A stretch of DNA of 64,000 nucleotides, taken from positions 1-64,000 of the forward strand of contig NZ_JAQFWQ010000027.1 of assembly GCF_027706725.1 (NCBI RefSeq), given 5' to 3'. Positions 1 through 64,000 of the stretch are shown here, piece after piece; within the stretch, counting starts at the first letter, position 1, and each line of letters starts with the position of its first letter. The DNA is from Nocardiopsis endophytica (GTDB lineage: Bacteria; Actinomycetota; Actinomycetes; Streptosporangiales; Streptosporangiaceae). The position numbers and the translations under genes are program-made. The notes beneath the pieces are model-generated. The model had not been told where the DNA came from, did no database searches, and was given only the letters and a program-made list of their open reading frames with translations.

Positions 1-694
1 TCGATGGCGGTGCGGATGATCTCCTCGGACGCCGCATCGCCCCAGGCCTGGAAGGTGAACCCGAAGGCGGACGAGGCGATCTCGGCGCCCCGGTCGGCGT
101 AGGCCTCGCGGTGGCGCTCCTCGTGCCCGGCGAGGTCCAGGCGCTGGGGAAGCTCCCTGCCGATCCGCTTGAGAGCACGGTCGGCCACACCGGACTGGGC
201 GGCGGTGACCATGATGTGCTCGGCCCGGCCCCGGTAGTCGGCCGCGTCCGGGTGCCGGTCGGCATCGCGCCCGGCCACGGCCTTCTCGACCATTTCCATG
301 ATCTGGGCGAGCTGGGCGAAGCCGATGCGCCCCTCCTCGGCCGCCGCGACGGCGTCGGGGTAGTCGTCCAGGTGGTCGGCCACGGTCATGATGGCGGCGG
401 CCTGGGCGGTGGAGCGGCCGTGCTCGCGCAGGAGCCCGGCCACGGTGGCGTGGCCGGTCCCGGCGAGGGCGCCGGTGGTGCGGATGCGGGCGGCCAGGCG
501 GGCCAGGGCCAGGTCGAGGGCGCCGAGCCCGGCGGCCAGCACCGCGAGCAGGTCGCACAGCAGGTGCTGGGCCCCGGAGGGGAAGTCCTCGGCAAGGGCC
601 CCGCGGGCCTTCTCAGCACGCCGGCCAGGCCGGCCTGGATGCGCTGGGCGCGCGATCCGGGCGGGGGCCCGCTGGTGTGCTCCTGGCTTGCCAT
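1..694 (-). CDS. DUF222/13E12-type (HNH nuclease family) protein, partial, apparent 5' frameshift
   Basis: The gene enters from the left edge, so its C-terminus, where an HNH nuclease domain usually sits, is outside the window. From about 612 down to 1 the minus strand has an open frame with strong GC3 whose translation (LARLAARIRTTGALAG, TVADHLDDYPDAVAAAEEGR, FGFTFQAWGDAA) looks like the helical DUF222 domain. That frame has no ATG upstream. The natural start, ATG at 694 (MASQEHTSG...RAQRIQAGLAG), lies in another frame. Restoring one base near 612-616 would join them as AGLAGVL-EKARGALAED. The alternative is a shorter protein from GTG at 542. DUF222/HNH genes are numerous and often decayed in actinomycetes. 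Function is unknown; a nuclease role is inferred from family habit only. Confidence 0.6.
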
Positions 695-841
695 ACCACC
701 AACGTTAGAACAGGGGTACGACAATTCGGGGGTTGTTTTCGAGCCTGTGGGAAAACCTCGTAACCCCAGGCCATGGGCGCCAAGATCATCCCGGGGCGAG
801 GCGCGGGGAGGCGGCCGGGGAGGCGGCCCGGGTGGTGGCGC

Positions 842-867
842 GGGGCCCTCACACCACCCAGGGCCCC
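842..867. repeat. hairpin, 8-bp perfect stem
   Basis: GGGGCCCT at 842-849 pairs with AGGGCCCC at 860-867 across a 10-nt loop. No T-run follows on either strand. Confidence 0.5.
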
Positions 868-936
868 GCCCCGCCCCCGCCCGCTGCCTTCCGGGCCCGG
901 CCCTGGGCTCGGGGCCTCCGGGAGCAATCCTGCGTG

Positions 937-977
937 GTGAAATCGACGCCCGATCTGCCTGAAAGCGTCGATTCCAC
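937..977. repeat. hairpin, 13-bp arms with one mismatch
   Basis: GTGAAATCGACGC (937-949) faces GCGTCGATTCCAC (965-977) with a 15-nt loop; 12 of 13 positions pair. It lies 40 bp left of the larger nested palindrome. Confidence 0.6.
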
Positions 978-1018
978 GACGCGGGTTGCCCGGACCCTTC
1001 TCCGGCTGTCCGGTATGT

Positions 1019-1191
1019 CCCCCTTCGCGATGATCTCGGGGAAGTCGGGGTTATCGTGTCCGGTTCAACCCCGACTTCCCCGAGATCAACACCGGCGCGC
1101 CCCGCACCGCCGTTCCCTTGTTGATCTCGGGGGAATGGACGCTAAAACCGGCCCGGTAGCGTCGTTTTCCCCGAGATCATCGCGAAGGGGG
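1019..1191. repeat. nested compound inverted repeat built on TGATCTCGGGGAA
   Basis: The outer arms, 1019-1043 and 1167-1191, are perfect 25-bp inverted copies. Inside, 1031-1052 and 1067-1088 form a perfect 22-bp stem with a 14-nt loop. A third copy of TGATCTCGGGG at 1122-1135 pairs with the right outer arm at 1167-1179, and within that loop GACGCTA (1138-1144) faces TAGCGTC (1157-1163). The word TGATCTCGGGG thus occurs four times in alternating orientation. There is no T-tract of the kind expected in a terminator, and no open frame explains the conservation. It could be a mobile non-autonomous palindromic element, a set of protein-binding sites, or a structured RNA. Confidence 0.8.
1031..1088. 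repeat. perfect 22-bp stem-loop
   Basis: Left arm 1031-1052 and right arm 1067-1088 are exact reverse complements separated by 14 nt. It is the strongest uninterrupted hairpin noticed in the window and forms the left half of the nested element. Confidence 0.85.
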
Positions 1192-1245
1192 CACCGGGTC
1201 GGTGGCCGCCGCGAACACGGGCGGCCACCCGCCCACCGAGCCGCG

Positions 1246-1687
1246 CCGCCCTCCCAAACCGCGAGGAGCCCGCCGCCCGGCAGGCAGGGCCGGGGAACCA
1301 CCCGGCTTGCTCCGTCGCCGCCATCGACGGCGACCACGCACACGCGCCGCGGCCGACAGCGCTGCGACGAGGGCCGCCGACCTGTCCTCGTCGCTGCTCT
1401 CCTCGCCACACTCCGGCGGTCCGCCGCCCGGCTGGGGCCCTGAAGCGGGGTACCAGCCCAGCCGCCCCGCTGGCCCCGACCGCGAGGGGCCCACCGCTCG
1501 GCTGGCGGGGCCGGGGAACCGCCCCGCTCGCTCCGTCGCCGCCCGCTCCGGTGACCATGCACGCGCCGGACGGCCGACAGCGCTGCCGCAAGGGCTGCCG
1601 ACCTCTTCTCGTTGCCGCCCTCCACCCCACACCCCGGCGGCCCTCTGCCCGGCCGGGGCCATGTAGCGGGGTACCAGCCCAGCCGCC
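1246..1687. repeat. two-copy imperfect tandem repeat, 221-bp period
   Basis: Copy 1 is about 1246-1466 and copy 2 about 1467-1687. Several landmarks recur exactly 221 bp apart: ACCGCGAGG at 1258 and 1479, CGGGGAACC at 1291 and 1512, and AGCGGGGTACCAGCCCAG at 1444 and 1665. Because 221 is not a multiple of three, a reading frame through copy 1 is shifted in copy 2, which argues against coding. Confidence 0.75.
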
Positions 1688-2006
1688 GCCCACCCGCACC
1701 ACCAGGACGTCCCTCTCCTCCTACTCGCGGTATCTGATGATCACGGCGGTCGGTGAATGCTGTTGGAGTGCGGTACCCATCACCTCGGGGGGTGGTCCGT
1801 GCCTCGTTGTCCAGTTCACTCTCCGCAAGGCCTCCGGTGGTGTGTGCTCGCGGATGAAGCGGCGCTTCACCTGGGCGGTCATGGCCGACCCCGACCGGGG
1901 CCCGGTGGCGGAGCGGCGCTGCCACCGCCCGCCGCACCCGGCCCCGGCACCCGCCCCCACCGGCCGCTCCCCGGTGTCCGCTCGCGAAACGTCCCCGCAT
2001 CGCTCT

Positions 2007-2012
2007 TAACAT
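2007..2012 (+). promoter_or_regulatory. -10 box of the FUSC gene, leaderless start
   Basis: TAACAT begins 13 bases before the GTG start at 2020. No Shine-Dalgarno sequence precedes that codon, so transcription probably begins at or next to it. Confidence 0.45.
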
Positions 2013-2019
2013 TGGTTGC

Positions 2020-4137
2020 GTGACGGACCAGGGGACTTCGGGCAGCGATACGGCCGATCCGGCGTCGGAGGCCGACGGCGCCGACTGGAATCCCCCCGCC
2101 CGGATGCGCGCACAGGTGTCGGCGCGCCCGCGGCCGCGGGTCGACCTCACCGCCCTCTTCGGGTTCGCCTCGGGCGGCTGGGCCTGGACGACGGCGGCCA
2201 AGGCCGCCATCGCCATGTCCTCCTCCTTCGCCCTCGCGACCCTCCTTCTGGGCCCCCAGGTCGGCACGCTCGCCGCCCTGGGGTCGATGACCGTCCTCTA
2301 CGAGAAGAACACCCCCTACGCCTACCGGGCCGTCGCCCTGGGCATGGTGGGGCTCGGGTTCGTCGCCGCCGTCGCCGCCGGCTCGCTGGCCTCCCTCAAC
2401 GCCTACGCCTCCGCCCTGGCCATCGGCGCCGTCGCCGGGGTCGCCACCTGGCTCTGCCAGGCCCTGCGGGTCGACAAGCCCGGCCCGCTCTTCTTCGTGC
2501 TGGTGTGCGCCATCTCCACGATCGCCCCCGGCGGGCTCGCCGAGGTGCCCCTGCACGCCGGGGTCGCCGCGCTCGGCGCCGCCGTGGGGTGGGCCGTGTC
2601 CATGGCCGGCGCCCCCGTCCGCAGCCGCCACCCCGAGAACCGCGCCGTGGCCGACGCCTTCCGGCAGCTCGCCGCGCTGCTGCGGGCCGTGGGGACGCGG
2701 GAGCTCGACCACGTCCAGCACGAGGCCTCACTGGCCGTCGCCGAGGCCTGGCGCATCGTCCTGCTGGGGCAGACGCGCGGCTACCGGGACACCGCCCAGG
2801 CCGCCCGTCTGCGCGCGCTGCTGCGCTGGGTGTCCGACATCCACCTCGCCGCCACCGACGTCTGCCTGGCCCGCACCGACCCCCTCCCCGAGGAGGCCGC
2901 GCGGTTCGCCGACCGGATCGCCGACGCCGTCGGCAGGCCCGAGCTCTGCCCTTCCCCCGCCGAACTCGACGAGGTGCGCAAGGGCCTGCGCCCGCGCTCC
3001 CTGGAATCGCGCCTGTACTCGCGCCTCGCGCGCGCCGCCCAGGCCGCCCGCAAGCCCACCCACGAGGACGACAGCCGCGGCCTCGAGCTCTACGACCAGC
3101 GCCACCCGCCGCTGCACAGCCTGCTGCGCTCCAGCCTCGACAAGGACTCGCTGATCGTCCCGACCGCGCTGCGCATGGGCATCACCGTCGCCGTCGTGGG
3201 CCTGGCAGCCCTGCTCATGGGCTTCGACCGGTTCTACTGGGTCTCCATCACCGCCACCTCGGTGCTGCAGGCGGGCAACGTCGTCCTGACGGTGAACCGC
3301 GGCATGCAGCGCGCGCTGGGGACCCTGATCGGCGTCGTCATCGCGATCGGCATCCTGCTGCTCGACCCGTCCCTGCCGGTCGTCATCGCCCTGGCCGCAC
3401 TGTTCCAGGGGCTCACGCAGCTCGTGGTGGCGCGCAACTTCTTCTACGCCAGCATCCTGCTCACCCCCATGGCCCTCCTGCTGGCGCACACGGCCGCCCC
3501 CCATCCGGTGGACGAGCTGGCGCAGGCGCGGGTCGTCGACACCGTCCTGGGCGCGGTCGCCGGGATGCTGGGGTCGGTGCTGCTGTGGCGGAAGGCCTCG
3601 GCGTCGCGCCTGCCCCAGATGATCGTCGACGTGCTCGACCAGACCCGCGCCTCGGTACTGGCCGTGCTCGACCCCGACGTGCGCATCACCCCCGAGCGCC
3701 GCTACGAGCTCCGCCGGGACCTGCGCGCCGCGCTGATCGGCCTGCGCGGCGTCTACGACAGCGCCATCGGGGACGTCCCCCGCGCGACCACCACACAACC
3801 CCTGTGGCCGGTGGTGGTGGCCGCCCAGCGCGCGGGCTACCTCGCGCTGTCCACGCTCGCCCTGGAGAACCCGCCGACGGCCTCGCAGATCACCCTGCAG
3901 CGGCTGGACCTGGCGTTCAACGAGCTGATGGCCGCGATGCGCGAGCGGCGCACCCCGCGCCTGGGCGCCCTGCCCCGGCTGGTCGACTACCCGCGCATCA
4001 ACATGGAGCTGCGCATGCTGTCCTCGTCCATGCGCACCGCCGTGGCCGAGGACGAGCGCGCCGCCGAACAGGAGCAGGAGCGCCGCGCCCAGCGCGAGCA
4101 CCGCCGCGCGCGCGAGGAGGCCGACGCCGATCTCTAG
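2020..4137 (+). CDS. FUSC-family integral membrane protein
   Basis: A 705-residue inner-membrane protein of the fusaric acid resistance (FUSC)/aromatic acid exporter type. Two clusters of hydrophobic helices lie around residues 60-180 and 375-500, the second starting IVPTALRMGITVAVVGL and containing FDRFYWVSITA, the typical FUSC_2 region. They are separated and followed by long charged cytoplasmic helical segments. The C-terminus is a basic and acidic Ala/Arg/Glu-rich coil. Family members are thought to export aromatic carboxylic acids or related compounds; the substrate is unknown here. The start is GTG at 2020, chosen because a TAACAT -10 box sits 13 nt upstream; the overlapping TTG at 2016 is in another frame. 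It stands alone, with its 3' end facing the cyclase-family gene. Confidence 0.8.
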   Translation: MTDQGTSGSDTADPASEADGADWNPPARMRAQVSARPRPRVDLTALFGFASGGWAWTTAAKAAIAMSSSFALATLLLGPQVGTLAALGSMTVLYEKNTPYAYRAVALGMVGLGFVAAVAAGSLASLNAYASALAIGAVAGVATWLCQALRVDKPGPLFFVLVCAISTIAPGGLAEVPLHAGVAALGAAVGWAVSMAGAPVRSRHPENRAVADAFRQLAALLRAVGTRELDHVQHEASLAVAEAWRIVLLGQTRGYRDTAQAARLRALLRWVSDIHLAATDVCLARTDPLPEEAARFADRIADAVGRPELCPSPAELDEVRKGLRPRSLESRLYSRLARAAQAARKPTHEDDSRGLELYDQRHPPLHSLLRSSLDKDSLIVPTALRMGITVAVVGLAALLMGFDRFYWVSITATSVLQAGNVVLTVNRGMQRALGTLIGVVIAIGILLLDPSLPVVIALAALFQGLTQLVVARNFFYASILLTPMALLLAHTAAPHPVDELAQARVVDTVLGAVAGMLGSVLLWRKASASRLPQMIVDVLDQTRASVLAVLDPDVRITPERRYELRRDLRAALIGLRGVYDSAIGDVPRATTTQPLWPVVVAAQRAGYLALSTLALENPPTASQITLQRLDLAFNELMAAMRERRTPRLGALPRLVDYPRINMELRMLSSSMRTAVAEDERAAEQEQERRAQREHRRAREEADADL

Positions 4138-4176
4138 CGCGGCCTCCCCGGATGCGCGCCGCCGACTCCGCCGCGG

Positions 4177-4842
4177 CTAGCCGTCGATGATGGCGAACGC
4201 CCGCACCGGGAAGGTCCCCATGCCGCGGACCTTGGCCGGGACCGCGAAGAAGCGGAAGCCCTCGGCGGGCAGCCGGTTGAGCATGCACATGTGCTCCACC
4301 ACCGGCACGCCCGCGGCCAGCAGCACCGAGTGGGCCGGGCGCGCCCCCTGGGCCGCCTCGGAGGTGTCGTCGATGTTGACCGAGTCGATGCCGACCATGC
4401 GCGCCCCCTGGTCGGCCAGCAGCCGCGCCCCCTCCTCGGTCAGGAACGGGTGCTCGGGGTCCCCGTACTTGTCCGTGCGCCAGTGGCGGTCCCAGCCGGT
4501 GCGGATGAGCACCGCCCTGCCCTGCACCGGGACGTCCGCGAAGGCCTCGGGCCCGACCTCGCGCGCGGGCGCGTCGACGACCGTCCCGGGCACGTCGGCG
4601 ACCTTCTCCAGGTCCAGGTCGGCCAGGTCGGCGCCGTCCCGGTAGCGGTGGGCGGGCATGTCGATGTAGGTGCCGGTGTTGGCGACCATGGAGATGCGGG
4701 TGATGCTGAACTCGGTCCCCGGGGCGTAGCTGCGCTGCGAGGCGTCGAAGGTGACGTGGTCCTCGATCTGCGGGCCCGGCAGCCCGGGATAGGTGGTCAT
4801 GTCGTGGGTGATCTGGTGGCTGACGTCGACGAACCGTCCCAT
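4177..4842 (-). CDS. cyclase-family metal-dependent hydrolase (kynurenine formamidase-like)
   Basis: A 221-residue protein of the cyclase family (PF04199), which includes bacterial arylformamidases and acts on amide or ester bonds with a metal in the active site. Signs are the N-terminal VDVSHQITHDMTTYPG, the family metal motif as NTGTYIDMPAHRY (usual form HxGTHxDxPxH), the later GIDSVNIDD and VVEHMCMLNRL, and the C-terminal FAVPAKVRGMGTFPVRAFA. The first His of the usual HxGTH motif is Asn here, so metal binding may differ. ATG 4842 is preferred over the longer GTG 4914 frame because AGAGGG lies just upstream and the protein then starts directly with the domain. The substrate is unknown; no other tryptophan-degradation gene is near. 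Confidence 0.82.
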   Translation of the reverse strand: MGRFVDVSHQITHDMTTYPGLPGPQIEDHVTFDASQRSYAPGTEFSITRISMVANTGTYIDMPAHRYRDGADLADLDLEKVADVPGTVVDAPAREVGPEAFADVPVQGRAVLIRTGWDRHWRTDKYGDPEHPFLTEEGARLLADQGARMVGIDSVNIDDTSEAAQGARPAHSVLLAAGVPVVEHMCMLNRLPAEGFRFFAVPAKVRGMGTFPVRAFAIIDG

Positions 4843-4929
4843 GTACGCCCTCTTCCCTCGGTCTGCGGCCGGGGCGGCCCGGCCGGGTCGTGACCGCTCC
4901 CTACCCCGGGCCACCGCGCCCGCCTCATA

Positions 4930-4939
4930 GGTCTAGACC
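4930..4939. promoter_or_regulatory. GGTCTAGACC palindrome between cyclase and acyltransferase genes
   Basis: A perfect 10-bp palindrome in the divergent intergenic region 4843-5096, within AT-richer sequence containing TAGACC and TAGTGT -10-like words on the minus strand. It may be a promoter or operator of the cyclase gene. Confidence 0.3.
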
Positions 4940-5096
4940 AACACTAGCGCCCGGGGCCGCCCGGCGCCCGGCGGTCCTCCCGGTGCGCGCCCCGCCCCGC
5001 GGCGCCGTTAAGGTTCCATATCGTCCGTACCGGCGCCGACCGGCCCGGACACCCGCCGTTCCCGCCCGCACCGACGACCAAGAGAGGGGCACCCGA

Positions 5097-5852
5097 GTGT
5101 CGCTGTACGGGGCCGCCAAGGCGGTCATCGCCCCCGCCACACGGACCCTGTGGCCGATCGAGACCGAAGGGGTCGACCACATCCCCGCCCGGGGCCCGGT
5201 CATCCTGGCCTCCAACCACCTGTCCAACATCGACCCCCTGTTCATCGGGGTCGCCGTTCCCCGGCCGGTGGTCTTCATCGCCAAGGAGGAGCTGTTCGCC
5301 GAGGGCAACGCGGCGCAGCGCACCTTCACGCGCGCGCTGCGCGCGATCGGCCAGCTGTCGGTGGACCGCAAGCCGGGCCAGAGCTCGCAGGAGGCGATGG
5401 AGAACAGCCTCGACGTGCTCCGCGAAGGCAGCGTGTTCGGCATCTTCCCGGAGGGCACCCGCTCCCCTGACGGGCGCCTGTACCGCGGCCAGACGGGTCT
5501 GGCGTGGCTGGCGCTGTCGTCGGGCGCCCCGGTGGTCCCGGTCGCCCTGTACGGCACCGACCGCATCCTGCCGCACGGCCGCACCGTGCCCGTCCTGCGC
5601 AGGGTCGGCATGCGCTTCGGTGCGCCGGTCGACCTGTCCCCCTGGGAGGGCGAGGCGGCCAAGGCGCGCTCCCGGCGCGCGGCGACCGACGCCATCATGG
5701 CCGCGATCCAGCGCCTGTCCGGCCAGGAGCAGGTGCCGCGCTTCGCCGCCACGGTCAAGGCCGAGCTCCAGGAGCAGCAGGAGCGCACGCGCGCGGAGTC
5801 CGCGGGCCGCCCCGCCCTGAAGGACCGCCTCCGGCTCGGGCGGCGGGGCTGA
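5097..5852 (+). CDS. 1-acylglycerol-3-phosphate O-acyltransferase (PlsC-like)
   Basis: A 251-residue acyltransferase of the LPLAT/PlsC superfamily, expected at the inner face of the membrane, where it would move an acyl group to lysophosphatidic acid in phospholipid synthesis. Motif I is NHLSNID (the HX4D catalytic pair) at residues about 40-46, followed by SVDRK, FPEGTRS (motif III) and VVPVALYGTD (motif IV). The C-terminal 40 residues are a charged coil. The reading frame is open further upstream, but GTG 5097 is preferred: AGAGAGGGG lies 8 nt before it and the protein then begins at the normal family N-terminus (SLYGAAKAVIAP). Actinomycetes carry several paralogues, so the exact acceptor is uncertain. 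Confidence 0.88.
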   Translation: MSLYGAAKAVIAPATRTLWPIETEGVDHIPARGPVILASNHLSNIDPLFIGVAVPRPVVFIAKEELFAEGNAAQRTFTRALRAIGQLSVDRKPGQSSQEAMENSLDVLREGSVFGIFPEGTRSPDGRLYRGQTGLAWLALSSGAPVVPVALYGTDRILPHGRTVPVLRRVGMRFGAPVDLSPWEGEAAKARSRRAATDAIMAAIQRLSGQEQVPRFAATVKAELQEQQERTRAESAGRPALKDRLRLGRRG

Positions 5853-6022
5853 GGCCGGGCCTCAGCAGGGGGATTCGCCCGTTCCGCCCACGCACACGCG
5901 TGCTCCGGTCTAGAGTGTGGCCACAGAAGACCGGTCCCCTCGCTCTTCCGGTCGCAGCGGGCCCGGCCGCGTCGTGCGGCCGGTTCGGCGGTTGCACGCG
6001 TGAGCGCGGAGGTGGATCGAAG

Positions 6023-6601
6023 GTGGCCCGGTTGAGCCGTTCGCTCTTCCCTGTCCTGCCCGAGGACGGCGTGTTCCGTGTCTACGGCCAGGGCGCCCGG
6101 CCCGACGCGCCCGGCACCCCCGCACCGCCGGGCGGGGAGCTCCTCGCCTGCGGGGACGACCACATGGAGCTGCGCACCCTGCAGGGGCGCGTCCCGGTCG
6201 GCGTGACCGTCGAGGAGTGGGACGGCCCACCGCGCTCCGACGTGCTGGACGCCGACGAGGGCGGCCCCTGGGAGGAGCGCGCGCTGGGTTCACTGCTGTT
6301 GCGCGGCCAGATCTCGGTGCGGGGCGGCGTCAACGGCAGCCCGGTGCGGATCCGCCTGGCCGGGGGCTCCGGCAGGTACGCGGCCGAGGTGCGGGCCCGC
6401 CACCGGCGGTCGGTCGCCGAGGACTGCGTGCGGCTGCTGCGCCGCCATCCCGACCCGCGCTGTGAGGGCTTCCTGGCCGCGGCGCGTATGCTCGGCGGTC
6501 GGGAGGCGTTCCTGATCCGCCTGTGGCCGCTGTCGGCCGCTGCGGACCAGCGCGCTTCGCGCGCGGTGGCGGTGAGGTACCCCACAGTCGTTTCGGGCTG
6601 A
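6023..6601 (+). CDS. hypothetical protein, 192 residues
   Basis: I do not recognise a family. The start is GTG 6023, with GGAGG 10 nt upstream (6008-6012). The sequence is soluble, with short beta-like stretches (VPVGVTVEEW, LLLRGQISVRGGV, VRIRLAGGSGRYAAEVR), a basic helix (ARHRRSVAEDCVRLLRR) and a C-terminus ending AVAVRYPTVVSG. No signal peptide or membrane segment is seen. A TAGAGT -10-like word at about 5910 may be its promoter. It lies between the acyltransferase and the ferredoxin reductase without overlap to either. Codon use is typical of the window, so it is probably a real gene. Confidence 0.6.
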   Translation: MARLSRSLFPVLPEDGVFRVYGQGARPDAPGTPAPPGGELLACGDDHMELRTLQGRVPVGVTVEEWDGPPRSDVLDADEGGPWEERALGSLLLRGQISVRGGVNGSPVRIRLAGGSGRYAAEVRARHRRSVAEDCVRLLRRHPDPRCEGFLAAARMLGGREAFLIRLWPLSAAADQRASRAVAVRYPTVVSG

Positions 6602-6716
6602 GTCCCGCCCCGTCGGCGCGTTCTTTCGTGCAGGGGCCGCGTGCGCGCCGCTGACGTGCGCCGACGCCCCGCGCTCCGGTCGCCGGACCCCGAGCGGCCG
6701 AGCGGAGAGGGCAATG

Positions 6717-6733
6717 CCTATCTTGGAGATAGG
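6717..6733. repeat. short inverted repeat CCTATC/GATAGG
   Basis: CCTATC (6717-6722) faces GATAGG (6728-6733) across 5 nt. It adjoins a second palindrome and the iron box in the unusually AT-rich leader of the ferredoxin reductase gene. Confidence 0.45.
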
Positions 6734-6734
6734 G

Positions 6735-6762
6735 TTTATAGGAAACCGATCCCTCCTATAAA
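6735..6762. promoter_or_regulatory. inverted repeat TTTATAGGA/TCCTATAAA overlapping a probable -10
   Basis: TTTATAGGA (6735-6743) and TCCTATAAA (6754-6762) are exact 9-bp inverted copies with a 10-nt spacer. The right half contains TATAAA, a plausible -10 box. The repeat abuts the iron box, so it may be a second regulator's operator. Confidence 0.5.
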
Positions 6763-6781
6763 TTAGGTTAGCCTCGCCTGA
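6763..6781 (+). promoter_or_regulatory. iron box (IdeR/DmdR type)
   Basis: TTAGGTTAGCCTCGCCTGA resembles the 19-bp DtxR/IdeR/DmdR operator (TTAGGTTAGGCTNACCTAA). The left half is a perfect match, the right half diverges. It starts directly after the TATAAA word and lies 87 nt before the reductase start, a typical repressor position. This implies iron-dependent repression of the reductase. Confidence 0.65.
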
Positions 6782-6867
6782 TTCACCGCGCCCTGGGGGC
6801 GTGGACGGCGGCCCGCGCGCCCGGCGGGACCGCGGACGACCCGGCGCGACGAATGGAGAAGGAACAG

Positions 6868-8235
6868 ATGACGCGACCACTGCGCGTGGGAATCGTGGGG
6901 GCCGGCCCCGCGGGGATCTACGCGGCGGACCTGCTCACCAAGGACGAGACCCTCGCCGCGGCCGGGGTCGAGGTCAGCATCGACGTGCTCGACCGGCTGC
7001 CCGCGCCCTACGGCCTGGTCCGCTACGGCGTCGCCCCCGACCACCCCCGCATCAAGCAGATCCAGTCGGCCCTGCACAAGATCCTCGACAAGCCGCAGGT
7101 CCGCTTCCTGGGCAACGTCGCCTACGGGATCGACCTCAAGCTCGAGGACCTGCACCGGCACTACGACGCCGTCATCTTCGCCACCGGCTCCGACCGCGAC
7201 CGCCCCCTGGACGTCCCCGGCATCGACCTGCCCGGCAGCCACGGCGCCGCCGACTTCGTCTTCTGGTACGACAGCCACCCCGACGTCGCGCCGCAGTGGC
7301 GGGTCGAGGGCTCCAGCATCGCCGTGATCGGCGCCGGGAACGTCGCGGTCGACGTCGCCCGCATCCTCGCCAAGGACGCCGACGACCTGCTGTCCACCGA
7401 CATCACCGACAACGTGCACCAGGGCCTGCGGGCCAAGGGCGTCACCGACGTGCACGTGTTCGCCCGGCGCGGCATCGCCCAGGCCAAGTTCACCCCCATG
7501 GAGCTGCGCGAGCTGGACAAGCAGCCCGGCGTCGAGGTGATCGTCTACCCCGAGGACTTCGAGATGTGCGACGCCTCCGTCGCCGCCGCCGAGGAGTCCA
7601 ACCAGGTCAAGACCAACGTCAAGGTCCTGCAGAACTGGGCCATCCGGGACCCCCGCGGCGAGCCGCGCCGCCTGCACCTGCACTTCCTGCACCGCCCCGC
7701 CGAGGTGCTCGGCGAGGACCGCGTCACCGGCCTGCGCACCGAGCGCATGGAGCTGACCGGCGACGGCGGCGTCCGCGGCACCGGCGAGTTCGTCGACCAC
7801 GAGGTGCAGGCCGTCTACCGCGCGGTGGGCTACCTCGGGTCGCCGCTGGCCGACCTGCCCTTCGACGAGGAGCGCGGCACCGTCCCGAACGCCGGCGGCC
7901 GGGTGCTCGACATGGACGAGCGGCACATGCCCGGCGTCTACGCGACCGGCTGGATCAAGCGCGGCCCGGTCGGCCTCATCGGCCACACCAAGGGCGACGC
8001 CCTGGAGACCGTCACCAACCTGGTGGAGGACCGGTCCTCGCTGCCCGAGGCCGAGGCGCCCGAGCCGGAGGCCTTCGTGCGGCTGCTCGAGGAGCGCGGT
8101 GTGCCCTACACCACGTTCGAGGGGTGGAAGCGCCTGGAGACGCACGAGGAGTCCCTGGGCGAGGCCGAGGGCCGCAAGCGCGTCAAGGTGCGCGAGCGCG
8201 ACGCCATGACCCGCATCGCCCGCGGGGAGGACTAG
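6868..8235 (+). CDS. fprA: ferredoxin/flavodoxin-NADP+ reductase, adrenodoxin-reductase type (FprA-like)
   Basis: A 455-residue flavoprotein of the adrenodoxin reductase/FprA type that passes electrons between NADPH and ferredoxin, feeding P450s or iron-sulfur enzymes. The FAD site is VGIVGAGPAGIYAADLL near the N-terminus, followed by APYGLVRYGVAPDHP, a hallmark of this family. A second dinucleotide fold is IAVIGAGNVAVDVARIL. Near the C-terminus MPGVYATGWIKRGPVGLIGH completes the FAD domain. ATG 6868 is preferred over in-frame ATG 6853 because GAGAAGGA lies 5-12 nt before it. The leader contains an iron box, suggesting expression rises when iron is scarce. No ferredoxin gene is adjacent; a P450 lies 50 kb away in this window. 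Confidence 0.88.
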   Translation: MTRPLRVGIVGAGPAGIYAADLLTKDETLAAAGVEVSIDVLDRLPAPYGLVRYGVAPDHPRIKQIQSALHKILDKPQVRFLGNVAYGIDLKLEDLHRHYDAVIFATGSDRDRPLDVPGIDLPGSHGAADFVFWYDSHPDVAPQWRVEGSSIAVIGAGNVAVDVARILAKDADDLLSTDITDNVHQGLRAKGVTDVHVFARRGIAQAKFTPMELRELDKQPGVEVIVYPEDFEMCDASVAAAEESNQVKTNVKVLQNWAIRDPRGEPRRLHLHFLHRPAEVLGEDRVTGLRTERMELTGDGGVRGTGEFVDHEVQAVYRAVGYLGSPLADLPFDEERGTVPNAGGRVLDMDERHMPGVYATGWIKRGPVGLIGHTKGDALETVTNLVEDRSSLPEAEAPEPEAFVRLLEERGVPYTTFEGWKRLETHEESLGEAEGRKRVKVRERDAMTRIARGED

Positions 8236-8258
8236 GGCGGTCCCCGGGCCGGACCGCC
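8236..8258 (+). terminator. stem-loop after the reductase gene
   Basis: GGCGGTCC (8236-8243) pairs with GGACCGCC (8251-8258) across 7 nt, starting at the base after the stop codon of the reductase. It is followed by TTCG rather than a T-run. Confidence 0.55.
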
Positions 8259-8636
8259 TTCGACACGGCCGCCGCCCCCTGCTGCGCCGACTCCGCCATG
8301 TCGGCACGGTAGGGGCGGCGGCCGTTCGCCGTCGTGTTGCGTAAGTCACGCCCCGCCATGCGGCCTCAGAGCACCTCTCCGACCCGTTCGGCCGATGGCG
8401 GCCACGGCCCGCCCACCTCGTGCCCCGGATCCCGGACACCGCCCCTTCCACCGGCCGCTATCGTCGTTGATGGCTCAGACACACACGGCGAGGCGATCGG
8501 CCGGACCGGATCGCGCGGGCGGCGGTGGCCGTCGGCTCCGCGCACCCGGCACAGCCCGCTCCCCCTTCGGCGCCGATGCCGAGCCGTGACCCCTGCGCGC
8601 GCGGGGGCGGCGCACCCCGGGAAGGACGAATCAGGC
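8259..8636. other. intergenic, second hairpin and PBP leader
   Basis: A second inverted repeat, GGCCGCCGCCCC (8267-8278) against GGGGCGGCGGCC (8312-8323), probably belongs to termination of the reductase transcript. The remaining 300 nt are GC-rich with no convincing gene. An open frame runs through in phase with the penicillin-binding protein, but its codons do not look coding. Confidence 0.45.
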
Positions 8637-11570
8637 GTGGACGACAGGTGGACACCGGGAGAGGACGACGACGCGTTCCCCCGGCGCGACCAGGAGAGCG
8701 GTGAAGGAGGGGCCCCTCCCCCGCCGCCCGCCGGCGCACGGGAGGAGGCGGAGTCCGCCCAGGCCCGCAACCCCTATGTTCTGCCGACGGCACCCGCTGG
8801 AGGGGACGGGGCGGGGCCGCCCGGCGGAGGCATCGACTGGAAGGCGCCGCCGCGCCCGTCCGGTGAGGGTGCCCCCCGGGTGCCTCAGGCTCCTGAGGTG
8901 CCTCAGGCGGCCGAGGAGCGCCCGTTCCCCGAAAGGGCCGCCTCCGACCCCCAGGCGTCCGCCGCTCCCGCTTCTCAGCCGTCTGAGGCCCCCGAGGCCC
9001 CGGCGGCGGACCAGACCATCCCCACCGCTCAGGGCGGCGGCTTCGGCGATGAGGCGGGCCACGTGTCCGCCGCCGAGCAGACCCTCCCCACCGGTGAAGG
9101 CCTGCCCTGGCGGACGGACGGTACCGACCGGTCCGGCCCCCCTGGCGCCGACGCGCCGGGAGACCACGGGTTCTCGTGGCAGACGCCTTCGGCTCCTGCG
9201 GACAACCCCTTCGAGGACCAGCCCCCGCAGGCCTCCGACCCGACCTCTGAGCCGGGGGCGTCCGACCGCCGGGCCCCCTGGGGGGCGTCCGCCTTCGACC
9301 TCCAGGACTCCGGGCCGCAGGAGCCCTACGGGGCTCATGGGGCCGAGCGCCCCGGCATGCCCGGGTCGGACGGGTCGGCCATGGGAGCCCCGCACACGCC
9401 TGAAGGCGCGCCCGTGCCTCCGGGCCCCTCGGAGCCGTCGGAGACCATCGCCCACCGGTTCGACACCCCGAACGGCCCTGACACCGGCGGCGCCCCCTCC
9501 ACCCCGCCCGGCGGGTTCGGCGCGGCTCCGGCGGGGCTGTCCTACCTGGACGAGACCTCCAACCCGGCCTTCCCGAACGCCGAGCGCTCGCCGTTCCCCG
9601 AGTCCGACGAGATCCCTGCGGAAGCGCCCTCAGGCGGCGACGCCGGTCCCGGCACACAGACCTTCGCCGTGCCCTCCGACCTGTCCGCGGCGTCCTCCGA
9701 CCCGTCCGGTCCGGCAGGAGGCGCGGACGATCCGGCCGGGCACGGCGACTCCGGAGGGTTCCCGCCTCCGCCGGTCCCGCCCGGCTCCGGGGGCGCCCCG
9801 AACGCGTTCGGTCCCGACTGGCAGCGCGGCTCCGCAGCGTCCGGCGGGGCCGGGGGCTACGGCGGGCCTGGTGGGCCCGGCGGGCCGAACGGCCCCTTCG
9901 GCGACGACCCGGCGCCGAAGCCGAAGAAGCGGTCCCGCAAGGGCCTGTTCATCGGCATCGCCGCCGCCGTGCTGGCGGTCGTCCTCGGCGGCGGCGTCAC
10001 CGCCTGGTTCGTGCTCGGCCGGGGGGCGGGCCCCGAGGGTGCCGCCGACTCCTACACCGCCGCGTGGGCCGAGCGGGACTACGCGGCCATGGCCGGTCTG
10101 ACCACCGGCGGCGACGCCGAGAAGGTGCTCACCGCCATCGACGAGAACCTCGGCGTGGAGAAGGCCGCGGTGGAGCTCGGCGAGGTCGCCGAGGGCGACG
10201 GCGGAACCGCCACCGCGCCCTTCACCGCCACGCTCACCCTGAGCGGGGTCGGCGACTGGTCCTATGAGGGCCAGTTGCCGCTGGTGCAGCAGGACGGGGA
10301 GTGGAAGGTCGACTTCAGCCCCTCCGCGGTGCACCCCGAGCTCGAGGAGGGCACCACGCTCGTCCGCGCCAACGTGCGCGGGGAGCGCGGGAAGATCCTC
10401 GCCGCCGACGGCTCGCGGCTGGACACCGACGACGCCTCCGGCTCCATCAAGATGCTGACCGGGGCCGTGGGCGCCGCCACCGCCGAGGACGTGGAGCGGC
10501 TCGGCGCCGGGTACAAGGAGGGCGACCCGGTCGGCCAGGGCGGCATCCAGCAGGAGTACGAGGAGCGCTTGGCCGGCGCGTCGTCCGCCTCCATCCGCAT
10601 CGCCGAGGACGGCAAGGAGGAGGAGACGATCGAGGACCCCGACGCCCCCGTGGTGGCCACCATCGAGGGCGAGGGCGGCCAGGACGTCACCACCGCCATC
10701 GACCCGGCCATGCAGGACGCCGCCGCGGCGGCGGTGACCTCCCAGGGCAAGCCGACGTCGCTGGTGGCGGTGCGCGCGTCCACCGGCGAGGTGCTGGCCG
10801 TCGCCAACAACGCGGCCGGGTTCAACCGCGCCTTCGACGGGCAGTACGCCCCCGGGTCCTCGCTGAAGATCATCAGTTACGAGTCGCTGCTGGAGAACGG
10901 CATGGCGACCACGGACCAGTTCAACTGCCCGAAGGAGGCGCTCGGCTTCAAGAACGCCGGGGACGCCGCCTACGGCGCCCAGACGATGAGCGAGGCGTTC
11001 GCGACCTCCTGCAACACCGCGCTGGTGCAGGAGGTGGTGCAGCGGCTCAGCGGTGAGCAGCTCACCGCCACGGCCGAGGAGTTCGGCATGAACGCCGAAC
11101 TCAACGTCGGCATCCCGGCGCGCAAGCCGTCGTTCCCGCAGCCCGACGGCGAGGGCATGCTGGCCGCGCAGAGCATCGGCCAGGGGCAGGTCATCTCCAC
11201 GCCGCTGCACATGGCGACGGTCCCCGCCGCCATCGCGGACGGGTCGTGGCGGTCCCCGTCGCTGGTGACCGAACCGGCGCTGGAGGACAAGCCCGAGCCC
11301 AAGCCGATCGCGCACGCCGAGCAGATCCGCCCGATGATGCGGGCGGTCGTCACCGACGGCACGGCGAAGAACTCCGGGTTCGAGGGCGAGGTCTACGCCA
11401 AGACCGGCTCGGCCGAGTTCGGCACCGCCAGCGGCGACGAGGAACTGGAGACCCACGCGTGGGTCGTCGGCTACAAGGGCGACGTCGCCTTCGCCGCGGT
11501 GGTCGAGGGCGGCGGAGGCGGCGGCTCGGTCGCCGGCCCGGTCGCGGCGAAGTTCGCCAACGCGATCTAG
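8637..11570 (+). CDS. penicillin-binding transpeptidase with long disordered N-terminus and NTF2-like domain
   Basis: A 976-977-residue cell-wall DD-transpeptidase. Residues 1-430 are Pro/Ala/Glu/Ser-rich and surely disordered. One membrane helix follows at about 436-460 (GLFIGIAAAVLAVVLGGG), then an NTF2-like MecA_N domain (GAADSYTAAWAERDYAAM), then a transpeptidase domain to the end. Active-site motifs are all present: SSLK (Ser741, Lys744), SCN (791-793) and KTG (922-924). The order suits a class B enzyme anchored with its catalytic part outside. The start is GTG 8637 with GGGAAGGA upstream; the frame is open for 300 nt before it, but nothing there looks coding. The cytoplasmic tail is unusually long for the family and may be a kinase target or partner scaffold. 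A strong terminator follows. Confidence 0.9.
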   Translation: MDDRWTPGEDDDAFPRRDQESGEGGAPPPPPAGAREEAESAQARNPYVLPTAPAGGDGAGPPGGGIDWKAPPRPSGEGAPRVPQAPEVPQAAEERPFPERAASDPQASAAPASQPSEAPEAPAADQTIPTAQGGGFGDEAGHVSAAEQTLPTGEGLPWRTDGTDRSGPPGADAPGDHGFSWQTPSAPADNPFEDQPPQASDPTSEPGASDRRAPWGASAFDLQDSGPQEPYGAHGAERPGMPGSDGSAMGAPHTPEGAPVPPGPSEPSETIAHRFDTPNGPDTGGAPSTPPGGFGAAPAGLSYLDETSNPAFPNAERSPFPESDEIPAEAPSGGDAGPGTQTFAVPSDLSAASSDPSGPAGGADDPAGHGDSGGFPPPPVPPGSGGAPNAFGPDWQRGSAASGGAGGYGGPGGPGGPNGPFGDDPAPKPKKRSRKGLFIGIAAAVLAVVLGGGVTAWFVLGRGAGPEGAADSYTAAWAERDYAAMAGLTTGGDAEKVLTAIDENLGVEKAAVELGEVAEGDGGTATAPFTATLTLSGVGDWSYEGQLPLVQQDGEWKVDFSPSAVHPELEEGTTLVRANVRGERGKILAADGSRLDTDDASGSIKMLTGAVGAATAEDVERLGAGYKEGDPVGQGGIQQEYEERLAGASSASIRIAEDGKEEETIEDPDAPVVATIEGEGGQDVTTAIDPAMQDAAAAAVTSQGKPTSLVAVRASTGEVLAVANNAAGFNRAFDGQYAPGSSLKIISYESLLENGMATTDQFNCPKEALGFKNAGDAAYGAQTMSEAFATSCNTALVQEVVQRLSGEQLTATAEEFGMNAELNVGIPARKPSFPQPDGEGMLAAQSIGQGQVISTPLHMATVPAAIADGSWRSPSLVTEPALEDKPEPKPIAHAEQIRPMMRAVVTDGTAKNSGFEGEVYAKTGSAEFGTASGDEELETHAWVVGYKGDVAFAAVVEGGGGGGSVAGPVAAKFANAI

Positions 11571-11592
11571 AAGACCGAGGACGAGACGCCGA

Positions 11593-11622
11593 GGGCCGCC
11601 CGGACACGATCCCGGGCGGCCC
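11593..11622 (+). terminator. terminator after the penicillin-binding protein
   Basis: An 11-bp perfect stem, GGGCCGCCCGG (11593-11603) with CCGGGCGGCCC (11612-11622), with an 8-nt loop and TT after it. It lies between the convergent PBP and DUF3040 genes and could serve both. Confidence 0.7.
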
Positions 11623-11656
11623 TTCGCCACGTCGGCGGCAGGACGCGCCCGCCTTC

Positions 11657-11989
11657 TCAGACGCTCGGGCGGTCCATGGCGGTGGCGGTGGTGTCCTGCC
11701 CGTCGCCCGTCCGGTCGACCTGTTCCTGCTCGGGGGCCATCTCCCCGGACGGGGCCTCGGCAGGGGGCGCCAGGAGGATCAGGGCCAGCATCACCAGCAG
11801 CACCATCGATCCCACGATCGCGCAGACCAGCCACGCCCGCCACCGGACGTCGCCGTCGGCGGGCGCGTCCGAGAGCCCGGGGTCGCACTCGCCGAACGAC
11901 TGGAGGCGCCCCGCCAGGACCGGATCGTCCTCGGTGAGGCGGTGCTCGATCGCGGCCAGGATCCGCTCCTCGTACTCGCGCAGAGCCAT
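11657..11989 (-). CDS. DUF3040 domain-containing membrane protein
   Basis: A 110-residue protein. The N-terminal MALREYEERILAAIEHRLTEDDP is the DUF3040 signature found in small actinobacterial membrane proteins. A single long hydrophobic stretch (AWLVCAIVGSMVLLVMLALI, about residues 52-74) is followed by an acidic, Gln- and Thr-containing tail. AAGGTGG precedes ATG 11989 at a normal distance. Function of the family is unknown. Orientation is convergent with the penicillin-binding protein, so the two are not co-transcribed. Confidence 0.8.
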   Translation of the reverse strand: MALREYEERILAAIEHRLTEDDPVLAGRLQSFGECDPGLSDAPADGDVRWRAWLVCAIVGSMVLLVMLALILLAPPAEAPSGEMAPEQEQVDRTGDGQDTTATAMDRPSV

Positions 11990-12154
11990 GGCGCCACCTT
12001 TCGCATCGGCACAGGGGGCGCGGAGACATATACGGCGGTCCCGCCCCCGATACCCGCCTTTCTATCCGGGCAGAGGGGCGCTGTCATCCGGTTCCGGAAA
12101 TTCGCTCCCACGCCGGACGCGCCGGACGCCCTCAGGCCCGGCGGCGGGGGTGCC

Positions 12155-13777
12155 TCAGTCCTCCCGGAGGTCGACCTCCGTCCCCTCCCCCGGTGCGCCC
12201 TCGGTGCGGTAGCGGTCCAACGCGGTGACGAAGTACCGGGGCCACGCGCCGTCGCCGTCCTTGCCCACGTCCTCACCCGTACCGCTGTCACTGAACGACG
12301 GCTCGTCCTCCGCGCCCACGACGCCGACCAGGTTCTCCCGCCCGCCCAGCGCACACGGGTCGTCGGCCTCCTCCTCGGACACCCGGTAGACGGCGTAGGA
12401 CCGCGCCCCTTCGACGGGGTCCCACGACACCCGCACCTCGCCGCCCTTGCCGAGCGCGGCCTGCAGCCCCCCGACCGGGTCGGGGCGCCCCTCCCCGCCC
12501 TGGGCCTCCGGCGGCAGGGCCGGAAGGGCGTAGTGGTCCTCCCGGAGCCGCTCCATCGCCCCTTCGGCGCGCCCGCGCATGTCCTGCATGGAGAAGAACA
12601 CGTCGCCGCCCACCTCGGGCAGCTCCCCGCTGTAGTCGAGCTGGCGGGCGAGGACGCCGTCACCCTTCCAGGCCTTCTCCCCGTCCTCGCCGACCCGGTA
12701 GGCGGCCTGCCCGATGTACAGGTCGACGCCGGTGCCGCGCACCTCCTCGGCCCACCACGGCGCCAGCACCTCGTAGTCGGCGGTGGAGAACCCGCGCTCC
12801 CAGTACAGCTGCGGCACGAGGTAGTCGACGGAGCCCTCGCGGATCCACTCACGGGTGTCGGCGTACTGGGCGGAGTACGACTCCAGCCCCTCGGTGTCCG
12901 ACCCGTCGGCGTCGCTGTCGCTGTTGCGCCAGATCCCGAACGGGCTCACCCCGAAGCGCACCCACGGCTTCGACTCGCCGATCGCCGTGTGCACGTCGGC
13001 GATGAGCGCGTCGACGTTGGACCGCCGCCAGGCGTCGCGGCTGTCGGCGTCGCCGCCGTGCTCCTTCCAGCTCGCGTCGTCGTCGAACTCCTCGCCGTCG
13101 GCCGGGTAGGGGTAGAAGTAGTCGTCGAAGTGCACCCCGTCCACGTCGTAGCGGTCGACGACGTCCATGACCACCCCGGTGACCCATTCGCGCACCTCGG
13201 GCAGACCGGGGTCGAGCCACCCCTGGTCGTCGTACTCCACCAGCCAGTCCGGGTGCTCCACGGCGGGGTGGTCGTCGGCCAGCCCCTCCAGGTCGGGGTC
13301 GTCCCAGCCGACGCGGTAGGGGTTGAACCAGGCGTGCAGCTCCAGCCCGCGGGCGTGCGCCTCCTCGACGGCGAACTCCAGCGGGTCGTACCCGGGGTCG
13401 CCGCCCTGCTCGCCGGTGAGGTAGCGGGCCCAGGGCTCCTTGTCTGAGGCGTAGACGGCGTCGGCGGTGGGCCGCACGTGGAAGAAGACCGCGTTGAGGC
13501 CCAGGTCCCGGGCGTCGTCGAGCTGCGCGCGCAGCTCGTCCCTCTGCTCCTCGGCGTCCAGGCCCGGCTCGGACGGCCAGTCGATGTTGCGGACGGTGGT
13601 GAGCCACACCCCGCGCATCTGCCGCTTGGGCACGTCGGCGGTCTCCTCGCACTCGGCGGGGATGGGGCGGGCGTCCGCCGCGCCCGTGTCGGGCTCGGCG
13701 CCGTCCTGGGCCCCCGTGCAGGCCGCCAGGACCGGAAGGATCGCGGCCGTCGCCGCCCAACTCAGCAGCCTCCGCAT
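12155..13777 (-). CDS. GHL10/DUF187-type glycoside-hydrolase-like lipoprotein
   Basis: A 540-residue secreted lipoprotein. The signal peptide MRRLLSWAATAAILPVLAAC carries a lipobox (LAAC, lipidated Cys20). The barrel domain has the GHL10 (PF02638, formerly DUF187) features MRGVWLTTVRNIDWPS, GLNAVFFHVRPTADAVY, LELHAWFNPYR and VDGVHFDDYFYPYP, where the paired acidic residues are the likely catalytic or substrate-binding ones. The last 130 residues form a fibronectin-like or beta module (VRVSWDPVEGARSYAVYRV). Relatives are outer-surface proteins thought to act on wall glycans; the substrate is unproven. ATG 13777 is preferred to the longer frame from 13885, because it gives a proper signal peptide. 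It stands alone. Confidence 0.85.
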   Translation of the reverse strand: MRRLLSWAATAAILPVLAACTGAQDGAEPDTGAADARPIPAECEETADVPKRQMRGVWLTTVRNIDWPSEPGLDAEEQRDELRAQLDDARDLGLNAVFFHVRPTADAVYASDKEPWARYLTGEQGGDPGYDPLEFAVEEAHARGLELHAWFNPYRVGWDDPDLEGLADDHPAVEHPDWLVEYDDQGWLDPGLPEVREWVTGVVMDVVDRYDVDGVHFDDYFYPYPADGEEFDDDASWKEHGGDADSRDAWRRSNVDALIADVHTAIGESKPWVRFGVSPFGIWRNSDSDADGSDTEGLESYSAQYADTREWIREGSVDYLVPQLYWERGFSTADYEVLAPWWAEEVRGTGVDLYIGQAAYRVGEDGEKAWKGDGVLARQLDYSGELPEVGGDVFFSMQDMRGRAEGAMERLREDHYALPALPPEAQGGEGRPDPVGGLQAALGKGGEVRVSWDPVEGARSYAVYRVSEEEADDPCALGGRENLVGVVGAEDEPSFSDSGTGEDVGKDGDGAWPRYFVTALDRYRTEGAPGEGTEVDLRED

Positions 13778-13904
13778 GTCCCCCGTGTCCGCCTTTCCCG
13801 CGTATGTCCCGCATCGCCGCCGATTCCCGGGACAGCCTAGCGGCGCCCGCGCGGCGCCCGCGCACGGTTCCGCGCGCTTGGGCACGCCGCCCCCGCCGAC
13901 TCCC

Positions 13905-13910
13905 TAGACT
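13905..13910 (+). promoter_or_regulatory. -10 box of menF, leaderless start
   Basis: TAGACT starts 14 bases before the GTG start codon at 13919, with no Shine-Dalgarno between. Confidence 0.45.
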
Positions 13911-13918
13911 CGAATGTC

Positions 13919-15190
13919 GTGAGTGTCGCCTTTGCTTCTCCGCCCCGTCTGGCCGTGCGCACCGTCGAGCTGCGCGACCGGCGCCCGCTGCTGTCCCACC
14001 TGCCCGCCGCCGCGCCCCTGTGCTGGCTCCGCGGCGGCGACGGACTGGTCGCCTGGGGCGAGGCCGCCCGTGTGGAGCTGCCCGCGGAGGAGGACCCCCA
14101 GGGGGCGCGGCGCTTCTCCGAGGCCGCGCGCCTGCTGCGCGACCTGTTCGCCGACGCCGAGGTGGACGACGCGGTGGACCTGCCGGGCACCGGCCCGGTG
14201 GCCTTCGCCTCCTTCACCTTCGACGCGCGCTCGAACGGGTCCGTGCTGGTGGTGCCCAGCGTGGTGGCCGGCCGCCGCGGCGGGCGCACCTGGCTGACCA
14301 CGATCGGCGGCCACCGCCCGGGGTCCCACCCGGGCGCGCTCACCGTCCCGGGGGCGCCGCTGCGCCCGGTGGGGCCGCTGACGTGGGGGCCGGGCTCGCT
14401 GACCGCCGAGCAGTGGTGCGGGGCGGTCGGCGCCGCGGTCGACCGGATCCGGGGCGGCGGCCTGGCCAAGGCGGTGCTGGCACGCGACGCGTTCGCCGAC
14501 GCCGAGCGGGCCATCGACCCGCGCACGCTGCTGGGGCGGCTCGCCGCCGCCCACCCCGAGTGCTACACCTTCGCCGTCGACGGCCTGCTGGGCGCCACCC
14601 CGGAGCTGCTGCTGCGCCGCGACGGCGACCGGGTGGAGTCGCTGGTGCTGGCGGGCACCCGCCGCCGGGGCGCCACCGAGGAGGAGGACGCCGCGCTGGC
14701 CGAGGACCTGCTCTCCTCGGACAAGGACGGCGAGGAGCACCGGTACGCCGTCGAGTCGCTGCGCGCGGCGCTGGGCCCGCTGGCGACGGAGGTGGCGGCG
14801 CCGCCCGAGCCCGAGCTGCTGCGCCTGGCCAACGTCCAGCACCTGGCGTCCCCGGCCTCGGCGGGGCTGCGCCCGGGGGTGTCGACGCTGGACGCGGTGG
14901 CGGCGCTGCACCCGACGGCCGCGGTCGGGGGCACCCCCACGGCGGAGGCGGTGGAGCTCATCCGTGAGCTGGAGGGGATGGACCGGGGGCGCTACGCGGG
15001 CCCGGTCGGCTGGATCGACGCGCAGGGGCGCGGTGAGTGGGCGATCGCCCTGCGCTGCGCGCACGTGTCGGGGTCGCGGGCGCGGCTGTTCGCCGGATGC
15101 GGCATCGTGGCCGGCTCCGACCCGCAGGAGGAGCTGGCCGAGGCCGACTCCAAGTTCCGGGTGATGACCGAGGCCCTGACCGACCGCTGA
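13919..15190 (+). CDS. menF: isochorismate synthase
   Basis: A 423-residue chorismate-binding enzyme that would convert chorismate to isochorismate, the first committed step of menaquinone synthesis. The conserved C-terminal half has GLAKAVLARD, HPECYTFAVDGLLGATPELL, LAGTRRRG, DGEEHRYAVESL, HPTAAVGGTP and GRYAGPVGWIDAQGRGEWAIALR, ending GCGIVAGSDPQEELAE. These are the chorismate and magnesium site elements of MenF/EntC/PchA enzymes. A siderophore role is possible for the family, but menD, menC, menB and menE within 9 kb favour menaquinone. The GTG start at 13919 is supported by the nearby -10 box. It is monocistronic and convergent with the DUF952-DUF985 gene. Confidence 0.88.
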   Translation: MSVAFASPPRLAVRTVELRDRRPLLSHLPAAAPLCWLRGGDGLVAWGEAARVELPAEEDPQGARRFSEAARLLRDLFADAEVDDAVDLPGTGPVAFASFTFDARSNGSVLVVPSVVAGRRGGRTWLTTIGGHRPGSHPGALTVPGAPLRPVGPLTWGPGSLTAEQWCGAVGAAVDRIRGGGLAKAVLARDAFADAERAIDPRTLLGRLAAAHPECYTFAVDGLLGATPELLLRRDGDRVESLVLAGTRRRGATEEEDAALAEDLLSSDKDGEEHRYAVESLRAALGPLATEVAAPPEPELLRLANVQHLASPASAGLRPGVSTLDAVAALHPTAAVGGTPTAEAVELIRELEGMDRGRYAGPVGWIDAQGRGEWAIALRCAHVSGSRARLFAGCGIVAGSDPQEELAEADSKFRVMTEALTDR

Positions 15191-15221
15191 GGCCCGGCGC
15201 CGCCCCCGGCCCGCGGCCGGG

Positions 15222-16004
15222 TCAGTCCGGCAGCGCCTCGAAGTCCTCGAACTCGAAGCCCGGGGCCACGATGCAGCTCACCAGCGCCTCCTCGCCGACC
15301 AGCGGGCGCGCCGTCTGCCAGGTGCCCGCCGGGACGAGGATCTGCAGGTTCTCGCCCGCCTCCACGTACGGCCCCAGGACCAGCGGCCGCTCCTCCTCCG
15401 GCCGCTCACCGGTGCCGCCCAGGACCAAGCGCAGCGGCCCGCCCCGGTTGAACACCCACAGCTCGTCGGAGCGCACCCGGTGCCAGCGCGACTCCTCCCC
15501 CGGGCACAGCAGGAAGTGGATGGCGGTGGCCGCGTGGCGCGGGCCGGGGTACCCCTCGGGCCGGGAGCTGACCGGCGAGCGCCACGTCTGCCGGTACCAC
15601 CCGCCCTCCGGGTGCGGCAGCAGGTCCAGCGCCTCGGCGGTGGGGCTGCGCCGCACCACGCCGGTGTACCGGCCCCACGGGTCGCGGCGCAGGTAGCGCA
15701 CACCGACCACGGCGGAGCGCGGGATGGGCCCGAACACGTGCGGGAAGAGCACGTCCGGGTCGGCCCCGGGCGGCGGCTCCGGCGAGGGCTCCTCCCACCG
15801 CACCTCGGCGCCGACCATCCCACTGTCCACGACCAGGGCCACCATCTGCTCCTCGGCCCGCCGGTAGAAGGCGTTGGCCACCGCCAGGAGGGTGCCCTCG
15901 TCCGGGGAGGCGTGCACGAACCCCTCGGTCCGCAAGGAGTCGGCGCCGATGTCGCCGCCCGCCTCCCACCGGGAGTGCTCGGTCATGTGGAGGATGTAGC
16001 CCAT
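15222..16004 (-). CDS. DUF952-DUF985 (cupin) fusion protein
   Basis: A 260-residue protein joining two families. Residues 1-115 match DUF952 (YILHMTEHSRWEAGG, LRTEGFVHAS, VALVVDSGMVGAEVRWEE, LFPHVFGPIPRSAVVGV), a small fold related to ADP-ribosyltransferase-like proteins. Residues 120-260 match the cupin_5/DUF985 family (LDLLPHPEGGWYRQTWRS, HFLLCPGEESRWHRVRSDELW, ILVPAGTWQTARPL, SCIVAPGFEFEDFE). Substrates are unknown for both. ATG 16004 is the start, since DUF952 begins immediately after it; a TACGGT -10 box lies 12 nt upstream on the minus strand. No sign of a sequencing join: the linker RDPWGRYTGVVRRSPTAEA is continuous and in frame. Confidence 0.82.
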   Translation of the reverse strand: MGYILHMTEHSRWEAGGDIGADSLRTEGFVHASPDEGTLLAVANAFYRRAEEQMVALVVDSGMVGAEVRWEEPSPEPPPGADPDVLFPHVFGPIPRSAVVGVRYLRRDPWGRYTGVVRRSPTAEALDLLPHPEGGWYRQTWRSPVSSRPEGYPGPRHAATAIHFLLCPGEESRWHRVRSDELWVFNRGGPLRLVLGGTGERPEEERPLVLGPYVEAGENLQILVPAGTWQTARPLVGEEALVSCIVAPGFEFEDFEALPD

Positions 16005-16010
16005 GGGGGG

Positions 16011-16016
16011 ACCGTA
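16011..16016 (-). promoter_or_regulatory. -10 box of the DUF952-DUF985 gene
   Basis: TACGGT on the minus strand begins 12 bases before ATG 16004, followed only by a run of C. Confidence 0.35.
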
Positions 16017-16212
16017 CCAAGCCTGTGACCGGCGACACCCCGCGACTCCCGGCCTTCACCCGGGGCGGGGCGGAGCACTAGCCTTCGATGAGCGGCACTG
16101 GTGGGACCTTTGAGCCGGCCCTCCGGACGCCGCACAGCCACACGGCGCGGGCCCCCCGCGCCCCCGCCCGCTCCGGCGGGTGGACGAGAACGCATAGGCA
16201 GGGAGCCGACCT

Positions 16213-17613
16213 ATGGCACAGCATTTCGACGTCGTCGTCCTGGGCGCGGGCCCCGGCGGCTATGTGGCGGCGATCCGCGCCGCCCAGCTCGGCCTGAAGA
16301 CGGCGGTCGTGGAGGAGAAGTACTGGGGCGGCGTCTGCCTCAACGTCGGCTGCATCCCCTCCAAGGCGCTGCTGCGCAACGCGGAGCTGGCCTACACGCT
16401 CTCCCGTGAGGCCGACACCTTCGGCATCGAGTTCGGCGGGAAGGTGTCCTTCGACTACGGCAAGGCCTACCGGCGCAGCCGCGACGTGGCCGAGGGCCGC
16501 GTCAAGGGCGTGCACTTCCTGATGAAGAAGAACAGGATCACCGAGCTCAACGGGCGCGGCACCTTCACCGGCCCCACGAGCCTGGAGGTCTCCGGCCCCG
16601 ACGGCACCGAGCAGGTCACCTTCGACAACGCGATCATCGCGGCCGGGGCCTCGCCGAGGCTGCTGCCCGGAACGTCGCGGTCGGAGCGGGTGGTCACCTA
16701 CGAGGAGCAGATCCTCGCCGACGAGGTGCCCGGCAGCATCATCATCGCCGGGGCCGGGGCGATCGGCCTGGAGTTCGCCTACGTCCTGCGCAACTACGGG
16801 GTCGAGGTCACCCTGGTGGAGTTCCTCGACCGCATCGCGCCGACCGAGGACGAGGAGGTCTCCGCCGAGCTGGCCCGCCACTTCAAGCGCCTGGGGGTGG
16901 AGGTGCTCACCTCCACCCGCGTGGACACGGTGGAGGAGTCCGGCGGCAGGGTCCGCGCCGCGGTGACCGGGGCCGACGGGGCCCAGAAGACCCTGGAGGC
17001 GGACAAGCTGCTGCAGGCCATCGGCTTCGCGCCGAACACCGAGGGCTACGGCCTGGAGGCGGCCGGGGTCCAGTTGACCGACCGGGGCGCCGTGGCGGTG
17101 GACGCGCGCGGGCGCACCAACGTGCCGGGCGTGTACGCGATCGGCGACGTCACGGCGAAGCTGATGCTGGCGCACACCGCCGAGGCGATGGGCATCATCG
17201 CCGCCGAGACCATCGCCGGCGCGGAGACCCAGGAGATCGACTTCCGGATGATCCCCCGGGCCACGTACTGCCAGCCGCAGGTCGCCTCGTTCGGCTACAC
17301 CGAGGCCCAGGCCCGGGAGGCCGGGTTCGACGTCCAGGTCGCCAAGTTCCCGATCATGGCCAACGGCAAGGCGCACGGCCTGGGCGACACCCGCGGCTTC
17401 GTGAAGGTGCTGGCCGACGGCAAGTACGGCGAGCTGCTGGGCGCGCACATGGTCGGCCCGGAGGTGACCGAGCTGCTGCCGGAGCTGACCCTGGCCCAGC
17501 AGTGGGACCTGACCGTGCACGAGGTGTCCCGCAACGTGCACGCCCACCCGTCCCTGAGCGAGGCGGTGAAGGAGGCCGTGCACGGCCTGGCCGGGCACAT
17601 GATCAACCTCTGA
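16213..17613 (+). CDS. lpdA: dihydrolipoyl dehydrogenase
   Basis: A 466-residue FAD-dependent pyridine nucleotide-disulfide oxidoreductase, the E3 component of 2-oxoacid dehydrogenase complexes. The FAD fold is [14 protein letters not shown], the redox disulfide is Cys42/Cys47 in [13 protein letters not shown], the NAD fold is [17 protein letters not shown], the second FAD segment is [20 protein letters not shown], and the C-terminal catalytic dyad is [10 protein letters not shown]. Every key residue is present. The start is ATG 16213, with AGGCAGGGAG upstream. No E1 or E2 gene is adjacent, so it probably serves several complexes from a separate locus, a common arrangement in actinomycetes. 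The gene sits inside the men region but has no known part in menaquinone synthesis. Confidence 0.93.
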
Positions 17614-17642
17614 CGGCTCCGCCGCCGCATGGGGCCGGCGGC

Positions 17643-18548
17643 TCAGAAGCAGAGCAGGCTCCCGACGCGCACCGGCCTCCCCGGCGGGATCGGGGGCGTC
17701 AGGGGTTCGTCCAGGGGGACGCCGGACCAGTCGATCCGGAAGGGGCCCTCCTGCGGCTCGGTCGGGACCCGTCCCGTCAAGTCGAAGGCGGCGACCGGCC
17801 GACCGGGGCGGTGCACGTCCACCTGCAGCCTCACGAAGTCGTCGAGGTCGTCGCGGGTGATGTCGCCGGTGTCGCGCAGGCCCGCCTCGGCGGCCTCCCG
17901 GAGGGCGGCGGGCGTCCCGAACACGCGGCCGGCGGTGATCCACTCGGAGTTGGCGATCCGCGCCTCCTCGCGCAGGAGGGCGAACGCATACGGGCGCGGG
18001 GGCGGAGACGGGCGCGGGTCCGCCTCCCGGGCGTCCGCCGGACCGTTCCCGGCGCCGAGCACTTCGAGGCAGGCGTCCGCCTGGTCGTCGAACGGGTCGC
18101 GGCGCAGCGCCTCGCGGTAGGCGGCGACCGCCCCGTCGCGGTCGCCGAGCCAGGCCAGCGCGTGGCCGAGGTGCACCGGCACGAGCGGGTCCTGGGGGTC
18201 GGCGTCCATAGCCGCCCGCGCGGCCTCGGCGGCGCGGACGGCGACGGGGCGGCTCACCCCGTCCTCGTCGTCCTCCTCCACACCGTTGAGCGGTGGACCG
18301 TCCCAGTCGAAGTCCCAGCCGGAGTTGAGGTCGTTCTCGACGTCTATGCACAGGCGCAGCTCGAACTCGGCGATGAGGGAGCGGCCGATCGCCACCGTCG
18401 CGCCGTCGGCAGCGGCGTCGGCGGTCTCCGCGGCGTCGTAGCAGGCGCCCGCCTCGGCGAGCAGCGCACCTATCCCGTCGGTCCCGTGGCCTTCCCAGAA
18501 GCGGTGGGCGCACTGGGCGAGCAGGCCGGAGGCGCGTTCGACGTACAT
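17643..18548 (-). CDS. TPR-containing hypothetical protein
   Basis: A 301-residue soluble protein. Residues about 95-160 contain TPR-like helices (AARAAMDADPQDPLVPVHLGHALAWLGDRDGAVAAYREALRR is split between two repeats). The rest (ADAAADGATVAIGRSLIAEF, GWDFDWDGPPLNG, LREEARIANSEWITAGRVFG) is not recognised. There is no signal peptide. ATG 18548 is the start. It lies 36 bp downstream of the minus-strand menD stop side and in the same direction, but menD ends at 18585, so it could be the last gene of the menD transcript. Its partner is unknown. Confidence 0.65.
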   Translation of the reverse strand: MYVERASGLLAQCAHRFWEGHGTDGIGALLAEAGACYDAAETADAAADGATVAIGRSLIAEFELRLCIDVENDLNSGWDFDWDGPPLNGVEEDDEDGVSRPVAVRAAEAARAAMDADPQDPLVPVHLGHALAWLGDRDGAVAAYREALRRDPFDDQADACLEVLGAGNGPADAREADPRPSPPPRPYAFALLREEARIANSEWITAGRVFGTPAALREAAEAGLRDTGDITRDDLDDFVRLQVDVHRPGRPVAAFDLTGRVPTEPQEGPFRIDWSGVPLDEPLTPPIPPGRPVRVGSLLCF

Positions 18549-18584
18549 CCGGGAATCATGCCATCTCCGGGCCGGGTCCGGTGG

Positions 18585-20255
18585 TCAGCCCTCCAGGGCC
18601 CGGTCGACCGCCTGCTGCATGCGCGCGCGCAGGGCCGCCGAGTCGGACCGGCCGGTGCGCACCTCGATGAGCCGCAGCCCCTCCCCGAGCAGCGCCTTGG
18701 GCAGGTCGCTCGCCCACTCCAGGCGCGTGTACCCCACGTCGGCCATGGCCGCCACCCGCTCCATCGACACGCCGTGGGGCGTGCCGAAGACCCGCTCGAA
18801 GTCCGGGTGGCCCGCCTGCTCCAGGCCCGAGAAGATACCGCCGCCGTCGTTGTTGACCACCATGACCGCCAGGTCCGGTCTCGGCTCCCCCGGGCCGATC
18901 ACCAGGCCGTTCTGGTCGTGCAGCACCGCCAGGTCCCCCAGCAGGGCATAGGCGGGCCCGCCGCCGTCGGCCTGGTGGGCCAGCGCCGCGCCCACGGCCG
19001 TGGAGACCGTGCCGTCGATGCCGCTCACCCCGCGGTTGCCGATGATGCGGGCGCCGCAGCGCGCGTCCATCGCGCCGTCGAGGTCGCGGATCGGCATGCT
19101 CGACCCGGCGAACAGCAGCGACCCGTTGGGCAGCTGCGCGGCCAGGTCCCGGGCCAGCCGGGGCTCGCTGAGCGCCTCCTCGGCGTCGAGCACCCGGTCG
19201 ACCGCCTCCCGCGCCGCCGCGTCGGCCCTCCTCCAGGACTCCGCCCACGCGGTACCGGGTTCGGCCCCCTCGGGCGCGGCGAGCGCCGGGACGACCCGGG
19301 AGGCGGTGCGCACCGGGTCGGCGAAGTGGCGTGGGTCCCCCACCGCGATGTGGTTCCGGGCGGTGCGCAGGTAGGACATGAGCTGCCGGGACAGCCCCGG
19401 GCGCCCGACGCTGACCACCAGGTCGGGGACGTGCTCGCGGGCGAAGGCCGGGTTGGCCAGCAGCTCGCGGTAGGAGGAGACGGCCTCGGCGCGGCGCGCG
19501 TTGGAGGTGGGCTCGGCCAGCAGCGGCCACCCGGTGCGCGCCGAGAGGGCGAGGTAGGGGATCGGGTCGTAGTCACCGTCCCCGCACACGATCACTCCGC
19601 GCTCCACGGCGGGGGCGCGGACCGGTTCGGGTTCGCACGGCACGGCCGGGCCCACGAACCACGGCGCCCCCTCCCCCCGGCCGTCCAGCGGCTCGGGCCA
19701 GGCCGGGGCGCCGGGCCCGTCGTCGGGCACCAGGGGGTCGCGGAAGGCCAGGTTGAGGTGGACGGGCCCGGGGTGGCCGGGTCCGGTGGCCGCCCAGGCG
19801 CGGCAGGCCAGCGACCGCCAGTAGGCGACCATCCCCGGCACCGGCTCGGGCACCCCGGCCTCGGCGAAGAACCGCACCGCGGGCCCGTAGAGGCGGATCT
19901 GGTCCACCGTCTGGTTGGCGCCGGTGCCGCGCAGCTCCGGGGGCCGGTCGGCGGTGAGCACGAGCAGCGGCACCCCGGCGTGGTCGGCCTCCATCACCGC
20001 GGGGTGGAAGTTGGCCGCCGCCGTGCCCGAGGTGCACACCAGCGCGACCGCGCGGCGCGAGGCGCGCGCCAGGCCCAGCGCGCAGAAGCCCGCCGACCGC
20101 TCGTCGATGCGCACGTGCACGCGCACCCGGGGGTGGGCGACCAGGGCCAGCGCCAGGGGGGTCGAGCGCGACCCCGGGGCGACGACCGCCTCGGCCAGCC
20201 CGCAGCGGGCGAGCTCATCGACGAGGACCCGCGCCATCGCGGTCGAAGGATTCAT
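18585..20255 (-). CDS. menD: 2-succinyl-5-enolpyruvyl-6-hydroxy-3-cyclohexene-1-carboxylate synthase
   Basis: A 556-residue thiamine-diphosphate enzyme that joins isochorismate and 2-oxoglutarate to SEPHCHC in menaquinone synthesis. The N-terminal part has VDELARCGLAEAVVAPGSRSTP and RIDERSAGFCALGLARAS, with the catalytic Glu region VCTSGTAAANFHPAVMEA and LTADRPPELRGTGANQTVDQ, all MenD hallmarks. The C-terminal cofactor part has GSSMPIRDLD, IGNRGVSGIDGTVSTAVG, and LLGDLAVLHDQNGL with VVNNDGGGIFSGL, the magnesium/ThDP motif. Length is normal. ATG 20255 is the start. A 305-nt gap separates it from menC upstream, so it may have its own promoter. Confidence 0.93.
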   Translation of the reverse strand: MNPSTAMARVLVDELARCGLAEAVVAPGSRSTPLALALVAHPRVRVHVRIDERSAGFCALGLARASRRAVALVCTSGTAAANFHPAVMEADHAGVPLLVLTADRPPELRGTGANQTVDQIRLYGPAVRFFAEAGVPEPVPGMVAYWRSLACRAWAATGPGHPGPVHLNLAFRDPLVPDDGPGAPAWPEPLDGRGEGAPWFVGPAVPCEPEPVRAPAVERGVIVCGDGDYDPIPYLALSARTGWPLLAEPTSNARRAEAVSSYRELLANPAFAREHVPDLVVSVGRPGLSRQLMSYLRTARNHIAVGDPRHFADPVRTASRVVPALAAPEGAEPGTAWAESWRRADAAAREAVDRVLDAEEALSEPRLARDLAAQLPNGSLLFAGSSMPIRDLDGAMDARCGARIIGNRGVSGIDGTVSTAVGAALAHQADGGGPAYALLGDLAVLHDQNGLVIGPGEPRPDLAVMVVNNDGGGIFSGLEQAGHPDFERVFGTPHGVSMERVAAMADVGYTRLEWASDLPKALLGEGLRLIEVRTGRSDSAALRARMQQAVDRALEG

Positions 20256-20560
20256 GCAGCACAGCTCTCACGTAGTCGTCTTCAGGCCAGTATCGGCGGA
20301 GCACCCGCCGAACCCCCCACCGGGTGCAACGGATCGCCGGGCCCGTACGGTCCCGCAACGGGTGCGAGACTCCCCACGTCCCCGCGGCCTGCGGCCCCGT
20401 CTGCACACGCGGCCCGTGGTCTCCGCCCTGCTGCGGCACTCGTCGCTCCCCCTTGCTCCGATGCGCCGGCGCACCAGAAGTGCGGGCGTGTCCACGCCCC
20501 TTCCCTCCCGCGGGGCCGCCACACCCCCGAACCGCTCCGGACCGCGCCCGGGTACGGCGC
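20256..20560. other. intergenic gap between menD and menC
   Basis: Small open frames exist on the minus strand (for example 20282-20524), but they are Gly/Ala/Arg-rich without a recognised family and without a ribosome site. I see no clear promoter, riboswitch or RNA gene here. Confidence 0.4.
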
Positions 20561-21514
20561 TCACCCCGCCGCCGCGCGCGCGGCGGCCATGCGGTCCCTC
20601 CACCCCTCAGGGGCGATCTCCACGGCCTCCAGCAGGTCCGGGGCGACCTGCGGCCTGCGCACGGGGAGCGCCCCGTCCACCGGCAGCATGGGGTCGTCGC
20701 ACACGTCCGCGGTGAGCAGCTGCACCGTGGCCAGCCCGCACGCGTAGGGCAGCTCCGGCAGCGCCGCCGCCAGGGCGACACCGGCGGCGATGCCCACCGA
20801 CGTCTCCACGGCGCTGGAGACCACGGCGGGCAGCCCGCACGCCTCGGCCACCCTGAGGGCGGGGCGCACCCCGCCGAGCGGCTGCACCTTCAGCACCACG
20901 ATGTCGGCGGCCTCGGCGGCGCGCACCCGAAGCGGGTCCTCGGCCTTGCGGATCGACTCGTCGGCCGCCACCGGGACGTCCGTGCGCCGCCGCACCTGCG
21001 CCAGCCCCTCCAGCGTCGGGCACGGCTGCTCGGCGTACTCCAGGTCGAACCGGTCCAGTGCGCGCAGCATCCGCACCGCCGTGTCGGCGTCCCAGCCGCC
21101 GTTGGCGTCCACCCGCACCCTGCCCGAGGGGCCGAGCGCGCCGCGGACCGCCTCCACGCGCTCCAGGTCCTCGGAGGGGTCCTGCCCGCGCTCGGCCACC
21201 TTCACCTTGGCGGTGCGGCAGCCGCCCGCGGCGACGATGCGCGCGGCCTCCTCGGGCCCCACGGCCGGCACCGTCACGTTCACCGGGACGCTGCGGCGCA
21301 CCGGCTCGGGCCAGCCCTCCTCGGCGGCCTCACGGCAGGCGGCCCACCACCGCGCGCACTCCGCGGGCCCGTACTCGGCGAAGGGGGAGAACTCCCCCCA
21401 CCCCGCCGGCCCGCGCACCAGCAGCCCCTCCCGGCTGCGGACACCGCGGAAGCGCGTCCTCATCGGAATCGAGAACGCCCGCCCCGCCGCGTCCCGTCCG
21501 GCCGTCCCGGCCAT
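20561..21514 (-). CDS. menC: o-succinylbenzoate synthase
   Basis: A 317-residue enolase-superfamily dehydratase converting SHCHC to o-succinylbenzoate. The barrel carries TAKVKVAE (the KxK catalytic lysine region), VRVDANGGWDADTA and EYAEQPCPTLEGLA (first two metal ligands), VAADESIR (third ligand) and VVLKVQPLGG (second catalytic lysine). The protein begins with a short unstructured MAGTAGRDAAGRAFSIPM; ATG 21463 (MRTRFRGV) is an alternative start nearer the normal N-terminus. It is transcribed after menB on the same strand with a 25-bp gap, so menB-menC probably form an operon. Confidence 0.9.
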   Translation of the reverse strand: MAGTAGRDAAGRAFSIPMRTRFRGVRSREGLLVRGPAGWGEFSPFAEYGPAECARWWAACREAAEEGWPEPVRRSVPVNVTVPAVGPEEAARIVAAGGCRTAKVKVAERGQDPSEDLERVEAVRGALGPSGRVRVDANGGWDADTAVRMLRALDRFDLEYAEQPCPTLEGLAQVRRRTDVPVAADESIRKAEDPLRVRAAEAADIVVLKVQPLGGVRPALRVAEACGLPAVVSSAVETSVGIAAGVALAAALPELPYACGLATVQLLTADVCDDPMLPVDGALPVRRPQVAPDLLEAVEIAPEGWRDRMAAARAAAG

Positions 21515-21539
21515 CGCGGCCCCTTCCCCTCGCCCCGGC

Positions 21540-22376
21540 TCAGGGACGGCGCGGGAAGCGCTCGAACTCCGGACGCCGCTTCTCCTTGAAGGCGTCCCGG
21601 CCCTCCTGAGCCTCCTCGCTCATGTAGTAGAGCATGGTCGCGTCCCCGGCGAACTGCTGCATGCCCGCCGCGCCGTCGCTGACCGCGTTGATCGCGCCCT
21701 TGAGCATGCGCAGCGCCAGCGGGGACTTCTCCAGCATCTCCCGGGCCCAGGCGACGGTCTCCTCCTCCAGGCGCTCCAGCGGCACCACGGTGTTGACCAG
21801 GCCCATGTCCTGGGCCTCCTGGGCGCCGTACTGGCGGCACAGGTACCAGATCTCGCGCGCCTTCTTCAGGCCCACGGTCTCGGCCAGCAGCCAGGCGCCG
21901 TATCCGCCGTCGAACGACCCGACCTTGGGGCCGGTCTGGCCGAAGCGGGCGTTGTCGGCGGCGATGGTCAGGTCGCAGCACACGTGCAGGACGTGGCCGC
22001 CGCCGATGGCGTACCCCGCGACCATGGCGACCACGGGCTTGGGCAGGCGGCGGATCTGCACCTGCAGGTCGAGCACGTTGAGCCGCCCGATGCCCTGCCG
22101 GGCGACGGCGTCGTCGCCCATGTAGCCGTCCTCGCCGCGGATCTTCTGGTCGCCGCCGGAGCAGAAGGCCTTGTCGCCGGCGCCGGTGAGGATGATGACA
22201 CCGACCTCGGAGTCGTCCCGGGCGGCGTTGAAGGCGTCCTGCAGCTCGAAGAGGGTCTGCGGCCGGAAGGCGTTGTGCACCTCCGGCCGGTTGATCGTGA
22301 TCTTGGCGATGCCCTCGGCGGTCTCATAGATGATGTCGGAGTACTCGCCCGACCGCTGCCACTTCACGCCACTCAC
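21540..22376 (-). CDS. menB: 1,4-dihydroxy-2-naphthoyl-CoA synthase
   Basis: A 278-residue crotonase-fold enzyme that closes o-succinylbenzoyl-CoA to DHNA-CoA. Diagnostic stretches are [48 protein letters not shown] and [16 protein letters not shown], plus [15 protein letters not shown], which are characteristic of MenB rather than general enoyl-CoA hydratases. The start is GTG 22376 ([14 protein letters not shown]). It is divergent from menE across 148 bp, so the two share a regulatory region, and it leads into menC downstream. Confidence 0.95.
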
Positions 22377-22510
22377 GATCCCGTCATCTCCTCAAGCCAG
22401 ACGTCGGCCATTGCGCCGTACCGCTCCCCGGGCGGCGCCCGGTACCGGTCGGTACGTCGGACGAGCTTAGTAGCCCGCGAGGGCGCGGCCGCACGCCCGC
22501 CACGGTGGGA

Positions 22511-22516
22511 TACCCT
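22511..22516 (+). promoter_or_regulatory. -10 box of menE
   Basis: TACCCT begins 14 bases before the GTG start at 22525; the intervening GGGGGA may also serve as a weak ribosome site. Confidence 0.4.
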
Positions 22517-22524
22517 CGGGGGAC

Positions 22525-23721
22525 GTGCCGGAACGACCATTGCACGCGCTCCTGGGCCCCGAGCCCGCGCGTCTGAGCGAACACCTGGCCGCCGCGCTCG
22601 ACGGGAGCGGACCGGCCCTGCTGCCGATCGACCCCGCCCTGCCCGAGCCGCGTGTGCGGGCCCTGCTGGAGTCCATGCGCCCGGCCGCCCTGCACACCCC
22701 CGACGGCGTGCACGCGCTCGACGGCGCCGAGCCCGTCCCCGACGGCACCGCCCTGGTCATCGCCACCTCCGGGTCGACCGGCACGCCCAAGGGCACGGTG
22801 CTGTCCGCCTCCGCCCTGCTGCACTCGGCGCGCGCCTCCACCGACCGCATCGGCGCCCGGCCCGGGGACCGGTGGCTGTGCACCCTGCCCACCGCCCACA
22901 TCTCCGGCCTGCAGGTGGTGCTGCGCGCCCTGCACGGGGGCACCGAGCCGCTGCACGTGCCCTTCGCCGCCGACGCCGTCATGGCCGCGGCGGCCGAGCA
23001 CCGGCCGCACGTGTCCCTGGTCCCCACCCAGCTGCGCCGCCTGCTCGCCGCCGGCGCCGACCTGTCCCTGTTCGGCACCGTGCTGCTGGGCGGCGCCGCC
23101 GCCGAGGGGCCGCTGCTCCGGGCCGCCCGCGAGGCCGGGGCGCGCGTGGTGACCACCTACGGCATGAGCGAGACCTGCGGCGGGTGCGTCTACGACGGCC
23201 GCCCGCTGGACGGGGTGCGGGTGCGCACCGACGGCGAGGGCCGCATCCTGCTGTCCGGGCCGGTGCTGTTCTCCGGGTACCGGGGGGCCGCCGCCCCGGC
23301 CGGCGGCGGGCTGGTCCGCGACGACCGGGGCCGTTCCTGGCTGCGCACCGGGGACCTGGGCGCCCTGGGCGACGACGGGGTGCTGCGGGTGCGCGGCCGC
23401 GCCGACGACGTCATCAACACCGGCGGGCACAAGGTCGTCGCCGGGGAGGTGGCCGGGGTCCTGTCCGCCCTGGAGAGCGTCGCCGAGGCCGCCGTGGTCG
23501 GCCGGCCCGACGCCGAGTGGGGCGAGCGCGTCACCGCCGTCGTGGTGCCCGCCGACCCGGCCGCGCCGCCCGCCCTGGAGGAGCTGCGCGCCGCCGTCCG
23601 GTCCCGCCTGGCCCCCTACGCCGCGCCCCGCGAACTCGACCTGCGCACCCGGATGCCGCTCCTGGCCTCGGGAAAGCCCGATCTGGCCGCCCTGCGGACA
23701 CCGCCGAACGGCCGCGATTGA
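22525..23721 (+). CDS. menE: o-succinylbenzoate-CoA ligase
   Basis: A 398-residue acyl-adenylate-forming enzyme that makes o-succinylbenzoyl-CoA from OSB, ATP and CoA. The P-loop-like AMP motif is VIATSGSTGTPKGTV, followed by LPTAHISGLQVVLRAL, TYGMSETCGGCVYDG, RTGDLGALGDDGVLRVRGRADDVINTGGHKV, and the final catalytic lysine region PLLASGKPDLAAL. It is shorter than general acyl-CoA ligases, as usual for actinobacterial MenE. GTG 22525 is the start. Divergent from menB, it completes the D-C-B-E set in this window. Confidence 0.93.
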   Translation: MPERPLHALLGPEPARLSEHLAAALDGSGPALLPIDPALPEPRVRALLESMRPAALHTPDGVHALDGAEPVPDGTALVIATSGSTGTPKGTVLSASALLHSARASTDRIGARPGDRWLCTLPTAHISGLQVVLRALHGGTEPLHVPFAADAVMAAAAEHRPHVSLVPTQLRRLLAAGADLSLFGTVLLGGAAAEGPLLRAAREAGARVVTTYGMSETCGGCVYDGRPLDGVRVRTDGEGRILLSGPVLFSGYRGAAAPAGGGLVRDDRGRSWLRTGDLGALGDDGVLRVRGRADDVINTGGHKVVAGEVAGVLSALESVAEAAVVGRPDAEWGERVTAVVVPADPAAPPALEELRAAVRSRLAPYAAPRELDLRTRMPLLASGKPDLAALRTPPNGRD

Positions 23722-24113
23722 CGCGCCCGCGCACGGGCAGCATGATCATGAGCGGTGTCCGATGCCGGACGGATCCGGCGAATCGGGGGAACTGATCGCG
23801 CCCCGCGGGCGTCTACACGGCAGACCGCTCTGTTCGGCGCCCCAGGGCCGCCGCCGGTGCGGGGATCCGGATCCGTCCCCGGGGGGAAGTGGTACCCGCC
23901 GTCTCCAGGGGCTCGGCCGCGGCCGGGGCAGCCCCGTCCGCCGCCGGACCCGCCGTGCGCAACACCCCAGGCCGTGACCTGAACCACGACCGGCGATATC
24001 CAATCGAGACCGGGAACATTTGACTCTCTGACACGTTAGACATATTGGCGCGCCAAGACGGCGGATCCAGGCCGCCGCGTGCCACAGGTCTTGGAAGGGA
24101 GGGAGGTGCCTTC
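23722..24113. other. intergenic leader of the sigma factor gene
   Basis: About 390 nt. The left part shows no gene. The right part is AT-richer and carries the likely sigma factor promoter at 24020-24048 and a purine-rich ribosome site (GGAAGGGAGGGAGG) just before ATG 24114. Confidence 0.5.
24020..24048 (+). promoter_or_regulatory. probable promoter of the sigma factor gene
   Basis: TTGACT (24020-24025) matches a -35 box and TATTGG (24043-24048) a weak -10 with a 17-bp spacer. A start near 24055 would leave a roughly 60-nt leader. Confidence 0.45.
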
Positions 24114-25436
24114 ATGACGCGCACTGCCCTAGCCACTTCTCCCACGGTGGCGGACACCGCGGACGGCAACGCGGCCGCGTCCGCGGCTCTGGACGAGCTC
24201 ATCACCCGGGGGCGCTCCCAGGGACACCTGTCCCTGTCGGAGCTGCGCGCCGCGTTCACCGAGGCCGGGATCAGCCCGGCCGACGGCCGCTCCATCCTCC
24301 GGGAGCTCACCGACTCCGGGGTGCGGCTCGCCAACGGGGGCGAAGAGGGCGGCACGGTGGAGGCGGCCGACGGCGTCGTCGAGGCCGTCGACGCCGACAC
24401 CGAGGACGAGGCGCTCGAGGACGCCCTCGACACCGCCAGGACCGCGGCGCGCGGAAAGGGCACCGAGGCGGCCGCCGAGGTCGAGGCCGACCTCGACGAC
24501 CAGTCCCCCGCCATGGGCGACTCGGTGCACACCTACCTCAAGGCCATCGGGCGGCGCCAACTGCTGACGGCCGAGCAGGAGGTGGACCTGTCCAAGCGCA
24601 TCGAGGCGGGCCTGTACGCAGAGTACCGCCTGGGGGTGCTGCCCGAGGCGCCCGAGCCGGCCGCGATGTCGGCGGCCGAGCGCGAGGAGCTGGAGTGGGT
24701 GGCCGAGGACGGCCGCCAGGCCAAGCAGCACATGCTGGAGGCCAACCTGCGGCTGGTGGTCTCGGTCGCCAAGAAGTACAGCGACCGCGGCATGTCCCTG
24801 CTGGACGTGGTCCAGGAGGGCAACCTCGGGCTGATCCGCGCGGTGGAGAAGTTCGACTACGCCAAGGGCTACAAGTTCTCCACCTACGCCATGTGGTGGA
24901 TCCGGCAGGCGATACAGCGCGGCTTCGCGGACTCGGCCCGCACCATCCGGCTGCCCGTGCACGTGCTGGAGCTGCTCAGCAAGGTCAGCCGTCTGGAGCG
25001 GGACATGCACCAGACGCTGGGCCGCGAGCCCACCCCCGAGGAGCTGGCCCACGAGCTGGACAAGACGCCCGCGCAGATCGAGGAGCTGCTGCGGGTCACC
25101 CGCCAGCCGATCAGCCTGGACTCGACCATCGGCGAGGACGGGGAGACCCGGATCGGCGACCTGATCGAGGACATCGACGCCTCGGAGGCCTCCGAGGTGG
25201 TCGACCGCCAGCTCATGGCCGACCAGCTGCGCCGCGCGCTGGACGACCTGGAGCCGCGCGAGGCCACCATCATGTCGCTGCGGTTCGGCCTGATGGACGG
25301 CCGCCCGCGCACCCTCGACGAGATCGGAAAGCACCTCGGCCTGACCCGGGAGCGGATCCGCCAGCTCGAGAAGCAGTCGCTGTCCAAGCTGCGGCACCCC
25401 AGCCGCGCGCAGCAGCTGCTGGACTTCGCGAGCTGA
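24114..25436 (+). CDS. RNA polymerase sigma-70 factor, group 2-like (RpoD/Hrd family)
   Basis: A 440-residue sigma factor. Residues about 20-75 (ALDELITRGRSQGHLSLSEL, GISPADGRSILRELTDSG) resemble region 1.1, followed by an acidic linker. Region 1.2 is DSVHTYLKAIGRRQLLTAEQE. Region 2 holds ANLRLVVSVAKKYSDRGMSL, DVVQEGNLGLIRAVEKFDY and KGYKFSTYAMWWIRQAIQRG. Region 3 starts ARTIRLPVHVLELLSKV. Region 4 ends RPRTLDEIGKHLGLTRERIR and LRHPSRAQQLLDFAS. The principal actinobacterial factor normally reads TYATWWIRQAI and VHMVEVINKL, so YAMWW and VHVLELLSKV point to an accessory HrdA/C/D or SigB-like paralogue. ATG 24114 is chosen for its strong ribosome site; the frame opens at 24045. A terminator follows. 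Confidence 0.88.
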   Translation: MTRTALATSPTVADTADGNAAASAALDELITRGRSQGHLSLSELRAAFTEAGISPADGRSILRELTDSGVRLANGGEEGGTVEAADGVVEAVDADTEDEALEDALDTARTAARGKGTEAAAEVEADLDDQSPAMGDSVHTYLKAIGRRQLLTAEQEVDLSKRIEAGLYAEYRLGVLPEAPEPAAMSAAEREELEWVAEDGRQAKQHMLEANLRLVVSVAKKYSDRGMSLLDVVQEGNLGLIRAVEKFDYAKGYKFSTYAMWWIRQAIQRGFADSARTIRLPVHVLELLSKVSRLERDMHQTLGREPTPEELAHELDKTPAQIEELLRVTRQPISLDSTIGEDGETRIGDLIEDIDASEASEVVDRQLMADQLRRALDDLEPREATIMSLRFGLMDGRPRTLDEIGKHLGLTRERIRQLEKQSLSKLRHPSRAQQLLDFAS

Positions 25437-25469
25437 CCCGGACCCGCACGGTCCCGCAACCGCATACAA

Positions 25470-25506
25470 GGCCCCGCGCCCGCCCACCGGCGGGCGCGGG
25501 GCCTTT
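25470..25506 (+). terminator. strong intrinsic terminator of the sigma factor gene
   Basis: A 15-bp perfect GC-rich stem (25470-25484 with 25489-25503), a 4-nt CACC loop, and TTT directly after. It lies 34 nt past the stop codon. Confidence 0.85.
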
Positions 25507-25613
25507 CCGCGCCCCCTCCCCTCGGGCCGCGCGCTCAGGGTCTTCCCTGATTCCTCCCTGGGACCGCGCCCGCTCCCTCCCCCCGCGGCCCCGCTCTCGG
25601 GAACAATCGGGGT

Positions 25614-25988
25614 ATGACTGCGCAGAACACCGGTGGCCCCCCTCCCCGCGCCGCCAGGGACGAGGTGGCGGCCGCGCTGCAGACCAGCCGGGAGCTCGGG
25701 CCCGAGTACGACGACGCCGTGGCCGCCTCGCTGGCCGAGAAGCTCGACTCGGCCATCGAGGCGCGCGTGCGCGAGCACGTGGCGGCCGCCCAGGCGCCCG
25801 CGGCGCGGCTCACGCCGCAGGAGCAGTGGAAGAGCCCCCGGCTGATCATGGGCATCATCACCATGGGGGTCTCGATCCCGCTGACCGCCATCAGCGCCGG
25901 GATGATGGGCAGCGGCGGGGTGGTGCTGGCCTGGATGGGGCTGCTCGCGCTGTACCTCATCTCCGTCATCGGCCTGAACCGCCGCTGA
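25614..25988 (+). CDS. small membrane protein, hypothetical
   Basis: A 124-residue protein with an acidic helical N-terminus (residues 15-65, DEVAAALQTSRELGPEYDD, LAEKLDSAIEARVREHV) and two closely spaced membrane helices in the C-terminus (LIMGIITMGVSIPLTAISAG and VVLAWMGLLALYLISVIGL). This layout is common in uncharacterised actinobacterial membrane proteins that sit beside transporters or regulators. It begins with ATG 25614 and ends 100 bp before the TetR gene. No enzymatic motif is visible. Confidence 0.7.
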   Translation: MTAQNTGGPPPRAARDEVAAALQTSRELGPEYDDAVAASLAEKLDSAIEARVREHVAAAQAPAARLTPQEQWKSPRLIMGIITMGVSIPLTAISAGMMGSGGVVLAWMGLLALYLISVIGLNRR

Positions 25989-26088
25989 GCCCGCGCCGCC
26001 GGCCGCCCGTCCCCGTGCCCTGTTACCGCTATCGTTGGTCCGTACGACGGCACGGGGGCGACGGTGCCCCCAGCACCCCGGGGAGACC

Positions 26089-26721
26089 GTGAGCGCCCAG
26101 CCCGCCGAACAGAACGTCAGCGCCCGCGAACGCAACGAGCGGCGCCGCCGCGGACGCATCCTCCGTGCCGCGGCCGCCCTCGCCGCCCGCGGCGGGCTGG
26201 AGAACGTGCACATGCGCGACGTGGCCGACCGCGCCGACGTCGCGCTGGCCACGCTGTACCGCTACTACCCGTCCAAGACGCACCTGATGGTGGCGGTGCT
26301 GGCGGCCGAGATCGCCTCCCTGGACGAGTCCATCCGGCGGCGCCCCCTGGTGGGCGAGGGCCCCGGCGAGCGCGCGGCGGCGGTGCTCGTCCGCACGGCC
26401 CGGTGGATCATGCGCGAACCCGATCTGGCCGACGCGATGCTGCGCGCCGCCAACTCCGCCGACGCCTCCGTGGTGGACTGGCGGTCGTCCGTGCAGGACC
26501 GCCTCACCTCGGTCGTGCTGTACAGCGCCTACGGCCCGGACGCCGCCGAGGAGCCCGGCGCGCGGTCCCGCCTCCTCGCCCGGGCGCTGCACGAGGTGTG
26601 GACGCAGGAGCTGGTCCTGCTGCTGCACGGCTCCACGACCCTGGACGAGCTGGAGACCACCATCAACGAAGTGGCGCCCCGGCTCCTCGACGACCGCCCC
26701 GCCGACGCCCGGGCCCGGTAG
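26089..26721 (+). CDS. TetR-family transcriptional regulator (KstR-like)
   Basis: A 210-residue repressor-type protein. The helix-turn-helix is GGLENVHMRDVADRADVALATLYRYYPSKTHLM read across two segments at residues about 30-65, and its RMRDVADRADVA / LYRYYPSKTHL pattern resembles KstR, the regulator of sterol catabolism, more than TetR itself. The ligand domain is helical and unclassified. GTG 26089 with GGGGAG upstream is preferred; the frame is open back to 26035. No cholesterol-catabolism gene is in the window, so the KstR likeness is only at the sequence level. It faces the minus-strand GntR gene downstream. Confidence 0.83.
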   Translation: MSAQPAEQNVSARERNERRRRGRILRAAAALAARGGLENVHMRDVADRADVALATLYRYYPSKTHLMVAVLAAEIASLDESIRRRPLVGEGPGERAAAVLVRTARWIMREPDLADAMLRAANSADASVVDWRSSVQDRLTSVVLYSAYGPDAAEEPGARSRLLARALHEVWTQELVLLLHGSTTLDELETTINEVAPRLLDDRPADARAR

Positions 26722-26751
26722 GGCGCGGGGCGCGGGGCGCGGCGCCCGCCC

Positions 26752-27141
26752 TCAGCCGGCGGTCTCGGCCTGCCGCAGCGCCGCGGCCACGATGTCCAGG
26801 GCCTCCTCGCGGTCCAGACCCAGGCGGGAGACCGCCTCGGCGTACACGCGCGCGGCCGCCACCGCCTCCTCCCGCTGGGCGTCGCCCCCGGCCGCCACGA
26901 AGGTGCCCGAGCGGCCGCGGGTCTCCAGCACGCCCGCCTGCTCCAGCTCCCGGTAGGCGCGCGCCACGGTGTTCACGGCCACCGACAGCCCGCCCGCCAG
27001 GGCGCGCACCGTGGGCAGCTTGTGCCCGACGGGGATCTCCCCCTCGGCCGCGGCGTTCGCGATCGCGGCGCGGATCTGCTCGTAGGGAGGGACCCGGGAG
27101 TCCGGGTCGATGTCGATGAAGTCCGGGACTTCGGTCGCCAC
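26752..27141 (-). CDS. GntR-family transcriptional regulator (YtrA-like)
   Basis: A 129-residue regulator. The winged helix is PPYEQIRAAIANAAAEG, then GHKLPTVRALAGGLSVAVN, TVARAYRELEQAGVLETRGR and SGTFVAAGG at residues about 14-78. A short C-terminal helical extension of 45 residues replaces a large ligand domain, as in YtrA-type members, which often control ABC transporters or respond to cell-wall stress. GTG 27141 (VATEVPDFIDIDPDS) is the start; the frame is open much further up but only as a shadow. The 131-residue unknown lies upstream on the same strand, separated by a hairpin. Confidence 0.83.
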   Translation of the reverse strand: MATEVPDFIDIDPDSRVPPYEQIRAAIANAAAEGEIPVGHKLPTVRALAGGLSVAVNTVARAYRELEQAGVLETRGRSGTFVAAGGDAQREEAVAAARVYAEAVSRLGLDREEALDIVAAALRQAETAG

Positions 27142-27234
27142 TGCCAGTCCTGCCGTCCTCGGTCCGGTCCGCCCCGCGCTCGCGGGGGCCTGTCGCGGCC
27201 CGTGTGGGCCGCCGGGGCGGCCGGCCCCGCGGCC

Positions 27235-27271
27235 CGCCCCCTCCCCCGATCCTGCCATCGGGGAGGGGGCG
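27235..27271. terminator. long GC-rich hairpin between the unknown and GntR genes
   Basis: CGCCCCCTCCCCCGAT (27235-27250) faces ATCGGGGAGGGGGCG (27257-27271) with one bulged C and a 6-nt loop. It lies just after the stop of the minus-strand unknown gene, so it probably ends that transcript. Confidence 0.6.
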
Positions 27272-27278
27272 GCGCACC

Positions 27279-27674
27279 TCAGACCCCGGCGGGGCGGCGC
27301 GGAACCCGCTCCACGCCCTGCAGGCGGTGCCGCTCCCGGGCGGTGAGCAGGCGCTCGGCGCGCTCGGTGGCCACGCGCACCTCGGGGCGGGCCAGGCGCT
27401 TGCGCCGGTAGATGCGGTCGGAGTAGCCGCGCTCGCCGACCAGCACCCGCTCCTGGGCGTAGGCCGCGCGCACGGCGTCGGTCAGGGCCGTGTCCAGCGC
27501 CTTGCCCAACCGGTTGAGCTCCTCGACGCCGAGCCCCTCCCCGTGGGCGGCGACGAGCGCCGCCTCGGCCTCGGCGACCGCCTCCATCAGCTCCGGCAGC
27601 CGGTCCGCGTGCTCGCGGTCCTCGGCCAGGCGGCGCCGGTCGTCCTCGTCGCCCCTGCGACCGAACAGGCCCAT
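27279..27674 (-). CDS. hypothetical protein, 131 residues, helical
   Basis: I do not recognise the family. The protein (MGLFGRRGDEDDRRRLAED...) is charged and almost entirely helical, with a coil-like middle (EAVAEAEAALVAAHGEG, LGKALDTALTDAVRAAYAQE) and a basic C-terminus (YSDRIYRRKRLARPEVRVA). ATG 27674 is preferred over GTG 27680, since GGAG lies 7 nt before it. A TAGAGT -10 on the minus strand (27717-27722) overlaps a palindrome shared with the divergent TetR gene, so the TetR protein may control it. Confidence 0.6.
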   Translation of the reverse strand: MGLFGRRGDEDDRRRLAEDREHADRLPELMEAVAEAEAALVAAHGEGLGVEELNRLGKALDTALTDAVRAAYAQERVLVGERGYSDRIYRRKRLARPEVRVATERAERLLTARERHRLQGVERVPRRPAGV

Positions 27675-27713
27675 GCTCACTCTCCATCGTCATCGCACTC
27701 GTGCCGACCGCCC

Positions 27714-27727
27714 CACACTCTAGTGTG
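27714..27727. promoter_or_regulatory. 14-bp palindrome, candidate TetR operator
   Basis: CACACT-CT-AGTGTG is a perfect 6+2+6 inverted repeat in the divergent intergenic region 27675-27799. It overlaps the minus-strand TAGAGT -10 of the 131-residue unknown and lies upstream of the TetR promoter. Confidence 0.5.
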
Positions 27728-27786
27728 CCGGGGATCACGGCGGCGAGGCGGCCGCGTTCCGATGGCGCCGCTTTACCCGGTAGATC

Positions 27787-27792
27787 TAGAGT
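27787..27792 (+). promoter_or_regulatory. -10 box of the second TetR gene, leaderless start
   Basis: TAGAGT begins 13 bases before GTG 27800. The same spacing occurs at several other genes in the window and supports 27800 as the start. Confidence 0.45.
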
Positions 27793-27799
27793 GGCGCCT

Positions 27800-28492
27800 G
27801 TGACCCGATCGAGCCGAAACAACGCCGGCCTGAGCACCGAGCGCATCATCGTCGAGGCCCTGCGGATCATCGACGGCCAGGGGCTGCGGCGGCTGACCAT
27901 GCGCCGCCTCGGCGACGCCATGGAGGTGGAGGCCATGGCGGTCTACCACCACTTCCCGCTCGGCAAGGAGCAGCTCTTCGAGGCCATCGCCGAGTACGTC
28001 ACCGACGTGCACCGCGCCCGCGCCGAGACGGCGGAGGAGGCGCTCGGCGAGGAGGAGGGCGACCCGCAGGGCGACCCGGACGAGGGGGCCGAGGAGGAGC
28101 CCGACGACCGCCCCTGGGACGAGCGGCTGCGCTCCTGGGCCCACGACTACCGGGCGGCGCTGCTGAAGCACTCCGGGGCGCTTCCGCTGCTGATCAACCG
28201 GCGCCCCGACACCGAGGCCGCGGTGCGCTCGCTGGAACTGCAGTACGCCGCCTTCAGCGAGGCGGGGCTGGAGGGGCGGGACGTGGTGAACGCGGCGGCG
28301 GCGCTGGAGTCGTACGTGACGGGCGCGGTGGTCCACGAGGTGCGCGCGGGCGGTCTGGAGAGCCCGCACCCCACGCGCCTGGACGGCCGGTTCCCCACCG
28401 TGACCGGCCTGCGGCACACGGAGCTCGACCACGGTCAGGCCTTCGCCGAGGGCCTGGAGAAGCTGCTGAAGGCGCTCGTCCCCGGCGGCTAG
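27800..28492 (+). CDS. TetR-family regulator with TetR-class C-terminal domain
   Basis: A 230-residue regulator. The N-terminal helix-turn-helix (STERIIVEALRIIDGQG, RLTMRRLGDAMEVEAMAVYH, HFPLGKEQLFEAIAEYV) is followed by an acidic insert (EEALGEEEGDPQGDPDEG) and an all-helical domain resembling the tetracycline-repressor C-terminus (WAHDYRAALLKHSGALPLL, ESYVTGAVVHEVRAG, FAEGLEKLLKALVP). GTG 27800 is preferred, with GTG 27791 also possible. It is divergent from the 131-residue unknown, and the palindrome between them is a likely operator. The ligand is unknown and no efflux pump gene is adjacent. Confidence 0.82.
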   Translation: MTRSSRNNAGLSTERIIVEALRIIDGQGLRRLTMRRLGDAMEVEAMAVYHHFPLGKEQLFEAIAEYVTDVHRARAETAEEALGEEEGDPQGDPDEGAEEEPDDRPWDERLRSWAHDYRAALLKHSGALPLLINRRPDTEAAVRSLELQYAAFSEAGLEGRDVVNAAAALESYVTGAVVHEVRAGGLESPHPTRLDGRFPTVTGLRHTELDHGQAFAEGLEKLLKALVPGG

Positions 28493-28919
28493 GCACGGCG
28501 ATGGTGTCCCGCCGAGTGGTGTGGCTCTCGTCGTCCGCGACCTCCTCCGGCGGGCGGCCCTTTGCGACCAAAACCGCCTGGGCGGATGGACATCTCACCA
28601 CTCCGACGGACGCGGCCGGACCCGGCGTCCGGGTGCGGCAGGCGGAGGGGCGGCCCAGCGGGACGGCGCGTTCGTTGCGGCCCGGGGCGCGCCGCCTACG
28701 ATGCCCTGACCAGCGACCCGCTGTTCGGCGGGCGGGCGGCCCTTCGACTGCCGCCGACGGCCGCACCTCTCCGCACGTCATCAGGGCTTGCCAGGGTGGT
28801 GCTTTCACCACCCGATCACCTCTGAACGGTCCCTTTCGCCACGCTCGATGCTTATGGGGCCCGCGACCGATCGTTGTCGGGGCGAGCGCGCTCGATGCCG
28901 ACGCGGCCCGCCCCGGGCC
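28493..28919. other. intergenic region between TetR and response regulator genes
   Basis: About 430 nt with no supported gene; the open frames are low-complexity shadows. It contains one perfect hairpin at 28794-28813. The two flanking genes are convergent, so terminators rather than promoters are expected here. Confidence 0.45.
28794..28813. terminator. perfect hairpin GGGTGGTG-CTTT-CACCACCC
   Basis: An 8-bp stem with a 4-nt loop in the convergent region between the TetR and response regulator genes. There is no T-run, so termination is only inferred from position. Confidence 0.45.
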
Positions 28920-29591
28920 TCACCGCTCTCCGAGCGCCTCCTGGGCGACGATGGCCGCCTGGACCCTGCTCCTCAGGTCGAGCTTGGTCAGGATGCGGCT
29001 CACGTGCGTCTTGGCCGTCGTCTCCGTGATGCCCAGCCTGCGGGCGATCTGGCGGTTCGACAGGCCCTCGCCCACGCAGCGCAGCACCTCCCTCTCGCGG
29101 GCGGTCAGCTGCTCCAGGGCCTCGGCCGCCGCCTGAGGGCGGGCGGGCCGTCCGGAGTGCTGCGCACGCCCGTCGCCCGGACCGGCGAACTCGGCGATCA
29201 GCCTCCGCGTCACCCCCGGCGCGATCATGCCCTCCCCCCGGGCCACCACCCGCACCGCCTCGACCAGGTCATCGGCCTCGATGTTCTTGAGCAGGAACCC
29301 GGCCGCCCCGGCACGCAGCGCGCCGAAGACGTACTCGTCCAGGTCGAAGGTGGTCAGCACCAGCACGTCGGTGCCCGAGCCCGCCAGCTCGCGGGTGGCG
29401 GCGATGCCGTCCTTGCGGGGCATGCGCACGTCCATCAGCGCCACGTCCGGGCGGGTGCGCCGCACCGCGGCCACCGCCTCCTCGCCGTCGGCGGCCTCGG
29501 CCACCACCGTGATGTCCGGCGCCCCGTCCAGGATCATCACCAGCCCGGACCGGACCGCCCATTGGTCCTCCGCGACCACGACCCGGATCAC
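28920..29591 (-). CDS. NarL/LuxR-type response regulator
   Basis: A 223-residue two-component regulator. The receiver domain begins VIRVVVAEDQ, has the phosphoacceptor Asp54 in VALMDVRMPRKDG, LTTFDLDEYVFGAL and FLLKNIEADDLVEAV with the conserved Lys. The LuxR-type helix-turn-helix is LTAREREVLRCVGEGLSNRQ followed by IARRLGITETTAKTHVSRIL near the C-terminus. GTG 29591 overlaps the kinase stop by four bases (GTGA), which shows translational coupling with the histidine kinase. Target genes are not obvious; the divergent membrane protein at 31043 is the nearest candidate. Confidence 0.93.
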   Translation of the reverse strand: MIRVVVAEDQWAVRSGLVMILDGAPDITVVAEAADGEEAVAAVRRTRPDVALMDVRMPRKDGIAATRELAGSGTDVLVLTTFDLDEYVFGALRAGAAGFLLKNIEADDLVEAVRVVARGEGMIAPGVTRRLIAEFAGPGDGRAQHSGRPARPQAAAEALEQLTAREREVLRCVGEGLSNRQIARRLGITETTAKTHVSRILTKLDLRSRVQAAIVAQEALGER

Positions 29592-30910
29592 TGCTCCGCC
29601 TCCGCTCCGCCGCGGGCCGCGGCCCCGTCGGACGGCTCCAGCACCGCGCACGGCAGTTCGGCCCGCACCCGCCACACGCGGCCGTCCGCGGTGGGCCCCG
29701 CGGTGAAGCGCCCGCCCAGCAGGACCGCCCGCTCGCGCATGCCCGCCAGGCCCATCCCCGCCCCCAGCGGGTCCGGCGCGGCGGCTCCCCCGTCGGGCAG
29801 CGGGTTCTCCACGGTCACCACGAGCGTCCCCGCCTCCCCGGCCGGCGGGTACGCCAGGCCGATCTCCACCCGGCGCGGATCCGCGTAGCGCTGGGCGTTG
29901 GTCAGCGACTCCTGCATGATCCGGTAGGCGGCCGCGTCGACCTGGGGCGGAAGCGGGCCCGGCTCCCCGTGCTCGCGGACCTCGACCCGCATCCCCGCCT
30001 CGCGGGCCGTGCGCACGAGCAGGTCCGTCTCGTCGACGCGGGGGGTCACCCGCTCCTCGGCGGGCCGCTCCCCCGCCCTGAGAACCCCGATCATCCTGCG
30101 CATCTCCTCCAGTCCTTGCACGCTGTTGTCCCGGACGACCTCCAGCACGCGGCGGGTCAGCTCCGGGTCGGGGGTCCTTCTCGAGAGCGCCGCCGTGGAC
30201 TGCACCGCCACCGCGCTCATGTGGTTGGCGATCACGTCGTGCAGCTCGCGCGCCACCCGCGTGCGCTCCTCGGCCACCGCCCGGGCGCGGTCGAGCTCGG
30301 CCATGCGGATCCGCTCCTCGGCCCGCTCGCGCTCCAGGTCGGCCCGGCCGCGGTGCTCGCGCACGCTCCACCCGGTGACCACCGGCAGCGCGAACACCAT
30401 CACGTACAACCCGATCAGCTGCAGGTATCCCAGGGCCCCGTCGACGTACCCGGCCGCGTACGCCCACAGGCCGGCCCCCATGACGGCCACGGCCCCGGCG
30501 ACGGCACCGAGCAGTGCGGCCAGCGCGCTGCGCCTGCCGCCCCACACGCTCGCCGCGTACAGCAGGTCGCCATAGGCCAGGTACACCCCACTCGACGGCC
30601 CGAACACGGTGTCGACCACGAGCACCGCGGTCCCGGCGGCGAGCGCGGTCCCGGGGGCGGTACGGCGCAGCAGCATCAGCGCGCACAGCGCCGTCACCGT
30701 CACCAGCAGCACGCCCGGCCCGACGCCGTCGCGGTAGAAGTAGGCGCCCAGCGCCCAGAGCAGCACGCCCAGCGACAGGTGCACCGCGGCCCACAGGGCG
30801 CTGCCCGCGTACACCCACCCGCCCAGGAACGCCCGGTTCCGGTCGATGGCGCCGAAGAACGCGCCCCTGCCCGCCAGGGCGCTGCGGAGTCCACTGATCA
30901 CGGCCACCAT
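29588..30910 (-). CDS. sensor histidine kinase, HisKA_3 type
   Basis: A 440-residue membrane kinase. Five to six hydrophobic helices fill residues about 20-165 (LWAAVHLSLGVLLWALGAYF, LLVTVTALCALMLL, ALGYLQLIGLYVMVFALPVV). A dimerisation helix leads to the phosphorylated His224 in VARELHDVIANHMS. The ATPase domain has the N-box AYRIMQESLTNAQRYA and the G-box GLAGMRERAVLLGG. This is the DesK/NarX-like family, which pairs with NarL regulators. It lies upstream of and overlaps the response regulator. ATG 30910 (MVAVISGLRSAL) is the first codon of the coding-quality segment. The signal is unknown; there is no extracellular sensor domain, so it may sense the membrane. Confidence 0.92.
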   Translation of the reverse strand: MVAVISGLRSALAGRGAFFGAIDRNRAFLGGWVYAGSALWAAVHLSLGVLLWALGAYFYRDGVGPGVLLVTVTALCALMLLRRTAPGTALAAGTAVLVVDTVFGPSSGVYLAYGDLLYAASVWGGRRSALAALLGAVAGAVAVMGAGLWAYAAGYVDGALGYLQLIGLYVMVFALPVVTGWSVREHRGRADLERERAEERIRMAELDRARAVAEERTRVARELHDVIANHMSAVAVQSTAALSRRTPDPELTRRVLEVVRDNSVQGLEEMRRMIGVLRAGERPAEERVTPRVDETDLLVRTAREAGMRVEVREHGEPGPLPPQVDAAAYRIMQESLTNAQRYADPRRVEIGLAYPPAGEAGTLVVTVENPLPDGGAAAPDPLGAGMGLAGMRERAVLLGGRFTAGPTADGRVWRVRAELPCAVLEPSDGAAARGGAEAEQ

Positions 30911-31042
30911 CCCAGCATGAACGGCACCCCGGCACGTACTCCGAAGGTCGTAGGCCGATCTCGTCCCGGCGCCGATGCGCCCGGCGGGCGCCCCCGGCGA
31001 TGCTCGTCCCGGCACATCGGACGACTCTGAAGGCTCTCCGCG

Positions 31043-31876
31043 ATGATCGTGGCATTCATCCTCGCCTGCGAGGCGATGTTCTGGGTCCTGCTGCTCGGCG
31101 GGCTCGCAGCGCGCTACCTGCTGCGCAGCCGCGGGCTCAGCACGGTGCTCCTGCTCCTCGTGCCGGTGCTGGACGTGGTCCTGCTGGCGGCGATCTCGCT
31201 GCACCTGGCCTCGGGGGCCGACGCCGAGGCGGGGCACGGCCTCGGCGCGCTCTACCTGGGCTTCACCGTGGCCTGGGGGCACCCGCTGATCCGCTGGGCC
31301 GACGCGCGGTTCGCCCACCGGTTCGCGGGAGGGCCTCGGCCGCCCAAGCCCTCGAAGGCGGGGCTCGCGGGGGTGCGCCACGAGGCGGTCGCCTGGCTGC
31401 GCACCACGGCCGGGTGCGTGATCGGCGCGGCCGTCCTCGGCGGGCTGATCTGGCTGGCGGGCGACCCGGAGCGCACGCAGGCGCTCAACGGCTACTTCGC
31501 CCCGCTCGGCATCGTCATGTTCTGGAACACGGTGATCGGCGTATGGGGCGCGGTCGCGGCGGTCGCCGCGAAGGACCGCGGCCCGCGGGCCGGCGTGTCC
31601 GCAGCCGTCCCTGGCGGGGCCCCGCCCTCCCCTGAGCGCGCTCCGGACGCGCCCCAGACCGCCTCTAAGGCCGCTGCGGGCCGGGGCCCGGCCTCCTCCT
31701 GGGACCTGTGGGTCGGCGCCGTCCTGGGCGCCGTCGGCGGCCTGGCCCTGGGCTACCACTACATCGGCGCGCTCATCGAGGGCGTCCCGGCCGGCCCGCC
31801 TCCACTGCACTCCCTCATCCAGCTCGGCGCCGGGGCCGCGCTGGTCGGCTGGAACATCGTCGGCCGCCTCCGGTAG
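31043..31876 (+). CDS. hypothetical integral membrane protein, 277 residues
   Basis: A multi-pass protein with about six hydrophobic segments (MIVAFILACEAMFWVLLLGG, TVLLLLVPVLDVVLLAAISL, TAGCVIGAAVLGGLIWLAG, GIVMFWNTVIGVWGAVAAVA, WVGAVLGAVGGLALGYHYIG, IQLGAGAALVGWNIVGRL). A disordered Pro/Ala linker lies at residues about 180-220. No transporter or enzyme motif is recognised. It is divergent from the histidine kinase across 132 bp, so it is the likeliest direct target of that two-component pair. ATG 31043 is the start. Confidence 0.7.
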   Translation: MIVAFILACEAMFWVLLLGGLAARYLLRSRGLSTVLLLLVPVLDVVLLAAISLHLASGADAEAGHGLGALYLGFTVAWGHPLIRWADARFAHRFAGGPRPPKPSKAGLAGVRHEAVAWLRTTAGCVIGAAVLGGLIWLAGDPERTQALNGYFAPLGIVMFWNTVIGVWGAVAAVAAKDRGPRAGVSAAVPGGAPPSPERAPDAPQTASKAAAGRGPASSWDLWVGAVLGAVGGLALGYHYIGALIEGVPAGPPPLHSLIQLGAGAALVGWNIVGRLR

Positions 31877-31902
31877 GACGGGCCGGTCGGGGGCGGGGGC
31901 CG

Positions 31903-33765
31903 TCAGGCGGCCTCTTCGCCCTCGGCGCGCAGGCGGACGCGCTCGGCGCGGTGCTCGCGGGCCTCGTCCGGGTCGAGGACCGGGGCCGCGTTCAGCAGCG
32001 AGCGGGTGTACTCGTCCTGCGGGTCCTCGTACACCGAGTCGCTGTCGCTCAGCTCGACGACCCTGCCCTTCTTCATGACCGCGACGCGGTCGCTGACCTG
32101 GCGCACCACCGCCAGGTCGTGCGCCACGAAGATGTAGGTCAGGTCGAAGTCGTCCTGCAGCTCCGACAGCAGCCGCAGGACCTGGTCCTGGGTCGACACG
32201 TCCAGCGCCGAGACCGGCTCGTCGCAGATGACCAGCTTGGGCCGCAGGATCAGCGCCCGCGCGATCGCGATCCGCTGGCGCTGGCCGCCCGAGAAGGCGT
32301 GCGGGAAGCGGTTGTAGTGCAGCGGCTCCAGGCCGACGCGCTCCAGCAGCTCCTGCACGCGCCGTTTGATGAGCTTGCCGTCGGTCTCGCCCTGCACCCG
32401 CAGCGCGGTGCCGATGCTGTCGCCGATGGTGAGCCGCGGGTTCAGCGACGAGTAGGGGTTCTGGAAGATCATCTGCACGTCGCGGCGCAGCGGGCGCAGG
32501 CTGCGCTCGGAGATGTGCGTGATGTCGCGCCCCTCGAAGACGACCTTGCCCTCGGTGGGCTCCAGAAGGCGCATGACCATGCGCGACAGGGTCGACTTGC
32601 CGGAGCCGGACTCGCCGACGACGCCCAGCGTCTCGCCCTTGTGGAGGTCGAAGGAGACCCCGTCCACGGCGTAGAAGTCGGTGCTCTTGCCCATCATGCC
32701 GCCGCGCACGCGGAAGCGCATGCGCACGTTGTCCACCGACAGCAGCGGGTCCCGGTCGGGGTCCCAGGCGGCGTCGGCCTCGGGCAGGGCGGTGGCGCCG
32801 GTGCGCTCGAGGGCGGGCGCCGCGGCGGCCTCGGCGGCCCCGGCCTCCTGCCGCTCGCCCTTGGCGACGGCGGCCTCGGCGGCCTCCGAGCCCTCGCGGG
32901 CGGCGCGGTCGGCGCGGACCTCGGCGCGGCGCTGGGCCCGGGAGACCTCCACCCGGGGCACGGCCCCCAGCAGGGCCTTGGTGTAGGGGTGCTCGGGGGC
33001 CGACAGGACCCTGCGCACCTCGCCGTGCTCGACCGCCTTGCCCTTCTGCATGACCAGGACCTCGTCCACGGACCCGGCGACGACCGCCAGGTCGTGGCTG
33101 ACCAGGATCAGCGCCATGCCCAGGTCGCGGCGCAGGTCGTCGAGCAGGTCGAGGATCTGCGCCTGGACGGTGACGTCCAGGGCCGTGGTCGGCTCGTCGG
33201 CCAGCAGCACCTTGGGGTCGCACATCAGCGCCATGGCGATGATGACGCGCTGGCGCATGCCGCCGGAGAACTCGTGCGGGTAGGAGTTGACCCGCCGCGA
33301 CGGCTCGGGGATGCCCACCCGGTCCAGGGCCTCGACGGCACGCGCCTTGGCCTCCGCGCGCGTGGCCTTGGGGCGGTGGGTGCGGTAGGCCTCGATGAGC
33401 TGGTTGCCGATGGTGTACTGCGGGTGCAGCGAGGACATCGGGTCCTGGAAGACCATGGCGATGTCGTTGCCGCGCATCTGCCGGATGCGGGCGTTGGAGG
33501 CCGACACGATGTCGGTCCCGGCCACCGCGATCTCCCCGGTGATGCGGGCGCGGGTGCCCCGGTGCAGGCCCATCAGCGCCAGCGAGGTGGCGCTCTTGCC
33601 GGAGCCCGACTCGCCGACGATGCCCAGGGCGCCGCCGGGGGCCACCTCGAAGGAGAGGCCGTCGACGGCGTGGACGTCGCCGTCCATCGTCGGGAAGGTG
33701 ATGGAGAGGTCCTGGACGAGCACCGCCGGACCGGCGGCGTCCTGTCCTGTGCCCGTGGTCGTCAT
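31903..33765 (-). CDS. oligopeptide/dipeptide ABC transporter, fused double ATPase (DppD-DppF type)
   Basis: A 620-residue cytoplasmic ATPase combining two complete nucleotide-binding domains. The first has Walker A GESGSGKS (51-58), signature FSGGMRQRV and Walker B LLADEPTTALD. The second starts at about residue 320 with GESGSGKST, signature FSGGQRQRI and VICDEPVSALD. Both end with the oligopeptide-transporter C-terminal module (HPYTKALLGAVP and DEYTRSLLNAAP). An Ala/Glu-rich linker of about 60 residues joins them. In most bacteria these are separate D and F genes. It is the last gene of the minus-strand importer operon after permease B. Confidence 0.93.
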   Translation of the reverse strand: MTTTGTGQDAAGPAVLVQDLSITFPTMDGDVHAVDGLSFEVAPGGALGIVGESGSGKSATSLALMGLHRGTRARITGEIAVAGTDIVSASNARIRQMRGNDIAMVFQDPMSSLHPQYTIGNQLIEAYRTHRPKATRAEAKARAVEALDRVGIPEPSRRVNSYPHEFSGGMRQRVIIAMALMCDPKVLLADEPTTALDVTVQAQILDLLDDLRRDLGMALILVSHDLAVVAGSVDEVLVMQKGKAVEHGEVRRVLSAPEHPYTKALLGAVPRVEVSRAQRRAEVRADRAAREGSEAAEAAVAKGERQEAGAAEAAAAPALERTGATALPEADAAWDPDRDPLLSVDNVRMRFRVRGGMMGKSTDFYAVDGVSFDLHKGETLGVVGESGSGKSTLSRMVMRLLEPTEGKVVFEGRDITHISERSLRPLRRDVQMIFQNPYSSLNPRLTIGDSIGTALRVQGETDGKLIKRRVQELLERVGLEPLHYNRFPHAFSGGQRQRIAIARALILRPKLVICDEPVSALDVSTQDQVLRLLSELQDDFDLTYIFVAHDLAVVRQVSDRVAVMKKGRVVELSDSDSVYEDPQDEYTRSLLNAAPVLDPDEAREHRAERVRLRAEGEEAA

Positions 33766-33838
33766 TGCCGGTGTTTCCTTCGGATCGGGCCCCGGCCGCC
33801 GGGGCGGCGCGGGGAGCGGGAGTTCGTTGTCCAGGCCC

Positions 33839-34852
33839 TCAGCCGGCCACGCGCACGCGGGGGTCCACCCAGGCGTAGAGCAGGTCGACGATGAGGTTGG
33901 CGACCACCACGAAGAAGGCGCCGAACAGGGTGACGCCCAGGATGACGGGGAGGTCCTGGGAGATGATCGCCTGCACCGCGTAGCGGCCGATGCCGTTGAG
34001 CGAGAACACGGTCTCGGTGAGCACCGCGCCGCCCAGCACCAGGCCCAGGTCCAGACCGAAGATGGTGACGATCGGGGTCAGGGTGGGGCGCAGCCCGTGC
34101 TTGAGGATCACCTTCCACTCGGGCAGGCCCTTGGCCCGCGCCGTGCGGATGTAGTCCTCGCCCATCGTCTCGAGCATGCCCGCCCGGGTCTGCCGCGCGT
34201 ACTGGGCGGCGTGCAGGAACGCCAGGGTGATCCAGGGCAGGAACAGCGCGGTCGCCCAGGCGACCGGGTCCTCGAAGAAGGGGGTGTAGCGCGGGGTGTC
34301 GAACAGCTCCCAGGAGTGCACCAGGAAGGCCAGCGACAGCAGGCCGGTGAAGAAGACCGGCAGGGAGACGCCCGCCAGGGCCAGGCCCATGCTGACGCGG
34401 TCGAAGACCGAGCCCTTCTTGATGGCCGAGATGACGCCCACGGACACGCCGCCGACCAGCCAGATGACGCCGGCGCCGATGGCCATGGAGAAGGTGACCG
34501 GGAGCCGGGCCACGATCTCGGGGAAGACCTCGGTGTAGTTCTGGAAGGAGTAGCCGAAGCACGGCGCGGAGCACACGACCTCGCGCCCGCCGAAGTTGTA
34601 GGTGGCGCCGACGAAGATGCCCTTGATGAACTCCCAGAACTGCAACGCGATGGGCTGGTCCAGGTTGAGCCGGTCGATGGTGGCCTGGATGGCCTCCTCG
34701 GTGGGCGCCTTGCCCACGTACATCGTGGCCAGCTGCTGGACCGTCTGCCCGGCCATCCGGGGCACCACGTAGAAGATCAGGAAGGTCACCAGGGTGACGA
34801 TGGCGAGCAGCAGGACGCCGGCGCCGAGGCGACGAAGAAGATAAGTGACCAA
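33839..34852 (-). CDS. ABC transporter permease, DppB/OppB type
   Basis: A 337-residue inner-membrane subunit of the peptide importer. The N-terminal MVTYLLRRLGAGVLLLAIVT is typical of DppB. Five to six helices follow, and the EAA loop that touches the ATPase is EDYIRTARAKGLPEWKVILKH, read as two short segments near residue 240. The C-terminal part, GGAVLTETVFSLNGIGRYAVQAI, is also a DppB hallmark. A large external loop holds two cysteines (VCSAPCFGYSF). It lies between the binding protein gene and the fused ATPase, all on the minus strand. Confidence 0.93.
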   Translation of the reverse strand: MVTYLLRRLGAGVLLLAIVTLVTFLIFYVVPRMAGQTVQQLATMYVGKAPTEEAIQATIDRLNLDQPIALQFWEFIKGIFVGATYNFGGREVVCSAPCFGYSFQNYTEVFPEIVARLPVTFSMAIGAGVIWLVGGVSVGVISAIKKGSVFDRVSMGLALAGVSLPVFFTGLLSLAFLVHSWELFDTPRYTPFFEDPVAWATALFLPWITLAFLHAAQYARQTRAGMLETMGEDYIRTARAKGLPEWKVILKHGLRPTLTPIVTIFGLDLGLVLGGAVLTETVFSLNGIGRYAVQAIISQDLPVILGVTLFGAFFVVVANLIVDLLYAWVDPRVRVAG

Positions 34853-34956
34853 CGTATCCGGCCGCGAAGGCCGGCCGGGCCCGGTGCGGGCCCGGCCGCC
34901 CCCGCGGCCTTCACCTGCCTAACTCTCAGGTCGAAGGGTCGGGGTTCCGGGTGCCG

Positions 34957-36711
34957 CTAGGTGTTCGTCGTACCGAGCGGCATGTAGTCGTACATCGCGT
35001 ACCCGGCGCTGAACCGGACGTTCGTCAGGCTCTCGGGCCGGTACAGCACCGACTTCTCGAAGACGATCGGCAGGATGGCGCCGGTCTCCATGATCCGGCG
35101 GTCCACCTCCTGGTAGAGGCGCTCCTGCTCGCTGGCGTCCTCCGTGGCGACGGCGTCGGTCAGCATCTCGTTGATCTCCTCGTCGTCCAGCTCGGAGATG
35201 TTGGAGTTGCCGGCCTTCTTGATGTTGTCGCCGTGGGCGATGTAGCTGAGGAACCCGTAGCCGGTGGGCCAGTCCGGGATCCAGCCGTAGATGTTCAGCC
35301 CCAGCTCGTTCTCGTGGACGAAGTCCGGCGAGCCGGCCTGGGTGTTGGTGAAGGTGTCCGACGGGTACTGCTTGATGTCGACCTTGATGCCGACCCGGTC
35401 CAGGCTGGCCTGCAGCGCCTCGGCCGCGGCGACCTCGGTGGGCCGGTCGCTGCGCACGCCCAGGTTGGTGGAGAAGCCGTCCTCCTGGCCGCACTCCTCC
35501 AGCTTGGCCTTGGCCTTCTCGACGTCGCCCTTGTCGCCCTCGGAGGGGTACAGGTCGAGCTTGGGGTCGTGCCCGGCGATGGCCGGCGGGATGACGTCGT
35601 TGGGGATCTCCCCGCCGGCGGCGCCGCCCCAGGCCCGCTGGAGCGAGTTGTGGTCGGCCGCGTACATCACGGCCTGCCGGCAGGCCTCGTTGTCGAGCGG
35701 CTCGACGACGGTGTTGACCGCGACGTAGCGCAGCGACCCGTTCTCCGGGTTGTCCGCGTTGGCCTTGGCCTCCTCGTCGGTGAGGACCTCGCCCTTCTTG
35801 GCCGGGCCCAGGCCGGTGCCGCCCAGGTCGACGTCGAGCTCGCCGTTGACCAGGCGCTGGTCGATCTCGTTCTGGTCGACGCCCTCCTCGACGGTGATCT
35901 TGTCGGGCAGCGCCGGGCGCACCGGGTCGGAGTCGGGGTCCCACTCCTCGTTGCGCACGAGGGTCAGGCCGTTGCCGGGGCTCCAGTCGCCCTCGAACTT
36001 GTAGGGGCCGGAGGAGACGACGTGCTCCTGGTACTGCTGGCCCTTGTCGGCGTCGGCCGGGACCGGCGCGGTCTGCGGCTGCACCAGCACGTACGGGAAG
36101 TCCGCGAAGGCCTTCTTGAGGTGGAACACCAGGGTCGTGTCGTCCGGCGTCTCGATGCCGTCGAACCCGGCCAGCGGGTCGGAGGGGTTGGCGTTGACGC
36201 CCTCGTAGTCGTCGCTGTCGGCCAGCAGCTCCTTGAAGTAGCGCGGGCCGTTGGGCAGCGCGTCGTCGCCGTAGTTGCTCCGCGCGATGCCGTACTTGAT
36301 GTCCTCGCTGGTGACCTCCGAGCCGTCCTCGAAGGTGATCCCGTCGCGCAGCTTGACGGTGTAGGTCTTGCCGTCGTCGCTGACCTTGGGCATCTCGGCG
36401 GCCATGTCCGGGACCGTCTCGGTGGTCTTGCCCGGCTCGGCGCTGTAGGTGAGCAGCGTCCGCGCGTAGTAGCGGCTGAAGTTCCAGACGTACCCGTAGT
36501 AGGTGTTGCCCGGGTCGGTGCTCTCGATGTTCGCCGAGATGGCGTAGCGCAGGGTGCCGCCCTGCTCCTCCGAGGCGTTGACGACCTCGGTGGTGCCCTG
36601 GTCGAAGGAGCCCGACGCCCCGCTGTCGGAGCCGCCACCGCCGCCGCACGCGCTCAGCAGCAGCACGGACGACACCCCCAGCGCGGCCAGCCCCAGTGAT
36701 GACTTGCTCAA
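34957..36711 (-). CDS. ABC transporter substrate-binding lipoprotein, family 5 (DppA/OppA type)
   Basis: A 584-residue extracellular lipoprotein that would deliver peptides to the permeases. The signal peptide MSKSSLGLAALGVSSVLLL leads to lipobox SAC with Cys22, followed by a Gly/Ser tether. The SBP_bac_5 domain shows ADPGNT-like STDPGNTYYGYVWNFS, GKTYTVKLRDGITFEDGS, YKFEGDWSPGNGLTLVRN and TDVPGSPDF-like QAGSPDFVHENELGL. The start codon is TTG 36711, with GGCAGGGA upstream. A close paralogue lies at 38983-40752 and uses the same start codon. It sits between permease C (upstream) and permease B (downstream), an unusual order, since the binding protein normally comes first. Confidence 0.93.
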   Translation of the reverse strand: MSKSSLGLAALGVSSVLLLSACGGGGGSDSGASGSFDQGTTEVVNASEEQGGTLRYAISANIESTDPGNTYYGYVWNFSRYYARTLLTYSAEPGKTTETVPDMAAEMPKVSDDGKTYTVKLRDGITFEDGSEVTSEDIKYGIARSNYGDDALPNGPRYFKELLADSDDYEGVNANPSDPLAGFDGIETPDDTTLVFHLKKAFADFPYVLVQPQTAPVPADADKGQQYQEHVVSSGPYKFEGDWSPGNGLTLVRNEEWDPDSDPVRPALPDKITVEEGVDQNEIDQRLVNGELDVDLGGTGLGPAKKGEVLTDEEAKANADNPENGSLRYVAVNTVVEPLDNEACRQAVMYAADHNSLQRAWGGAAGGEIPNDVIPPAIAGHDPKLDLYPSEGDKGDVEKAKAKLEECGQEDGFSTNLGVRSDRPTEVAAAEALQASLDRVGIKVDIKQYPSDTFTNTQAGSPDFVHENELGLNIYGWIPDWPTGYGFLSYIAHGDNIKKAGNSNISELDDEEINEMLTDAVATEDASEQERLYQEVDRRIMETGAILPIVFEKSVLYRPESLTNVRFSAGYAMYDYMPLGTTNT

Positions 36712-36785
36712 TTCCCTGCCTTTCTCGGTATGCGTGATCGTGCGCCGCGGCCCCCGGCCCGCCCCGGGCGGCCGCCCCCGTGCGC

Positions 36786-37817
36786 TCAGTCGGACGAGCG
36801 GGGGTCGAAGGCGTCCCGGAGGCCGTCACCGAACAGGTTGAACGCGAGAACGGTGATGAAGATGGCCAGGCCCGGGATGATCACGTAATGGGGCGACGTG
36901 GTGTAGAAGTCCAGCGAGTTGGACAGCATGCCGCCCCAGCTCGGGGTGGGGGGGTTGATCCCGACGCCGAGGAAGGAGAGGGAGGCCTCGAAGATGATGT
37001 TCGTCGGGATGAGCAGCGTCGAGTAGACGAGGATCGGCGTGATGAGGTTGGGCAGCAGCTCGCGGAAGAGGATGTGCCCGCTTCCGGCGCCGAGGCTGCG
37101 CGCCGCCTCCACGAACTCGCGCTCCTTGAGGGTGAGGGTCTGCCCCCGCACGATGCGGCCGATGTAGGGCCAGTTGAAGAAGCCGATGATGAAGATCAGC
37201 AGGCCGACCCGCAGCGCGTTGCCCTGCAGCCCGAAGGCGCCGTCGGGGACGACGCCGGCCAGGGCGATGGCGAACAGCAGCAGCGGGAAGGCCAGGAAGA
37301 TGTCCATGGCCCGGCTGATGATGGTGTCGGTGATCCCGCCGAAGTACCCGGCGACGATGCCCAGGACCGTTCCGATGACCACGCACAGCACGGTGGCGCC
37401 GAAGGCGACCAGCAGGGAGATCTGCGCGCCGTAGACGATGCGGCTGAACATGTCGCGGCCGGTGACCGGCTCCAGCCCCAGCAGGTGCTCCGAGGACATG
37501 CCGCCCCAGGGGTCGATGCCCGAGGCCGGGTCGGCCGGGTCGTTGAGGGCGCCGCCGGTGAGCGGGTCCATCAGGCTCTGGTGGAACTCGTTGGGCGGGA
37601 ACCCGAAGAGCCTGGTGAGGAGCGGGGCCAGCAGCGCCATGGCGATGAGCAGCACCACGACGACGGCGCCGCCCATGGCGACCTTGTCGCGGCGGAAGCG
37701 CTGCCAGGCGATCTGGCGGAGGGACCGCTCGGCGGCCGCGGGCGCCCCGGAGGCGGCCCCGGCCGCTGCGCCGCTTTCCTCCACCTGCTTCTCAGGTGCG
37801 TCCGAAGGCGCGCTCAT
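36786..37817 (-). CDS. ABC transporter permease, DppC/OppC type
   Basis: A 343-residue inner-membrane subunit. The disordered N-terminal 30 residues are followed by LRQIAWQRFRRDKVAMGGAVVVVL, the usual OppC_N segment. The EAA loop is REFVEAARSLGAGSGHILFR, read near residue 235, and the C-terminal YVIIPGLAIFITVLAFNLFG, then GDGLRDAFDPR, is the DppC signature. ATG 37817 is the start. It is the first gene of the importer operon on the minus strand, with the 570-bp gap upstream as the promoter region. Confidence 0.93.
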   Translation of the reverse strand: MSAPSDAPEKQVEESGAAAGAASGAPAAAERSLRQIAWQRFRRDKVAMGGAVVVVLLIAMALLAPLLTRLFGFPPNEFHQSLMDPLTGGALNDPADPASGIDPWGGMSSEHLLGLEPVTGRDMFSRIVYGAQISLLVAFGATVLCVVIGTVLGIVAGYFGGITDTIISRAMDIFLAFPLLLFAIALAGVVPDGAFGLQGNALRVGLLIFIIGFFNWPYIGRIVRGQTLTLKEREFVEAARSLGAGSGHILFRELLPNLITPILVYSTLLIPTNIIFEASLSFLGVGINPPTPSWGGMLSNSLDFYTTSPHYVIIPGLAIFITVLAFNLFGDGLRDAFDPRSSD

Positions 37818-38386
37818 GGCACCACTACTCCCCCACTACTTCCGCTTGGTGTCGCGGCTTCGGCACCGGCCGCGGGCCGGTGATGGGTCGACCGCCGGCG
37901 CGGGTCCGGCCGGTGGGCCGGCCCGGGCCGGCCGGTCGTGTCCCGCGGCGCCCCGGGGGGGCCGCCGCCGGATCTGCCAGCCCGCCCGTCGGCTTAACAC
38001 CGAAGCTCGACGTGGCTAACAGGATTCGTGCAGATCGGTTTGCACCGCGATCAATGTACGCCCGCTCACATCGCGGACCGTCCAAATCACACTCTTGTGG
38101 CTGAATCGTGACTGCTCACCAACGAATCCGTCATGTCACGACACGTCGGCAGGCACTCACCGGACGCCACCCAGTCTGCCCGAAAACGGGGCCGCCGCCC
38201 CGGACGGCGCGCCCGCACCGGGGCGCGGCGGGGCGGCCGCTCCATGGCGGACATCATACGACAAGAAAAGGTATAAACCAGCATGAAGCGGACATTAAGC
38301 CGCGCGCCCCGGAGGCACCGGGACGCGCGTCCTCTGAGCGGCCGGCCCCCGCCGGGGGCGCCGCGCGCGGGGGGGCTCGGCCCCGC
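37818..38386. other. intergenic region ahead of the peptide importer operon
   Basis: About 570 nt; its right-central part (37990-38290) is among the AT-richest DNA in the window, which suits a promoter for the operon on the minus strand. GGATTCGT near 38021 and ACGAATCC near 38122 are inverted copies about 100 bp apart. No supported gene; a plus-strand frame at 38283 has a weak ribosome site but turns into low-complexity sequence. Confidence 0.4.
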
Positions 38387-38860
38387 CTACTCGATCCCGT
38401 GCTTGCGCAGCAGGTCCTCGATATCGCCCATGTCGTCGTCGCCGGCCCCGGCCTTCTTGCCGCGGCCGCCCTCGAGGCCGGGGGCCGCGCCGCCCTCGGC
38501 GGCCTTCTTCCCGGGCTTCTGCTCGCCGCCGCCCCGGCCCGGGCGCACGCCCCTGCCCTTGGCGCGCATGACGCCGGAGACCACGAACAGCACCGCGGCC
38601 AGCGCGGCGACCGCGACACCGGCCCACACCATCGGGTTGAACAGCAGCCCGGCGAGGATCCCGACGATGTCGGCCACCGCCCGCCACACCGTGGCCATCA
38701 GCCCCAGCAGACCGGCGGCCAGCGGGACCAGCGACCAGGCCACGCCGCGCAGCCCCGCCGCCGCGCCCCGGCGGCGCCAGACCACCCACGAGATCAGCAG
38801 CCCCACGATCGTGATGGCCGCCCCGAGCATCGGACCTGCGATCGGCAATGTTTCCGGCAT
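38387..38860 (-). CDS. small membrane protein with conserved helical tail, hypothetical
   Basis: A 157-residue protein with about four hydrophobic segments (PMLGAAITIVGLLISWVVW, GVAWSLVPLAAGLLGLMATV, VADIVGILAGLLFNPMVWAG, VAVAALAAVLFVVSGVM). A Gly/Lys/Arg-rich linker of about 45 residues follows, and the protein ends DDMGDIEDLLRKHGIE. The short acidic-then-basic tail looks conserved in similar actinobacterial proteins whose role is unknown. ATG 38860 is preceded by GGGGG. It sits downstream of, and may be co-transcribed with, the second binding protein (minus strand, 122-bp gap). Confidence 0.6.
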   Translation of the reverse strand: MPETLPIAGPMLGAAITIVGLLISWVVWRRRGAAAGLRGVAWSLVPLAAGLLGLMATVWRAVADIVGILAGLLFNPMVWAGVAVAALAAVLFVVSGVMRAKGRGVRPGRGGGEQKPGKKAAEGGAAPGLEGGRGKKAGAGDDDMGDIEDLLRKHGIE

Positions 38861-38982
38861 GCCCCCAGTCTCGCACCGGGGCCCGCGGCGCGCATCGGGG
38901 TCGGTCCCTAGGGACGTTCCCGGACAGCGAAGGAGGCGGTGGGCCCGGTCGGGGCCCACCGCCTCAGGCGCCGGTGTCGGGA

Positions 38983-40752
38983 TCAGCCGGTTTCGGTGGT
39001 CCCGAGGGTGGCGTAGTCGTACATCTTCCAGCTGGGGTTGAAGAAGACGTTGGTGACGTTGTCGGGCCGGTAGAGCACGGCCTTGCTGTACACCATCGGG
39101 ACGATGACGGCCTGCTCCATGGCGAGCTTGTCGATCTCCTTCGACATCTCGTCGCGCTCGGCGGGGTCCTCGATCTTGGTGACCTCGTCGAGGAGCTCGT
39201 TGACCTCGTCGTCGTCGAGCTCGGAGATGTTGGAGTTGCCCGCGTCCTTGATGGCGCCGCCGTCGAGGATCTGGCTCATGTAGCCGTAGCCGGTGTTCCA
39301 GTCGGGCAGCCAGCCGTAGATGTTCAGGCCCAGCTCCTCCTTGTGCACGAAGCTGGGGGAGCCCGCCTGGGTGTTGGTGAACGTGTCCGAGGGGTACTGC
39401 TTGATGTTCACCTTGATGCCGACCTTGTCCAGGCTCTGCTGGATGGCCTCGGCCGCGGAGACCTCGGCCGGGCGGTCGCTGCGCACGCCCAGGTTGGTCT
39501 CGATGCCGTCCTCGCCGCACTCCTCGAGCATGGCCTCGGCCTCGTCCGGGTTGCCCTGCTGGGCCTCCGGGTCGGCGGCCGGGTAGATGTCGCTCTCGGG
39601 GTCGTGGCCGGGGACCACGGGCGGCAGGATCGTGTTGGCGATGTCGCCGCCGGCCGAGCCGCCCCAGGCGCGGTGCACGGCGCTCTTGTCGACCGCGTAC
39701 TCGACGGCCTGGCGGCACTCCAGCTTGTCGAACGGCTCGACCTGGGTGTTGACGGTCAGGTAGTAGTGCCCGCCGTTGGTCGGGTTGTCGATGCGCGCCT
39801 TGGCGTCCTCGTCCTGGAGCAGCTCGCCCTTCTTGGCCGGGCCCAGCCCGGTGCCGCCCAGGTCGACGTCGAGGTCGCCGCTCTCCAGGCGCTGGTCGAC
39901 CTCGTTCTGCTCCACGCCCTCCTCGACCGTGATCTGGTCCGGAAGGGCGGTGCGGACCGGGTCGGACTCCTGGTCCCACTGGTCGTTGCGGGTCAGCTTC
40001 AGGCCGCTGCCCGGCGTGTAGTCGCCGTCGAACTTGTAGGGCCCAGAGGAGAGCACGTGCTGCTGGTACTGCTCGCCCTTGTCCTTGTCGGCCGGGACCG
40101 GCGCGGACTGCGGCTGCACGAGCACGTACTGGAAGTCGTAGAACGGCTCCTTGAGGTGGAACACCAGGGTGGTGTCGTCCGGGGTCTCGATGCCGTCGAA
40201 GCCCTTGAGCGGGTCGTCGGTGTCCTCGTAGGGGCCCTCGTAGTCGTCGGAGTCGGCGAGGTGCTCCTTGTAGTACTTCGGGCCGTTCGGCAGGGCGTCA
40301 GGGCCGAAGTTGCTCCGGGCGATGGCGTACTTGACGTCCTCGGCGACGATGTCCGAGCCGTCCTCGTACTTCAGGCCCTCCTTGAGCTTGACCGTCCAGG
40401 TCTTGCCGTCCTCGCTCACCTCGGGCTCGCCCTCGGCGAGGTCCGGGACGACCTCCTGGCCCGCCTCGCCCGGCTGCGCGTCATAGGTATAGAGGGTGCG
40501 CGCGTACAGGCGGGAGAAGTTCCACATGTACCCGTAGTACATGTTGCCCGGGTCCGCGTTCTCCATGTTGGCCGAGATGGCGAACCGGAGGGTGCCGCCC
40601 TTCTCCTCGGAGGCGTTGACGATCTCTGTCTGCCCCTGGTCGAACTCCGCGTCGGAGGCGTCCGTCCCGCCGCCTCCGCCACCGCCGCAGGCCGACAGCA
40701 GGAGGGCCGTCGCGGCTGTGGCCGCGACCGTGCCCAGCGCTGTTCTCTTCAA
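38983..40752 (-). CDS. second ABC transporter substrate-binding lipoprotein, family 5
   Basis: A 589-residue paralogue of the binding protein at 34957-36711. The two align through most of their length, for example EEGVxQNExDQRL, DVDLGGTGLGPAKKGE and the end MYDYxxLGTT. The signal peptide begins MKRTALGTVAATAATAL and the lipobox is SAC with Cys22. The start is taken as TTG 40752 with GAGGCGGG upstream; the frame also has ATG 40788 12 codons earlier, but then the ribosome site would be inside the gene. No permease or ATPase gene is linked, so this orphan probably uses the permeases of the operon 1 kb away and widens its substrate range. Confidence 0.92.
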   Translation of the reverse strand: MKRTALGTVAATAATALLLSACGGGGGGGTDASDAEFDQGQTEIVNASEEKGGTLRFAISANMENADPGNMYYGYMWNFSRLYARTLYTYDAQPGEAGQEVVPDLAEGEPEVSEDGKTWTVKLKEGLKYEDGSDIVAEDVKYAIARSNFGPDALPNGPKYYKEHLADSDDYEGPYEDTDDPLKGFDGIETPDDTTLVFHLKEPFYDFQYVLVQPQSAPVPADKDKGEQYQQHVLSSGPYKFDGDYTPGSGLKLTRNDQWDQESDPVRTALPDQITVEEGVEQNEVDQRLESGDLDVDLGGTGLGPAKKGELLQDEDAKARIDNPTNGGHYYLTVNTQVEPFDKLECRQAVEYAVDKSAVHRAWGGSAGGDIANTILPPVVPGHDPESDIYPAADPEAQQGNPDEAEAMLEECGEDGIETNLGVRSDRPAEVSAAEAIQQSLDKVGIKVNIKQYPSDTFTNTQAGSPSFVHKEELGLNIYGWLPDWNTGYGYMSQILDGGAIKDAGNSNISELDDDEVNELLDEVTKIEDPAERDEMSKEIDKLAMEQAVIVPMVYSKAVLYRPDNVTNVFFNPSWKMYDYATLGTTETG

Positions 40753-41162
40753 TGTCCCGCCTCTCTCGAAAACAAGGGTCGTACGCATCAGCGAGCGGCA
40801 CCCACCCTGCGGAGCCGCGCCCGATCAGGGCATCGGCCACTCGACAGGCGTGGGCAGGTTTCGGCCTCTGATGCACGCTGCGGCCAATTTAGGAGGAGTT
40901 AAATCACAGTTCGTCTAAGAACAGGTAACTACTACGCCCCACCACGGGTGGTGACCCCCTGCATTCACGGCGGCTTCAGGGGTGACCATAGCCCCGCTTC
41001 ACTCCCGCGGCGGCGCCGCCACGCCCCGGTGTGCCAGGTCACACGCCCCTCCGTTTGACCTCGAGCGCACTTGAGGCCACAGGATCGGGGGCGGCCGCGG
41101 GCGCCCGGCGGGGGCGGCGCGGCCCTCTCCCACCGCACCGCCCCGCCGCGTTGGAGGCACGC
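40753..41162. other. divergent intergenic region, binding protein and NAD(P)-binding gene
   Basis: About 410 nt holding the promoters of two divergent genes. The segment at 40885-40945 is AT-rich, suggesting a promoter for the binding protein on the minus strand. A short hairpin, CCACC-ACG-GGTGG, lies at about 40940-40953. The string AGGAGGAG at about 40891 looks like a ribosome site but no start codon follows. Confidence 0.4.
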
Positions 41163-41960
41163 ATGATCCTGGTGACCGGAGCGACGGGGAACATCGGGCG
41201 CCCCCTGGTCCGGACCCTCCTCCGGGAAGGTGCGCCCGTGCGCGCCCTGACCCGGGACGCCGCCCGCGCCGCCGCCGGCGGCTCCGTCCCCCACCCCGCC
41301 GTCGCCGTCGAGGGCGACCTCGAACGGCCCACGACACTGCCGGACGCGCTCGACGGGGTCCGCACCCTGTTCCTCCTCCCCACGGGGCGGGAGGACGCGG
41401 CCGGGGTGCTGCGGGCGGCGGCCGACGCGGGCGTGGAACGGGTGGTCGCGGTGTCGTCCCTGCTGGCCGCCACCCATCCGTCCTCGGCGATGGGGCGCGC
41501 GGCCCTGCACGGTGAGCGGGCGGTGCTCGCAAGCGGCCTGGCCTGGACCGTGCTGCGCCCCTGGGAGTTCGCCTCGAACACCCTCGCGTGGGCCCCGGCG
41601 GTGCGGACGGCCGGGGTGGTGGCCGCGCCGACGGCGGGGGTGCCCTCCCCGGTGGTGGACCCGGCCGACATCGCGGCGGTGGCCGCCCGGGCGCTGACCG
41701 AGGAGGGGCATGAGGGCCGGTACTACCCGCTCACCGGGCCCGAGGCGGTGACGCCCTACGACAAGGCGCGAGCGATCGGCGAGGCCGTGGGCAGGGAGGT
41801 CAAGTTCGACGCCACCGGCGAGGAGCGCGGCGGGCGCACCCCGCACGGGGTGTGCGGGTACGACGCGCCCGCCCCTTCGGCGACCGTGCGGGAGGTGGCC
41901 GGGAGGCCCGCGCGGACGTTCGCGGAGTGGGCCCGGGAGCACGCGGACGCGTTCCGCTGA
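41163..41960 (+). CDS. NAD(P)H-binding protein, NmrA/atypical SDR family
   Basis: A 265-residue Rossmann-fold protein. The nucleotide site is MILVTGATGNIGRPLVRTLL (GxxGxxG) at the N-terminus. Next come VRALTRD, VEGDLERPTTLPDALDGV, LFLLPTGRED and ERVVAVSSLLAA. A C-terminal segment, PWEFASNTLAWAP and YYPLTGPEAVTPYDKA, suits NmrA or azoreductase-like atypical short-chain dehydrogenases. The usual catalytic YxxxK is absent, so it may be a redox sensor or a specialised reductase. ATG 41163 follows GGAGGCACGC. A MerR regulator lies 83 bp downstream in the same direction. Confidence 0.85.
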   Translation: MILVTGATGNIGRPLVRTLLREGAPVRALTRDAARAAAGGSVPHPAVAVEGDLERPTTLPDALDGVRTLFLLPTGREDAAGVLRAAADAGVERVVAVSSLLAATHPSSAMGRAALHGERAVLASGLAWTVLRPWEFASNTLAWAPAVRTAGVVAAPTAGVPSPVVDPADIAAVAARALTEEGHEGRYYPLTGPEAVTPYDKARAIGEAVGREVKFDATGEERGGRTPHGVCGYDAPAPSATVREVAGRPARTFAEWAREHADAFR

Positions 41961-42043
41961 AGGCGGGGCCGCGCCGGACTCCCCCGGCCGCATGGCAGAC
42001 TCTCCAGGACGGACAGCGGCCACGGGTACAGGGGAGGGCTCCG

Positions 42044-42445
42044 ATGGGCGACGCGCTCATGCGCATCGGCGAGGTCGCCGAGCGCACGGGGTTGTCGCTG
42101 CGCACGATCCGCCACTATGACGACGTGGGCGTGGTGCGCCCCTCGGCGCGGTCGCAGGGCGGCTTCCGCCTGTACACGGAGGCGGACGTGGCCAGGCTCC
42201 TGCTCATCAAGCGGATGAAGCCGCTGGACTTCTCCCTGGAGGAGATCAAGGACCTCCTGTCCGTCCTGGACGAGCTCGACGCCGCCCCTGAGGACGAGCG
42301 CGCGCGGGCCGAACTGCTGCGGCGCCTGGACGAGTACTACACGTCGGCGACGGAGCGCAGCGCCGACCTGCGCAAGAAGCTGATGGCCGCCGAAGAGTTC
42401 GCCGAACGCCTGGGCGAACAGCGGGCCCAGTACCGCTCCCCCTGA
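42044..42445 (+). CDS. MerR-family transcriptional regulator
   Basis: A 133-residue regulator. The winged helix is MRIGEVAERTGLSLRTIRHY at residues 6-25, followed by DDVGVVRPSARSQGGFRLYT and DVARLLLIKRMKPLDFSLEE. The dimerisation coil extends to the C-terminus (RRLDEYYTSATERSADLRKK). No metal-binding cysteines are present, so this is a drug- or redox-type member rather than a metal sensor. ATG 42044 has GGGGAGGG upstream; ATG 42059 is possible. It probably controls its upstream neighbour (the NmrA-like gene) or the downstream LLM gene. Confidence 0.88.
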   Translation: MGDALMRIGEVAERTGLSLRTIRHYDDVGVVRPSARSQGGFRLYTEADVARLLLIKRMKPLDFSLEEIKDLLSVLDELDAAPEDERARAELLRRLDEYYTSATERSADLRKKLMAAEEFAERLGEQRAQYRSP

Positions 42446-42545
42446 GGCGCACAGGGCCCCGCCCGATCCGAAACCCCGTACGCCCCACGTGTCCGCCCGG
42501 GGCACGGCGGGTAGCGCGATCGGCGACCGTACGGAGGGGGGAGCC

Positions 42546-43520
42546 ATGCAGATCGGCTACAAGCTCTTCGCCGAGGGCTACGGGCCCGGGGAGCTGGTGC
42601 GGCAGGCGGTCGCCGCCGAGGCCGCCGGGTTCGACTTCGTTGAGGTGAGCGACCACTACCACCCCTGGCTGAGCGACCACGGGCATTCGGCGTTCGTGTG
42701 GACGGTGCTCGGCGCGATCGCCGCGCGCACCGAGCGGATCGGGCTGGCGACCGGGGTCACCTGCCCCACGCGCCGGTACCACCCCGCGATCGTCGCCCAG
42801 GCCGCGGCCACGACGGGGGTGCTGTCCGGGGGCCGCTTCACCCTGGGCGTCGGATCGGGCGAGCGGCTCAACGAACACGTGGTCGGCGGCGGCTGGCCGG
42901 CGACCTCGGTGCGCCAGGAGATGCTCCGCGAGGCCCTGGAGATCATCCGGCTGCTGTGGCGCGGCGGCTACCGCTCCTACTGCGGCCGCCACCTGAACCT
43001 CGCCGACGCGCGCGTGTTCGACCTGCCGGACCCGCCTCCCCCGATCGCCGTGGCGGCGGGCGGCCCGGCAGCGGCGCGGCTTGCGGGCGAGCTGGGCGAC
43101 GCCCTGTTCGCCACCGAGCCGCGCGGGGACCTGGTGGAGGCCTTCAAGGAGGCGGGAGGGAACGGGCCCGCCTACGGCGAGGTGCCGCTGGCCTGGGCAC
43201 GGGACGACGACGCCGCCCTGGACTCGGCCCGGCGGATGTTCCGGTTCGGGGTGACCGGCTGGAAGGTGATGGCCGAGCTGCCCAATCCGGCCAATTTCGA
43301 CGCGGCCACGGAGGCCGTCGGCAAGGAGGACATGGCCGAGGCGTTCGGCTACGGCCCCGACCCGGAGCGCCACCTGGCCGCGGCACGCCGGTTCACCGAC
43401 GCGGGATTCGACCGCTTGGCCCTGGTCAACGCGGGACCGGACCCCGACGGCTTCTTCGCCTTCTTCCGGGACGAACTGCAGGAGCCACTGCGCGCCCTGG
43501 AACCGGCGCCGACGGGATGA
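42546..43520 (+). CDS. LLM-class F420-dependent oxidoreductase
   Basis: A 324-residue TIM-barrel of the luciferase-like monooxygenase family, of the type that uses coenzyme F420. Signs are MQIGYKLFAEGYGPGELVRQ, FVEVSDHYHPWLSDHGHSAF, ATGVTCPTRRYHPAIVAQ, GVGSGERLNEHVVG and PIAVAAGGPAAARLAGELGD, which resemble the F420-dependent glucose-6-phosphate dehydrogenase-related subfamily (TIGR03557-like). The substrate is unknown. ATG 42546 is chosen because GGAGGGGGGAG precedes it; the frame opens at 42489. It is the third gene in a row on this strand after the NmrA-like and MerR genes. Confidence 0.88.
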   Translation: MQIGYKLFAEGYGPGELVRQAVAAEAAGFDFVEVSDHYHPWLSDHGHSAFVWTVLGAIAARTERIGLATGVTCPTRRYHPAIVAQAAATTGVLSGGRFTLGVGSGERLNEHVVGGGWPATSVRQEMLREALEIIRLLWRGGYRSYCGRHLNLADARVFDLPDPPPPIAVAAGGPAAARLAGELGDALFATEPRGDLVEAFKEAGGNGPAYGEVPLAWARDDDAALDSARRMFRFGVTGWKVMAELPNPANFDAATEAVGKEDMAEAFGYGPDPERHLAAARRFTDAGFDRLALVNAGPDPDGFFAFFRDELQEPLRALEPAPTG

Positions 43521-43712
43521 GGGAGCGGGCGGGGGCCACCCCGTGGGCCCCGGGCTGCGGACCCGGGGCGGTACCGGGTTGAATGGGGGCCACTGCGACA
43601 GGACCCCGCGGGAAGGGCGGCCCTCCACGATGACGACCAGCCGCGGCGGCGGAGCGACCGGCCTCCGCCGTCCCTCTCCTCCGTCGGCCGGCGACCGCGT
43701 GGGAGGCCGGGC

Positions 43713-44564
43713 ATGACCGGCTCCCTGCTCGCGGTGAGCGACCTGCACGCCGCCCACCCCGACAACCGTGCGCTCGTCGAGGGGCTGCGGCCCGAGTCCC
43801 CCGAGGACTGGCTGATCGTCGCCGGGGACGTCGCCGAGTCCGCCGACCGCATCGCCTGGGCGCTCGAGGTGCTCAGGGAGCGGTTCGCCAAGGTGCTCTG
43901 GACCCCGGGCAACCACGAGCTGTGGACGTCCAAGCGCGACACGGTGGACCTGCGCGGCGTGGAGCGCTACGAGCACCTGGTCAAGGTCTGCCGCGAGCTG
44001 GACGTGCTCACGCCCGAGGACCCCTACCCGGTCTGGGAGGGGCCCAGGGGTCCCGTGGTGGTGGCCCCGCTCTTCCTGCTGTACGACTACTCGTTCCGCG
44101 CCCCGGGGACGGAGACGAAGGAGGAGTCGCTCAAGGTCGCCTACGACACCGGGATCATCTGCACGGACGAGCACCTGCTCTTCCCGGACCCCTACCCGGA
44201 CCGCGAGTCCTGGTGCGCGGCGCGCGTGGAGGAGACCGAGCGCCGCTTGGAAGAGATCCCCGAGGACCTGCCGACGGTCCTGGTCAACCACTGGCCGCTG
44301 GTGCGGACGCCGACCGACATCCTGCGCTACCCGCAGTTCGCCCAGTGGTGCGGCACCGACCGCACGGCCGACTGGCACGTGCGCTTCCGCGCGGAGTGCG
44401 TGGTCTACGGCCACCTGCACATCCCGAGGACGACGTGGTACGACGGCGTCCGCTTCGAGGAGGTGTCGATCGGCTACCCCCGCGAGTGGAAACGCCCCCG
44501 CCACCCGGAGGTGGGCCTACGCCACATCCTTCCCCCCGACCCCGACCGGGGGGAATGGGGCTGA
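43713..44564 (+). CDS. metallophosphoesterase
   Basis: A 283-residue calcineurin-like phosphoesterase. The metal motifs are all visible: SDLHAAH (DxH) at residues 9-15, VAGDVAES (GD), TPGNHELW (GNHE), LVNHWPL and VYGHLHIPRTTWYDG (GHxH). Relatives of this length (about 280 residues) are frequent in actinomycetes beside phosphopantetheinyl transferase genes, but none is seen here. ATG 43713 directly follows GGCCGGGC. The substrate is unknown. Confidence 0.88.
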   Translation: MTGSLLAVSDLHAAHPDNRALVEGLRPESPEDWLIVAGDVAESADRIAWALEVLRERFAKVLWTPGNHELWTSKRDTVDLRGVERYEHLVKVCRELDVLTPEDPYPVWEGPRGPVVVAPLFLLYDYSFRAPGTETKEESLKVAYDTGIICTDEHLLFPDPYPDRESWCAARVEETERRLEEIPEDLPTVLVNHWPLVRTPTDILRYPQFAQWCGTDRTADWHVRFRAECVVYGHLHIPRTTWYDGVRFEEVSIGYPREWKRPRHPEVGLRHILPPDPDRGEWG

Positions 44565-44678
44565 GCGCCGGAACCTCCGCGTTCATCCACCCCGGCGCGA
44601 CGAGAAGCCGTAGAGTGGACGCCGTCGATCGGGGACCATGGCGGCCGATGCGGAATCCACGCAGTTGGGAGCAGGGCC

Positions 44679-45032
44679 ATGACCGAGCACCACATCGGCG
44701 CTGAGAGACCGCTCATCCCCATGCCCCCCATCACCCCTGCCGCTCTGAGGACCGCAGTGGCCCAGATCGCTCCGTCACGGCTGCGTGACTTCAATGCCCA
44801 CTTGGACCAGGCCGCAGAGCAGGCGGCTCTGCAGAGCTCGGTCGCCCCGCTCCGCGGCTTCCTCCAGTACTGGGGGGAGTTCATCGCCGTTCAGCGGATT
44901 CCTGAACGCGCCGCCCGTGTACGGGAGCTGGAGGACGCCGCGCAGAGCGCGGTCGACGTGTACGAGCTGACCGGTGTGTCGGAGGAGCTGCGGGAGATCC
45001 TGGAGACGGCCCGCAGCGAGGTCGCTCCATGA
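44679..45032 (+). CDS. DUF6247-family protein
   Basis: A 117-residue helical protein (PPITPAALRTAVAQIAPSRL, RDFNAHLDQAAEQAALQS, APLRGFLQYWGEFIAVQRIP) that resembles the DUF6247 family, small actinobacterial proteins often placed upstream of a RelE-like toxin gene and so suspected of acting as antitoxins. ATG 44679 follows GGGAGCAGGG. A TAGAGT box about 70 nt upstream may be the promoter. Its stop overlaps the start of a 28-codon frame, where a toxin gene would normally begin. The family assignment is from pattern memory and only moderately sure. Confidence 0.55.
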   Translation: MTEHHIGAERPLIPMPPITPAALRTAVAQIAPSRLRDFNAHLDQAAEQAALQSSVAPLRGFLQYWGEFIAVQRIPERAARVRELEDAAQSAVDVYELTGVSEELREILETARSEVAP

Positions 45033-45115
45033 GCGATACGTGGACCCGGCACGACTACCTCCCTGTGGAAGGCCTACGTGTCATCTCGATCGTCCGGGTC
45101 ATGTGGATGGGCTGA
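45029..45115 (+). CDS. 28-residue coupled small frame, possible toxin remnant
   Basis: ATG 45029 overlaps the DUF6247 stop in an ATGA junction, typical of toxin-antitoxin pairs. The product, 28 residues starting MSDTWTRHDYLPVEG and ending RVMWMG, is far too short for a RelE-type toxin. It may be the remnant of one, or a chance frame. No domain is recognised. Confidence 0.3.
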   Translation: MSDTWTRHDYLPVEGLRVISIVRVMWMG

Positions 45116-45144
45116 CCCGGCGGTCGGGCTCGGGGCGGGTGCTG

Positions 45145-45840
45145 TCAGACCCCCGCGGAGCGGGCCGTGTGGCGTTGGATGACCTCGGCCAGCCAGTCCA
45201 GGTCGACGCCCTCCAGGGTGTCGATCACCGTCAGGCCCTCCGCGGGCTCGATCGGGACCATCATCGGCACCGCGACCGTGGCGCAGCCCGCGGCCATGGC
45301 CGAGGCGACCCCCACCACCGAGTCCTCCACCGCGACGCACCGCGCCGGGTCGACCCCCAGCAGGCGGGCGGCCTTCAGGTACGGCTCCGGGTGCGGCTTG
45401 TTGGCGTCGACCTCGTCGCCGCCGACCGACAGGTCGAACGACTCCAGCCCGATGGCGCCGATCGCGGTGTCGATCAGGTGCCGCTCGGTGGAGGTGACCA
45501 GCGCCGAGCGGACCGGCGAGGCCGCCACCGCGGCCACCAGCTCCTTGGCCCCGGGCCGCGGGTCGGCCCCCTCGGCCAGGCGGCGCCCGAACGCCTCCTG
45601 CATCCGGGTGATCACCTCCCGGGGCTCGGCCCGCACCCCGGGCAGGCCGGCGACGTAGCGGCCCACCTTGTCCGCGGACCCGCCCACGTTGCGGCGGTGG
45701 TCCTCCTCGGTCCAGACGCCGCCCAGCTCGGCGACGACCTCGGCCTCGGCCTCGGCCCACAGCCCCTCGCTGTCGATGAGGGTGCCGTCCATGTCGAACA
45801 GGACGGCGTCGGGCAGGACGCGGGTCGGTGTGCTGCTCAT
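45145..45840 (-). CDS. HAD-superfamily hydrolase (phosphatase/beta-phosphoglucomutase type)
   Basis: A 231-residue haloacid-dehalogenase protein. Motif I is LFDMDGTLIDSEG at residues about 11-23, motif II is ALVTSTER, motif III is the Lys in DANKPHPEPYLKAA, and motif IV is VAVEDSVVGVASAMAAG. The alpha-helical cap after motif I makes it a subfamily IA phosphatase, such as a sugar-phosphate phosphatase. ATG 45840 is chosen over the longer frame at 45867, because that start lies inside the metH terminator hairpin. It is downstream of metH on the same strand, but the hairpin likely separates them. Confidence 0.9.
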   Translation of the reverse strand: MSSTPTRVLPDAVLFDMDGTLIDSEGLWAEAEAEVVAELGGVWTEEDHRRNVGGSADKVGRYVAGLPGVRAEPREVITRMQEAFGRRLAEGADPRPGAKELVAAVAASPVRSALVTSTERHLIDTAIGAIGLESFDLSVGGDEVDANKPHPEPYLKAARLLGVDPARCVAVEDSVVGVASAMAAGCATVAVPMMVPIEPAEGLTVIDTLEGVDLDWLAEVIQRHTARSAGV

Positions 45841-45847
45841 CGCGGTG

Positions 45848-45883
45848 GGGCGCCCGCCCCCGCGCATGCGGGGGCGGGCGCCC
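45848..45883 (-). terminator. strong terminator of metH
   Basis: A 15-bp perfect stem (45848-45862 with 45869-45883) with a 6-nt loop. It lies 43 bp after the metH stop and directly before the HAD gene start. Confidence 0.8.
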
Positions 45884-45925
45884 TTCCTCCTTCGGTCGTC
45901 GGGTGCCTGCGGGCCCCGGTGCCCG

Positions 45926-48900
45926 TCAGACGTTGAAGTACTTGGCCTCCGGGTGGTGGATCACGATCGCGTCGGTGGCCTGCTCGGGAACGAGCTGGAA
46001 CTCCTCCGACAGGGTGACGCCGACGCGCTCGGGCTCCAGCAGCTTCATGATCTTGGCCCGGTCCTCCAGGTCGGGGCAGGCCCCGTAGCCCAGGGAGAAC
46101 CGCGCGCCCCGGTAGCCGAGCTTGAAGAACTGCTCGATGTCGGCCGGGTCCTCGCCCGCGAAACCCAGCTCCGAGCGGATCCGGGTGTGCCAGTACTCCG
46201 CGAGCGCCTCGGTGAGCTGCACCGACAGGCCGTGCAGTTCGAGGTAGTCGCGGTAGGCGTCCTTCTCGAACAGGGCCTGGGTGGCCTTGGAGATGCCGCC
46301 GCCGACGGTGACCACCTGGAAGGAGACCACGTCGGTCTCGCCGGACTCCTTCGGGCGGAAGAAGTCCGACAGGCACAGGTGCCGGTCGCGGCGCTGGCGC
46401 GGGAAGGTGAACCGGGTCCGCTCGCCCCCGTCCTCGTCGAGGACGACCAGGTCGTCGCCCTCGCTGTAGCAGGGGAAGTGGCCGTAGACCACCGCGGCCT
46501 CCAGCCAGCCCTCGGTCTGGATGCGGTCCAGCCACATCCGCATGCGCGGCCGGCCCTCGGTCTCCACCAGCTCCTCGTAGCTGGGCCCCTCCTTGCCGCG
46601 GGAGCCCTTGAGCCCCCACTGGCCCATGAAGGTGGCCCGCTCGTCCAGGTAGGCGGTGTAGTCGGCCAGCGGGATGCCCTTGCTGATCCGGTCGCCCCAG
46701 AACGGCGGCACCGGCACCGGGTTGTCGGTGGCCACGTCGCTGCGGGCGGGCATGTCCTCGGGCGCGGTCACCTTGAGCTTGGCGCCGCCCTTGACCCGGC
46801 GGGTGCGCAGCGCGGGCAGCTCGGCGCCCTCCTCGCCGCGCTTGACCGCCATGAAGGCGTCCATCAGGCGCAGGCCCTCGAAGGCGTCCTTGGCGTAGCG
46901 GACCTCGCCGCGGTACAGCTCGGCCAGGTCCTCCTCGACGAAGGAGCGGGTGAGCGCGGCCCCGCCCAGCAGCACCGGGAACTTCTCGGAGATGCCCCGG
47001 GAGTTCATCTCCTCGAGGTTCTCCTTCATGATCACGGTCGACTTCACCAGCAGGCCGGACATGCCGATCATGTCGGCCCTGTTCTCCTCGGCGGCCTCCA
47101 GGATGGCCGACACCGGCTGCTTGATGCCGATGTTGACCACGTCGTAGCCGTTGTTGGACAGGATGATGTCCACGAGGTTCTTGCCGATGTCGTGCACGTC
47201 GCCCTTGACCGTCGCCAGCACGATGCGGCCCTTGCCGTCGTCGTCCTCGGCCTTCTCCATGTGCGGCTCGAGGAAGGCCACCGCGGCCTTCATCACCTCG
47301 GCCGACTTGAGCACGAACGGCAGCTGCATCTGGCCGGACCCGAACAGGTCGCCCACGACCTTCATCCCGGCGAGCAGGTCGTCGTTGACGATGTCCAGCG
47401 CCTTCTTCTCGGCCAGGGCGGCGGTCAGGTCGTCCTCCATGCCGACCTGCTCGCCGTCGATGATCCGGCGCTGCAGCCGCTCCCAGAGCGGCAGCGCGGC
47501 CAGGGCCTCGGCGCGGGAGGCCTTCATCTCCTTGGCGTCCACGCCCTCGAAGAGCTCCATGAACGCGGCCAGCGGGTCGAAGTCGCCCTCGCGCCGGTCG
47601 TAGATCAGGTCGAGGGCGGCCTTGCGCTGCTCCTCGGGGATCTGGTTCATCGGCAGGATCTTGGAGGCGTGCACGATCGCCGAGTCCAGCCCCGCCTCGA
47701 CCGCCTCGGCCAGGTACACCGAGTTGAGCACGATGCGCCCGGCCGGGTTGAGGCCGAAGGACAGGTTGGACAGGCCCAGCGTGGTCTGCACGTCGGGGTA
47801 GCGCCGCTTGAGCTCCTTGATGGCCTCGAGCGTCTCGATGCCGTCGCGGCGCGTCTCCTCCTGCCCGGTGGTGATCGGGAAGGTCAGGCAGTCGATGACG
47901 ATGTCGCCGACCCTCATGCCCCAGTTGTCCACCAGGTCGTCGATGAGCCGGGAGGCCACCCGGACCTTCCAGTCGGCGGTGCGGGCCTGGCCGTCCTCGT
48001 CGATGCACAGCCCGACCACCGCGGCGCCGTGCTCCTTGACCAGGCGCATGATGCGGGCGAACCGCGAGTCCGGGCCGTCGCCGTCCTCGTAGTTGACCGA
48101 GTTGATCACCGCGCGGCCGCCGACCAGCTCCAGGCCGGCCTCCAGCACCCCCGGCTCGGTGGAGTCGAGCATCAGCGGCAGGGTGGAGGCGGTGGCCAGG
48201 CGCGAGGCCAGCTCGCGCATGTCCTGGCTGCCGTCGCGGCCCACGTAGTCCACGTTCAGGTCGAGCAGGTGGGCGCCGTCGCTGATCTGCTCGCGGGCGA
48301 TCTCGACGCAGTCGTCGTAGCGCTCCTCGATCATCGCCTCGCGGAACTTCTTTGATCCGTTGGCGTTGGTGCGCTCGCCGACCGCGAGGTAGCTGGCGTC
48401 CTGGCGGAAGGGCACGCTCTGGTAGAGCGAGGCGGCCGAGGGGTGGCTGACCGGCTTGCGGTCCTTGACGCCGCGGCCCTGCACCCGCTCGACCACCTGG
48501 CGCAGGTGCTCGGGGGTGGTGCCGCAGCAGCCGCCGGCCATGGACAGGCCGAACTCGGTGGTGAAGCCGTCGTGGGCGTCGGCCAGCTCGGAGGGCTGGA
48601 GGGGGTAGACCGCGCCGTCGGCGCCCAGCTCGGGCAGGCCGGCGTTGGGCATGCAGGAGATCGGCACGGTGGCGTGCTGCGACAGGTAGCGCAGGTGCTC
48701 GCTCATCTCCGCCGGACCGGTGGCGCAGTTGAGCCCGATCATGTCGATGCCCAGCGGCTCCAGCGCGGTGACCGCGGCGCCGATCTCCGAGCCCATCAGC
48801 ATGGTGCCGGTGGTCTCGATGGTGACCTGGGCGATGACCGTGATGTCGCTGCCCAGGGCGCGGCGGGCGCGCATGGCGGCGATCACCGCGGCCTTGGTCT

Positions 48901-49399
48901 GCAGCAGGTCCTGGCAGGTCTCGATGAGGATGGCGTCGGCGCCGCCCTCGATCAGGCCCCGGTGGCACTGCTCGTAGTAGTCGCGGAGGAGGGCGAAGGG
49001 CGCATGGCCCAGGGAGGGGAGCTTGGTGCCCGGACCCACCGAGCCCAGGACGTATCGGGGGTGGTCGGCGGTGGAGTACTCGTCGGCGACCTCGCGCGCG
49101 ATGCGGGCGCCGGCCTCGGCCAGCTCGTAGGTGCGGTCGACGATGTCGTACTCGCCCAGGTTGCCGAAGTTGGCGCCGAAGGTGTTGGTCTCGACGCAGT
49201 CCACACCGACGTCGAAGAACCCCTCGTGGGTCGAGCGCACCACGTCGGGGCGGGTGACGTTGAGGATCTCGTTGCAGCCTTCGTGGCCTTCGAAGTCGTC
49301 GAGGCCGAGATCGTGGCCTTGCAGCATGGTGCCCATCGCGCCATCGGCGACGATGACGCGGCGGGCGAGGGCATCCCGGAAGGAGAGTCGAGAGCTCAT
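45926..49399 (-). CDS. metH: cobalamin-dependent methionine synthase
   Basis: A full-length 1157-residue enzyme that methylates homocysteine with 5-methyltetrahydrofolate via B12. The homocysteine domain comes first, with the zinc cysteines in GLNCATGP and GGCCGTTPEH. The pterin domain follows (SVNYEDGDGPDSRFARIM, VGLCIDEDGQARTADWK). The cap and B12 domain has VHDIGKNLVDIILSNNGYDV with axial ligand His736. The reactivation domain (ESGETDVVSFQVVTVGGG, YRGARFSLGYGACPDL) ends with HHPEAKYFNV. ATG 49399 has a TACAGT -10 14 nt upstream. No cobalamin riboswitch is visible in the 258-nt leader. Confidence 0.97.
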   Translation of the reverse strand: MSSRLSFRDALARRVIVADGAMGTMLQGHDLGLDDFEGHEGCNEILNVTRPDVVRSTHEGFFDVGVDCVETNTFGANFGNLGEYDIVDRTYELAEAGARIAREVADEYSTADHPRYVLGSVGPGTKLPSLGHAPFALLRDYYEQCHRGLIEGGADAILIETCQDLLQTKAAVIAAMRARRALGSDITVIAQVTIETTGTMLMGSEIGAAVTALEPLGIDMIGLNCATGPAEMSEHLRYLSQHATVPISCMPNAGLPELGADGAVYPLQPSELADAHDGFTTEFGLSMAGGCCGTTPEHLRQVVERVQGRGVKDRKPVSHPSAASLYQSVPFRQDASYLAVGERTNANGSKKFREAMIEERYDDCVEIAREQISDGAHLLDLNVDYVGRDGSQDMRELASRLATASTLPLMLDSTEPGVLEAGLELVGGRAVINSVNYEDGDGPDSRFARIMRLVKEHGAAVVGLCIDEDGQARTADWKVRVASRLIDDLVDNWGMRVGDIVIDCLTFPITTGQEETRRDGIETLEAIKELKRRYPDVQTTLGLSNLSFGLNPAGRIVLNSVYLAEAVEAGLDSAIVHASKILPMNQIPEEQRKAALDLIYDRREGDFDPLAAFMELFEGVDAKEMKASRAEALAALPLWERLQRRIIDGEQVGMEDDLTAALAEKKALDIVNDDLLAGMKVVGDLFGSGQMQLPFVLKSAEVMKAAVAFLEPHMEKAEDDDGKGRIVLATVKGDVHDIGKNLVDIILSNNGYDVVNIGIKQPVSAILEAAEENRADMIGMSGLLVKSTVIMKENLEEMNSRGISEKFPVLLGGAALTRSFVEEDLAELYRGEVRYAKDAFEGLRLMDAFMAVKRGEEGAELPALRTRRVKGGAKLKVTAPEDMPARSDVATDNPVPVPPFWGDRISKGIPLADYTAYLDERATFMGQWGLKGSRGKEGPSYEELVETEGRPRMRMWLDRIQTEGWLEAAVVYGHFPCYSEGDDLVVLDEDGGERTRFTFPRQRRDRHLCLSDFFRPKESGETDVVSFQVVTVGGGISKATQALFEKDAYRDYLELHGLSVQLTEALAEYWHTRIRSELGFAGEDPADIEQFFKLGYRGARFSLGYGACPDLEDRAKIMKLLEPERVGVTLSEEFQLVPEQATDAIVIHHPEAKYFNV

Positions 49400-49407
49400 G
49401 ACCCTTT

Positions 49408-49413
49408 ACTGTA
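49408..49413 (-). promoter_or_regulatory. -10 box of metH, near-leaderless start
   Basis: TACAGT on the minus strand begins 14 bases before ATG 49399. The intervening AAAGGG might act as a weak ribosome site. Confidence 0.4.
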
Positions 49414-49527
49414 GTGACGACCGGGCGGCAGTTGAGCATACGGGGGCAGCCGACTGTCACTTTCCCGCGTTATTGCAGGTCAGACAGCCGGGACACCGTC
49501 GTCCGGAATGGTTCTGTGCGCGCTACG

Positions 49528-49546
49528 CGTTCCGCTGGACGGAACG
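49528..49546. repeat. CGTTCCG-CTGGA-CGGAACG hairpin in the metH/PAC2 divergent region
   Basis: A 7-bp perfect inverted repeat with a 5-nt loop, just upstream of a GATACCCTAC segment that looks like a -10 for the PAC2 gene. It could be an operator. Confidence 0.4.
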
Positions 49547-49657
49547 ATACCCTACGGCGTTCCCCCGCGCGGCCGGGACCCCGTAGGGTTGTGCGTGTCC
49601 GTGCGAGGAGTAAGCGATGGGCCCGCCCGGACGGCGGGCGCGGTGAGGAGGCAGCCT

Positions 49658-50500
49658 GTGCCTGAGCTCGACGACGGTGCCCCCGAACTCGTCGAGCCCG
49701 TCCTGGTGGCCGCCTTCGAGGGCTGGAACGACGCCGGAGAGGCCGCCAGCGCCGCGCTGGAGCACCTGGCCTCGGCCTGGGACGCCGAGGACCTGACCCG
49801 CCTGGACACCGACGACTACTACGACTTCCAGGTCTCCCGGCCCCGGATCACGGTGGCCGACGGCAGGCACGCGGGGTTGGAGTGGCCCGCGACCCGGGTG
49901 CGCACGGCCCGCGCGGGCGGCGTGGACGTGGTGCTGGTGAGCGGCACGGAGCCGAACATGCGCTGGCGCGGCTTCTGCGCCGACCTGCTGGCGATCGCCC
50001 GGGAGCTGGGCGTGCGCCGCGCGGTGATGCTGGGGGCGCTGCTGGCCGACTCCCCGCACACCCGGCCGGTCCCGGTGACCGGTGTGGCCTCCCCTCCGGA
50101 GCTGGGCACCGACCTGGGCCTGGAGCCGACCGAGTACGAGGGCCCCACGGGGATCGTGGGCGTGCTGCACGACGTGTTCGCCGAGGCCGGGATCGAGACG
50201 GTGTCGCTGTGGGCGGCGGTGCCGCACTACGTGGCCCAGCCGCCGAGCCCCAAGGCGGCGCTGGCGCTGCTGCGGCGGGTGGAGGACGTGCTGGACCGCC
50301 CGGTGCCCATGGGCGAGCTGCCCGAGGACGCCCGCGCATGGGAGACCGGCGTGGACGAGCTGGCCTCGGAGGACGAGGACATCGCCGGGTACGTGCGCAG
50401 CCTGGAGGAGGCCAAGGACGCCGCCGAGCTGCCGGAGGCCAGCGGCGAGGCGATCGCCCGCGAGTTCCAGCGCTACCTGCGCCGCCGCGACCACGGCTGA
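49658..50500 (+). CDS. PAC2-family protein
   Basis: A 280-residue protein of the PAC2 (proteasome assembly chaperone 2-like) family, widespread in actinobacteria with unknown role. Signs are LVAAFEGWNDAGEAASAALE, YYDFQVSRPRITVADG, VVLVSGTEPNMRWRGFCADL, VMLGALLADSPHTRPVPVTG and VSLWAAVPHYVAQPPSPKAA. The last 40 residues are a charged helix (EDEDIAGYVRSLEEAKDAAE). GTG 49658 has AGGAGG 6 nt upstream and is clearly better than the longer frame. It is divergent from metH and close to mshC, a grouping commonly seen in this phylum. Confidence 0.9.
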   Translation: MPELDDGAPELVEPVLVAAFEGWNDAGEAASAALEHLASAWDAEDLTRLDTDDYYDFQVSRPRITVADGRHAGLEWPATRVRTARAGGVDVVLVSGTEPNMRWRGFCADLLAIARELGVRRAVMLGALLADSPHTRPVPVTGVASPPELGTDLGLEPTEYEGPTGIVGVLHDVFAEAGIETVSLWAAVPHYVAQPPSPKAALALLRRVEDVLDRPVPMGELPEDARAWETGVDELASEDEDIAGYVRSLEEAKDAAELPEASGEAIAREFQRYLRRRDHG

Positions 50501-50521
50501 GCAGCGGAGGGCGCGGCGCGC

Positions 50522-50935
50522 TCAGAGGTCGATGCCGCGCCACTCCCCCGTGAGGGCGACGGACGCCCAGGCGCCCGCGATGCGGGCCAGGCCGCGCCGG
50601 ACCTCGTCGACGACCGCCGGGGCCAGCACGCCCTGCTCCTCCCGCGGGTCGAGCCGGACCGTGACCCGCAGGCCGTCCAGCACCCGCTGCCCGCGCGCGA
50701 GGGCGTCCTCGTCGGTGGCGCGGCCGGCGGCCTGGAAGAGCAGGGCGCGGATGCCGTCGCGCAGGGAGAGGGCCTCGTCGAAGTCGGCCAGCGTGATGGG
50801 GATGGCGCCGGCGCTCACCAGCCCGTGCTCGCGCAGGAAGCGGGCGAGGTCGGCGCGGTCGGCCAGGTCGCCGCGGGGCCCGGCGAAGGCGGACACGAGT
50901 TCGGCGGCGGAGGTCGGTCGGGTCGTGGTCGTCAT
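50522..50935 (-). CDS. ABATE-domain protein lacking the C-terminal zinc finger
   Basis: A 137-residue protein similar to the N-terminal ABATE region of CGNR zinc-finger proteins, thought to be stress-linked transcription regulators. The match includes LVSAFAGPRGDLADRADLARFL, broken at residue 20, IPITLADFDEALSLRDGIRA and RIAGAWASVALTGEWRGIDL. In relatives, this last stretch runs directly into a Cys-rich CGNR zinc finger of about 45 residues. Here the frame stops at GIDL, so the zinc finger is missing and the gene ends 21 bp from the convergent PAC2 gene. Either it is truncated, or it works without DNA binding by the finger. ATG 50935 gives the natural N-terminus. Confidence 0.65.
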   Translation of the reverse strand: MTTTTRPTSAAELVSAFAGPRGDLADRADLARFLREHGLVSAGAIPITLADFDEALSLRDGIRALLFQAAGRATDEDALARGQRVLDGLRVTVRLDPREEQGVLAPAVVDEVRRGLARIAGAWASVALTGEWRGIDL

Positions 50936-51070
50936 GGAGCCATCCCACCACGGAATGCCATCGCACAGTGGCGTTCCGCAGGTTCCCGACCACAATCGGC
51001 CGTTTGTCACGTAGGGGAACATCCTCCCCTTATTCTCCGCCGCGCCCCTTGAACGAGGCGACTGAACGAC

Positions 51071-51107
51071 GCGAGGGCGGGCACCCCCGCAGGGTGCCCG
51101 CCCTCGC
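51071..51107 (-). terminator. strong hairpin after mshC
   Basis: A 16-bp perfect stem (51071-51086 with 51092-51107) with a 5-nt loop, 15 nt past the mshC stop. It is the longest perfect terminator-like stem seen in the window. Confidence 0.8.
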
Positions 51108-51121
51108 CTCCTACGGCTCCG

Positions 51122-52348
51122 CTACAGCTCCACGCCCAGCAGGGCGTCCACCGTGTCGCGCACCAGGGCCGGGGCCGCCGGGTCCTCGCCCGTGCCCGCG
51201 TTCGCCTTCTCGGCCCACGCGTCGACGGCCGCGAGCGCGGCCGGGGCGTCCAGGTCGTCCGCGAGCGCCCGGCGCACCTCGGCCAGCACGGGGGCGGCGT
51301 CCGGCCCCGCCTCCCGCGCGGCGGCCGAGCGCCAGAGCGCCAGCCGCTCACGGGCCCGCTCGAGCCCCTCGGGGGTCCACTCCCAGTCGGTGCGGTAGTG
51401 GTGCGGCAGCATCGCCAGGCGCACCGCCATCGGGTCGGCCCCCTCCTCCCGGAGCCGGGAGACGAACACCAGGTTGCCGAGCGACTTGGACATCTTCTCG
51501 CCGTCGAGCCCGACCATGCCGACGTGCATGTAGTTCTGCGCGTGCGGGTGCGCCCCGGTCGCCTTGACGGCCTCGGCGGCCCCCATCTCGTGGTGCGGGA
51601 AGACCAGGTCGCTCCCGCCGCCGTTGAGGTCGAAGCCCATCCCCAGCTCGTGCAGGGAGATGGCGCTGCACTCCACGTGCCACCCGGGGCGGCCCCGCCC
51701 CAGCGGGCTCTCCCAGGCGGGCTCGCCCGGGCGCTCGGCCCGCCACAGCAGCCAGTCCAGGGGGTCCTTCTTGCCGGGCCGGTCCGGGTCCCCTCCGCGC
51801 TCGCCGAACAGGCGCAGCATCTCGGCGCGGTCCATCCCGCCGATCTCGCCGAAGCGGTCGGCCGCCTCGACCGCGAAGTAGACGTCGCCCTCCAGCTCGT
51901 AGGCGGCGCCCGCGGCGCGCAGCCGCTCCACGAAGGCGGAGATCAGGTCGATCGATTCCACGACGCCCACGTAGGCGCGGGGCGGCAGCACCCGCAGCGC
52001 CTCCATGTCCTCGCGGAACACCTGGATCTCGCGGGCCGCCAGGTCCCGCCAGCCCTCGCCGGTGGCCTCCGCCCGCTCCAGCAGCGGGTCGTCCACGTCC
52101 GTGGTGTTCTGCACGTAGTCCACGGCGTGCCCGGCGTCCCGCCACACCCGGTTCACCAGGTCGAAGGTCAGGTAGGTGAAGGCGTGGCCGATGTGCGCGG
52201 CGTCGTAGGGGGTGATCCCGCAGACGTACATGCGGGCCGTCGGCCCGGGGGCGGTGGCCCGCCGTCCCCCCGTGACGGTGTCGTGGATGCGGAGCGGTCC
52301 GCCGCTGCCGGGCAGGCGGACGATGTCGGGCGCAGACCAAGAACGCAT
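51122..52348 (-). CDS. mshC: cysteine:1-D-myo-inosityl 2-amino-2-deoxy-alpha-D-glucopyranoside ligase
   Basis: A 408-residue mycothiol-synthesis enzyme that joins cysteine to GlcN-inositol. It is related to cysteinyl-tRNA synthetase and shows the HIGH motif (HIGH 52-55 in [10 protein letters not shown]), zinc ligand Cys43 in [35 protein letters not shown] and EKMSKSLGN. It lacks the tRNA-binding tail, as expected for MshC. The start [15 protein letters not shown] is typical of the family. ATG 52348 has a TAATCT -10 box 13 nt upstream and no ribosome site, so the mRNA is likely leaderless. It lies beside a PAC2 gene and 6.6 kb from SCO1664-DUF3090. Confidence 0.97.
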
Positions 52349-52355
52349 GACACCG

Positions 52356-52361
52356 AGATTA
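52356..52361 (-). promoter_or_regulatory. -10 box of mshC, leaderless start
   Basis: TAATCT on the minus strand begins 13 bases before ATG 52348, with only CGGTGTC between. Confidence 0.5.
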
Positions 52362-52439
52362 TCCGGCCAACTACGGCGAAACCTCCCGGCCCCGGGGCGC
52401 GCCGGACGAGATCATTCGCCGATCCCGTGCGGGAATAAC

Positions 52440-52727
52440 TCAGACCGAACGTTGTTCGGGCCCACCGCCCTGCCGTGCGCCTCCGGATGAGCGCACGATG
52501 GCCGTCACGGCGGCGGCCGCCGCCAGGGCGCACACGACGGCGGTCAGGGTGTTGTCCGCGTTCCAGTGCGTCAGGGCCGCCGCGAGCGCCACCACGTACA
52601 GCAGCCAGTACGAGGCCCGCTCGGTGCGTGTGGAGGGCCGCGCGGCGGCGGGCCCGCGCTGCCCGGTGGTCCACCCGCGCAGCTCGCGCAGGCGGGTCAG
52701 TGTCCGCCGGAGGCAATGGCGGTTCAT
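52440..52727 (-). CDS. small two-helix membrane protein, hypothetical
   Basis: A 95-residue protein: a basic N-terminus (RRTLTRLRELRGWTTG), then two hydrophobic segments (YWLLYVVALAAALTHW and LTAVVCALAAAAAVTAIV) and a short tail. GGGAAGG lies before ATG 52727. I do not recognise the family. It is on the same strand as mshC but separated from it by a 91-bp gap with the mshC promoter. Confidence 0.55.
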   Translation of the reverse strand: MNRHCLRRTLTRLRELRGWTTGQRGPAAARPSTRTERASYWLLYVVALAAALTHWNADNTLTAVVCALAAAAAVTAIVRSSGGARQGGGPEQRSV

Positions 52728-52853
52728 ACGGCCTTCCCGTTCCCGATCTCGCCCGGGGGCGTCAGCCCCTCCGTCCCCTTTCAGACGTTGAGCACGGATT
52801 CGGGGTTGACACGGTGTGGCCCGCCCCTCGCCCGGCGCGCACCCCGCACCCTC

Positions 52854-53672
52854 TCAGCGCACCTCGTCGACCATCCGCCACGCCTCCGGGGTGCCCGGCT
52901 CGGCGCTGAACGCCATCCGCGCCCCCTCCCGCGCCACGGCCGCCAGCGCCATGGACGAGGTCGCCCACACGCGGTCGGGCCCCAGCTCGACGCGGGCCGC
53001 CAGGGACGCCGGGTCGTCCTTCCCCGCGCCGTATCCGCCCGTGCGGGCGGGGCCGCGCACCCCCGCGTCGAGCAGGCGCGGCCACGCGCCCCACACCTCC
53101 TCCGGTTCGCGGGCGGCCTCCAGGTCCCCGGCCCCGGGGGCCGGCCGGGAGGCGCCGAAGGCCGGCGCGTGCCGGACCGCGCGCGGCGCACGCGCGTCCA
53201 GCCCGGAGTTGGTCACCACGCTCACCCCGGCGGGCAGCGGTTCCCTCCTGAGCTCCCGGCCGTCCCAGGTGAGCACGGCCCCGCCCGACGGGTCGGCGAC
53301 GACCAGGTGGAACGGCTCGTAGCGGGCCAGGTCCTCCCCCGCGGCCGCGTCGGCCCCGCCGTCGGCGCCGAGCAGCGGGAGGCGGCCGCGGCTCAACCGG
53401 GCCTCGGGCGGGACCGTCCTCACCGGCGGCTCGTCCTCCGAACCGCCGCGCGGGGCCGCGTTGAGCACCGCGCACACCCGGGCCCCGGCGCCGGTGCCCA
53501 CCGCGAGCCAGGTGCCGCCCGCCTCGGTGTCGCGCCCGCCCACCAGGCCGGGGTGGTCGGGCCAGTGCCGCGCGGGCGGCTCCCAGGGCCGCAGCAGCAG
53601 CTCGTCGCGGACCGCCGCCAGCACCAGCGGTACCGGCGCCGACGGGTCGAATCCGGTGATGACCGTGCACAT
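52854..53672 (-). CDS. NRDE-family protein (TANGO2-like)
   Basis: A 272-residue protein of the NRDE/TANGO2 family. It begins MCTVITGFDP, where Cys2 would become the N-terminal nucleophile of an Ntn-type fold after Met removal, then LLRPWEPPARHWPDHPGLVG and GRDTEAGGTWLAVGTGAG, a version of the NRD(E) signature with GRDTEAGGTW. Family members have suspected amidohydrolase or heme-handling roles, not proven. GGGAGG precedes ATG 53672. The rest of the protein is Ala/Gly-rich and less conserved. Confidence 0.83.
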   Translation of the reverse strand: MCTVITGFDPSAPVPLVLAAVRDELLLRPWEPPARHWPDHPGLVGGRDTEAGGTWLAVGTGAGARVCAVLNAAPRGGSEDEPPVRTVPPEARLSRGRLPLLGADGGADAAAGEDLARYEPFHLVVADPSGGAVLTWDGRELRREPLPAGVSVVTNSGLDARAPRAVRHAPAFGASRPAPGAGDLEAAREPEEVWGAWPRLLDAGVRGPARTGGYGAGKDDPASLAARVELGPDRVWATSSMALAAVAREGARMAFSAEPGTPEAWRMVDEVR

Positions 53673-53897
53673 CGGCGCCTCCCGCAGGCCGTTCGTGGCG
53701 CCGTCGTGCCTCCTGCGGCGGCGCTGCCACCACTATGGCGCCCCGGCCGCCCCGCGGCGGCGGCGGGGTGCGGGCACCACCCGCGCCCGGCGGGCCTGCC
53801 CGACCGCGCCGTGCCCCGGACGTCCCCTAAGCTCTGCTACGGCGCGCCCGGCCCACGTGGGCCCCGGCCGCCCCGCGACCGACCGACTGGAGCGTGC

Positions 53898-56390
53898 ATG
53901 ACCGCCCCCCGCGATCAGCAGGACCCGCCCCTCCCCCTGCCCGACGACGACGGGCGGGGGCTGACCGCGGCCGAGGTCGCCGCGCGGGTGGCCGACGGGC
54001 GGACCAACGACGTCCCGGTGCGGGCCAGCCGCAGCGTCGGCGCGATCATCCGCGGCAACGTGCTCACCCGGATCAACGCCATGGTGGCGGTGCTGTTCGC
54101 GATCATCGCGGTGATCGGCCCGGTCCAGGACGGCCTGTTCGCGATGGTGATCGTGGTGAACACGCTCATCGGCATCGCGCAGGAGCTGCGCGCCAAGCGC
54201 ACGCTGGACAGGCTGGCGATCGTGAGCGCGGCGCGCCCGCGCGTGGTGCGCGACGGCGCCGCCGTCCCGGTCACCGCCCAGGAGATCGTGCTGGACGACG
54301 TGGTCGAGTGCGCCCCGGGCGACCAGGTCGTGGTGGACGGGGCCGTGGTCGCCGCCGAGGCGCTGGAGGTCGACGAGTCGCTGCTGACCGGTGAGGCCGA
54401 CCCCGTGGTCAAGCGGCCCGGGGACACGGTCATGTCGGGCAGCTTCATCGTCGCGGGCACGGGACGCTACCGCGCCTCCAAGGTCGGGCGGCACGCCTAC
54501 GCCGCCCGCCTGGCCGAGGAGGCGAGCCGGTTCAGCCTGGTCCACTCCGAGCTGCGCTCGGGCATCGACCGCATCCTGCGGTTCATCACCTGGGCCCTGT
54601 TCCCCATCGGCGGGCTGCTGGTGTTCAGCCAGCTCGCCCTCAACAACCAGGTCACCGTGGACGGCGCGATCGGTGAGGGGCAGATCGGCGGGCCGCTGGC
54701 GGACGCGCTGCGCGGCATGGTGGCCGCCCTGGTGTCGATGGTGCCCGAAGGGCTGGTGCTGCTGGTGAGCATCGCCTTCGCGGTGGGGGTCGTGCGGCTG
54801 GGGCGGCACCGCTGCCTGGTGCAGGAGCTGCCCGCCATCGAGGGGCTGGCCCGGGTGGACGTGGTGTGCACCGACAAGACCGGCACCCTGACCGAGAACG
54901 GCATGCGGCTGGCCGAGGTGCGCGAGATGGGCGGGGCCGGGGACGCCCCGGCGCGGGAGGCCCTGGCGGCCCTGGCCGGGGCCGACCCCCGCCCCAACCC
55001 CAGCGTCGCGGCGGTCGCCGAGGCCCTGGGGGCGCCGCCGGAGGGCTGGACGGTCGTGGCGCGGGCCGCGTTCTCCTCGGCCCGCAAGTGGAGCGGGGCC
55101 TCGTTCGCCACCCCGGACGGCGAGGAGCACTGGGTGCTCGGCGCCCCCGACGTGCTGGCGCCCGCGGGCGGCCCGGAGGCGGCCGAGGCCGAGCGGATCG
55201 GCGGCACCGGGCTGCGGGTGCTGCTGCTGGGGCGGGCCGCCGAGCGGGTGGACGCGCCGGGGGCGCCGGGGCCGGTGCGGCCGGTGGCGCTGGTCGTGCT
55301 GGACCAGCGGCTGCGCGACGACGCCAAGGACACCCTGGACTTCTTCGCCGGGCAGGACGTGCGGGTCAAGATCGTCTCCGGCGACAACGCGGTGTCGGTG
55401 GGCGCGGTGGCCCGGGCGGTGGAGCTCCCAGGCGCCGACGAGCCCCGGGACGCGCGCGAGCTGCCCGTCGACCCGGACGGGTTCGCCGAGGAGGCCGACC
55501 GCGCCTCGGTGTTCGGCCGGGTCACCCCCGAGCAGAAGCGGGACCTGGTGCGGGGGCTGCGGGCGCGCGGCCGCACGGTCGCGATGACCGGCGACGGCGT
55601 CAACGACGTGCTGGCGCTCAAGGAGGCCGACATCGGGGTGGCCATGGGGGCGGGCAGCCCGGCCTCCCGCGCGGTGGCGCAGATCGTGCTGCTGGGCGAC
55701 CGCTTCTCGGCGCTGCCGGCGGTGGTGGCCGAGGGGCGGCGGGTCATCGGCAACATCGAGCGGGTGGCCAACCTGTTCCTGACCAAGACCGTGTACTCGA
55801 TGACGATGGCCACGATGGTCAGCGTGCTGTCGGTGGCCTACCCGTTCTTCCCGCGGCACGCGACGCTGATCAACGCGGTGACGTTCGGCATCCCGTCGTT
55901 CTTCCTGGCGCTGGCGCCCAACACCGAGCGGGCGCGGCCGGGGTTCGTGCGGCGGACGCTGCGGCTGGCGGTCCCCTCGGGGCTGATCGCCGGGGCGGCG
56001 GCGGTGACGACCTACCTGCTGGTGCTGGGCGGCCGGTCGGTGCCGGACCCGGCGGACCGCACGGCGGTGGTGGTGACGCTGTGCGCGACCACGCTGTGGG
56101 TGCTGCTGCTGGTGGCCAAGCCGTACGTGTGGTGGAAGACGGTGCTGGTCGGGGCGATGGTGGGGCTGCTGCTGACGGCGATGCTGACGCCGGTGGGGCA
56201 GGCGTTCTTCGCCTTGGACGTGAGCGAGCCGGGCAAGCTCTGGACCGGGCTGGCCGTGGCGGCCGCGGCGATGGCGCTGATCACCGCGGTCCGGCTGGTC
56301 GACGACCGCCTGATGGCCCGGGAGGAGGCCCGCCCGGAGGGCGCGGCCGGAGAGGTCGGGGAGCCGCCCCGGGAGTGCGTCACCAGGTGA
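53898..56390 (+). CDS. cation-translocating P-type ATPase (CtpE-like)
   Basis: An 830-residue membrane pump. The actuator domain has LLTGEAD (TGEA at 164-167, where most pumps have TGES). The core has MVPEGLVLL (PEGL 283-286) in helix 4, CTDKTGTLTENG with phosphorylated Asp326, and GDGVNDVLALKEADIGVAMG. Eight to ten membrane helices are visible, including four in the C-terminal 200 residues. PEGL and the short ATP domain resemble mycobacterial CtpE, a calcium or divalent-metal pump. No heavy-metal CXXC or HMA domain is present. ATG 53898 follows GGAGCG. The gene ends 11 bp inside the convergent P450 gene. Confidence 0.92.
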   Translation: MTAPRDQQDPPLPLPDDDGRGLTAAEVAARVADGRTNDVPVRASRSVGAIIRGNVLTRINAMVAVLFAIIAVIGPVQDGLFAMVIVVNTLIGIAQELRAKRTLDRLAIVSAARPRVVRDGAAVPVTAQEIVLDDVVECAPGDQVVVDGAVVAAEALEVDESLLTGEADPVVKRPGDTVMSGSFIVAGTGRYRASKVGRHAYAARLAEEASRFSLVHSELRSGIDRILRFITWALFPIGGLLVFSQLALNNQVTVDGAIGEGQIGGPLADALRGMVAALVSMVPEGLVLLVSIAFAVGVVRLGRHRCLVQELPAIEGLARVDVVCTDKTGTLTENGMRLAEVREMGGAGDAPAREALAALAGADPRPNPSVAAVAEALGAPPEGWTVVARAAFSSARKWSGASFATPDGEEHWVLGAPDVLAPAGGPEAAEAERIGGTGLRVLLLGRAAERVDAPGAPGPVRPVALVVLDQRLRDDAKDTLDFFAGQDVRVKIVSGDNAVSVGAVARAVELPGADEPRDARELPVDPDGFAEEADRASVFGRVTPEQKRDLVRGLRARGRTVAMTGDGVNDVLALKEADIGVAMGAGSPASRAVAQIVLLGDRFSALPAVVAEGRRVIGNIERVANLFLTKTVYSMTMATMVSVLSVAYPFFPRHATLINAVTFGIPSFFLALAPNTERARPGFVRRTLRLAVPSGLIAGAAAVTTYLLVLGGRSVPDPADRTAVVVTLCATTLWVLLLVAKPYVWWKTVLVGAMVGLLLTAMLTPVGQAFFALDVSEPGKLWTGLAVAAAAMALITAVRLVDDRLMAREEARPEGAAGEVGEPPRECVTR

Positions 56391-57597
56391 CGGGCAGCGA
56401 GGTCAGGCCCGTCACGAGGACGTCCCGGTCGAGCGGGAGGTCTTCGGCCGGCACCGCTAGGCGCATCCCCGGGAACCGGGACACGAGTGCGGTCAGGGCC
56501 TCGTGCAGCTCGATCCTGGCCAGAGGCGCCCCGATGCAGTACCGGGCGCCGTGTCCGAAGGACAGGTGGGCCCCTTCGCGGCGGGCGGGGTCGAACCGGT
56601 CGGGGTCGGTGAACACCGCCGGGTCGTGGTTGGCGGCACCGGTGTCCAGGAGGACGAGGTCGCCCGCGCGCACGTGGGCCCCGGCGATGTCGAGGTCGGT
56701 GCGGGCGTACCGGGGGATGCCGCCGCTTCCCCTGGCCGGGGCCCTGAGCACCTCCTCGACCGCGGGGGCCGCGAGGTCGGGGGCCTCCCGCAGCCGCCGC
56801 CAGTGGACGGGCCGGTCCAACAGCAGCAGCACGCCCAGCCCGAGGGCGGCGGTGGTGGTCTCGTACCCGGCGAACAGCAGGGACATGGCCAGCATCGCCG
56901 CCTCGTCGCCGCTGACGCCCTCGGTGGCCGCCAGGCGGGAGAGGACGTCGTCGCCGGGCTCGGAGCGCTTGCGCTCGACCAGTTCGCGCCCGTAGCCGAA
57001 GAGGTCGGCCAGGCCCTGTTCGGAGCGGGCGCGGTCGGTCACGTCGGCGGCGGCCCGGGCCCAGGCGCCGAAGCGGTCCCGGTCGGCCCCGGGCACCCCC
57101 AGCAGCTCGCAGATCACGGTGACGGGCAGCGGCAGCGCCAGGGCGGTGACCAGGTCGGCGGGCGGGTCGCGGCGGGCCAGGCCGTCGAGCAGCCCGGCGG
57201 TGATCTCCGCGATCCGCGGGCGCAGGGCCCGCATGCGCCCGGGGGTGAAGTGCGGCCGCAGCAGGGCGCGCATGCGCGCGTGGTCGGCGTCCTCGGTGGC
57301 GGGGTCGCCGACCGGGCCGCCGAAGAGCGCCGAGGCGCCGGTCCGGGCCGCGTTGTCGGGGTCGGGGTGGGAGCGTCCCAGGCGCGCGTCGTCGAGCAGG
57401 GCGCGCACCAGGGCGTGGTCGGTGACCAGCCACGCGCCGTGCCCCACGGCGGTCCGCACCCGGTGGACGGGGCCCCGGTCGATCAGCCGCCGCAGCTCCG
57501 GCGGGGTGCGCAGCGGGTGGGGCCGGTCGAACGGCAGCCGGACCTCCGGGCTCTTGTTTACATCGGTGTGTACATCCATGAGGAAACAAGAGCACAT
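56380..57597 (-). CDS. cytochrome P450
   Basis: A 405-residue soluble bacterial P450. The I-helix oxygen motif is LLFAGYETTTAALG, the K-helix ExxR is VEEVLRAP, and the heme ligand is Cys354 in FGHGARYCIGAPLARIEL. The B'-C region HARMRALLRPHFTPGRMRAL is typical of CYP105/107-type enzymes, which often act on macrolides, drugs or fatty acids. The substrate is unknown, and no ferredoxin is adjacent. ATG 57597 with GGAG 5 nt upstream is preferred; ATG 57579 is possible. A 10-bp inverted repeat covers the first codons. It is divergent from a TetR gene. Confidence 0.92.
   Translation of the reverse strand: MCSCFLMDVHTDVNKSPEVRLPFDRPHPLRTPPELRRLIDRGPVHRVRTAVGHGAWLVTDHALVRALLDDARLGRSHPDPDNAARTGASALFGGPVGDPATEDADHARMRALLRPHFTPGRMRALRPRIAEITAGLLDGLARRDPPADLVTALALPLPVTVICELLGVPGADRDRFGAWARAAADVTDRARSEQGLADLFGYGRELVERKRSEPGDDVLSRLAATEGVSGDEAAMLAMSLLFAGYETTTAALGLGVLLLLDRPVHWRRLREAPDLAAPAVEEVLRAPARGSGGIPRYARTDLDIAGAHVRAGDLVLLDTGAANHDPAVFTDPDRFDPARREGAHLSFGHGARYCIGAPLARIELHEALTALVSRFPGMRLAVPAEDLPLDRDVLVTGLTSLPVTW
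57550..57593. promoter_or_regulatory. 10-bp inverted repeat in the P450/TetR control region
   Basis: GCTCTTGTTT (57550-57559) and AAACAAGAGC (57584-57593) are perfect inverted copies with a 24-nt spacer that itself holds two TACATC words. The DNA is AT-rich compared with its surroundings. It overlaps the first codons of the P450 gene and lies 39 bp from the TetR start. It is a candidate operator for the TetR protein. Confidence 0.55.
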
Positions 57598-57631
57598 GTA
57601 TACTCCGAAGTCAACATCTGGAGGGGAGCGC

Positions 57632-58300
57632 ATGGACGGGATGGACGGGACCGACGAGCGCGCGCGGGCGCGCACCGGCGCCGCCGCGCGCCGGCTCCCC
57701 CGGGCACAGCGGCGCGACCAGATCCTCGACGCCGCCGCGCGCGCCTTCGCCCGCAGCGGCTACGCGGCCACCGGCCTGGACGAGGTCGCCGCCGAGGCGG
57801 GCATCACCCGGGTGCTGCTGTACCGGCACTTCGAGTCCAAGAACGCGCTGTACCGGGCGGTCCTCGACCGCTCGTGCGAGCGCCTCGCCGGACGGACGGG
57901 CACGGAAGGGTTCGACGGGACCACCCTCCCGGCCCTGCTGCGCGCCGCCGCCGCCGACCCGGACGGCTTCCGGCTGCTGTTCCGCCACGCGGCCCGCGAA
58001 CCGGAGTTCCGCGACGTGGTCGATTCCTTGGCCGCGTCCTCAACCGCCGCCACACGCGAGAACCTGGCGGGGCGGCTGCCCGAGGGGGCCTGGGCCGAGT
58101 GGGCGTACCGCCTGGTGCCGGTGGTGGCGATCGAGGCGGTCATCGCGTGGCTGGACGCGGGCGGCCCCGACCCGGAGACCGCGCACCTGCGGGTGGAGGC
58201 GGCGGTGCACGGCGTCATCGCCGCCGCGGCCCCCCGGCCGGCCGCAGGTGCCCTCTACACCGGCGGCCAGGGGACGGCGGGCCAGGCCGGGGACGGGTAG
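57632..58300 (+). CDS. TetR-family regulator of the P450 gene
   Basis: A 222-residue regulator. The helix-turn-helix is LPRAQRRDQILDAAARAFAR, then SGYAATGLDEVAAEAGITRV and LLYRHFESKNALYRAVLD. The helical ligand domain (FRLLFRHAAREPEFRDVVDS, LVPVVAIEAVIAWLDAGG) is unclassified. ATG 57632 has GGAGGGG at the right distance. It is divergent from the P450 gene, and a shared inverted repeat lies between them, so it probably represses the P450 and itself. Its 3' end overlaps the convergent SCO1664-type gene by 46 bp. Confidence 0.9.
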   Translation: MDGMDGTDERARARTGAAARRLPRAQRRDQILDAAARAFARSGYAATGLDEVAAEAGITRVLLYRHFESKNALYRAVLDRSCERLAGRTGTEGFDGTTLPALLRAAAADPDGFRLLFRHAAREPEFRDVVDSLAASSTAATRENLAGRLPEGAWAEWAYRLVPVVAIEAVIAWLDAGGPDPETAHLRVEAAVHGVIAAAAPRPAAGALYTGGQGTAGQAGDG

Positions 58301-58989
58301 GGGTGCACCTTGTGCTCCAGGAGCAGCTCCACCCGCCTGCGCAGGGCGTAGCGCTCGGGCGCGGTCAGGTGGCGGTCCAGTTCCGCCGACAGCTCGCCGC
58401 CGTGCTCCTCCAGGCGTCCGTACAGGGACTCCAGGCCCTCCACCGCCTCCTCCGTCAGCGGCTCGCCCTGCCACTGCCACAGGACCGTGCGCAGCTTGTA
58501 CTCCTCGGCGAAGGCCACCCCGTGGTCGCACCCGTGCAGGTGCCCGCCGGGCAGCGGCAGCAGGTGCCCGATCTTGCGGTCGGAGTTGTTGATGACCGCG
58601 TCGAAGACGGCCATCCGGCGCAGCGGCCCGCTCTGCTCGTCCCGGGCCAGGGCGACCAGGTCCACCTCGGGGTCGGCGTCCACCCACAGCTGCACCATGC
58701 CCTCGCCGAAGGGCCCGTCGCGGTGCACGGTCGGCGGCACCACGCCCCACCCCAGCGCCTCGGAGACGGCGAAGGCCGCGACCTCGCGCCCGGCCAGGGT
58801 CCCGTCAGGGAAGTCCCACAGCGGGCGCTCCCCCGCCACCGGCTTGTACACGCAGGCCGCCTCCCCCTCCGGGGAGGAGACGGTGGCGTAGAACGTGGCG
58901 TTGGAGGCGGCGGTCAGCCGCCCCACGACCTCCAGCGTGCCGGTGCGCAGCAGCTCCGCGGCCTCGGCGCCGGACATCCCCCCGGTCAC
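58255..58989 (-). CDS. SCO1664-family protein
   Basis: A 244-residue protein of a conserved actinobacterial family (TIGR03843-like), named after Streptomyces SCO1664. It resembles the PI3/4-kinase-like fold. Signs are GRLTAASNATFYATVSS, CVYKPVAGERPLWDFPDGTLA, REVAAFAVSEALGWGVVPPT, FDAVINNSDRKIGHLLP and HGCDHGVAFAEEYKLRTVLW, where the NNSDRK and HGCDHG regions match kinase catalytic loops. GTG 58989 overlaps the DUF3090 stop in a GTGA junction; ATG 58977 is the alternative. It is the third gene of a conserved operon. Function is unproven. Confidence 0.9.
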   Translation of the reverse strand: MTGGMSGAEAAELLRTGTLEVVGRLTAASNATFYATVSSPEGEAACVYKPVAGERPLWDFPDGTLAGREVAAFAVSEALGWGVVPPTVHRDGPFGEGMVQLWVDADPEVDLVALARDEQSGPLRRMAVFDAVINNSDRKIGHLLPLPGGHLHGCDHGVAFAEEYKLRTVLWQWQGEPLTEEAVEGLESLYGRLEEHGGELSAELDRHLTAPERYALRRRVELLLEHKVHPYPSPAWPAVPWPPV

Positions 58990-59567
58990 GCGCCCGCGGG
59001 CCGGTAGCCGTTCTGGCGGGGGCAGATGTGCCCCGCGGGGTCCAGCGGCCGCCCGCACAGCGGGCAGTTGGGCCGCCCGGCGGCGACGACGCGCATGGCG
59101 CGCCCGGCGAAGGCGCGCGCGGCCGACGGCGTCAGGTGCACCCGCAGCACGTCGCGGTCGGCGGGGGCGGTCTCGCTGAAGACCTCCACCTCGCCCTGCT
59201 CCTCGGACTCCCCGTCCGCCTCCTGCACGGCCTCCTGGGCCTCGATGATCACGCGGGAGGCCTCGGCGTCCCAGGCCAGGGCCAGTGTGCCCACCCGGAA
59301 GTCCTCGTCGATGGGCTGCTCCAGGGGGTCGTCGTCGACGTCGCCCCCGTTGCCCGCGGCCTCGGGCAGCGGGTCGCCGAAGCGCACCCGCACCTCCTCC
59401 AGCAGCTCCTCCACGCGCTCGGCGAGCGCGGACACCTGGGCCTTCTCCAGAACGACGGAGGTGATGCGGCCGCCTCCGCTCGCCTGGAGGAAGAAGGTCC
59501 GCTCCCCAGGCTGGCCGACGGTGCCGGCCACGAAGCGGTTCGGCGGGTCGTACAAGTACAGCGACAT
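58986..59567 (-). CDS. DUF3090-family protein with C-terminal zinc ribbon
   Basis: A 193-residue protein. The DUF3090 (TIGR03847-like) signature starts YLYDPPNRFVAGTVGQPGER and continues TFFLQASGGGRITSVVLEKA, DFRVGTLALAWD and HLTPSAARAFAGRAMRVVAA. The C-terminus has CPLCGRPLDPAGHICPR, with three cysteines and a His, a likely zinc site. A TAGGGT -10 box 13 nt before ATG 59567 suggests its own leaderless transcript. It is translationally coupled to the SCO1664-type gene. No activity is known. Confidence 0.93.
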   Translation of the reverse strand: MSLYLYDPPNRFVAGTVGQPGERTFFLQASGGGRITSVVLEKAQVSALAERVEELLEEVRVRFGDPLPEAAGNGGDVDDDPLEQPIDEDFRVGTLALAWDAEASRVIIEAQEAVQEADGESEEQGEVEVFSETAPADRDVLRVHLTPSAARAFAGRAMRVVAAGRPNCPLCGRPLDPAGHICPRQNGYRPAGA

Positions 59568-59574
59568 GCCAAGA

Positions 59575-59580
59575 ACCCTA
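59575..59580 (-). promoter_or_regulatory. -10 box of the DUF3090 gene
   Basis: TAGGGT on the minus strand begins 13 bases before ATG 59567, with only TCTTGGC between. Confidence 0.5.
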
Positions 59581-59618
59581 GAGGATCACGGGCCCCGGGG
59601 CGATCGGGACCGCCCCGG

Positions 59619-60344
59619 TCACAGGCGGGCGGCGCCCGCGCCGCCGCCGACGACGGCGTCCCCGCCCTCCTCCTGGGCCCCCTCCTGCGGGGGCGGCGCC
59701 AGGCCGTCGGCGGTCGCGCCGACGTCGTTGAGGCGCAGCAGGAACGGCCGGGCGGCCGTGTAGCGGACGGCGGTGACCGAGCACGGGTCGACCTGGATGC
59801 GCTGGAACAGGTCCAGGTGCATGCCCAGGGCGTCGGCGGCGACCGCCTTGATCACGTCGCCGTGGGCGCAGACCAGGTAGCGGGGGCGGCCGGTGCCGGA
59901 GGCGGCGGTCAGGCGCGCGTTCCAGTCGCGCACGGCCTCCACGGCACGGGCGGAGACCTGCGCGAGGGACTCCCCGCCGGGGAAGCGGGCGGCCGAGGGG
60001 TGCTGCTGGACGACGGGCCACTCGGGCTCGTCCTTGAGCTCCTCCAGGGTCCGCCCGGTCCAGGTGCCGTAATCGCACTCGCTGAAGCGCTCGTCGACCA
60101 CGGGGTCCAGGCCCAGGGCGGCGGCGAGCGGCTCCGCGGTCTGGCGGCACCGCTCCAGCGGGCTGGTGACGATCGCGTCCAGGTGCAGCCCGGCCAGGCG
60201 GCGGGCGGTGTCCTCGGCCTGGCGCCGTCCGCGGTCGTCCAGGTCGATGCCGGGGGCGCGGCCCGCCAGGACGCTGCCGGTGACGGCGGTGAGGCCGTGG
60301 CGGAGCAGGACGAGGGTGGCGGAGGCGTTCGCTGGGGTGCCCAT
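59619..60344 (-). CDS. histidine phosphatase, MSMEG_4193 type
   Basis: A 241-residue enzyme of the phosphoglycerate-mutase-like superfamily. The catalytic histidine is in LVLLRHGLTAVTGS, with arginines in SPLERCRQTAEPLA, GTWTGRTLEELKDEPEW and the second histidine in LVCAHGDVIKAVAADALG. These match the family called MSMEG_4193 putative phosphomutase (TIGR03848). The C-terminal 35 residues are a disordered Gly/Glu/Gln-rich tail. A TACCCT box lies 14 nt before ATG 60344. It is followed by the DUF3090 and SCO1664-type genes, a conserved actinobacterial trio. The substrate is unknown. Confidence 0.92.
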   Translation of the reverse strand: MGTPANASATLVLLRHGLTAVTGSVLAGRAPGIDLDDRGRRQAEDTARRLAGLHLDAIVTSPLERCRQTAEPLAAALGLDPVVDERFSECDYGTWTGRTLEELKDEPEWPVVQQHPSAARFPGGESLAQVSARAVEAVRDWNARLTAASGTGRPRYLVCAHGDVIKAVAADALGMHLDLFQRIQVDPCSVTAVRYTAARPFLLRLNDVGATADGLAPPPQEGAQEEGGDAVVGGGAGAARL

Positions 60345-60352
60345 GGCCGTCC

Positions 60353-60358
60353 AGGGTA
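60353..60358 (-). promoter_or_regulatory. -10 box of the histidine phosphatase gene
   Basis: TACCCT on the minus strand begins 14 bases before ATG 60344, with GGACGGCC between. Confidence 0.4.
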
Positions 60359-60397
60359 GTCCAACGGCGCCGGGCCGCCCGCCGGGGCGGCCCCGGG

Positions 60398-61618
60398 TCA
60401 GCCGGTGGGCACGCCCTCCTGGCCCTGCCCGGTGCCCTGCTGCTGCCCGGTGGCGTCCTGGCCGGCCTGGCCGCCCGCGGTGCCCTCGCCGCCGTCGGCG
60501 GTGCCGTCCTGGGCGGCGTCGCGCTCCTTGGGGTCGTAGGTCTGGCCGGTGAGGGGGTTGACCGGCAGCCCGGTCTCCGGGTCCAGGGACACGTCCATCT
60601 GCAGCTCGGGGTCGTAGTGCAGGCCCGACTCAGGGTTGACCGGCAGCCCCACTTCGGGGTCGATCTCCCAGCCGGTGGCCGGGTCGGTGCTCGGAGAGGG
60701 CGACGGCTCCTGCGAGGGCGACGGGGAGGGCTCCTCGCTCGGCTCCGGGGAGGCGTCGGCGACGACCTCGCCCTTGTCGTGGCGCTCCTCGGTGCCGCCC
60801 TGGGGGTCCAGCACGCCGAAGCTGACCAGCGTCAGCACCAGCACGCCCAGGCCGATGCGGTAGTAGACGAAGGGCATGAAGCTGTGCGTGGAGATGAACT
60901 TCATCAGCCACGCCACCACGACGTACCCGACGACGCCCGCCACGAGGGTGCCCACCGCGGTGGCCAGCCAGCCCGCGTACTCGTTGCCGCCGATGTCGGT
61001 CATCTTGTACAGGCCCGAGGCGAACACCGCGGGCATGGCCAGCAGGAAGGAGAACTCGGCGGCGTCCTTGCGCTTGAAGCCCATCAGCATCCCGCCGGTG
61101 ATGGTGCCGCCGGAGCGGGAGACGCCGGGGATGAGCGCCAGGCACTGGAAGAGGCCGAAGGTGACGCCGCGGGTGACGGTCAGGTCGGCCAGCACCCGGT
61201 GCTTGCGGGTGTAGCGGTCGGTGGCGCCGAGGATGACGCCGAACACGATCAGGGTGAGCGCGATCAGCCGCAGGTCCCGGAAGACCGTGTCGATCTGCTC
61301 CTCCAGCAGCAGCCCCAGCACGCCGATGGGCAGGGTGCCGATGATGACGTACCAGCCCATCCGGGCGTTGATGTCGCGGCGCAGCTCCTTGTCGAACAGG
61401 GAGCGGGTCCACGTGGACAGGATCGCCCAGATCCGCTGGCGGAAGTAGATCAGCACCGCGAGCTCGGTGCCGATCTGGCTGACCGCGGTGAACGCCGCCC
61501 CCGGGTCGGGCCACCCGAAGAACGCGGAGATCACCCTCAGGTGCCCGCTCGACGAGATCGGCAGCATTTCGGTCAGCCCTTGGACGAGTCCAAGGATGAT
61601 GGCCTCGATGATGGACAC
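60398..61618 (-). CDS. uppP: undecaprenyl-diphosphatase with long repeat-bearing tail
   Basis: A 406-residue membrane enzyme that recycles the wall lipid carrier by dephosphorylating undecaprenyl diphosphate. The core (residues 1-281) has GLVQGLTEMLPISSSGHLRV, read across two motifs, and PGVSRSGGT, plus seven to eight helices. It matches normal UppP length of about 275. The extra 125 residues are hydrophilic: an acidic Pro/Ser part (PSEEPSPSPSQEPSPSPS) and then two similar units, EVGLPVNPESGLHYDPE and ETGLPVNPLTGQTYDPK, before a Gly/Gln-rich end. The start is GTG 61618. It lies upstream of the phosphatase operon with a 53-bp gap. Confidence 0.92.
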   Translation of the reverse strand: MSIIEAIILGLVQGLTEMLPISSSGHLRVISAFFGWPDPGAAFTAVSQIGTELAVLIYFRQRIWAILSTWTRSLFDKELRRDINARMGWYVIIGTLPIGVLGLLLEEQIDTVFRDLRLIALTLIVFGVILGATDRYTRKHRVLADLTVTRGVTFGLFQCLALIPGVSRSGGTITGGMLMGFKRKDAAEFSFLLAMPAVFASGLYKMTDIGGNEYAGWLATAVGTLVAGVVGYVVVAWLMKFISTHSFMPFVYYRIGLGVLVLTLVSFGVLDPQGGTEERHDKGEVVADASPEPSEEPSPSPSQEPSPSPSTDPATGWEIDPEVGLPVNPESGLHYDPELQMDVSLDPETGLPVNPLTGQTYDPKERDAAQDGTADGGEGTAGGQAGQDATGQQQGTGQGQEGVPTG

Positions 61619-61923
61619 GGCGGGCTCGGCTCCAGTCGGCAGGTTCGGCGAAGGGCCGCGGCGGGGACGCGGCGGGAGTCTGGGCGGTCCGCCGCCGCGG
61701 GGTGGGGCCGGCCGGCTCCGACCGGCGCCCCGACCGTCTCCTCCGGCGGCGACTCGGGCAGCTTACTACCCCGTTCCGCGCGCGCGAGCAGGGCCCACAC
61801 GGGCCCCGGCCGTTCCGGTCGGGCCGACGGCGCCTTCCGGCCGGACCGCCGCATCCCGCCCGAACTGGGGTTCTTCCGGCGGGCCTCCGCCGCCCGCCCT
61901 CCGACCGGGTAACCTCGCACGCC
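61619..61923. other. divergent intergenic region uppP/aldo-keto reductase
   Basis: About 305 nt, GC-rich, without a supported gene. It contains the -10 of the reductase gene at its right end and presumably the uppP promoter at its left. Confidence 0.45.
61911..61916 (+). promoter_or_regulatory. -10 box of the aldo/keto reductase gene, leaderless start
   Basis: TAACCT begins 13 bases before ATG 61924, with only CGCACGC between. Confidence 0.45.
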
Positions 61924-62874
61924 ATGGAACAGCGACAGGCGGGCGGCTCGGGGCTGTGGGTGTCGTCCACCGCCCTGGGGACCATGACCTGGGGCAACGA
62001 CACCGACCAGGCGGAGGCCTCGGATCTGCTGACCGCCTTCGTCGACGCCGGGGGGACGCTGGTCGACACCGCCGACGTGTACAACGGGGGCGAGGGCGAG
62101 CGCGTCCTGGGCCGCCTCCTCAACGGGGTGGTGCGGCGCAGTGATGTGATCATCGCCACCAAGACGGGGCACGCCACCGACGGCCACCGGCCGGTGGACA
62201 CCTCCCGGCGGCACCTGCTCGCCTCGCTGGAGGCGTCGCTGCGGCGGCTGCAGACCGACCATGTGGACCTGTGGCAGCTGCACGCCCACGATCCGGCCAC
62301 CCCGTTCGAGGAGACGCTGTCGGCGCTGGACGCGGCGGTGGAGTCGGGCAAGGCGCGCTATGTGGGCGTGGGCAACACGACGGCGTGGCAGTTCGCCGCG
62401 TACGCGGCCTGGCAGCGCGCGGCGGCGCCCGGGCGCAACCCGGTGGTGACGGCGGCGGCCGAGTACTCGCTGCTGTGCCGGGAGCCCGAGCGCGACCTGC
62501 TGCCGGCGGCCGCGGCGCTGGGGGCGGGGGTGATCGCCTGGGCCTCGCTGGGGCGCGGGGTGCTGAGCGGCAAGTACCGGCGGGGCGTCCCGCAGGGGTC
62601 CCGCGCCTCCCGGCCGCAGATGGCGCCGTACGTGGAGCCCTACCTGGGCGAGCCGAGCCGCCGGGTGGTGGAGTCGGTGTGCACGGCGGCCGAAGGGCTG
62701 GGCGTGTCCCCCCTGGCGGTGGCCCTGAGCTGGGTGCGCGACCGGCCGGGGGTGGTGTCGGTGGCCATCGGCCCGCGCACGGCGGCCCAGCTCGACGAGA
62801 TCCTCGGCACCGACGACGTCCACCTGCCGGAGGAGATCCGCGAGGCGCTGGACGACGCCTCCCGGAAGCGGTGA
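61924..62874 (+). CDS. aldo/keto reductase
   Basis: A 316-residue NADPH-dependent reductase of the aldo/keto reductase barrel family. The catalytic tetrad is visible: Asp and Tyr in LVDTADVYNGGEGERVLG, Lys in VIIATKTGHA and His in LWQLHAHDPATP. The cofactor region is PLAVALSWVRDRPGVVSVAIG, read near residue 265. The subfamily is closest to the general-stress or oxidoreductase type with no clear substrate. ATG 61924 is favoured by the -10 box just ahead. It is divergent from uppP and 80 bp upstream of the HHH protein gene on the same strand. Confidence 0.9.
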   Translation: MEQRQAGGSGLWVSSTALGTMTWGNDTDQAEASDLLTAFVDAGGTLVDTADVYNGGEGERVLGRLLNGVVRRSDVIIATKTGHATDGHRPVDTSRRHLLASLEASLRRLQTDHVDLWQLHAHDPATPFEETLSALDAAVESGKARYVGVGNTTAWQFAAYAAWQRAAAPGRNPVVTAAAEYSLLCREPERDLLPAAAALGAGVIAWASLGRGVLSGKYRRGVPQGSRASRPQMAPYVEPYLGEPSRRVVESVCTAAEGLGVSPLAVALSWVRDRPGVVSVAIGPRTAAQLDEILGTDDVHLPEEIREALDDASRKR

Positions 62875-62954
62875 GCCGGGGACGGACGCCGTCGTCGGAG
62901 TTCCTCGCTAGGCTGCTCTCTCGTCGACCGCCCCGTGGAGAGGACGCTTCCCGC

Positions 62955-64000
62955 ATGTCAGACGCCCCCGAGCGCACCGCCGCCGTGCTGGCGGGGATGG
63001 GCGCACCGGAGTCCCTGGCCGGGCCGCTGGTCGGTGCGCTGGGCCCCGGCGCCGCCGAAGAGCTGGCCGCGGACCCCTGGCGGCTGCTGGCGCTGCCCGC
63101 GGTCACGCCCGACCAGGCCGACTTCTGCGCCCGCCGCGCCCTGGGCGACGCCGCCGCCCCCGACGACCCCCGGCGCGGCCGGGCCCTGGTCGGCCGGGCG
63201 CTGGCCGCCGCCGTGCGGGAGGGCTCCACGGCCGTGGAGGAGCGCGAGCTGGGCCGGGCCCTGCGCGGCATGCGGATCGCCGACCCCGGCGCGGCCGTCG
63301 AGGCGGCGCTGGACGACGGCTCGGCCATGGTGTTCGAGGTCTTCCCCGAAGACGCCGACGACGGGTTCGAGGACGGCGAGGCCCCGGAGATGCCCGACCC
63401 GGACCGCTTCCTGGCCCCCACCCGCGTGGGCCTGGCCGAGCAGGAGCTGGGCGAGGGCCTGGCGCGGCTGATCGGCACCAGCGAGCCCATCATGGACCCG
63501 GCGACCGCCTCGGAGACCGCCGAGGCCGCCGCCGAGCGCATCGGCGAGGACGTGGAGGCGGAGACGTCCGCGGCGGCGATCGCCGCGATCATGCGCGGGG
63601 TGACGGTGCTGCGGCACGGCCCGGCGGCGGGCGCGGCGGTGCGCCACACCCTGGCGTGCCTGGCCGCAGCGGCCGAGGACAGCGGTGTCGGGCTGGCGGT
63701 CGCCTCCCCCACCGCCCAGTCGGCGGCGGTGCTCAACGAGCTGCTGGGCGGCGCCCTCGCGGCCGCCGCGCCGGGCGCCGTCTCCGGGGAGGGCGCACCG
63801 GAGGCGGAGCAGGCCGCCGGGACCGACACGGAGGACGAGGAGACCCCCCAAGAAGGAGCGGCCCCCTCCCCCGTCGTCGCCGTCGAGGCGGTGCCGCTCG
63901 GGCGGCTCCTGGCGGCCGGTGGCCCGGTGCCCGCCGGGATCGTCGTGGTCTCCGACGCCATGGCGCTGGACGTGGAGCGCGCGGCCGCCCTGGTCGAGGC
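62955..64000 (+). CDS. helix-hairpin-helix/RecD-like protein with degenerate Walker A, partial
   Basis: The gene runs off the right edge after 348 codons. The N-terminus (AVLAGMGAPESLAGPLVGAL, ELAADPWRLLALPAVTPDQA) resembles the helix-hairpin-helix part of RecD2-type helicases, where AxDPYRL is usual. After an Ala/Glu-rich middle (IGTSEPIMDPATASETAEAA) comes IMRGVTVLRHGPAAGAAVRH. In RecD2 this position holds the ATP-binding GGPGTGKT; here residues 222-228 read GPAAGAA, so the Lys and Thr are gone. VVAVEAVPLGRLLAAGGPVP and IVVVSDAMALD may be the Walker B region. ATG 62955 follows GGAGAGGACG. It is probably a non-helicase descendant with an unknown DNA role. Confidence 0.7.
   Translation, partial: MSDAPERTAAVLAGMGAPESLAGPLVGALGPGAAEELAADPWRLLALPAVTPDQADFCARRALGDAAAPDDPRRGRALVGRALAAAVREGSTAVEERELGRALRGMRIADPGAAVEAALDDGSAMVFEVFPEDADDGFEDGEAPEMPDPDRFLAPTRVGLAEQELGEGLARLIGTSEPIMDPATASETAEAAAERIGEDVEAETSAAAIAAIMRGVTVLRHGPAAGAAVRHTLACLAAAAEDSGVGLAVASPTAQSAAVLNELLGGALAAAAPGAVSGEGAPEAEQAAGTDTEDEETPQEGAAPSPVVAVEAVPLGRLLAAGGPVPAGIVVVSDAMALDVERAAALVE

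What the first reader, a model, noticed from the sequence alone, without database searches (positions are those of the whole stretch)
1019..1191. Nested compound palindrome built from four copies of TGATCTCGGGG
Perfect 25-bp outer arms enclose a perfect 22-bp hairpin and a second hairpin, all using the same word in alternating direction. No gene, T-run or known family explains it. It could be a non-autonomous mobile element, a chromosome-organising binding array or a structured RNA.
Basis: seen in the sequence. Interest (0 to 1): 0.7.

Follow-up and report, generated by a model that had tools for sequence, protein, structure and literature searches.

The report
Mobile 58-bp palindromes ending Nocardiopsis genes
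The nested palindrome is a two-unit copy of a DNA hairpin repeated hundreds of times in a Nocardiopsis genome, often just after the ends of genes; its form stays the same while its letters change, so it looks like a movable, interchangeable gene-end hairpin.

Summary
The window (an unnamed Nocardiopsis) holds two 58-bp palindromes, 1031-1088 and 1122-1179, inside a larger composite repeat (about 910-1700). The unit TGATCTCG-N42-CGAGATCA occurs 366 times in this genome, 0 in the reversed control. Of 97 isolated copies from eight genomes 46 lie between convergent genes and 6 between divergent ones; 81 of 146 distances to gene 3' ends are 10-39 nt; 0 of 135 units lie inside a called gene. The end boxes are conserved; the inner stem varies but stays paired (82% against 48% shuffled). 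Between species sites are gained, lost, or hold palindromes of different inner sequence. In N. halophila many examined units sit inside two kinds of miniature inverted-repeat element, one with 8-bp target duplications. I read it as a REP/BIME-like mobile palindrome, kept mainly where it can act as a two-way hairpin at gene 3' ends. Against a simple terminator: U-tracts are rare (6 of 270) and G.U does not exceed A.C (38 v 42). No REP transposase is associated. The papers searched describe no such family.

The parts
1031..1088 (.). unit A: 58-bp palindrome TGATCTCG-N42-CGAGATCA
1122..1179 (.). unit B: second 58-bp palindrome of the same family, other inner sequence class
1089..1121 (.). 33-bp spacer between the units; other pairs in this genome have similar spacing
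1019..1043 (.). left outer arm, exact 25-bp reverse complement of 1167-1191
1167..1191 (.). right outer arm
918..1018 (+). partner repeat 'C' with its own palindrome (arms 929-949 and 965-985, 86%); found beside units in many other composites
1236..1456 (+). 221-bp GC-rich repeat 'M221', first copy
1457..1677 (+). second M221 copy, 81% identical to the first
910..1700 (.). extent of the composite repeat (positions matched by at least four other fetched stretches)

Best explanation
The feature is a composite copy (units A and B, partner repeat C, two M221 repeats) of a dispersed family of 58-bp extragenic palindromes in Nocardiopsis and some relatives. SHOWN: conserved boxes around CGNTGATCTCG at both ends; an inner stem that stays paired while its sequence changes; a mostly unpaired 12-nt centre; location outside called genes and often 10-39 nt after stop codons; presence and absence at orthologous sites; carriage inside two kinds of MITE in N. 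halophila. INFERRED: units spread partly by hitch-hiking in MITEs and partly by exchange of inner sequence between sites through the shared boxes; they persist where a stable hairpin at a transcript end is harmless or useful, as two-way 3'-end hairpins (termination without a U-tract, or protection or processing of mRNA ends), best seen between convergent genes. The window's own copy lies between two gene starts inside a composite, so it is probably a passive copy rather than a working gene end.
For: 366 exact copies against 0 in the control. 0 of 135 units inside a called gene. Isolated units: 46 convergent, 45 tandem, 6 divergent of 97, against 340, 1134 and 352 gene pairs (convergent odds ratio 3.9, p 6e-10; divergent 0.28, p 7e-4); 81 of 146 distances to gene 3' ends are 10-39 nt, mode 17 (15 cases), and in 8 the distance is -3, so that the stop codon overlaps the unit's TGA. 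Stem positions 9-23 paired in 82.3% of cells in 130 distinct units against 47.8% (maximum 52.6%) with shuffled halves. At 4 of 11 G025 units placed in G105 the site there holds a palindrome of another inner sequence and at 1 an unrelated 15-bp hairpin. MITE carriage with 8-bp target duplications. Stable fold, median -40.9 kcal/mol in 133 units.
Against: Only 6 of 270 flanks have three or more T in the 8 nt after the hairpin. In 56 units that can be oriented by one upstream gene G.U (38) does not exceed A.C (42), p 0.74, and loops show no orientation bias (20 v 25). Many orthologous sites manage without: 6 of 9 N. suaedae sites, and 5 of 11 G105 sites have no hairpin above the 90% level of random segments. 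One of the four swapped G105 sites (253402) has both boxes but a stem score of 9, under the 95% level of the random control. The window copy is not at a gene 3' end. No RNA data were available. Isolated units show no target duplication.
Confidence: 0.55

Rival explanations
1. Purely selfish or neutral palindromes. They insert widely and survive only outside genes and away from promoters; they stay palindromic because template switching at quasi-palindromes copies one arm onto the other. No host function.
For: Equal G.U and A.C counts. Off-length units in G004 include perfect palindromes of 44, 48 and 54 nt, as if both arms changed together. A decayed copy in N. suaedae (L055 site, reading mine). 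Units absent at many orthologous sites. MITE carriage.
Against: Avoidance of promoters alone does not explain the concentration at 10-39 nt after stops or sites that keep a palindrome while its sequence is replaced. Quasi-palindrome correction is recalled, not tested here.
Confidence: 0.27
2. Binding sites on double-stranded or cruciform DNA for a chromosome-organising protein or gyrase, recognised through the two end boxes; place after genes reflects supercoiling between convergent genes.
For: Conserved symmetric boxes and, in several genomes, near-fixed length (366 of 367 in G000). Strand symmetry. Gyrase and IHF bind BIMEs in E. coli (recalled).
Against: A protein site does not need a covarying inner stem. 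Length is loose in G004 (22 of 35). No candidate protein was sought.
Confidence: 0.09
3. Classical REP or REPIN elements moved by a RAYT transposase.
For: Copy number, extragenic place, mosaics and hairpins resemble REPs and BIMEs.
Against: The genome has one Y1_Tnp gene; the nearest unit found by the search lies about 5 kb away. G003, G004, G072, G014 and G086 have units but no Y1_Tnp match at E 0.001, and G001 and G002 only short partial matches. The units end without an unpaired GTAG or CGTC tag.
Confidence: 0.04
4. A regulatory small RNA or riboswitch-like element with a sequence-specific role.
For: Stable structure near gene ends.
Against: Inner sequence and loop vary widely; no Rfam match in the window; loop orientation is unbiased.
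Confidence: 0.03

Closest known systems
REP sequences and BIMEs, GTAG- and CGTC-tagged palindromes (PMC3733652, passages read)
   Same: Hundreds of extragenic palindromes, often paired or in mosaics, with compensating stem variation.
   Different: The paper's abstract gives REPs as 20-40 bp with an unpaired tag at one end; these are 58 bp, symmetric, box-ended and untagged. 'Actinobacteria', 'Streptomyces' and 'Nocardiopsis' do not occur in its main text.
MITEs (general kind; TIR and TSD features as usually defined, recalled)
   Same: In N. halophila units lie inside 220-256-bp elements (longer form 324 bp) with terminal inverted repeats; one kind has target duplications.
   Different: In the window's genome isolated units show no outer inverted repeat shared with those and no duplication.
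Highly structured transcript ends with few uridines, and bidirectional ends, in Streptomyces clavuligerus (PMC8269248, passages read)
   Same: Stable GC-rich stems, few uridines, use on both strands proposed.
   Different: Those are mapped RNA ends; here there are no RNA data, and these form one dispersed repeat family.
REPINs (PMC3116915, search listing only)
   Same: Miniature mobile extragenic palindromes without their own gene.
   Different: No RAYT gene goes with the units in the genomes examined.

Membership tests
REP (GTAG/CGTC superfamilies) | small extragenic palindrome in high copy | tested here: met
   366 copies; 0 of 135 inside called genes; larger (58 bp) than the 20-40 bp given in PMC3733652
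REP (GTAG/CGTC superfamilies) | unpaired GTAG or CGTC tag at one end | tested here: not met
   both ends are paired symmetric boxes; flanks beyond CGN show no such tag
REPIN / RAYT system | associated RAYT (Y1) transposase gene | tested here: not met
   units present in genomes without a Y1_Tnp match; the one Y1_Tnp gene here has no unit within about 5 kb
MITE (N. halophila carriers) | terminal inverted repeats | tested here: met
   9 of 11 examined stretches have both TIRs of one kind; 4 others have the CTAG-type ends
MITE (N. halophila carriers) | target-site duplication | tested here: met
   8 of 8 letters in 5 of the 9, 7 of 8 in 2, not clear in 2
MITE (isolated units of this genome) | target-site duplication next to the unit | tested here: not met
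   no consistent direct repeat in 83 isolated units of G000, G002 and G025
Canonical intrinsic terminator | U-tract after the hairpin | tested here: not met
   6 of 270 flanks with three or more T in 8 nt
Hairpin transcript end without U-tract | stable stem shortly after stop codons | tested here: met
Hairpin transcript end without U-tract | mapped transcript 3' ends at the hairpin | not testable with these tools
Known Rfam RNA family | match above the gathering score | tested here: not met
   0 matches in the window

The most novel reading that the evidence does not exclude
A genome-wide set of interchangeable gene-end hairpins: slots after stop codons are held by palindromes whose inner stems are exchanged between slots through the shared end boxes, with MITEs carrying new hairpins to new slots. 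Form is then inherited by site while sequence is not.
Probability: 0.22. Interest if true: 0.8.

Novelty: new variant of a known kind. Interest (0 to 1): 0.6.

Why it matters
It would bring a REP-like palindrome system of a different design (large, symmetric, box-ended, without RAYT) to a family of Actinomycetes. It gives natural experiments, the same gene pair with and without a unit or with swapped stems, on how high-GC bacteria end transcripts without U-tracts and how terminator-like hairpins spread. The composites also lie at many contig ends of this draft and so may be a reason why the assembly breaks.

Tried and rejected
RAYT or IS200/IS605 as mover: not supported. I read the sequence round the one Y1_Tnp gene but ran no family search on its neighbours. 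Target duplications of isolated units: none consistent. RNA selection by strand asymmetry: negative. The two N. halophila end repeats elsewhere: the 8-bp-duplication kind has 71 matches in G005, 2 in G000 (two mismatches each), 1 in G002, 4 in G001, 0 in G003, G004 and G025; the CTAG kind has 10 in G005 and 0 in G000-G004. Autonomous partner of these elements: not found; only listed places were inspected. Conserved RNA fold of the M221 repeat: weak, 2 covarying of 30 pairs on one strand, 1 of 32 on the other, 36 copies. Virus carriage: 4 viral contigs match the pattern, but the stretches are only 38-52% self-complementary, so I take them as chance; in L229 and L231 they overlap or adjoin listed ORFs. 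My early guess, from memory, that ORF 3-542(-) is a 13E12/DUF222 protein found no Pfam support and is dropped. Literature: ten searches listed no paper that I could recognise as describing this family; others (800 papers with the 8-letter word; 20 papers) were seen only as their first 15 and 10 rows.

Full report
What is there. The four words lie at 1031(+), 1078(-), 1122(+) and 1169(-); the 25-bp outer arms and the 22-bp hairpin are exact, the second hairpin is 87% paired. They form two units of 58 bp, TGATCTCG-N42-CGAGATCA, with a 33-bp spacer.

Copies. The 11-letter word occurs 154+151 times against 0 for the control. The full unit with exact boxes occurs 366 times; with inner lengths 27-56 allowed there are 367. 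In 913,626 fetched bases of this genome a relaxed search gave 83 matches, 81 of one length and two odd ones; 75 remained after a differently written search that asked for 60% self-complementarity. These stretches were mostly chosen round listed word matches; a few (C3, part of C7) were not.

Relatives. Exact units: G002 116, G005 66, G001 10, G004 22, G003 13 in the same genus; G025 147, G105 101, G072 6, G014 3, G086 2 in other genera; 12 of 200 genomes of the family match, one of them (G080) with a single stretch that looks non-palindromic to me. G002, G005 and G001 are N. suaedae, N. halophila and N. chromatogenes, since their places equal those of the named records; the others are unnamed. 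In a class-wide sample 5 of 394 genomes match, all in the same family. Share of units with exactly 58 nt among inner lengths 27-56: G000 366 of 367, G005 66 of 67, G025 147 of 151, G105 101 of 108, G002 116 of 123, G003 13 of 16, G004 22 of 35. In G004 the off-length units include perfect palindromes of 44, 48 and 54 nt. A strict length rule is therefore not universal.

Anatomy. Over 133 units positions -1 and 1-8 of the box are paired in 98-100%; position 0 covaries (82% against 49% expected); position 17 is G-C in 126; positions 24-29 pair near the chance level. Stem positions 9-23 are paired in 82.3% of cells of 130 distinct units, against 47.8% (maximum 52.6%) with shuffled halves and 27-37% with slid partners; in G000, G002 and G025 taken alone the observed value also exceeds every one of 1000 shuffles. 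Related sequences can exceed shuffles without selection, so this shows that the form is kept, not why. Some class B units combine two arm types, GACGCTA and GCCCCTA, which leaves mismatches (reading mine). Pyrimidine-rich DNA precedes and purine-rich DNA follows the units.

Composites. Many units of this genome lie in composites of units A, B or D, a partner repeat C, and 221-bp GC-rich repeats that point outward on one or both sides. The window copy has the 221-bp repeats on the right only. It lies between the start of an ORF without Pfam match (3-542, minus, cut by the contig end) and a FUSC-type gene. Window 1-1737 has no aligned counterpart next to that gene in the fetched loci of N. suaedae, N. 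chromatogenes and N. halophila.

Place. With a home-made gene caller (GC by codon position; not a standard program) 0 of 135 units lie inside a gene; 11 could not be placed between two genes. Of 97 isolated 58-nt units 46 are convergent, 45 tandem and 6 divergent, against 340, 1134 and 352 gene pairs in the same stretches. Of 146 distances to gene 3' ends 81 are 10-39 nt, the mode is 17 (15 cases), and 8 are -3, so that the stop codon overlaps the unit's TGA. The same pattern appears in G002, whose stretches were taken without regard to units.

Change between species. One search placed 18 of 75 G000 units in the N. suaedae stretches held; 7 rows (L042, L058, L086) rest on repeat matches near 75% identity and were dropped. 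The other 11 units make 9 sites: 2 shared with the same class, 1 decayed remnant, 6 without a unit (grouping and the remnant are my reading). In the other direction 3 of 21 G002 units were placed: the same 2 shared sites and 1 through repeats. At L079 convergent genes that I read as 20 nt apart in N. suaedae are 17+58+17 nt apart here. In genus g21, 11 of 12 G025 units could be placed in G105 with gaps under 400. At 4 sites G105 has a palindrome with another inner sequence; in two of these the box itself changed on both sides; one of the four (253402) has both boxes but a stem score of 9. One site has an unrelated 15-bp hairpin (score 15), one a weak stem (score 10), and 5 score 5-8; 300 random segments have a median of 6 and a 95% level of 10. 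In the other direction 4 of 13 G105 units were placed: one palindrome (the same site as one above) and three with scores 4-7. So some sites keep a palindrome while its letters are replaced, but many lack one.

Carriers. Of 20 N. halophila stretches fetched for near-identical units (not a random sample), 4 have the unit between ends CTAGTAGTACTTCGTT and AACGAAGTACTACTAG, 220 or 324 bp long. Of 11 others examined for a second element, 9 have both TIRs (GGTCGTGTCCGCTGG...), 225-256 bp, with exact 8-bp duplications in 5 and 7 of 8 letters in 2. These ends number 39+32 and 6+4 in N. halophila and 0-4 in each of the other genomes searched.

How it works. Place, two-fold symmetry and stem stability (median -40.9 kcal/mol) suggest two-way 3'-end hairpins. 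In S. clavuligerus structured transcript ends with few uridines, and bidirectional ends, have been mapped (PMC8269248, passages). Against a simple RNA reading stand the missing U-tract (6 of 270), equal G.U and A.C counts (38 v 42 in 56 oriented units) and unbiased loops (20 v 25). DNA-level correction of one arm by the other (recalled) would explain pairing without RNA selection. I give 0.55 to a mobile palindrome kept as a gene-end hairpin and 0.27 to a selfish one.

Kind. It works like REP/BIME palindromes but fails the tag and RAYT tests (PMC3733652, passages). I file it as a new variant of a known kind. Ten searches of the held papers showed no description; most subscription journals are not held.

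Noticed in passing
L209 and L212, 1920-2139: N. halophila copies in which unit and flanks together form a near-perfect palindrome of about 220 bp, the centres in opposite orientation; L210 and L211 carry a 324-bp form with another repeat on one side.
   Followed up: partly
G025/G105, offset 277005: A different hairpin with ends TGATCACGGCGA and TCGCCGTGATCA is shared by both species with a changed middle; possibly a sister design.
   Followed up: no
window 1236-1677: 221-bp GC-rich tandem repeat of unknown role; arrays point outward from the units in composites.
   Followed up: partly
window 929-985: A second palindrome type (TGCGTCGTGAAATCGACGC...) without the TGATCTCG box, recurring beside units as partner repeat C.
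   Followed up: partly
contigs C2, C5, C9, C10, C13, C16, C17, C18, C19, C24 of G000: Among the first 100 listed word matches, 10 contigs begin within 90 nt of the word, and several others end within 50 nt of it: the repeat lies at many breaks of this draft.
   Followed up: no
L056, about 7770-7830: A palindrome-like stretch with TGACCACTCACTCTTT near a unit pair is also present at the N. suaedae site that lacks the units.
   Followed up: no
window 728-765: Another palindrome-like stretch (GTTTTCGAGCCTGTGGGAAAACC) left of the composite.
   Followed up: no
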